Shown one piece after another: positions 1-21,237 of a DNA stretch of 21,237 nucleotides. A model generated the notes under the pieces. The model searched no databases. It was not told where the DNA came from and saw only the letters and a program-made list of their open reading frames with translations. The translations under genes and the position numbers were made by a program. The first letter of the stretch is position 1, and the number at the start of each line of letters is the position of its first letter. Source of the DNA: a virus; IMG/VR virus record IMGVR_UViG_3300031227_000512, positions 1 to 21,237 of that record. One strand, written 5' to 3'.

Positions 1-93
1 TTCAGGTGGAGTGTAGATTTGAGCGAACTTGCCCATCACTCTTACTCTCGGTCTTCCCTTTGGAACTGGTGTTCCTGGTATTGTTATCTTCAT
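1..93 (-). CDS. rusA: RusA-type Holliday junction resolvase, N-terminal part (cut by left edge)
   Basis: Only the first 31 codons are in the window. They read as a short beta strand followed by IPGTPVPKGRPRVRV and then YTPPE, which is the opening signature of the RusA family (G-x-P-x-PKgRPR, then YTP). RusA proteins are small homodimeric nucleases that resolve four-way DNA junctions and are common in phages. The start ATG at 91-93 is preceded by GGAGAACAG, a good SD sequence. A resolvase fits the recombination genes (annealing protein and exonuclease) encoded upstream in the same direction. The catalytic aspartates lie beyond the edge and cannot be checked. Confidence 0.82.
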   Translation of the reverse strand, partial: MKITIPGTPVPKGRPRVRVMGKFAQIYTPPE

Positions 94-160
94 TCTGTTC
101 TCCGAAGTCTGTAATCCTGGCACAGCCTTTCTGTGCTTTGTAGGATACTTTGGGCTTCAT
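2..160 (-). CDS. Possible small ORF overlapping the RusA start out of frame
   Basis: A 52-codon ORF starts at ATG 160, overlapping the TGA of the preceding gene as ATGA, the coupling used throughout this region. It begins MKPKVSYKAQKGC. Its last 31 codons share DNA with RusA in another frame, where the sequence becomes Asn/Ser/Lys-rich and unconvincing. Either only the first part was ever meaningful, or the ORF is chance. No function is suggested. Confidence 0.3.
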   Translation of the reverse strand: MKPKVSYKAQKGCARITDFGEQNEDNNTRNTSSKGKTESKSDGQVRSNLHST

Positions 161-690
161 TTGATGCCTTTTCTCTTCAATTTTTGAAGGATCTTCAGCA
201 GTTTACTTTGTTCTTCTTTGTTGAGTTCCTTGAACACTGGCTCCCTGATTTCTGCTTTGGTCCTGAGCCATACGTTTATGAACCATATTTCTTTTGTGTC
301 CTTGTCTGCGATTGCCTTCCTGGCATTTGTCAGCAGTCCTTCGTGTCTCATCTTGATGTAGTCTTCTGCTTGCTTCTTTTCACTCTCTTCAGATATTGGT
401 GTGAGCTTATCAATGACTTCCTGGCATTCCTTTTCCTGCTTGGCCATCTTCTCTTTGTAATCTTCAGATTGTGCATCCTTGAACATCTTCAGGGCTTCTT
501 CATTCTGCCGGATCAGACTTTTGAATGTATTTGCCTTCCAGAATAAGTGTGTTGTTTGTTTCTGGATCACTTTAACATCCCCATTTGCCTGAACTTCGTA
601 TGAGATATCTTCATCGATTACTTCCTGCTTGTATGGCTGCGGCTTCTTCTCTTCTTCCTGTTGCATCTTCTGCATAATTTCTCCACTCAT
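157..690 (-). CDS. Unknown hydrophilic helical protein, 177 aa
   Basis: I do not recognise this protein. It is strongly charged and mostly helical, with long Glu/Lys/Gln runs consistent with coiled coil in the second half, and has no cysteine pairs for metal or membrane segments. The start is supported by the leader AAGGGGGAAGCAAAAA just upstream, a strong SD shared almost exactly with the gene starting at 1647. Its ATG overlaps the stop of the preceding winged-helix gene (ATGA), so the two are probably translationally coupled. The context is the early DNA-metabolism block. Confidence 0.85.
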   Translation of the reverse strand: MSGEIMQKMQQEEEKKPQPYKQEVIDEDISYEVQANGDVKVIQKQTTHLFWKANTFKSLIRQNEEALKMFKDAQSEDYKEKMAKQEKECQEVIDKLTPISEESEKKQAEDYIKMRHEGLLTNARKAIADKDTKEIWFINVWLRTKAEIREPVFKELNKEEQSKLLKILQKLKRKGIK

Positions 691-1100
691 TTTTTGCTTC
701 CCCCTTTGACTTTTGACTTCTTTTCTGGCCAGACTGTTCCCCTTGCTTCTGAATCACTTAATCCTTCAGAAATTAGTTGATCATATTCTTTCTTCTTTTC
801 AATCTCTTCTGTTGTCTCTGGATCTGTTGGTCCTTCAGGTTCCTTCCAGTTTTCATCCAAATCCATAAGCTCTGCCAGCTTCATAGTGATTGCTTCGCCT
901 TTCTTTGTCAACTTGATCTGATAGTCTCTTCCTGGCTTATCCTTGTCAATGATTCCTTCTTTGTGCCACTGCTCCAATACTGTCCTTAAATGACCGGCAT
1001 TGGCATCTACTCTTCTTGCAAGTTCATCTATTTGTGTTGTCTCTCCGGTCATGCTGACCAAGAGTTTAGCATATTTTTGGTTATATACAAATCTCTTCAT
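687..1100 (-). CDS. Winged-helix (MarR-like) DNA-binding protein, 137 aa
   Basis: Residues about 8-75 look like a winged helix: a first helix (NQKYAKLLVSM), a helix-turn-helix (IDELARRVDANAGHLRTVLEQ) and a wing with IIDKDKPGRDYQIKLTKKG, as in MarR-like archaeal regulators. The C-terminal half is acidic then Lys-rich and probably disordered. A GTG at 1109 could also start the frame, but the SD AAGGAGC lies right against it. ATG 1100 is ten bases from that SD and is preferred. It sits directly downstream of the histone gene. A role as transcription regulator is inferred from the fold only. Confidence 0.8.
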   Translation of the reverse strand: MKRFVYNQKYAKLLVSMTGETTQIDELARRVDANAGHLRTVLEQWHKEGIIDKDKPGRDYQIKLTKKGEAITMKLAELMDLDENWKEPEGPTDPETTEEIEKKKEYDQLISEGLSDSEARGTVWPEKKSKVKGGSKK

Positions 1101-1131
1101 GTTATTCACGCTCCTTTGTTTTTTAGAGACT

Positions 1132-1317
1132 TTAAAGGTCCCTGCACATTATTGTTGTTCTTCCGTTCTCGACTGCTCTTTCACAGGCCTTCTCTATTAT
1201 TGACTCTACTTCCTTTGTCAAAGCACTTGCTAATTTTGAAGATACATTTAATGCTTTTCCTTCCTTTGTTTTTGCAAGCTCAATAATCTTACTTGCCACT
1301 ATTAATGTTTTTACCAT
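1132..1317 (-). CDS. Minimal archaeal histone-fold protein, 61 aa
   Basis: The layout matches a single histone fold: helix 1 (IVASKIIELAK), a long central helix (about residues 25-50, SKLASALTKEVESIIEKA) and the hallmark loop GRTTI followed by the start of helix 3, CRDL. Archaeal histones carry the same A-x-x-G-R-x-T-(I/V)-x-x-x-D-(I/L) pattern. The chain ends right after the Asp-Leu, as in short DUF1931-type histones of DPANN and other archaea. A six-residue KTKEGK insertion separates helices 1 and 2. Family members dimerise and bind or wrap DNA. Here it may compact viral DNA or modulate host chromatin (inference). ATG 1317 follows GAGGCG, with a TATA-like box about 25 bases upstream. Confidence 0.78.
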   Translation of the reverse strand: MVKTLIVASKIIELAKTKEGKALNVSSKLASALTKEVESIIEKACERAVENGRTTIMCRDL

Positions 1318-1334
1318 ACGGACTTCGCCTCGTT

Positions 1335-1347
1335 GATTTATATGAAA
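1335..1347 (-). promoter_or_regulatory. Possible TATA box for the histone gene
   Basis: On the minus strand the sequence TTTCATATAAATC lies about 25 bases before the histone ATG. That spacing would give a transcript starting at or very near the start codon, so a leaderless mRNA is possible alongside the SD-like GAGGCG. This is pattern recognition only. Confidence 0.35.
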
Positions 1348-1356
1348 TTGATTTGC

Positions 1357-1647
1357 TCACTTGGATCCCTTCTTTTTCTTTTTTTCTGTCAGTTGTGTAT
1401 TCAAGAATATAATCTTTGGAATTGTCCAGCGCATCTGTCTTGCTGCTTCTTCGAATGCTCCCTTTGCTATCTTGATGTCTTCATCGCTTGCTCCTGGCAT
1501 TGGACATATGTATGTCTTGCTCTGATCTAATGATTCAAGTCTTTCTGCCAGCTTAGCACTGTGCATGTCAATTGCCTTACTTATCTTGATCATCTCATTC
1601 ACTGTTTTTCTCTTTGTCCAGAACCACATCCTAAGTTTTTTTAACAT
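1357..1647 (-). CDS. Unknown small protein, 96 aa
   Basis: This protein is unrecognised. The N-terminus is basic with aromatic residues (MLKKLRMWFWTKRK), the middle is helical, and a motif PGASDEDIKIAKGAFEEAAR precedes a C-terminal strand and a Lys tail (EKKKKKGSK). It has no cysteine pair and no membrane segment. The start is fixed by TAAGGGGGAAGCAAA immediately upstream, almost the same leader as the gene starting at 690. It overlaps the end of the preceding zinc-ribbon gene by 17 bases in another frame. Confidence 0.8.
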   Translation of the reverse strand: MLKKLRMWFWTKRKTVNEMIKISKAIDMHSAKLAERLESLDQSKTYICPMPGASDEDIKIAKGAFEEAARQMRWTIPKIIFLNTQLTEKKKKKGSK

Positions 1648-1885
1648 TTTGCTTCCCCCTTAGTCCATTCAAATATTGACAGACTTTCGTTGCATCTCCT
1701 GGAATCCCATATGGTCCATGACTCTTCATGGCCAATCCGTATTCACTCTTTTTCTTGATCTTGCTTGTCTTCCTGCAGGTCTCATATTTGCAAGTGTATG
1801 TTCCATGAAGTATTCCTGTCCTGAGTTCCTTGGTTCCCCATCTGCCACATCGAGTGCATCTAAAAACATAAAAGGATCCACTCAT
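1631..1885 (-). CDS. Zinc-ribbon protein, 84 aa
   Basis: The chosen start gives MSGSFYVFRCTRCGRWG, with a first CxxC knuckle at residues 10-13 and a second cysteine pair in YTCKYETCRK (CxxxxC), a treble-clef or ribbon-like zinc site. The C-terminal part holds a GIPGDATKVCQYLNGLRG segment. Start 1885 overlaps the preceding stop (ATGA) and has GGAGAAAG six bases upstream. Longer in-frame starts would overlap the preceding gene heavily. Proteins of this sort often bind nucleic acid or bridge proteins, but no specific role can be assigned. Confidence 0.78.
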   Translation of the reverse strand: MSGSFYVFRCTRCGRWGTKELRTGILHGTYTCKYETCRKTSKIKKKSEYGLAMKSHGPYGIPGDATKVCQYLNGLRGKQNVKKT

Positions 1886-2205
1886 TTCTTTCTCCATTTC
1901 TTTATCTTCTGTGTTTGTTTGTTTCCGCACTTCAAGCATTCGAAGTATTTGATTACATGCGTTTCTGTAATCTCGGTCTTGTCCATGTCCTGGCGCATTG
2001 TATTCAGTTTGCAACTGCAACATGGCTCGAATAATTCATCACGATCTTGGTCCTGAATTATGTCTCCCCTTTGGAATTTCTCATATGTACATTCCTGGCA
2101 CATGATGTGACTTTTTCCTTTTGATTCAAAGCTGTTGCAATCTCTTAATTCTCCGCATCTTTCACAGTTTCTTTTGATGGTTCCAATGATCCTAATCTTT
2201 CCCAT
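1882..2205 (-). CDS. Zinc-binding protein with three Cys-pair knuckles, 107 aa
   Basis: Cysteine pairs occur at CERCG, CQEC, CCSC and CLKCG across the chain, enough for two zinc ribbons: an N-terminal one (CERCG with CQEC) and a C-terminal one (CCSC with CLKCG). The tail is Lys-rich. ATG 2205 has GGAGAAAAGG upstream and lies within the last codons of the preceding small zinc-ribbon gene. The C-terminal ribbon resembles the general C-x-x-C...C-x-x-CG nucleic-acid-binding ribbon. The function is unknown. Confidence 0.82.
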   Translation of the reverse strand: MGKIRIIGTIKRNCERCGELRDCNSFESKGKSHIMCQECTYEKFQRGDIIQDQDRDELFEPCCSCKLNTMRQDMDKTEITETHVIKYFECLKCGNKQTQKIKKWRKK

Positions 2206-2320
2206 CCTTTTCTCCGAAGTCCTTTGCTGTTCCTACTCTGCCGCATGCATGACATCTGAATACTGTTGTGTATCCTGAATCTGGATATACTTCGATGCTC
2301 CCACAGTTTGGGCAGTTCAT
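2192..2320 (-). CDS. Zinc-ribbon microprotein, 42 aa
   Basis: This gene encodes MNCPNCGSIEVYP, then FRCHACGRVG, a complete CxxC...CxxC rubredoxin-like knuckle pair in a 42-residue chain. Its ATG overlaps the stop of the HTH gene upstream (ATGA) and its 3' end overlaps the next gene by 14 bases. Both are typical of the polycistron. It is one of several viral micro-ribbons here. The function is unknown, but structural integrity is plausible because all four ligands are present. Confidence 0.78.
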   Translation of the reverse strand: MNCPNCGSIEVYPDSGYTTVFRCHACGRVGTAKDFGEKDGKD

Positions 2321-2514
2321 TTTGTTTCTGTGTATCTCTTCTGTTGTATTGCTCTCTTGGTCCTTCCGAGCTTCTTTGCAATTGCTTCATCGCTTGCTCC
2401 GTTAATGGACATTTCTCTCAATAAAAATTCATCTGCTTTTTTCCAATCTTCTCCATGATGGCTCTCTTCAATTCTGAATCCGATTGCCTTCAGGATCCTT
2501 TTAATCCAGTTCAT
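2317..2514 (-). CDS. SANT/Myb-like helix-turn-helix protein, 65 aa
   Basis: The C-terminal half has the spacing of a SANT/Myb or phage-type HTH: a tryptophan (EDWKKADEFLL), then INGASDEAIAKKLGRTKRAI and QQKR, as in domains that scan for sites with a (A/S)-x-x-(L)-x-R-(T/S)-x-x-A(I/V) recognition helix. The start is supported by GAGGTGCAACA before ATG 2514. It probably binds DNA. It overlaps the preceding gene by 14 bases and the next by 4. Confidence 0.75.
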   Translation of the reverse strand: MNWIKRILKAIGFRIEESHHGEDWKKADEFLLREMSINGASDEAIAKKLGRTKRAIQQKRYTETK

Positions 2515-2875
2515 TGTTGCACCTCATATTGTTTGCTATTTCTCTTACTGATTTGATTCTGCGCTGCAGGCCCTTGAGTCTTTCTTCCAGGCTCTCAGCA
2601 TAAAAATCCATTTGATTTGCGTTGGTCACATATCCGAATCCCTTGCTCATGCTCATTATGGGTTCTTTGTCTATCTCCAGAAGTAGTGTGATCGCTTTTC
2701 TTACTTCGACTTGTGTTCCCCTGGTTGGGAATACACATTTGATTGCGATTTGTTTTGCTGTGAAGAACTTGCCTGTATGATTTTTAAGAAATAAAAGGAT
2801 CGGCTGCCTGTATTCCTGAGTCTCGTTACTATTTAGCAGCTGATCCCTTGGTACTGTGCTGTAGATATTGTCCAT
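2501..2875 (-). CDS. Winged-helix protein, 124 aa
   Basis: Residues about 22-75 form a winged-helix-like segment: RQPILLFLKNHTGKFFTAKQ, a helix pair ending RKAITLLLEI, and a wing SMSKGFGYV with the Gly-Tyr hairpin. A C-terminal helix of about 35 residues (AESLEERLKGLQRR) could be a coiled coil for dimerisation. Similar two-part proteins occur in phage replication/regulation blocks, but no assignment is made. The start codon follows the preceding stop by one base and its SD is weak, so translation is probably coupled. Confidence 0.75.
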   Translation of the reverse strand: MDNIYSTVPRDQLLNSNETQEYRQPILLFLKNHTGKFFTAKQIAIKCVFPTRGTQVEVRKAITLLLEIDKEPIMSMSKGFGYVTNANQMDFYAESLEERLKGLQRRIKSVREIANNMRCNNELD

Positions 2876-2876
2876 C

Positions 2877-3059
2877 TTACTGGCCCAACCTCATCAGCTT
2901 TTTCTTGATCTTGTCCACGTCTGTTCGTCCTTTGAAGTCATAAATCATAAATGATCGCATCTTCTCGACTTTGTGGTTCTTCGTTTTCAGTTCTCTGATC
3001 AGTACCCTGTACTTCCTTACTGGTTTGCCTATGGCTACGTGGTCTTTCGCATTTACCAT
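2877..3059 (-). CDS. Unknown basic protein, 60 aa
   Basis: This small basic protein begins MVNAKDHVAIGKPVRKYRVL and carries a central YRVLIRELKTKNHKVEKMRS and a C-terminal VDKIKKKLMRLGQ. It has no cysteines and no membrane segment. ATG 3059 overlaps the preceding TAA as TAATG. The layout of strands followed by a helix could be a small RNA- or DNA-binding fold, but I do not recognise it. Confidence 0.7.
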   Translation of the reverse strand: MVNAKDHVAIGKPVRKYRVLIRELKTKNHKVEKMRSFMIYDFKGRTDVDKIKKKLMRLGQ

Positions 3060-3397
3060 TAAAAATTCCTCAACACTACGTTTGTGTCAGGCATATCTCC
3101 GCCTGGTGGTTTAGGCCCTGTTTCCATCAGCTTGGGTGCGATTCCACTATCGATGATCTCTATCTGTTGGCAGTCGAATGTCTCTGCTGCTTGTACTTTT
3201 AGGTCTTTGCCCAGTCCTTGTGGCTTTACTATGTACTGCACGCATCCGTTCAGGAATATCACTTTGCCTGTTGCTATCCCTACGAATCCTGTCACTCTGT
3301 CCTTCAGTCTGAATCCCAGTGGTATGTTCTTTAGGTCCATTCCGCTGAAGTCATCCTTCACTACTTTCTTTCCCTTCTTTGCTTTTATTTTTTTCAT
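3059..3397 (-). CDS. Phage-conserved small protein with SH3-like core, 112 aa
   Basis: The segment LKDRVTGFVGIATGKVIFLNGC followed by VQYIVKPQ and, later, TFDCQQIEI matches a small protein I recall from many tailed phages ("D-x-V-T-G-F-x-G-I-A...LNGC" family), whose function is not established. Gly and alternating hydrophobics suggest an SH3-like barrel. The N-terminus is very basic and the C-terminus Pro-rich. The start follows GGAGATACGAGACC, a variant of the shared GGAGNNGATACGA leader. Family recognition is from memory. Confidence 0.75.
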   Translation of the reverse strand: MKKIKAKKGKKVVKDDFSGMDLKNIPLGFRLKDRVTGFVGIATGKVIFLNGCVQYIVKPQGLGKDLKVQAAETFDCQQIEIIDSGIAPKLMETGPKPPGGDMPDTNVVLRNF

Positions 3398-3675
3398 GGT
3401 CTCGTATCTCCTTGGTTTTTGTATCTGTCTTTTGCCGGATCATAGTCCGGACTGTTCTTCCAGGCTTCATAGTTAGCCTGTTTTTGCGCATAGTATCTAA
3501 TTTGCTTTTTCTCGTTCATTTGTTCGATATGATACTGCTTGCTTTCTTCGATCTTCCGTAGGTTTGCGCACTCCAGTCTGATTTGTTGCATCTTGTAATC
3601 GTGCCACATGACTATGAGCTTTTTTCCATAATCATATCCCATCTGCAGACATCCTAATAATTCGTTTTTTTCCAA
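3394..3675 (-). CDS. Unknown helical protein, 93 aa (TTG start)
   Basis: This is a largely helical, Gln/Lys/Glu-rich protein (EKKQIRYYAQKQANYEAWKN) with two cysteines far apart and no recognised domain. The initiator appears to be TTG at 3673-3675, placed directly after the preceding TAA and seven bases from AAGGTGG, a good SD. No closer ATG exists in frame near the SD. The 3' end overlaps the next gene by 4 bases. Confidence 0.72.
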   Translation of the reverse strand: MEKNELLGCLQMGYDYGKKLIVMWHDYKMQQIRLECANLRKIEESKQYHIEQMNEKKQIRYYAQKQANYEAWKNSPDYDPAKDRYKNQGDTRP

Positions 3676-4221
3676 TTAAACCACCTTTTCTTCTATCTGC
3701 TTTGTCATGAGTTTGTCTGTCAGTTTGTCTACTGTCTCATTTATTCGCTTCTTAATCAGTTCATCTGTTGTTGGTGAGTTTCCGCTTCCCATCATCACAT
3801 GCTTGATTTCTGAATCTATGGAATAACAGAGTTCCTTGCTTACTTTCAGTTCATAATTCAGGGTTTTGTTCATGCTTCCTACTACTTCATGGACCACTGT
3901 CCGTATCACTCCTTGGAAGACTTCCTTGGTCACGTTCCTGGCTATTGTCTCCATGTGTTCGCTCAATCCTACTTCATTCATCTTCCTGGTTATCGTTGTG
4001 TCTATTGCTGTGAAGATGTGCTTCTTGAATTTCTCCAAGAACTCCATATTTTCGAATATCTCTGCTGCAGTGTTCTTTAGGTCTTCCCTGATCAGCGCTG
4101 TTTTTTGTTCCATGACATTCAGCATATGCTCCTTTGCACTCTGCAATATTGTTCTTGTATGTACCGATAGTCCTGCTCTGATCCTGGTATCTATCATTTC
4201 CATGTCTGTTTCACTCAACAT
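3676..4221 (-). CDS. Unknown long helical protein, 181 aa
   Basis: The chain is almost entirely amphipathic helix with Met, Thr and charged residues and no obvious catalytic motif. Stretches such as KFKKHIFTAIDTTITRK and KRINETVDKLTDKL suggest coiled-coil oligomerisation. ATG 4221 is preceded by GAGGTGATAAG, one of the clearest SDs here, and overlaps the stop of the SWIM-nuclease gene by 7 bases. A scaffold or accessory replication role could be imagined, but nothing in the sequence shows it. Confidence 0.8.
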   Translation of the reverse strand: MLSETDMEMIDTRIRAGLSVHTRTILQSAKEHMLNVMEQKTALIREDLKNTAAEIFENMEFLEKFKKHIFTAIDTTITRKMNEVGLSEHMETIARNVTKEVFQGVIRTVVHEVVGSMNKTLNYELKVSKELCYSIDSEIKHVMMGSGNSPTTDELIKKRINETVDKLTDKLMTKQIEEKVV

Positions 4222-4772
4222 CTTATCACCTCGATCTTGATGCCATCTGGATACTCTTCGGCTTTCTTCATTATCGATTCGTTGCTTTCTGTTTTGACCA
4301 CTTCTATTGCTGTGAAGTTATCCAGGACAAGTATGTCTGCTCTTCCGCCTGTCTTGAATATGGCTTCAGTCACGAAGTGTTTGCCTTCGCTTAGTAGTCT
4401 TTTGCATATCTCTTCCTTCTTGGTCCTGTGTGCCGGTGACTCTCCTGTTGATGATCTCACTTCATTCAGTTGTCTGTTGCTCGGTCTTACAAGACTCATG
4501 CAGGCATTTCTCTTGACCTGGATCATCTTCTCACTTCCTGTTGTGATCTTGATATTTCCATACTGAATTATGTTATTAAAGACTGCAAGAATATGACTAC
4601 AGATTTCTCCCCTGGCCACTCCTTGTGCTCCCATGTAGTTGCAGTCACATCCTACTTGAATACTCACACTGTGCTCTTCGTTTTCAGATTCTACTTTAAA
4701 GAAATGCATCCGGCCACTGAATTCATGAGTGACCTTATGCTTGAGTGCTCTCTTCTGTAGGTAATTCGCCAT
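4215..4772 (-). CDS. SWIM zinc finger fused to a PD-(D/E)XK-like nuclease domain, 185 aa
   Basis: Residues 42-60 contain C42-x-C44...C58-x-H60, the SWIM zinc-finger signature CxCx(n)CxH. Residues about 117-185 resemble a restriction-endonuclease-like fold: helix EEICKRLLSEGKHFVTEA, strand RADILVLD with D146, then AIEVVKTES with E157 and K160, then a helix ending EEYPDGIKIEVI. The acid-Lys spacing (E-x-x-K) deviates from the canonical (D/E)-x-K, so activity is uncertain. SWIM domains bind DNA or proteins and are known in SWI2/SNF2 and archaeal contexts. Start 4772 has GGAGAAGATACGA directly upstream and overlaps the preceding gene by 38 bases. Confidence 0.72.
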   Translation of the reverse strand: MANYLQKRALKHKVTHEFSGRMHFFKVESENEEHSVSIQVGCDCNYMGAQGVARGEICSHILAVFNNIIQYGNIKITTGSEKMIQVKRNACMSLVRPSNRQLNEVRSSTGESPAHRTKKEEICKRLLSEGKHFVTEAIFKTGGRADILVLDNFTAIEVVKTESNESIMKKAEEYPDGIKIEVIRC

Positions 4773-4977
4773 TCGTATCTTCTCCGATCCATTGGATCTT
4801 CTTATGGTCTGTTGGTGATTCCTGGATCACTTTCTCTATTTTCATTAAGTAGTCGATGTTGTCCAGGATAGTTGGATAATTCTGTTTTAATTCGTCCCGC
4901 AGTTCGGTCCTGGAGAATACCTTACTGGCATTCTCCTTCATGAACTCTCTGAGGTCTTTAAGATGTCTTACGCCCAT
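4735..4977 (-). CDS. Winged-helix protein, 80 aa
   Basis: The pattern HLKDLREFMKENASKVFSRT, ELRDELKQNYPTILDNIDYL and MKIEKVI followed by KIQWIG reads as three helices and a wing, a small winged-helix domain similar to those opening many archaeal regulators. A short acidic tail (ESTQA end) follows. ATG 4977 is preceded by GAGGGATTACAA. It sits between the annealing protein and the SWIM-nuclease gene, so it may regulate or assist recombination (inference). Confidence 0.75.
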   Translation of the reverse strand: MGVRHLKDLREFMKENASKVFSRTELRDELKQNYPTILDNIDYLMKIEKVIQESPTDHKKIQWIGEDTNGELPTEESTQA

Positions 4978-4987
4978 TTGTAATCCC

Positions 4988-5869
4988 TCACTTTTTCTTG
5001 ATTTGTGTGTCCTCTGGGTAGTCTTCTCCTTTGAAAACTTTGAGGCCTATTCCATGCATCGCTATTGCTTTGGCGAAGCATCTTTGTATGTTTTTGTTTA
5101 TTAACATTACATCGAGTTCTGTGTCTTTTGCTGCTTGGTTCTTGTTGGTCATCACTGGTAGGTGTACTGTGTGTGTGATTCCTTTGACCTTCACACTCAC
5201 TTTGACAAATGCTCCCATCTTATCATCGTTTATGTAAGGCATCCCTGTCTTCTCATCTTCATGCACATGGTATGTCGCTGTTGGATGTAGTGACTTTAGT
5301 TTGCTCCAGACTTCTGCCCAGCTTGCATATGTCAACTTCATTGGTCCCTTCACTGCTGTCTCGACTTTTAGTTGTTCCATCTCCTGGAAGGTCTTCTTGT
5401 CGTACTTGTCTCTGTCCATTTCATCCTTCATCTTTCCAAGCATTCCGAGAAGTGCTTTTGGTCCCAGTCCATCTTCAGGTCCGTATTTCATATCACTCAT
5501 GTCTTCTCCGTTTTCAGGCACATGACATGGTCCTTCTTCTTTTTCTTGAGACTTTGCTTCGTCTTCTTCAAGCACTTTTGGATCCGGTTCTTCAGGATCC
5601 TCTCCATCGATGATCTGTTCATCTTCGATGTCTTCTACTTCCACTGCCTCTTCTTCCCCAGCTTCTAATAAGACCATGCTGCTGAACTCGGTCTTCTTTC
5701 CTTGCACAAGCATTATCTCTACTTGCTTGCCTTTGTATTCTTCTTTGACCATTTCCTTGGCTTCATCTGTTGCCGGATTGTACCATGTCTCAGGTTGGTC
5801 TTCAAACTTACAGCCTTTTGCGCCACTTTTTGCTATGTACTTCAGAATTCCTATTTTGTTTTTTTCCAT
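4988..5869 (-). CDS. sak: Sak-type (DUF1071, Rad52-superfamily) ssDNA annealing protein with extra N-terminal domain, 293 aa
   Basis: Residues about 179-293 match the DUF1071/Sak pattern: TYASWAEVWSKLKSLHP, MPYINDDKMGAFVKVSVKV, LPVMTNKNQA, then NIQRCFAKAIAMHGIGL and FKGEDYPED. Such proteins coat and anneal single strands in phage recombination. Residues 1-65 (from MEKNKIGILKYIAKSG through VEIMLVQG) form a separate beta-rich, possibly OB-like domain, joined by an acidic linker of about 85 residues. The frame extends upstream to 5965, but the promoter P1 lies in that part. ATG 5869 with GGAGTGATACGA before it is the real start. The exonuclease two genes upstream is the expected partner. Confidence 0.85.
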   Translation of the reverse strand: MEKNKIGILKYIAKSGAKGCKFEDQPETWYNPATDEAKEMVKEEYKGKQVEIMLVQGKKTEFSSMVLLEAGEEEAVEVEDIEDEQIIDGEDPEEPDPKVLEEDEAKSQEKEEGPCHVPENGEDMSDMKYGPEDGLGPKALLGMLGKMKDEMDRDKYDKKTFQEMEQLKVETAVKGPMKLTYASWAEVWSKLKSLHPTATYHVHEDEKTGMPYINDDKMGAFVKVSVKVKGITHTVHLPVMTNKNQAAKDTELDVMLINKNIQRCFAKAIAMHGIGLKVFKGEDYPEDTQIKKK

Positions 5870-5932
5870 TCGTATCACTCCATTTGTTATATTTTGGGGT
5901 TTTGTCCCATAGTTCATATGTGTAATGTCTAA

Positions 5933-5959
5933 CTTTATAAAAGTTTCGATTTGTACTAC
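5933..5959 (-). promoter_or_regulatory. Promoter P1 (copy 1 of a 27-bp repeated promoter)
   Basis: On the minus strand this reads GTAGTACAAATCGAAAC followed by TTTTATAAAG. CGAAAC is a BRE and TTTTATAAA a TATA box. The motif is 24/27 identical to P2 (9455-9481) and 23/27 to P3 (11228-11254). A start of transcription about 25 bases downstream would give a leader of about 40 bases before ATG 5869. The upstream AGTAC block, beyond what BRE/TATA needs, may bind a regulator. Confidence 0.75.
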
Positions 5960-6075
5960 TCCCATATGATTTTGTAACCTGTAGCGGTTATATTTCCTTC
6001 CTCATCATAGTCATCTTCATCAATTATTTCTTTGACTCTTAGTGGTTTTACTGTTCCTTGTTTTTCAGTTATCAT
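5956..6075 (-). CDS. Acidic microprotein, 39 aa
   Basis: The chain begins MITEKQGTVKPLRVKEIID and ends in a strongly acidic stretch EDDYDEEGN before KIIWE. The ATG lies 11 bases inside the end of the exonuclease gene and the TAG stop lies within promoter P1. Acidic patches of this sort are found in DNA mimics and in SSB-like tails, but that is speculation. Confidence rests on its position between tightly packed genes. Confidence 0.5.
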   Translation of the reverse strand: MITEKQGTVKPLRVKEIIDEDDYDEEGNITATGYKIIWE

Positions 6076-6958
6076 GGTCTTCAATCCTTCCTGCGTCAAC
6101 CAGTTCTGTGTGTTGGTTGCAGAACTTTCTGGCTTGGCAGTATCTGCATCTTGCGACCTTTCCTGGCCTGTGTTCGATGTGGTATGTTGAATTCAGTGTG
6201 TCCTTGTGTTCGATTGCTGCAGCTTCGGTCTTGTGAACTTTCATTGCTCTCTTGCCGCCATCCTTCTTGATCGCCCATGATTCTCCGGAGGTCCATAACT
6301 CTTCATCATTACACTCTGGCATGTCTCCTTGGTCCATTGCTACTGTTTTTTCAAATAGGTCCATTCGCTCTCCTATGTACTTGAGCGTCTCTTCATCTCC
6401 CCAAAGGTCTATCTCTTTTACCATGATCCTGGTTTGTGGGTATTCAGGATCCTCTTTTGCTTTCTTCTGACTCCAGTCTGTGAAGATCAACCATATCTTT
6501 GCTTTCTGAACCACTGTGTAGTTGTTCTGGATCGCCAGCCATCTGTAAATGCTGAGCTGTTTCTTGTAGTCTTCATCCCTGCTTCCGTATATGATTGTCC
6601 ACACTGATGTACTTTTTACATCGATTAGTTGCCATCGTTTGTCACTGATTTCCTTCAGGATATCATATTTCCCTGAGATAATCTTGTTCTTCACTGCCTT
6701 CTTGAGTCTCTCTTCCTGCTTGCAACCGGTCAGATTGACCTTCTCTACTGAGTCATGGATCGCTGTTCCGTATCTGCTTGCGATTAAGTCTTCCACATCC
6801 ATTTCCAGTCTGTCCCAGTTCTGCTTCTTCAGTGCATAGGCCCTTGGTGGCTGCATCAGTGTTGTTGCGCTCAGTGTGTTTTCATCGTAGTCGTATTCAT
6901 CATTCTCCAGCCATTCCACTACGAAGTCCGGGAAGTTTCTCTTGTTTGTGTATTTCAT
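6065..6958 (-). CDS. PD-(D/E)XK (RecB/Cas4-like) exonuclease, 297 aa
   Basis: Motifs in order: GTAIHDSVE with H68, GKYDIL with D99, QLIDVKS with D113 and K115, and QLSIYRWL (Q134-x-x-x-Y138). Together these are the RecB-family nuclease core. The C-terminus has C271-x2-C274-x5-C280, the spacing of the C-terminal Fe-S cysteines in Cas4/AddB proteins. A fourth ligand is not obvious (C79 or C216 are candidates). In phages such an exonuclease resects double-strand ends to feed an annealing protein, here the Sak protein encoded just downstream. Start 6958 follows GGAGAAAAAAGA and overlaps the preceding stop. Confidence 0.85.
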   Translation of the reverse strand: MKYTNKRNFPDFVVEWLENDEYDYDENTLSATTLMQPPRAYALKKQNWDRLEMDVEDLIASRYGTAIHDSVEKVNLTGCKQEERLKKAVKNKIISGKYDILKEISDKRWQLIDVKSTSVWTIIYGSRDEDYKKQLSIYRWLAIQNNYTVVQKAKIWLIFTDWSQKKAKEDPEYPQTRIMVKEIDLWGDEETLKYIGERMDLFEKTVAMDQGDMPECNDEELWTSGESWAIKKDGGKRAMKVHKTEAAAIEHKDTLNSTYHIEHRPGKVARCRYCQARKFCNQHTELVDAGRIEDHDN

Positions 6959-7245
6959 TCTTTTTTCTCCAGTTCATTTATTTCCTTGATTTGTTGTTCT
7001 GTTAGTTCTATAAAAACAGCAGGACTTTCTGCTAAATTTATAAAATCAGATTTTACTATTGATAGAGCATTTCCATCAATACTACACATAAACTCTTCTT
7101 TGTTTCTGCTGTTCAGAACTACTTTGACTACTGCTCTCACTGCTGATTTCAGACTTGATGGTATCCCAAAAAGTACACCTGTCCCACTTTCATAGGCACA
7201 ATATAATTCTTCTGTCATTTGGTCGATTCTTTCTTCTGATTTCAT
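6955..7245 (-). CDS. Unknown protein, 96 aa
   Basis: It begins MKSEERIDQMTEELY and has a central Ala/Val-rich helix (SLKSAVRAVVKVVLNSR), a region with strand character (MCSIDGNALSIVKSDFI), and a C-terminal helix rich in Glu. I see no recognised motif or metal site. GAGGTAATTATACA before the ATG fixes the start. It is coupled to the exonuclease by a 4-base ATGA overlap, so the two proteins are likely made together, and a partner role is possible. Confidence 0.8.
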   Translation of the reverse strand: MKSEERIDQMTEELYCAYESGTGVLFGIPSSLKSAVRAVVKVVLNSRNKEEFMCSIDGNALSIVKSDFINLAESPAVFIELTEQQIKEINELEKKE

Positions 7246-7418
7246 TGTATAATTACCTCATCTGATATTGTTGCTTCTCCATTCTTCATGATCAAGTGAT
7301 CTACTCTTTCTCCGCACTTTGTGCAGAATCCCCAGTCTCCTGGTGTCATGCCTTGTTTGATTGCTTTCTCATAGTCTGGCTTGACCTCTGCATTGCACTT
7401 CTTGTGGATTACAGTCAT
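7242..7418 (-). CDS. Small zinc-binding protein, 58 aa
   Basis: Starting at ATG 7418 the protein is MTVIHKKCNAEVKPDYEKA, with a second knuckle GFCTKCGERVDHL. Three cysteines plus a nearby histidine (HKKC...CTKC) could bind one zinc. The ATG overlaps the preceding stop (ATGA), and longer in-frame starts would run through the upstream gene. The fold looks like a single ribbon with a short tail. Confidence 0.72.
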   Translation of the reverse strand: MTVIHKKCNAEVKPDYEKAIKQGMTPGDWGFCTKCGERVDHLIMKNGEATISDEVIIQ

Positions 7419-7537
7419 TGTTCTTCTCCTTTTGTTGGGCAGTGGTCTTCTGCTCCACATCTTGTTGATAGTAATGCTCCGCACACACTACATCTCCATC
7501 CTCTTGCAGGTCTTGGCACTCTTATTGCTTGATTCAT
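7415..7537 (-). CDS. Zinc-ribbon microprotein, 40 aa
   Basis: From ATG 7537 this is MNQAIRVPRPARGWRCSVCG, then STRCGAEDHCP, giving C-x-x-C and C-x5-C ligands. The start overlaps the stop of the SWIM gene as ATGA. The N-terminal Arg/Pro stretch is basic. A longer in-frame start at 7636 would lie in the SWIM gene and is rejected. It is one of the micro-ribbon series, of unknown role. Confidence 0.68.
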   Translation of the reverse strand: MNQAIRVPRPARGWRCSVCGALLSTRCGAEDHCPTKGEEQ

Positions 7538-7743
7538 TGTTTGTCCCTCTGTTCTCTCATGTAGTCCAGCTCTGCTTTGAAGGCATCGATGTGCTTGCAT
7601 TGTGCTCCTGCCTTGGTATGGTGTGGGCATGTGCAACTTATCTGTCCGTTTTCAAAAACGACTTTATAAAAAGCTCCTGGTGTGCTTTCGCTTTCCACCA
7701 GGCCTGTTGTTTTGTATTCCTTTCTGATGTTAGTTACTCTCAT
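7534..7743 (-). CDS. Stand-alone SWIM zinc-finger protein, 69 aa
   Basis: The motif SCTCPHHTKAGAQCKHI is an exact SWIM signature (C-x-C-x9-C-x-H), preceded by strands AFYKVVFENGQI, as in the beta-beta-alpha SWIM core. Family members bind DNA or proteins and are usually parts of larger proteins, so a free one of 69 residues is short. ATG 7743 has GGGGGAGAAGCAG upstream. A second SWIM domain is fused to a nuclease-like domain at 4215-4772. Confidence 0.82.
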   Translation of the reverse strand: MRVTNIRKEYKTTGLVESESTPGAFYKVVFENGQISCTCPHHTKAGAQCKHIDAFKAELDYMREQRDKQ

Positions 7744-7927
7744 CTGCTTCTCCCCCTACATCATCTTCCTTGTTGATGATAGCCACTCGCTTATCTTCCA
7801 GCTTGTCTGCGGCCAGCAAGATAATCTTCTCTATCTGCTCTTTGTTTGCTTTTGCCAGGATCTCATTCACTATTGTCCACTGGTCTTTAGTCAGGCCCAT
7901 CACTGCTACTTTTTTGTCTTGTTTCAT
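7730..7927 (-). CDS. Unknown helical protein, 65 aa
   Basis: This is a small helical chain: LTKDQWTIVNEILAKANKEQ, IEKIILLAADKLEDKRV and an acidic tail (GGEADESN). It has no metal site. The strong SD GAGGGGAAAAAT precedes ATG 7927. It overlaps the SWIM gene by 14 bases. The first part resembles the helical bundles of small phage adaptor proteins, but the function is unknown. Confidence 0.78.
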   Translation of the reverse strand: MKQDKKVAVMGLTKDQWTIVNEILAKANKEQIEKIILLAADKLEDKRVAIINKEDDVGGEADESN

Positions 7928-7937
7928 ATTTTTCCCC

Positions 7938-8282
7938 TCATTTCTTTTTCTCAGGAAATCCCAATCTGTTTCGGATCTCCTGGATTGCTTCTCTCGTTGT
8001 TCTTGTGTCTTCTATCCCTATGGTCTTGCAGTCTTCTTTGCTCAGTACCATTGTTACTCCGAGTTTGGTCTCTGCGATTGTCATTGGTCCCTTCTTCTTT
8101 GGTGCTTTTTCCTTCTGCTGCATCCCTTCTAACTTTTCGAAGTATGCGTGCTTTGCTTCAATCCATGCAACTGGTCTTCCTGCTGTTGCTATCATTTCTT
8201 TCTGCAGTTTCTCTATGTGTTCCTTCTGTACTTCTGTTGTCTTCTTTCCTACATGCTTTCTGTCTAATTGTTTTTTTTCCAT
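7938..8282 (-). CDS. Unknown basic protein, 114 aa
   Basis: Very basic N-terminal two thirds (MEKKQLDRKHVGKK, KEKAPKKKG) are followed by MTIAETKLGVTMVLSKEDCK and a helix TTREAIQEIRNRLGF. It is probably nucleic-acid-associated by charge alone. The frame could start at 8291, but ATG 8282 is directly preceded by GGAGTTGATACGA, a copy of the shared extended SD leader, and is preferred. Confidence 0.75.
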   Translation of the reverse strand: MEKKQLDRKHVGKKTTEVQKEHIEKLQKEMIATAGRPVAWIEAKHAYFEKLEGMQQKEKAPKKKGPMTIAETKLGVTMVLSKEDCKTIGIEDTRTTREAIQEIRNRLGFPEKKK

Positions 8283-8300
8283 TCGTATCAACTCCGTTTC

Positions 8301-8441
8301 TTATTGCCAGTAGCCACATTTGCGGCATACTTGGATCTTGAATTCCATGCCATCTTCTCGCATGATACTGTCTCTCATGTCATGTGAGTCCTCTCCATCG
8401 AGGCATGTTTTTGGTCCTATGTATCCTTTGACTGGTTTCAT
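8301..8441 (-). CDS. Small cysteine-containing protein, 46 aa
   Basis: It begins MKPVKGYIGPKTCLDGEDSH and ends VCRKCGYWQ, with a CxxC knuckle and a single upstream cysteine, so a three-Cys plus His zinc site is possible. Its ATG overlaps the previous stop (ATGA). Despite its length, coupling and codon pattern match its neighbours. The function is unknown. Confidence 0.68.
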   Translation of the reverse strand: MKPVKGYIGPKTCLDGEDSHDMRDSIMREDGMEFKIQVCRKCGYWQ

Positions 8442-8608
8442 CTTGAGATTCCCAGGAACTCATTCCAGCATTTGTCGCTGCAGATTCCTGATATATGTTG
8501 TTCTCTTTGCCATGCCGGTGCTCTTGGGAACTCTACTTGAATGTTAAGTTCTGGATGTTTTCTTTCCAGGACTGGTGTGTATTCCTTTTGACAGTTTGGG
8601 CATTTCAT
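8438..8608 (-). CDS. Zinc-ribbon microprotein, 56 aa
   Basis: The sequence starts MKCPNCQKEYTPVLER and ends GICSDKCWNEFLG, giving C-x-x-C and C-x3-C ligands separated by about 38 residues, which resembles a treble-clef finger. ATG 8608 overlaps the stop of the lipoprotein gene. It is short but well supported by position and the complete ligand set. Confidence 0.75.
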   Translation of the reverse strand: MKCPNCQKEYTPVLERKHPELNIQVEFPRAPAWQREQHISGICSDKCWNEFLGISR

Positions 8609-8862
8609 TGTGCTGCCTCTGCTTGTCCCCTTCTACTGCAATCAGGCATTCCTTTGGTCCCATGTTTTGGTTTGCTCTTACCTATCTCATCGCAATAAGG
8701 GAGTTCAACACAGACTCCATTGTCGCATGATGTTGGTCCCTTCATTTGCTGTTCTGCTACTTTAATCTCTACTTCTTGCAGTTGTTGTTCCGGTTGAGTT
8801 ATGACCTCTTCGCATCCTGTCAATATCAGAAATGCAATCAGTCCTAATGCTACCCATCTCAT
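8605..8862 (-). CDS. Small lipoprotein, 85 aa
   Basis: The N-terminus MRWVALGLIAFLILTGCEEV is a signal peptide with a lipobox (L-T-G-C17), so the mature protein would be lipid-anchored outside the cell membrane. The mature part has a Gln/Glu-rich stalk and five further cysteines (SCDNGVCVELPYCDE), suggesting disulfides. A lipoprotein in a virus early block could act in superinfection exclusion, but that is inference. Start 8862 follows GGGGAAGGAACA and overlaps the preceding stop. Confidence 0.78.
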   Translation of the reverse strand: MRWVALGLIAFLILTGCEEVITQPEQQLQEVEIKVAEQQMKGPTSCDNGVCVELPYCDEIGKSKPKHGTKGMPDCSRRGQAEAAQ

Positions 8863-9029
8863 TGTTCCTTCCCCTGTTCCACTATGATTTCTATAAATTC
8901 TTCAGTGTCTGCCTCATCGAATCCGTCTTCTCTTAGGTTTGTCTGGATCTTCTTCACTGCCCATTTCAGTTGCTTCACTGCTTCTATGCTGACTATTGAG
9001 TCAGCTCTTTTGTAGGTTGTTTTGTTCAT
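8859..9029 (-). CDS. Unknown helical protein, 56 aa
   Basis: It reads MNKTTYKRADSIVSIEAVKQ followed by an amphipathic helix (WAVKKIQTNLRE) and an acidic stretch ending in a helix (EEFIEIIVEQG). No motif was recognised. ATG 9029 overlaps the upstream stop and its own stop overlaps the lipoprotein start, both as ATGA. Its composition is like the neighbouring genes. Confidence 0.7.
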   Translation of the reverse strand: MNKTTYKRADSIVSIEAVKQLKWAVKKIQTNLREDGFDEADTEEFIEIIVEQGKEQ

Positions 9030-9124
9030 TCTTGACTCCGGTCTTCACAGATTTCCTGTGCTTCTTGATCGCTTTTGCCTTCCATCCTGAGTTTGTAATA
9101 AAGGCTTTTGCTGTCGGTTTTCAT
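9026..9124 (-). CDS. Unknown microprotein, 32 aa
   Basis: This is a 32-residue chain, MKTDSKSLYYKLRMEGKSDQ and then EAQEICEDRSQE. It is held in place by ATGA overlaps on both sides, which argues for real translation. The length is too short for domain recognition. Confidence 0.55.
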   Translation of the reverse strand: MKTDSKSLYYKLRMEGKSDQEAQEICEDRSQE

Positions 9125-9396
9125 TTGTCTTCCCCCAGGACTATCATCTCGATCTCGATTCGTCCTTCGTCTGTTGCTCCGATTAAATATTTTGTCTTCA
9201 TCAGCTTTGTTATTGTTGCCGGTGAGATTGAGTCTTCTATTATGATGCTGTCTCTTGTCATCCTGATCTTGGTTCCCTTTGCGTTGTTGCAGTGCTGTGT
9301 GCAGTCTTCTCTCAGGATCTCATTTATTGTTGTCCAGAACTCGCTTCTTAGTTGAGGTTGTAGGTCCTCGATTTGTTTTAAAATTTTTTCTGTCAT
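9121..9396 (-). CDS. Unknown protein, 91 aa
   Basis: The chain has an N-terminal helix (KILKQIEDLQPQLRSEFWTT), a central segment with two cysteines (EDCTQHCNN) and a beta-rich C-terminal half (RDSIIIEDS, KYLIGATDEGRIEIEMI). I see no match. It is the first gene after promoter P2, with GGAGACGATACGAA directly before ATG 9396, so it is probably expressed together with the other P1-P3 units. Confidence 0.82.
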   Translation of the reverse strand: MTEKILKQIEDLQPQLRSEFWTTINEILREDCTQHCNNAKGTKIRMTRDSIIIEDSISPATITKLMKTKYLIGATDEGRIEIEMIVLGEDK

Positions 9397-9415
9397 TTCG
9401 TATCGTCTCCTTGGT

Positions 9416-9427
9416 TGCCCTTTGGGC
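9416..9427 (-). promoter_or_regulatory. Small hairpin in the P2 leader
   Basis: GCCC-AAA-GGGC on the minus strand can fold into a four-pair stem just upstream of the SD of the 91-aa gene. It falls in the predicted 5' untranslated part of the P2 transcript. It is weak and possibly fortuitous. Confidence 0.25.
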
Positions 9428-9454
9428 TTCCTTTACACACAGAATGGCGTTGAC

Positions 9455-9481
9455 CTTTAAAAAAGTTTCTATTAGTACTAC
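9455..9481 (-). promoter_or_regulatory. Promoter P2 (copy 2 of the repeated promoter)
   Basis: On the minus strand this is GTAGTACTAATAGAAAC followed by TTTTTTAAAG. It matches P1 at 24 of 27 positions. The BRE is AGAAAC and the TATA box TTTTTTAAA. The distance to the downstream ATG (9396) is close to that of P1 and P3, consistent with a common architecture. Confidence 0.72.
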
Positions 9482-9534
9482 TCAAACTCGGCTATTTGGC
9501 CTTGGAATTGTGGTGTTTCAATCCGATATTATGC

Positions 9535-10332
9535 TCAATTACCCCCCTTTATAGAGGAGATAGCCTCTTTGTTCTGTGTCAATTTCCTGATCGCTTCCTC
9601 GGTCTTGTCTCCCCATCTCTCTTTCAGGAAGTCCATCATCATCTTCATCCTGGTTTCTGAGGATCTCAATCCTTTTCTCATTCGTCTGAATTCTTTTGCT
9701 TTGTTCTTGCATTGTCCGCCGCAGAACTTCTGCTTCCTTGGTCCTTTGTTTTGCCAGACTGTTTCCATGATATCCCCACACCACCAACATCGATATCCCC
9801 CTTTGATTTTTCTGTGATTCTGTTTTAGTTTGATATCCATTGCCTTGAGTTTCTTGCTTACTGCTCCTTGGTCCAGTTTTAGTTCCTTGGCTATTTCTGC
9901 TGCAGAGATTCCGGTCTGATATAATCTCTTGATCTCCTTCAGATATCCTGTATGTGTCTTGGTCTTGTTTTTGAATGGGAAGTATAATGGTTCAGTGCAG
10001 TGTGATTTATTCATTGTCACATTATGATCTCTGAGGATCTTACGGATATTCTCTGGATTCATGTTGAGCATCCTTCCGATTCCAATTGAGCTTCTTCCGT
10101 TCCAGTAATGTTTAAGGATCCTTTTTATCAGCTTCATTCTTCCGGGATGTTTTCCGCTATGTAGTGGTTCGAGTCCGAGTCTTACTCTTGTCTTTGCGAT
10201 TGTACTCACAGATATTTCGAATGTCTCTGCCATCGTTTTTTGAATCCCATCACGATCTGCGCTGTTCCATTGTTGTATGAATCTCTGGCCATCAAGTGTG
10301 TGTTCCTGGAATCTCTTGGTTGAGTACATCAT
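9535..10332 (-). CDS. Multi-HTH DNA-binding protein with C-terminal zinc finger, 265 aa
   Basis: Three helix-turn-helix-like units are visible: about 15-55 (ETFEISVSTIAKTRVRLGL), 66-105 (SSIGIGRMLNMNPENIRKIL) and 128-168 (GISAAEIAKELKLDQGAVSK). A zinc module follows with C182-x2-C185 and C204-x3-C208 (RCWWCG...KFCGGQCKN), similar to treble clefs in nuclease-associated proteins. The rest is basic. It is likely a sequence-specific DNA binder, perhaps a regulator at the early/late junction. I saw no nuclease triad and no inverted repeats. The gene is coupled to its upstream neighbour by an ATGA overlap. Confidence 0.75.
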   Translation of the reverse strand: MMYSTKRFQEHTLDGQRFIQQWNSADRDGIQKTMAETFEISVSTIAKTRVRLGLEPLHSGKHPGRMKLIKRILKHYWNGRSSIGIGRMLNMNPENIRKILRDHNVTMNKSHCTEPLYFPFKNKTKTHTGYLKEIKRLYQTGISAAEIAKELKLDQGAVSKKLKAMDIKLKQNHRKIKGGYRCWWCGDIMETVWQNKGPRKQKFCGGQCKNKAKEFRRMRKGLRSSETRMKMMMDFLKERWGDKTEEAIRKLTQNKEAISSIKGGN

Positions 10333-10634
10333 TTGAATGCCTCTTTTCTCTTCTTCCTGGCTTCTTGTAATGCTGCGGCTTCTTGTTGCATCTGTTGGTC
10401 CAGTACTTTTCGTTGATCATCGATGTACTTCATCCGCATTATATGTTCTCGGTCTTCTTCTTCTGCTGTTCCATACATATCGATTAATGTCTTGTTTATC
10501 AAGTCATTCAGCCATTTGGTGTTTGGTCTGTGTTTCTGGATCTGTCTGACGATTATCTCAGCTCTCACAGATAAAGTCACACTGTGTCCCCTGTTTTTGG
10601 CCAGGAGTATGTTCTTTGGTCTTCCCTTTTTCAT
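10329..10634 (-). CDS. Ribbon-helix-helix-like regulator, 101 aa
   Basis: The region HSVTLSVRAEIIVRQIQKHR, then PNTKWLNDLINKTLIDMYG, has the strand-helix-helix spacing of CopG/Arc-type regulators, with the strand TLSV for the DNA groove and the turn at RPNTKW. A basic N-terminus (MKKGRPKN) and a long C-terminal coiled helix (DQQMQQEAAALQEARKK) follow. RHH proteins bind as dimers to palindromes, and a perfect 13-bp palindrome lies about 20 bases upstream. ATG 10634 with GGAGATGATACGA upstream is preferred over the frame's earlier start at 10643. Confidence 0.68.
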   Translation of the reverse strand: MKKGRPKNILLAKNRGHSVTLSVRAEIIVRQIQKHRPNTKWLNDLINKTLIDMYGTAEEEDREHIMRMKYIDDQRKVLDQQMQQEAAALQEARKKRKEAFK

Positions 10635-10654
10635 TCGTATCATCTCCGTTAATT

Positions 10655-10667
10655 GGATTAGTAATCC
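10655..10667. promoter_or_regulatory. Perfect 13-bp palindrome, candidate operator
   Basis: GGATTA-G-TAATCC is a perfect dyad. Flanking bases extend it to about 12 bp per arm with mismatches. It lies in the leader of the ribbon-helix-helix-like gene, a typical place for autoregulation. No binding evidence exists beyond symmetry and position. Confidence 0.45.
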
Positions 10668-10937
10668 GATTATTAATCTTTTCTAATTCATCAGTATCTT
10701 GTTGTTTTAGCTCTTCTTCTTTGCTTTTCTTCTTTCTTTTCTTCTTTTTTTTTAGTCTTGCATGTATTGCAATCGTAATATTTAAATAGAAAGAGCATCT
10801 TACCTACAATTGAACCTGGAAGTTCATTGGTTGTTGGTGCTCCTTCTTTATTCTTTTCTGCATTATTAACTCGATTACTAATTTCTTTTTCACGATTTTG
10901 AAGGTCTGATTCTTTTTAAAATCATCGATTAATGTAT
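10668..10937. other. Gene-poor AT-rich region with only degenerate ORFs
   Basis: No ORF with a normal start and SD fills this stretch. It holds a pyrimidine-rich run on the plus strand (about 10712-10753), a TATA-like box at 10907-10923, and two short minus ORFs. One is a 29-codon GTG ORF (10804-10893), positioned where a leaderless transcript would start. The other is a 35-codon ORF (10691-10798) reading MLFLFKYYDCNTCKTKKKEE. The latter frame stays open upstream to 10919 without an initiator, so it may be a decayed gene. It separates early and late blocks and could also hold a regulatory or replication site. Confidence 0.5.
10907..10923 (-). promoter_or_regulatory. TATA-type promoter element shared with the HNH gene
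   Basis: The 17 bases GATTTTAAAAAGAATCA on the minus strand occur identically upstream of the HNH endonuclease gene at 18832-18848. The central TTTTAAAAAG is TATA-like. Transcription would start near 10890, at a GTG. Confidence 0.45.
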
Positions 10938-11168
10938 TCAATATCCAGGATACATCGCTTCATGGGCCTTGGCATCGTAGTTGTCATGGTTCTTGTCTTT
11001 GACTACTGCTCTGCGCTGCATGATTTGTTCTTTTCTGAATTTGAGTGTCTCTCCCCTGGTTGTGTTGATCTCTACCCATCCATCTTCGAGCTCTGTTAGA
11101 ATTCCTGTGTAATAAAAGGATCCGTTATGCTTGGACACCTCTATCTTCTCAATTTTGTCTTCTGTCAT
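10938..11168 (-). CDS. Sm/SH3-like small beta-barrel protein, 76 aa
   Basis: NGSFYYTGILTELEDGWVEI, then NTTRGETLKFRKEQIMQRR, has the G-x-(L)-x-E-x-x-D-G-x-V-x-I-x-T pattern of Sm- or KOW/SH3-type barrels, with a basic patch at the end of the last strand. Such small barrels bind RNA or act as adaptors. This gene is the first after promoter P3 and its ATG follows GGAGATGATACGAT, so it is expressed like the other P-driven units. The fold assignment is by pattern only. Confidence 0.65.
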   Translation of the reverse strand: MTEDKIEKIEVSKHNGSFYYTGILTELEDGWVEINTTRGETLKFRKEQIMQRRAVVKDKNHDNYDAKAHEAMYPGY

Positions 11169-11227
11169 ATCGTATCATCTCCATTGTTGCTGATTTCAGC
11201 CTGATTTAGTATTAAATGTTCCATTGT

Positions 11228-11254
11228 CTTTTTAAAAGTTTTGATTTGTACTTA
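11228..11254 (-). promoter_or_regulatory. Promoter P3 (copy 3 of the repeated promoter)
   Basis: The minus strand reads TAAGTACAAATCAAAAC followed by TTTTAAAAAG, 23 of 27 positions as in P1. The BRE is CAAAAC and the TATA box TTTTAAAAA. It lies just past the stop of the 60-aa membrane protein gene and drives the Sm-like gene and probably the genes after it. Confidence 0.7.
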
Positions 11255-11434
11255 TGTTTTCTTTGTAAATATCACAACAGAAATCAGTGCGGCTCCCCAT
11301 ATGATTGCTGCTATTACCTGGTCTATCTGATAACTTGTGAGCTCGTTTAGTCCATGTAAATAATAAGCATCCCTGGTTTGTGCTTCTGTCCTGGATGATG
11401 AATTGTGGCACGTTGTCAATCCGTTTATTGCCAC
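11252..11434 (-). CDS. Small C-terminally anchored membrane protein, about 60 aa
   Basis: The C-terminal 20 residues (VIAAIIWGAALISVVIFTKK) form one membrane helix with a positive end, and the N-terminal part (TCHNSSSRTEAQTRDAYYLH) is polar. The start is unclear. A frame from ATG 11482 exists but lacks an SD and overlaps the HExxH gene. GTG 11434 or TTG 11419, with AAGGGTGG nearby, are more plausible. It follows two other membrane protein genes, so it may belong to a lysis or entry cassette. Confidence 0.55.
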   Translation of the reverse strand: MAINGLTTCHNSSSRTEAQTRDAYYLHGLNELTSYQIDQVIAAIIWGAALISVVIFTKKT

Positions 11435-11625
11435 CCTTCGTTCCAGGATCCTACTGTTATCTCGTATGTTGAGTTTGGGCATCCGAAGTATTTGTGGATC
11501 TGTACGTGTGCTCTCTCATGGCTTTCAACATTTTTGTATATGATACCCCATGCTGCAGCACTAAATCCTACTATCACTATGAGAATGAATGTGATCTCCC
11601 AAAAGGTCACCCATCCATGTCTCAT
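11425..11625 (-). CDS. Membrane-anchored mini-protein with HExxH motif, 66 aa
   Basis: Residues 8-29 form one membrane helix (FWEITFILIVIVGFSAAAW). Right after it comes ESHERAHVQIHKYFGC, in which H36-E37-x-x-H40 is a zinc metallopeptidase signature and H44 or a later acid could be a third ligand. At 66 residues it is far shorter than normal peptidases, so activity is uncertain. Small archaeal proteins with HE-x-x-H near a membrane helix exist, but I know no assigned function. It directly follows the holin-like gene (TAA then ATG), which suggests a joint role in envelope opening. Confidence 0.68.
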   Translation of the reverse strand: MRHGWVTFWEITFILIVIVGFSAAAWGIIYKNVESHERAHVQIHKYFGCPNSTYEITVGSWNEGWQ

Positions 11626-11916
11626 TTATCTCTTTGTGACGTTCTTGTTTTCTTTCATTGCTTTGAATACCTTGTCAGCAAAGTATGCGGCTACTGCGGC
11701 TGCGATTGCTGCGTTGTCTATTCCTGTTATGCTCAGACCAAAGTATGCCATTAAGCCAATGCTTCCTACTCTTACAACTGTTGATGTGAGTTGCTTCCAC
11801 TCGAACTTGGTCACATTGCTGTCTGCCAGTGCCTTTGTTGCCCATCCTGCTACGCTCCTGAAAACAGGCACGCCTGCGATCACAACTAAATCTTTTAAAA
11901 TTGTTTCATATCCCAT
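11626..11916 (-). CDS. Holin-like membrane protein, 96 aa
   Basis: Three hydrophobic stretches are visible: LVVIAGVPVFRSVAGWA (moderate), VVRVGSIGLMAYFGLSI and NAAIAAAVAAYFADKVF, followed by a basic tail (KAMKENKNVTKR). Small size, two to three membrane segments, charged C-terminus and a position after the tail genes match phage holins, which make membrane pores at lysis. No sequence family is recognised. GAGGTGGAAAA precedes ATG 11916, an excellent SD. Confidence 0.6.
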   Translation of the reverse strand: MGYETILKDLVVIAGVPVFRSVAGWATKALADSNVTKFEWKQLTSTVVRVGSIGLMAYFGLSITGIDNAAIAAAVAAYFADKVFKAMKENKNVTKR

Positions 11917-11925
11917 TTTTCCACC

Positions 11926-12501
11926 TCAATAAACTTCTTCTGAATCTGATGTATCTATTTCTTCATTATCGACCATCGCATCGAAGTCCCCATTATCAAT
12001 GTGTGTCTGTCTTGTTCTCATTGATATCTTCTTCAGCTTGCCTTGCTTAATCTGTTTAAGTTCCAGTCTTGCGAGTTCCTGATCGCTTGGAATATCCACT
12101 GAGTAAGTTACCCTTTCTACGCTATCTGTTATCCTTGAATCCTGCAATACACCATGAATCGTTGCTTCTCCTCTGTCTCCTATGACTGCTCTTAGTATCT
12201 TGTGCGGTCCTCTTTTGTCTTTGCCATTTGGATCATCAGGATATTCGGAGAGTTCTTTGTTGAGCCACTCGTTTGATTCTCCTCGCTTGATTTTTCTTTT
12301 TTCCCAATCCACTCCTTGACTTGTGTGTATTCCATATCCTTTGATTTTCTCAATCTCCGGTCCTACCAGTTTCTCCATGCGGTTCTTCTTCTGTTCCGAA
12401 TTGAGCTTGCCTTCCATCAGTCCTTTTCCATGTCCATATTTAACAACATACTCTGCGACCTTTGCCTTCTTAGCTTTCTTCTGTGCTTGTGTCTTTGCCA
12501 T
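11926..12501 (-). CDS. Unknown protein after tail genes, 191 aa
   Basis: A Lys/Ala-rich N-terminus (MAKTQAQKKAKKAKVAEYVV) is followed by a mixed domain and an acidic C-terminus. The middle contains GPHKILRAVIGDRG and, about 60 residues later, IKQGKLKKISMRT. The His...Ser order and the G-x-L-x-x-(I/V)-S ending recall S78-type prohead proteases, but no third catalytic residue can be placed and the gene is far from head genes, so this is weak. ATG 12501 overlaps the previous TGA (TGATG) and is preferred to ATG 12519, which has no SD. Confidence 0.7.
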   Translation of the reverse strand: MAKTQAQKKAKKAKVAEYVVKYGHGKGLMEGKLNSEQKKNRMEKLVGPEIEKIKGYGIHTSQGVDWEKRKIKRGESNEWLNKELSEYPDDPNGKDKRGPHKILRAVIGDRGEATIHGVLQDSRITDSVERVTYSVDIPSDQELARLELKQIKQGKLKKISMRTRQTHIDNGDFDAMVDNEEIDTSDSEEVY

Positions 12502-12743
12502 CAGATTTCTTTTCCCCATTGTGATTTATCAACGTCTTTTGCTACTGCATTTTCCTTGAGATACTTTGCTTCAAGCAGTTTCCTGACTTCTGCTTTCCAC
12601 TTTGGTTCTCCGGTTGCAGGATCCTTATATAATTGCTCCGTTGATAGTCCGAGATTATCCTTTCCGAATTCTGTCTCTGTATGCACCCTTAGGATGTTGT
12701 CCTTTTCAAAAATCTTCAATATTTTTATTTTTAGTTTTGCCAA
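12501..12743 (-). CDS. Unknown small protein, 80 aa
   Basis: Basic at the start (LAKLKIKILKIFEKDN), the chain has a middle SGATGEP-like loop (KDPATGEPKWKAEVRKLLEA) and ends DKSQWGKEI. The lysine-tryptophan helix suggests a small structural or accessory role. TTG 12743, five bases after GAGGTGG, is the best start. A GTG at 12752 lies inside that SD and would leave none. It sits directly after the tail hub gene, with the stop of the hub overlapping its SD. Confidence 0.65.
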   Translation of the reverse strand: MAKLKIKILKIFEKDNILRVHTETEFGKDNLGLSTEQLYKDPATGEPKWKAEVRKLLEAKYLKENAVAKDVDKSQWGKEI

Positions 12744-12753
12744 TTCTTCCACC

Positions 12754-14997
12754 TCAACTGTCTATATGAAATTTAAGTTTTACTATTCCTTCGCAATAAT
12801 CTGCTGTTGCACTGTTTGGATCTATCCTGACTCTCCAGTATCCTGTTGCGTCTGGATATGTTCCACTGTCTGTGATATCGACATCGCTTCCGATCGTTGC
12901 TGCGCTTACCACACTGTGTTTGTTTACCCATGCACTTCCGTTCCAAAAGTCCAGATAAATTGTGACCTCACTCGAATTAACCGATCCTGATTCTGAGATA
13001 TCACTTCCGATGCTTATGTGGTCCAGGTCTGTTGCATTAATATCGTAGCTTCCATCTGGATGGTCGTGACTTTCAACTGAATAAGTGCCATCTGCGTGTG
13101 TGTGTGATGCTGTCTTAAGTGTTCCGTCTGAATGCAAGTGACTCACTGCATTATAAGTTCCTGCTGCATGTCCATGTGAGGCTGCAGCATAGGATCCATC
13201 TGAGTGTGTGTGACTGCCATGTGTGTGTGAATATATCATATTGCATGTTCCCCACCACCAATCGACTGCTCCATTATTATCAAAAAATCTTACATATTCA
13301 TTCTCCCAAGAGCCTTCGCTACTTGTTCCACCGCTTCCTGCATAATAACTCCCATTTGCTAATGAATAAGAACCGAATGTTCCGCTTGCTCCACCGCTTG
13401 TTGAGTATGCCAGATTGATTGTTTGACTGACTCCTGTTGTATTGTAGCAATAAGTGCATGCTGCACCAAGTGAGAATGAAACTGTTCCATATACATCATC
13501 GAATGCTTTAGTCCTTGAATATTGAGCATTGATTGTATCTCCTTCTGTGTTTCCGGCATAGGAATTGTTTCCGGATAGGCTGTTCGGAGTTGTTGAACCG
13601 CTTGTTCCGCTTACTCCTGGTGCTGTGCTTCCTGATGTGTCTTCAACTGCAGGCGCTATACTTCCACTGCTTCCTGAGACATCTGGTTCTGTTGTTGCTG
13701 AAGTGTTTTCTACATCTGGAGCATCGGTTCCGCTTGTATTCTGAACTTGAGGATCGCTTCCTGTGAAGCTCGCTGATCCTGCTGTTTGTCTGAATTCCTG
13801 CAATTCATAGTCCACTGTCATTAAATTGATTTGTAGGTTGTCTGCTTCGTCTTTGAATTGTGTCGGTACAAAAAAACCTATTTTTAATGGGTATGAATTT
13901 TTAACATTGATTCCACTTCCCCAACTGTTCCAGATTGTGGCTCCTTGCATATAAGTTGTGTCCTGGAGTGACTTCTTTGTAATCTGTGATAGGATCCTGT
14001 TTCTTGATCGCATCATCTGTTTGTATGCCGGATTTGTCACTTGGACTGATAAGAATTGGATTCCGCCTCTGTATCCTCTTGTGATTCCTACTACTCTTAC
14101 TTCTTCGTTTGCCAGGTCTTTGTCTACTGAATTTAAAGAGACATGATCTCCACTTACCAGGCTTTCATTCACTGTGTTTATATCAAAATCATATATTTTT
14201 GTTGGATCCTTGGTCAGTGCCAGTTCCGCTGTTGCAAGTGTTGCGGCTTGTGCGTCTGAGATTATGGTCCTGTCAGATACTATTCTTGTGATTGATCCGT
14301 ATGCTGATATGCTCGTTGCATCTGAATCTGTTGCAGTGATTTGATTATCTCCGTCTCCTTTGCCTCTGACTATGATTATATTTCCAGCTGGAAATCCATG
14401 AGTTACTCTTAAATTTGACATCTCGACTCCATCGTTGAATGTGTTGACAACTGTGGCGCTTCCTTTGTGGTCCAGGATATCAATTTCCAGATTCACATAG
14501 TCTATTCCGATATCTTGTGCTGTTATCTTCGTTAAACTTCCAAGTGCATTATAAATGCTTGATGTTGTGTCTGCTCTGAAGTCAATGTCACTTCCTGTTT
14601 CGATTGTTCCTGCTGAGAAGTATGTGCTTTCTCCTATGATCGCTGTGGCTATTGTTGCGCTTGCTGTTGCTTGCCATGGGCTGTTTGCATAAGTTCCGAA
14701 TTCTTTTCCTGCTCTTATTTCATATCCGCTTGCATGAACATCCATTGCTCCTGCATCTAAAAAGTCCACCATGTCAATAAGCCCATAGAATGCTCTTGTT
14801 CCGTCTTTCTTGATTTCGAGAATTGAACCGACATTGATTAAATTTCTTGCTGCCAATACGGATCCACTGAACTTGATTTGAGCTTCGTTTACTTCATTCA
14901 GATTGTCTGTGTATTGGAATCCGATATCAGGTTCCAGGGATCCAGTATTTCCGCTTGAATCTGTTATGTTAAATGTGAAATAACTCAATCTGCCCAC
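12754..14997 (-). CDS. Tail hub (baseplate-like) protein with histidine-rich fibre repeats, 747 aa (GTG start)
   Basis: The N-terminal about 330 residues resemble hub proteins of the gp27/gpD type: FTFNITDSSGNTG, then GSILEIKKDGTRAFYGLID, and later strands with NESLVSGDHVSLNSV and VGITRGYRGG. Residues about 409-476 are Ser/Thr/Gly/Pro repeats (TSGSTAPGVSGTSGSTTPN) acting as a spacer. Residues about 590-655 hold six or so units of the type S-H-x-H-x-D-G-(S/T)-Y, like metal-binding HxH motifs in phage fibres. The C-terminus is a beta domain, perhaps the receptor-binding part. The start is GTG 14997, overlapping the preceding stop; TTG 14988 is an alternative. Confidence 0.82.
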   Translation of the reverse strand: MGRLSYFTFNITDSSGNTGSLEPDIGFQYTDNLNEVNEAQIKFSGSVLAARNLINVGSILEIKKDGTRAFYGLIDMVDFLDAGAMDVHASGYEIRAGKEFGTYANSPWQATASATIATAIIGESTYFSAGTIETGSDIDFRADTTSSIYNALGSLTKITAQDIGIDYVNLEIDILDHKGSATVVNTFNDGVEMSNLRVTHGFPAGNIIIVRGKGDGDNQITATDSDATSISAYGSITRIVSDRTIISDAQAATLATAELALTKDPTKIYDFDINTVNESLVSGDHVSLNSVDKDLANEEVRVVGITRGYRGGIQFLSVQVTNPAYKQMMRSRNRILSQITKKSLQDTTYMQGATIWNSWGSGINVKNSYPLKIGFFVPTQFKDEADNLQINLMTVDYELQEFRQTAGSASFTGSDPQVQNTSGTDAPDVENTSATTEPDVSGSSGSIAPAVEDTSGSTAPGVSGTSGSTTPNSLSGNNSYAGNTEGDTINAQYSRTKAFDDVYGTVSFSLGAACTYCYNTTGVSQTINLAYSTSGGASGTFGSYSLANGSYYAGSGGTSSEGSWENEYVRFFDNNGAVDWWWGTCNMIYSHTHGSHTHSDGSYAAASHGHAAGTYNAVSHLHSDGTLKTASHTHADGTYSVESHDHPDGSYDINATDLDHISIGSDISESGSVNSSEVTIYLDFWNGSAWVNKHSVVSAATIGSDVDITDSGTYPDATGYWRVRIDPNSATADYCEGIVKLKFHIDS
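13035..13230 (-). repeat. Histidine-rich HxH coding repeats in the tail hub
   Basis: About six tandem units of 11-12 codons encode S-H-(T/G/L/D)-H-(S/A/P)-(D/A)-G-(S/T)-Y. In T4-type fibres HxH clusters bind metal in trimers. The DNA shows matching tgtgtgtg-like runs on the plus strand. Confidence 0.75.
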
Positions 14998-15743
14998 CCA
15001 TCCCTGAAAGATTTCACGACTGTACCCAGGTTTGTTGTTGAGATTGTGCTTACATTTATTCCTGCTGCCAACTTCAATATTCCGAAGCCGCCTGTTGCCT
15101 GGACCAGTTTTGTCTGTGTTCCTGCTATGCTCATGTATGCATATTCGCTCACATAGATTCCTGATCCACTGTCAACCATCTTGACCACATTATAAACTAT
15201 TGCCTGGCCTGTTGTCAATGCACTTGCCGGTATTGTGAGTGTAGTCGTTCCATCTGTTAGGGTGACATCGCTTGCTCCGCTTGTGACTGTTCCTGTGATT
15301 GATTCCACGAATGTTGTGATGTTTCCTTCATTTGTTCCGGATGTTCTCAGGGTATCTCCGAATAACATTCCGATAACTCCTTCAAATGCTGCAACATAAT
15401 CAATGAAGTTTGTTCTTCCGCCTGCGTTGGTCTGCTTGATGTCCTTTCCTATTCCAAGACAGAACTTGTCACTTTCGAAGTATAGTTTCTTCAGTTGTGT
15501 TGTCTGTGCAAAGTGCTTGCTTAATGATTCATAATAAGTTCTTTTTGATGATCCTGAGAAGTGTCCTGTCAAGACTATTGCCTTTGGCATCGCTCCTGCT
15601 CCGCTTATCAAGATATGGTGCTTCTGGAAGCTGATGTTTGTTATTTCATGATTGCTTGAGTACTGGCTATCATAAACTTGGGGATTATATGCCCATGTGA
15701 ATGTGTCTGCTGTTCCTGCGAAATTCGATATTTTCATTGCCAT
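14985..15743 (-). CDS. Distal-tail-like protein, 252 aa
   Basis: The position between tape measure and hub and the size fit a Dit-type distal tail protein, which forms the tail tip ring. The N-terminal half reads as a beta barrel with KISNFAGTADTFTWAYNPQV and, further on, KAIVLTGHFSGSSKRTYYE. The C-terminal half is a Thr/Gly-rich beta domain (TVTSGASDVTLTDGTTTLT). No specific family match is claimed. TGAGGTCATAAA precedes ATG 15743, one base after the tape measure stop. Confidence 0.65.
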   Translation of the reverse strand: MAMKISNFAGTADTFTWAYNPQVYDSQYSSNHEITNISFQKHHILISGAGAMPKAIVLTGHFSGSSKRTYYESLSKHFAQTTQLKKLYFESDKFCLGIGKDIKQTNAGGRTNFIDYVAAFEGVIGMLFGDTLRTSGTNEGNITTFVESITGTVTSGASDVTLTDGTTTLTIPASALTTGQAIVYNVVKMVDSGSGIYVSEYAYMSIAGTQTKLVQATGGFGILKLAAGINVSTISTTNLGTVVKSFRDGWAD

Positions 15744-15744
15744 T

Positions 15745-16719
15745 TTATGACCTCATTGCATCCCACAATTGAAGCAGGAAGAATCTTCTATTTTCTTCAA
15801 CTCTTGCGCTCATGGTTGCTCCGCTTGGTTGGTATCCGCCTGCTTTTATATCTGCGATTGCTTGATCATGCGCCGGACTGTTTGGATTCAGTTGGTCTTC
15901 CCATGGTGCATCCTTTCCTACAATATCTGACCATATTTTCTGAGGCAGTCTGTTCATTAATGTCTGGCCACTTCCGCTTGTTGGTGCATTTGGATCTGTT
16001 CCCATTCCTGTGTATTTTTGCAGTTTGTCCACTGCGTAGTCTGCTCCTATCTTCAGTGCAACTCCTGCTCCGGCTATTGCTGCCAAATATCCAAAAAATG
16101 CCAGGACACTTGTTGCCACTGTTGCTCCACCAAGTAATGATACTAATGAGGCGATTGATGATATCCCTGCTATTACTGTTGGTGCAAGTGCTAATCCTGC
16201 CACGATCCCTGCGAATAGTCCTGGATGGTCTCCTGCCCAGTTTCCTATCTTTTCAAGCCATGGCCAGAGTTTCTCTCCTACTGCTTCTGCCCAGTTCAGG
16301 AACTTCCCTGCTATTTCTCCGATCTTCTCTTTGTTTGCATCTACCCACACTGCGATTTTGTCCAACCATCCGGCTACTCGTTCAAATGCCGGAGCAAGTG
16401 CTTGTCCCAGGCTTCTTTGGATCTTCCCAAATGATACACCCATCCTGGCGATTGCAGGTGCGACTGCAGGTGCTTTGCTTGCTATACCTACCAGTGCTGT
16501 TGTTCCGGCAATGCCCATAAAAATGAGTTTCTTTGCCAGACCTGCCACTGTTCCGGCTACTCGCTTCATGTCTGCTCCGAATGATTTGCCTTGACCTTTG
16601 ACTCCATCGAATCCTTGGCCCACTCTGGAGAATCCTCTGTCTATGTTAGAGGTGTCCATTGTTCCTTTAATCTTCATAGAGCTTGATGCTCCACCTGCCT
16701 TGGCTGCTGCTGCTACCAT
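15745..16719 (-). CDS. Short tail tape measure protein, 324 aa
   Basis: Tape measure features: Ala/Gly-rich start (MVAAAAKAGGASSS), amphipathic helices, hydrophobic segments (VAGLAKKLIFMGIAGTTALV and LFAGIVAGLALAPTVIAGIS), and a Pro/Gly-rich C-terminus. Position after the frameshifted chaperone is diagnostic. The family sets tail length at about 1.5 angstrom per residue, so 324 residues predict a tail near 50 nm, short for the group (many are over 700 residues). The SD GTGAGGT precedes the ATG, which directly follows the chaperone stop (TAAATG). Confidence 0.85.
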   Translation of the reverse strand: MVAAAAKAGGASSSMKIKGTMDTSNIDRGFSRVGQGFDGVKGQGKSFGADMKRVAGTVAGLAKKLIFMGIAGTTALVGIASKAPAVAPAIARMGVSFGKIQRSLGQALAPAFERVAGWLDKIAVWVDANKEKIGEIAGKFLNWAEAVGEKLWPWLEKIGNWAGDHPGLFAGIVAGLALAPTVIAGISSIASLVSLLGGATVATSVLAFFGYLAAIAGAGVALKIGADYAVDKLQKYTGMGTDPNAPTSGSGQTLMNRLPQKIWSDIVGKDAPWEDQLNPNSPAHDQAIADIKAGGYQPSGATMSARVEENRRFFLLQLWDAMRS

Positions 16720-17324
16720 TTATTTGAACCTCACTTTATTCATCATGTCTTGGACTTTCTGATTTCTTTGTTTTTTCATTCCAACTGCACTCTTGATTTG
16801 CATAATCTCTTGGATGTCTCCCATCCTACACTTTTTAAATTCCATTGGGCTGATTCCGCATTCGAATGCGATGGATTTCCACCACATGAGTTTCTGCTGC
16901 GGATCCGTTATTGTGAATCCTTCCTTGCCTGAATACTCAATCAGCCTTGTGAGTTTTTTATTGTCTTTAGGTCTGGCTCATCAATTGCCTTCATGGCATT
17001 CATGATCTTATCAAATAACCCAGGCCTTAATTTTGCCAGGAGCTTGTATCTCTCATCTGCATTGAGGTCTTTCCACTCCTTCTCTACTCCAACAATCTTC
17101 TTTATTATTGCCAAGTCGTATGGCACTGTTGTGATGTTTTCCAGCTTCTTCCTGTTGTACACGCTCCAATTAACTATTCCTTTCTTGGTAACTGGATCTA
17201 ATTCCATGACATCTTTCAGCCATTCGTTCTCGTCTCCGCCTGTTGTTGGTTTGTATTTAAATTTTCTTCCTTCGATGTTCAGTTCTACTGGTACTTCTTC
17301 AACAAAGTCATTTTCGTATCCCAT
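16720..17324 (-). CDS. Tail assembly chaperone, -1 frameshift fusion (gpGT-like), about 201 aa
   Basis: After the slippery heptamer at 16953-16959 the -1 frame is open for 77 codons to TAA at 16720-16722, immediately before the tape measure ATG. The extension reads LTRLIEYSGKEGFTI, with a central LMWWKSIAFECGISPMEFKK and RMGDIQEIMQIKSA, and has no start codon or SD of its own. Size, order and the WWK core match the second, T-like domain of phage tail assembly chaperones, made at low level by frameshifting. The product keeps the first 124 residues of the 127-aa form. Confidence 0.82.
16941..17324 (-). CDS. Tail assembly chaperone, zero-frame form (gpG-like), 127 aa
   Basis: Start ATG 17324 has GAGGG upstream and gives MGYENDFVEEVPVELNIEGR. 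A longer frame from 17408 runs into the tail tube gene and is rejected. The chain has GGDENEWLKDVMELDPVTKK and KIMNAMKAIDEPDLKTIKN. Small acidic-helical chaperones like lambda gpG coat the tape measure before tail tube assembly. The gene lies between tail tube and tape measure, as expected, and ends four codons after the slippery site. Confidence 0.82.
   Translation of the reverse strand: MGYENDFVEEVPVELNIEGRKFKYKPTTGGDENEWLKDVMELDPVTKKGIVNWSVYNRKKLENITTVPYDLAIIKKIVGVEKEWKDLNADERYKLLAKLRPGLFDKIMNAMKAIDEPDLKTIKNSQG
16953..16959 (-). other. -1 ribosomal slippery heptamer A AAA AAC
   Basis: In the zero frame the codons are ATA AAA AAC, so the heptamer A-AAA-AAC is in the correct phase (X XXY YYZ). 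The -1 frame downstream is open to the tape measure gene. No downstream structure was tested, though many viral sites use one. Confidence 0.8.
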
Positions 17325-17343
17325 TTTTTCCCTCTTGTTCTGT

Positions 17344-18312
17344 TTAATAACTTGTGATATCATCACGTGCCACCAGGCTTGTGAATGCATCTGCTGCGTA
17401 TACGACATCTACATTTGTTACTCCTTCCAGGTTGGTCGAGGCTACTGCTCCGAGTACATAAAAGGCTGCAAATGTCATTAAAAGTTGATCATTTCCTGTT
17501 CCATCTTTGTCGATTAATAGTGTGTTTGTGCCTGAGACTACTGTTCCTGCATCCCAATGGTCGAACATTGTCTTGTCTTTGATGTTGACGTTCATTCGGC
17601 CTGTAATCCTGAAGGTCTTGGGTATTGGTTCTCCCAGCTTCTCATCGTATGAAGTGTTGCAATACCTTGAGTCATTCTCATCGATGCCATTGTCAATTGT
17701 TATCTCTCCATTGTTGACTTCTTTGATTTCTGTTCCGCCAAGTGTCCACTTGACCATTCTGTACTGGAATGGTGATTTTGTGATGTTTCCTGCGGTTATT
17801 GTTGATACTGAGGATCCACCTGATACATCTTGGCCTACGCAGTTCATTGCTACTTGCATGAACCCCTCTGTGCCCTCTCCTGTGGCCTTCTGGAAGGATA
17901 TTGTTGCAGACTTGACTACATTGCCGACTACTGTCAGAACATGCGGTGTAGTGTGTCTCTTGGCCCATTCAAGGTTATAAGATAATATTGCCGCTCTTTC
18001 TGTGAATGTGTGGATTTTAGGGGTTGTTCCTGTATCTGCAACAGCCATCAAATACTTGAGCCATCTCCAGTTGACTGGTACGAAGTTCATCGTATATGGA
18101 AGTGTCTTTGGTCCTTTTACTCTTCCCTGGACATTCCTATTGTCTGCTCCTGCAGTCAGTTTTTCTTGCCATCCTCTGGCCCAGTCAGGTTCAATTGTAC
18201 AATTCAATCCTACAATCTCTCCGCCTGTCATTGTTCCGCCTGTTCCGTAGCTCGTTTCCACGATCCAGGACATTCTTTCTCTTTTTCCAATAAGGAACTC
18301 AGAGAAGGACAT
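17344..18312 (-). CDS. Major tail tube protein, 322 aa
   Basis: The start MSFSEFLIGKRERMSWIVET and the repeated YGTGGTM/W-rich beta pattern, with two similar beta halves (one around PKTLPYTMNFVPVNW, one around KTFRITGRMNVNIKDK), resemble two-domain tail tube proteins of non-contractile tails. Position before the chaperones fits. Tube proteins form stacked hexameric rings around the tape measure. ATG 18312 has GGTGATTAC upstream. Earlier in-frame ATGs at 18327/18324 have no SD. Confidence 0.78.
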   Translation of the reverse strand: MSFSEFLIGKRERMSWIVETSYGTGGTMTGGEIVGLNCTIEPDWARGWQEKLTAGADNRNVQGRVKGPKTLPYTMNFVPVNWRWLKYLMAVADTGTTPKIHTFTERAAILSYNLEWAKRHTTPHVLTVVGNVVKSATISFQKATGEGTEGFMQVAMNCVGQDVSGGSSVSTITAGNITKSPFQYRMVKWTLGGTEIKEVNNGEITIDNGIDENDSRYCNTSYDEKLGEPIPKTFRITGRMNVNIKDKTMFDHWDAGTVVSGTNTLLIDKDGTGNDQLLMTFAAFYVLGAVASTNLEGVTNVDVVYAADAFTSLVARDDITSY

Positions 18313-18347
18313 TGTAATCACCATCATTTAATTTTTCTTTATTCATG

Positions 18348-18821
18348 TTACTCACTCTCCAAATTTATATTTTTGTGATGCACACTCATATGGCATCTAT
18401 GACATAATGCAATTAAATTTTTAATCACATTATTTGTTCTATCGCCATCAATATGATGAATGTCGATGTTTGTTTTGTTGTTATTCACAGTCTGTTCCAC
18501 TCCACAAATTTCACATTGTGCTGTTTCAATTTTCCCACGATATCCACCATCAACATAATTATAGGGATATTTACTGCTTTCAGACATTTGCTTCTTAGTT
18601 TCTTCATTATGTTTCTTTCCGAGCATACCTTTGTGGTTTCTCTTGATTGCTGCAATCCTTTTTTGTTCTGTTGTTTCATCGTGCTTATGTCCTTTTTTGT
18701 ATTGTCCCTTGTTTGGTCTTTGTGCACTACATTTCTTACTGCAAAATCTTCTATTTCTCCAATCCTCAGCTTCGAATTCAGTTCCACATCGTTCACATCT
18801 ATATTTTTGTATCATACTCAT
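18348..18821 (-). CDS. Free-standing HNH homing endonuclease with NUMOD3-like linker, 157 aa
   Basis: Residues C9-x2-C12...C27-x3-C31 form an N-terminal zinc finger. Residues 44-82 (GHKHDETTEQKRIA and GMLGKKHNEETKKQMSES) are a NUMOD3-like DNA-binding linker seen in homing endonucleases. The HNH core has C103-x2-C106, IDIHHIDGD (H122, H123, D125), N130, N135, and C140-x2-C143-H. It cuts DNA at specific sites and promotes its own spread. It sits in the same strand between tail terminator and tail tube genes, with its own promoter-like element, so it was probably inserted into a working module. Confidence 0.9.
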   Translation of the reverse strand: MSMIQKYRCERCGTEFEAEDWRNRRFCSKKCSAQRPNKGQYKKGHKHDETTEQKRIAAIKRNHKGMLGKKHNEETKKQMSESSKYPYNYVDGGYRGKIETAQCEICGVEQTVNNNKTNIDIHHIDGDRTNNVIKNLIALCHRCHMSVHHKNINLESE

Positions 18822-18831
18822 CTGTATGATT

Positions 18832-18848
18832 TGATTCTTTTTAAAATC
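18832..18848 (-). promoter_or_regulatory. Promoter-like element before the HNH gene
   Basis: GATTTTAAAAAGAATCA on the minus strand, preceded by AAAGA, lies about 11-27 bases before the HNH ATG and is identical over 17 bases to the element at 10907-10923. The TATA-like TTTTAAAAAG at this distance could give a nearly leaderless mRNA. Confidence 0.45.
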
Positions 18849-18867
18849 TCTCTTTTGCCTATCATGA

Positions 18868-19569
18868 TTAACTTATTCTCCCTATATCCAGCCCTCTGCA
18901 GAGAAACTCTACTATTTTATGATGACACTGCAGTTCTTCATCGAAGGGCAGGTCCGGAGGCATTCCCACTGGATCGTACCCATAAAGAGCAGGGAATAAT
19001 TCCGATTCATTATCTTCAAATGCTTCGGTGATCTTGTATCCTAAATATTCAGCCAGGTCTTCTCCTGTGTACTTCAGTCCATCGATTGTGAATATTTGAT
19101 TGTCTTGTTTTTCTTTGGTCCATATATCTACTTGCATCCTTGGGACCGCTTCCACTGGTGCTTCATAGTTTCCCATCCTTGCGCCTGGGCTTCCTACTAC
19201 GAATATGTTAATCCTTGGGAATGAGAGTGCGTTTAGTTTGGTGTTTGGTTTGTCCGGAAATATCCAGTTTGTTGTGGCTTCTCCGTATGTGATTACTACT
19301 GCTTGTCCTACTGTGAGTCCTGTAAAGAATACGACCTTCTGTGCTTTGAAGTCGATATAATACTCTTCCCACTTGGTCTTTGCTGCTGTTGCCACTGTGA
19401 CTGATATAATATGACTCAGTGTTTTTCCTGTAGTTGGAGTAAGTGAGAATTCTGTCTGCGATGCTGTTGCAGTGAATGAATCAGTTGTGCTTGTGATTCT
19501 TTCTCTTGGATCTGTCACGTTCTTTCTAAGAAAGTCTACAAGTATTGTTTTTGGACTTAAGTATACCAT
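18868..19569 (-). CDS. Tail terminator-like protein, 233 aa
   Basis: The second half carries a mixed alpha/beta pattern typical of tail terminator/completion proteins: FPRINIFVVGSPGARMGN, VDIWTKEKQDN, IDGLKYTGEDLAEYLGYKI, and LPFDEELQCHHKIVEF. The N-terminal 110 residues are a separate Thr-rich beta domain (SFTATASQTEFSLT). Position between HK97-gp10-like and tail tube genes matches the usual order. Such proteins cap the tail tube and join it to the neck. AAGAGGCGAA precedes the ATG. Confidence 0.72.
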   Translation of the reverse strand: MVYLSPKTILVDFLRKNVTDPRERITSTTDSFTATASQTEFSLTPTTGKTLSHIISVTVATAAKTKWEEYYIDFKAQKVVFFTGLTVGQAVVITYGEATTNWIFPDKPNTKLNALSFPRINIFVVGSPGARMGNYEAPVEAVPRMQVDIWTKEKQDNQIFTIDGLKYTGEDLAEYLGYKITEAFEDNESELFPALYGYDPVGMPPDLPFDEELQCHHKIVEFLCRGLDIGRIS

Positions 19570-19574
19570 ATTTC

Positions 19575-19616
19575 GCCTCTTGGCTGAATTCTATTTGTGA
19601 AGTTGTGCCTCTTGGC
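19575..19616 (-). repeat. Direct repeat GCCAAGAGGC around the tail terminator SD
   Basis: GCCAAGAGGC occurs twice on the minus strand (19575-19584 and 19607-19616), one copy providing the SD. The duplicate may offer an alternative ribosome entry or be chance. Confidence 0.35.
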
Positions 19617-19644
19617 CTTCACTTCATTATTAATCCATACCTTT

Positions 19645-19654
19645 GTATTTAAAC
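19645..19654 (-). promoter_or_regulatory. Possible TATA box before the tail terminator gene
   Basis: AACAAAGTTTAAATAC on the minus strand, with A-rich bases 5' of TTTAAATA, resembles a BRE/TATA. It would start transcription in the gap before the tail terminator gene, giving a leader of about 50 bases. Confidence 0.4.
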
Positions 19655-19658
19655 TTTG

Positions 19659-20111
19659 TTATGTTGAAGCATTAACTTTTCCGAAGACTTCGTTTCTGTA
19701 TATCTTCAGCCATTTGTATTGTACTTCATGAAGCGCCGGTCTGAAAAAGGGTTGAGCAGGTGTGCCGAACTTAGAAATCTTGGCCCTCACTGCGAAGGCT
19801 GCGGACTTGTCACCGAGGACACGCCCAGCCCAACCGATTAAGGGGGTAATTGGGACATAGTGTGGCTTCGTTCCGTACTCGACATAGACTCCGTACTCCA
19901 CGCCATCTGATAGAGTATATTCTTTTGCTCCGAACTGTAGCGGTGTCAAGTGTATCCTGTTCTTCAGGTTTCCAGTATCTACTGGTGCTTTGAGCTTTGC
20001 GATCTCTTCCATCTTGGTCATCGCTTTCCAGAGGACTTTCTTCATTCCTTCTACTGTTTGATTCTTAGAATTGTTTAGGTTCGGCCCTTGGATACTGAAT
20101 TTCATTTCCAT
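19659..20111 (-). CDS. HK97-gp10-like neck/tail protein, 150 aa
   Basis: The motif LKAPVDTGNLKNRI near residue 45, then VEYGVYVEYGTKPHY and AQPFFRPALHEVQYKW, is the signature of the HK97-gp10 family (A-P-V-D-T-G-x-L ... Y-A/G-x-Y-V-E-Y-G-T ... P-A-x-P-F-x-R-P-A). These proteins act at the head-tail joint. The length is as usual for the family. ATG 20111 overlaps the preceding TAA (TAATG). Confidence 0.88.
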   Translation of the reverse strand: MEMKFSIQGPNLNNSKNQTVEGMKKVLWKAMTKMEEIAKLKAPVDTGNLKNRIHLTPLQFGAKEYTLSDGVEYGVYVEYGTKPHYVPITPLIGWAGRVLGDKSAAFAVRAKISKFGTPAQPFFRPALHEVQYKWLKIYRNEVFGKVNAST

Positions 20112-20626
20112 TATGAACCATCCAAGTTGATATTTTTTACTATCGCTACTCTGTAGATTTCGTTGCTTGGTAGATATCCTTGCTTTAGGATCTTGACAAC
20201 TCTGAACTGGCCTGTGCTTCCAAGTCCTGTGAAGAGCTTTGTGTCTGTTATGATATCGCCTTCTTTGATTTCATAGGTTGACTCTACTCCACCACTCGTT
20301 AATTTATAACTTGGCATAAAATAGAATTTCCTGTTTCCTGGTACTGCAAGTCCCATGTCATGAAGTTGCCGGTCTTTGATCGTGATGTCCTGGAACATTC
20401 CAAATGCTCTATAATTTGTTGGTGTGATTGTTATGACATTCCCCAAGCCATCTTCTGTGGTTACTTGCCTGCTGAAATAATAAACGTCTCCTGCTTCAAG
20501 AAGTATCTCTTTGACATCTGCTTCTGCGACTGTTGGCCAGTCGTCTGTGTCATAGCTATAATCAAATTTAGAAGTACCAAATACAACATCTGTGCTTGTT
20601 CCGTACTTGGTTAGAATTATCCCCAT
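20111..20626 (-). CDS. Head-completion/neck-like protein, 171 aa
   Basis: This is a beta-rich protein with Asp/Thr/Gly-rich loops (TDDWPTVAEADVKEILLEAG) and strands RKFYFMPSYKLTS and GQFRVVKILKQGYLPSNEIY. It lies immediately before the HK97-gp10-like gene, the usual position of head completion (stopper) proteins. The family identity is inferred from order and fold impression, not from a clear motif. GAGGGGATTATACC precedes the ATG. Confidence 0.6.
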   Translation of the reverse strand: MGIILTKYGTSTDVVFGTSKFDYSYDTDDWPTVAEADVKEILLEAGDVYYFSRQVTTEDGLGNVITITPTNYRAFGMFQDITIKDRQLHDMGLAVPGNRKFYFMPSYKLTSGGVESTYEIKEGDIITDTKLFTGLGSTGQFRVVKILKQGYLPSNEIYRVAIVKNINLDGS

Positions 20627-20638
20627 GGTATAATCCCC

Positions 20639-20971
20639 TCAGATTTTAACAGGATCTTGTCCTTGTTTGATTTTGTAGTGATCTCCCCATATTCCTTCTG
20701 CTGATCCTGGATCTGTTGGTTCTTCTTGTATCTGTCTATCATCTGTCACTTCAACCCATCCTGTCTTGCAATAATCCCAACTTGATTTCTCTTCATTGAG
20801 ATAGCATCTTGTTGCGCTTCCGCCACTCAGGTCTCCTGGGCATTCCATGATACTGCTTTCTGCTTCACAGTAATATTTGGGAGTATCAAAAAATCCGGGA
20901 ATTATCATTGAGGCCAGTACAATTCCTAATGCTACCAAGCTACTGATTCCGACTGTCTTTTTGTCTACCAT
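20639..20971 (-). CDS. Signal-anchored Cys-rich protein, 110 aa
   Basis: The N-terminus MVDKKTVGISSLVALGIVLA, followed by SMIIPGFF, is a single membrane/signal helix. After it come cysteines in YYCEAESSIMECPG, SATRCYLNEE and DYCKTGW, likely disulfides outside the cell or in the virion. The C-terminus is polar. The protein is unrecognised. It could be a virion-associated or envelope-exposed protein of the late module. The stop overlaps the SD of the next gene. Confidence 0.7.
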   Translation of the reverse strand: MVDKKTVGISSLVALGIVLASMIIPGFFDTPKYYCEAESSIMECPGDLSGGSATRCYLNEEKSSWDYCKTGWVEVTDDRQIQEEPTDPGSAEGIWGDHYKIKQGQDPVKI

Positions 20972-20972
20972 T

Positions 20973-21237
20973 TTAACTACACACCATGCAGAGGGCTATT
21001 GAGTTGTCCTCTCCTATCTTTGTTCCTGCATCACAAGTTCCATCTGCATCTACAATTAAATTACAGGTATGAGAATTCTGGACTAAAGATATTAAACCTA
21101 CTGCTGTACTATCTTGCTGTATTTTTAAAGCTGGTTGGTCATCATCTGCATCGTCTTGTTCTATGAATACTATTGAACCAGCTGTGTAAGTTGAATTTAA
21201 ACCCCTGTAAAACCAATTATTTCCTGTTCCTGCTGTA
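20973..21237 (-). CDS. Fibre-like structural protein, C-terminal part (cut by right edge)
   Basis: The frame is open from base 21236 to TAA at 20973-20975 (87 codons in the window). It reads GSIVFIEQDDADDD, then PALKIQQDSTAVGLISLVQN and a Cys-containing end (LIVDADGTCDAGTKIGEDNS). The A-L-x-I-x-Q-x-S/D-T/S type repeat is typical of phage tail fibre or decoration proteins. The gene continues beyond the right edge, so length and start are unknown. Confidence 0.75.
   Translation of the reverse strand, partial: TAGTGNNWFYRGLNSTYTAGSIVFIEQDDADDDQPALKIQQDSTAVGLISLVQNSHTCNLIVDADGTCDAGTKIGEDNSIALCMVCS

Follow-up and report, generated by a model that had tools for sequence, protein, structure and literature searches.

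A face-to-face histone, very probably captured from Nanoarchaeota, in a tailed archaeal virus

The DNA stretch analysed here (the window) is a fragment of 21,237 bases from an IMG/VR virus record. The genes around a small histone gene share its strand and include those for a tail tube protein, an HK97-gp10-like protein, a tape-measure-like protein, a Sak annealing protein and an exonuclease, which identifies the source as a tailed virus. The principal features are:

157 to 690, minus strand: gene next after the winged-helix gene, in an order conserved among relatives
687 to 1109, minus strand: winged-helix protein by predicted topology, downstream neighbour of the histone gene, conserved in the virus group
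1317 to 1132, minus strand: histone ORF of 61 codons (61 amino acids) with an ATG start
1326 to 1331, minus strand: candidate Shine-Dalgarno-like GAGGCG, 8 nt ahead of the histone ATG
1337 to 1343, minus strand: TATA-like element ATATAAA ahead of the histone start codon
1357 to 1647, minus strand: gene conserved in the virus group, upstream of the histone gene here and adjoining the winged-helix gene where relatives have no histone
4988 to 5965, minus strand: Sak-type single-strand annealing protein of a recombination module (PF06378, 3.5e-32; phrog_659)
6065 to 6958, minus strand: PD-(D/E)XK exonuclease (phrog_2139, 4.4e-71; PF12705)
17344 to 18327, minus strand: tail tube protein (PF18906, 8.6e-13), the probe for finding relatives
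19659 to 20111, minus strand: HK97-gp10-like tail completion protein (PF04883; phrog_5)

An earlier, sequence-only reading of this DNA had placed the histone gene beside a winged-helix regulator, and the predicted topology of the 687–1109 product, H-b-H-H-b-b (mean pLDDT 68), is that of a winged-helix protein, with profile searches giving only sub-threshold HTH matches. Judging from its neighbours, the histone gene would be an early gene. The elements GAGGCG and ATATAAA were read from the sequence; the latter is a possible promoter of the histone gene's own, with a chance match quite possible in this AT-rich region. Amid the tail genes lies an HNH/NUMOD3-type endonuclease gene (18348–18821), probably a homing endonuclease, with homologues in some relatives only (L098, L090). 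The large tail protein at 12754–14997 has a His-rich repeat run (SHTHADGTY-like) close to its C-terminus, perhaps a receptor-binding region. The relative L098 also carries a TnpB-like transposon nuclease (5737–6882).

The histone ORF encodes the protein MVKTLIVASKIIELAKTKEGKALNVSSKLASALTKEVESIIEKACERAVENGRTTIMCRDL, which ends in ...NGRTTIMCRDL; the plus strand across it contains many stops. Searched against the PDB by phmmer, the protein matched HBb (1.9e-5) and the archaeal face-to-face (FtF) histone HTkC (9F2C; 5.7e-5), and weakly HLp. A histone-profile match, on which the sequence-only reading had made its claim depend, was obtained with an alpha3-histone HMM (1.7e-23, a score mildly inflated by the inclusion of the window sequence itself). 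The Pfam profile PF00808 stayed under the cut-off (E 0.14) and alone misses the gene; the sensitivity of the Pfam and PHROGs profiles is too low for this protein. The AlphaFold model, a single chain built on a 23-sequence alignment, reached a mean pLDDT of 83 and has helices at residues 8–17 and 29–50. In a comparison with PDB folds, alpha3 histones take the nine top places (HBb, HLp and HTkC chains; TM 0.83–0.92), followed by matches at TM 0.4–0.67 that include the nucleosomal histones. Foldseek E-values came to no better than about 1e-3, which is normal for a chain of 61 residues, and the case for a histone therefore rests on sequence and fold agreeing. Phmmer, HMM, tree and fold all confirm the virus-encoded minimal histone of 61 residues.

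The histone-fold helix order with a truncated third helix, claimed earlier, was also found in the model. The truncation is no peculiarity of this protein, however, since it defines the alpha3/FtF class (PMC11390915). We are nearly certain that the ORF encodes an FtF histone, a type formally defined by a closed tetramer with two dimer-dimer contacts (PMC11390915). Alpha3 histones are defined by an alpha3 cut down to 3–4 residues, together with a shorter alpha2, and the conserved set of the FtF logo comprises R48, N52, R54, T56 and D61 (Schwab et al. 2024, PMC11390915). In the window histone, alpha2 spans residues 29–50, the chain ends 8 residues past R53, and, in our mapping to the logo, the entire signature is kept as R47, N51, R53, T55 and D60. 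This covers both the R-D clamp or RxTxxxxD motif (R53-T55-D60) and the dimer-dimer contact residues R48/N52 of the logo (here R47/N51), which are invariant in the host family also. The alpha1 lysine (logo K16), strongly conserved in FtF histones, is I12 in the window histone; it is given as conserved and probably DNA-binding, outside the FtF definition (PMC11390915).

Other assignments were ruled out. HBb-type bacterial dimer histones are without R48 and N52 (PMC11390915), whereas the window histone has both equivalents and a tree position away from HBb. Membership in the phage-histone subclass (Schwab 2024) is contradicted by the lack of a C-terminal helical domain and the presence of the RxTxxxxD motif. 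The DUF1931 family, suggested by the earlier reading, proved to be a different one, made of pseudodimers with two histone folds per chain, and the window protein has a single fold in 61 amino acids.

The FtF histone HLp forms a tetramer wrapping ~60 bp and contacts DNA through A13, S14, K15, K21, T27 and G29 (PMC12701072). The equivalents A8, S9, K10 and K16 are kept in the window histone; its loop residues differ. By analogy, the window histone most likely forms FtF tetramers and wraps about 60 bp, which is the best answer, from homology only, to the earlier question of wrapping versus bridging.

A search with the tail tube protein yielded 13 IMG/VR relatives. In seven relatives (L138–L143 and the complete G033:C163), the homologue of the 1357–1647 gene abuts the winged-helix homologue with gaps of ~2–70 bases and no histone; the gene is therefore an accessory insertion in the virus studied here. 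When the virus loci were searched in six frames with the HMM, the window histone alone came up (1.7e-23; next best 0.49), and relatives that are close to complete (38.6 and 39.6 kb) also had no histone. The IMG/VR viral contigs, scanned with the histone and with two alignments, one mixed and one of the host family, contained no second virus with the same histone type, and phage records searched for the histone gave one unconvincing match only. As the histone occurs in one virus only, its role cannot be essential for the virus group. The contig is metagenomic, and a host fragment might have been misjoined into it. However, viral genes flank the histone on both sides at a junction that is gene-free in the relatives, so that two mis-joins would be needed, and no host genome matches closely (best 72%). 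We regard such a chimera as very improbable.

FtF histones were found in 325 of the 371 Nanoarchaeota genomes. A DNA search with the window led to a histone gene in genome G044 (72% DNA identity over 139 bp, E 2e-9); the family of G044 thereby superseded the Woesearchaeota L002/L004, the first best match (48–49% identity), as the source. This family has the histone in six of its seven genomes, with the same long first loop and 58–72% protein identity to the window histone, the nearest host gene being 72% identical. Among 307 genomes of the order, no histone match at E 1e-13 was present outside the family. The phylogeny against host-group histones, which the earlier reading had suggested, united the virus and the Nanoarchaeota family of G044 in one clade (support 100/99, despite only 61 columns) and ruled out a bacterial origin. 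In G044, the histone gene lies among genes for EF-1 alpha (EF-1A), uS10 and Glu-tRNA synthetase and a CorC-like gene (products named from sequence); a position amid translation genes marks it as a chromosomal gene. Capture of the viral histone from this host family is thus very probable.

A six-residue insertion noted earlier corresponds to the long first loop, and its size depends on the comparison: ~5 residues against Woesearchaeota L002/L004, 1 residue against HTkC and 1 residue only (T17) against the virus's own host family. The long loop is mostly inherited from that family, with one residue virus-specific.

The tail tube protein, searched against the 371 Nanoarchaeota genomes, had one strong match, in G033, a member of the same family whose histone the virus carries. 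Three of the order's 307 genomes (G028, G033, G556) matched the capsid protein of the virus group. Two Nanoarchaeota bins contain complete-looking genomes of the same virus group: G033:C163 (L135, L136) of 36.2 kb with a ~147-bp end overlap, and G556:C21 (L181, L182) of 34.7 kb with a ~139-bp end overlap. Their end overlaps and lack of host flanks rule out integrated proviruses as proof of the host, and since these contigs are free and terminally overlapping, a binning error is possible. The host assignment draws on binning and on the histone, two independent lines in agreement. No match to the virus group appeared in 156 genomes of the phylum Aenigmatarchaeota, in a search without positive control. 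A whole-window DNA search for CRISPR spacers gave many short matches, largely in the low-complexity tract at 10679–10756, and none readable as a spacer. This tract has short DNA matches in many Nanoarchaeota genomes and is a source of false host links.

Relative to the host copies, the window histone has a pN of 0.21–0.30 and a pS of 0.69–1.0, values that compare the virus with host copies at saturated synonymous sites. With pN well below pS, the protein is constrained. This bears on the idea of a passenger, a recently acquired host gene without function for the virus. Its presence in one virus only, with none in other IMG/VR contigs, would fit a passenger, and the constraint could stem from the host branch; against it stand the intact ORF, the low pN and the retention of every signature residue, and we consider it quite improbable.

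The six host sequences share 35 invariant positions, and the viral protein departs from them at six: R10K, K12I, K36E, K46E, V56I and K59R. Dimer and tetramer contact positions derived from HLp are largely identical in virus and hosts, which makes mixed assemblies plausible; a Fisher test for viral changes avoiding contact positions was not significant (p = 1). At one tetramer contact, the window histone has E50 in place of a neutral residue. K12I removes an alpha1 lysine thought to be DNA-binding and, together with E50, may render wrapping weaker than in HLp.

Such changes could be those of a subunit poison, with assembly contacts kept and DNA contacts weakened, whose mixed tetramers would loosen host chromatin or relieve the silencing of viral genes by the host histone. 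The host-invariant K12, K36 and K46 are replaced by I, E and E, while the virus retains R47, N51, R53 and L61. At position 12, each of the 118 other alpha3 histones compared has a basic residue (117 K, 1 R, no I); among the bacterial members of this set, the search pattern admitted only K or I there. However, glutamate is a frequent and unremarkable residue at 36 and 46 of other FtF histones (L002, for example), and position 12 is absent from the HLp–DNA crystal contacts (PMC12701072). Moreover, S9, K10 and K16 are kept, the net charge of +3 lies inside the host range of +3 to +5, and the argument draws on a single sequence. We judge a poison unlikely. The same low probability applies to the captured histone as a dominant modifier, a K12-less subunit with all its assembly contacts retained that would enter host FtF tetramers and weaken or re-time chromatin during infection; if true, this would be the first example from DPANN archaea.

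The viral histone could instead act by itself, coating new viral DNA to shield or compact it and perhaps entering the capsid. Tailed viruses load their heads by a terminase motor, which counts against this, and the seven relatives share the tail and early genes but do without the histone, which is hence not needed for packaging. HLp and HTkC show that one type of subunit can make up an FtF tetramer (PMC12701072, PMC11390915), the window histone retains fold and signature, and giant viruses package nucleosomes (PMC9145170 and citations). Purely viral chromatin seems rather unlikely to us.

Mixing with the host histone is the likeliest mode, because the contact residues match those of the host histone, a protein that nearly every possible host has. 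The viral protein would fold as a histone-fold handshake dimer, two viral dimers would pair into a closed FtF tetramer, and the tetramer would bind DNA without sequence preference and wrap ~60 bp. During infection, the virus would supply additional, slightly modified copies of the main protein with which the host wraps its DNA, and these would assemble with host subunits on the DNA of both host and virus. The mixed subunits might alter chromatin packing or transcription, and the viral histone would not be a virion component; a fixed capsid role is less likely as the relatives do without the gene. Tetramers, wrapped DNA, mixed subunits and timing are all inferred for the viral histone, beyond what the analysis shows: the histone fold, the FtF signature, the origin in the host family, the accessory insertion and purifying selection relative to the host copies. 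The mixed-subunit chromatin role is a tentative proposal, to which we give somewhat less than an even chance, and the whole explanation, a captured FtF histone that mixes with host subunits to shift chromatin, lies just on the probable side. A host-derived histone may let the virus alter DNA packing during infection.

The protein belongs to an already known family, and its setting in a tailed archaeal virus is unusual. It resembles HTkC from Thermococcus kodakarensis (9F2C; PMC11390915) in fold, size and truncated alpha2/alpha3, and archaeal FtF histones of this type in the RxTxxxxD motif, the dimer-dimer R48 and N, and the lack of tails. It differs from them in being virus-borne, in the isoleucine at logo K16 and in its longer first loop. 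With the G044-family histones, it shares 58–72% identity, the long first loop and the pattern KTLIVAS...NGRTT-M-DL, whereas these are one residue shorter, invariant at K12, K36 and K46, and chromosomal in G044. HLp of Leptospira perolatii (9QT0-9QT2; PMC12701072) is likewise FtF, with A-S-K, the second alpha1 lysine and the tetramer-network N and R; unlike the window histone, it is bacterial and has an N-terminal tail, and its contacts K54 and R59 are G and M in the viral protein. Phage histones (PMC11390915) also have an alpha3 histone fold and occur in tailed viruses, but they carry a further helical domain for tetramerisation at the C-terminus and lack RxTxxxD, the reverse of the window histone. 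Histones of Borgs (PMC12660748) and giant viruses (PMC9145170) are similarly borne by mobile DNA or viruses, but of other elements and hosts and of nucleosomal or multi-histone types.

Viral histones are known mainly from eukaryotic giant viruses, and for tailed viruses the searched papers contain only the 'phage histone' type. Tailed proviruses of Woesearchaeales have been reported with histones unmentioned (PMC11705971), and in the searched literature, which covered few subscription journals, no tailed archaeal virus was found described as carrying an FtF histone. In the present case, the donor family is identifiable by sequence and the histone-less relatives provide a natural before/after comparison. 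The viral and host histones form a pair of small natural proteins for testing what a prokaryotic virus gains from a histone.

Different FtF histones were found in further IMG/VR contigs. L145 (IMGVR_UViG_3300035698_002964; 23.8 kb), a tailed-virus contig judging from the sequences of its terminase-, capsid- and tail-like genes, encodes one at 3164–3325 that is nested with Woesearchaeota histones. L144 (IMGVR_UViG_3300009506_000024; 63.9 kb) has one at 9968–10162, placed beside another Nanoarchaeota histone. These separate placements, both on long branches, suggest repeated capture. L145 also has distant portal and other genes in common with the window's virus group. More IMG/VR contigs (L146–L152) carry FtF or alpha3 histones; several are 168–190 kb, GC-rich and putatively viral. 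An archaeal-type FtF histone at 869–1039 of L017, a contig labelled Peregrinibacteria, reflects a binning error or gene transfer. Three Nanoarchaeota contigs (G298:C32, G177:C52, G325:C12) contain ORFs of 119–131 amino acids with two FtF matches each, apparently fused double FtF histones.
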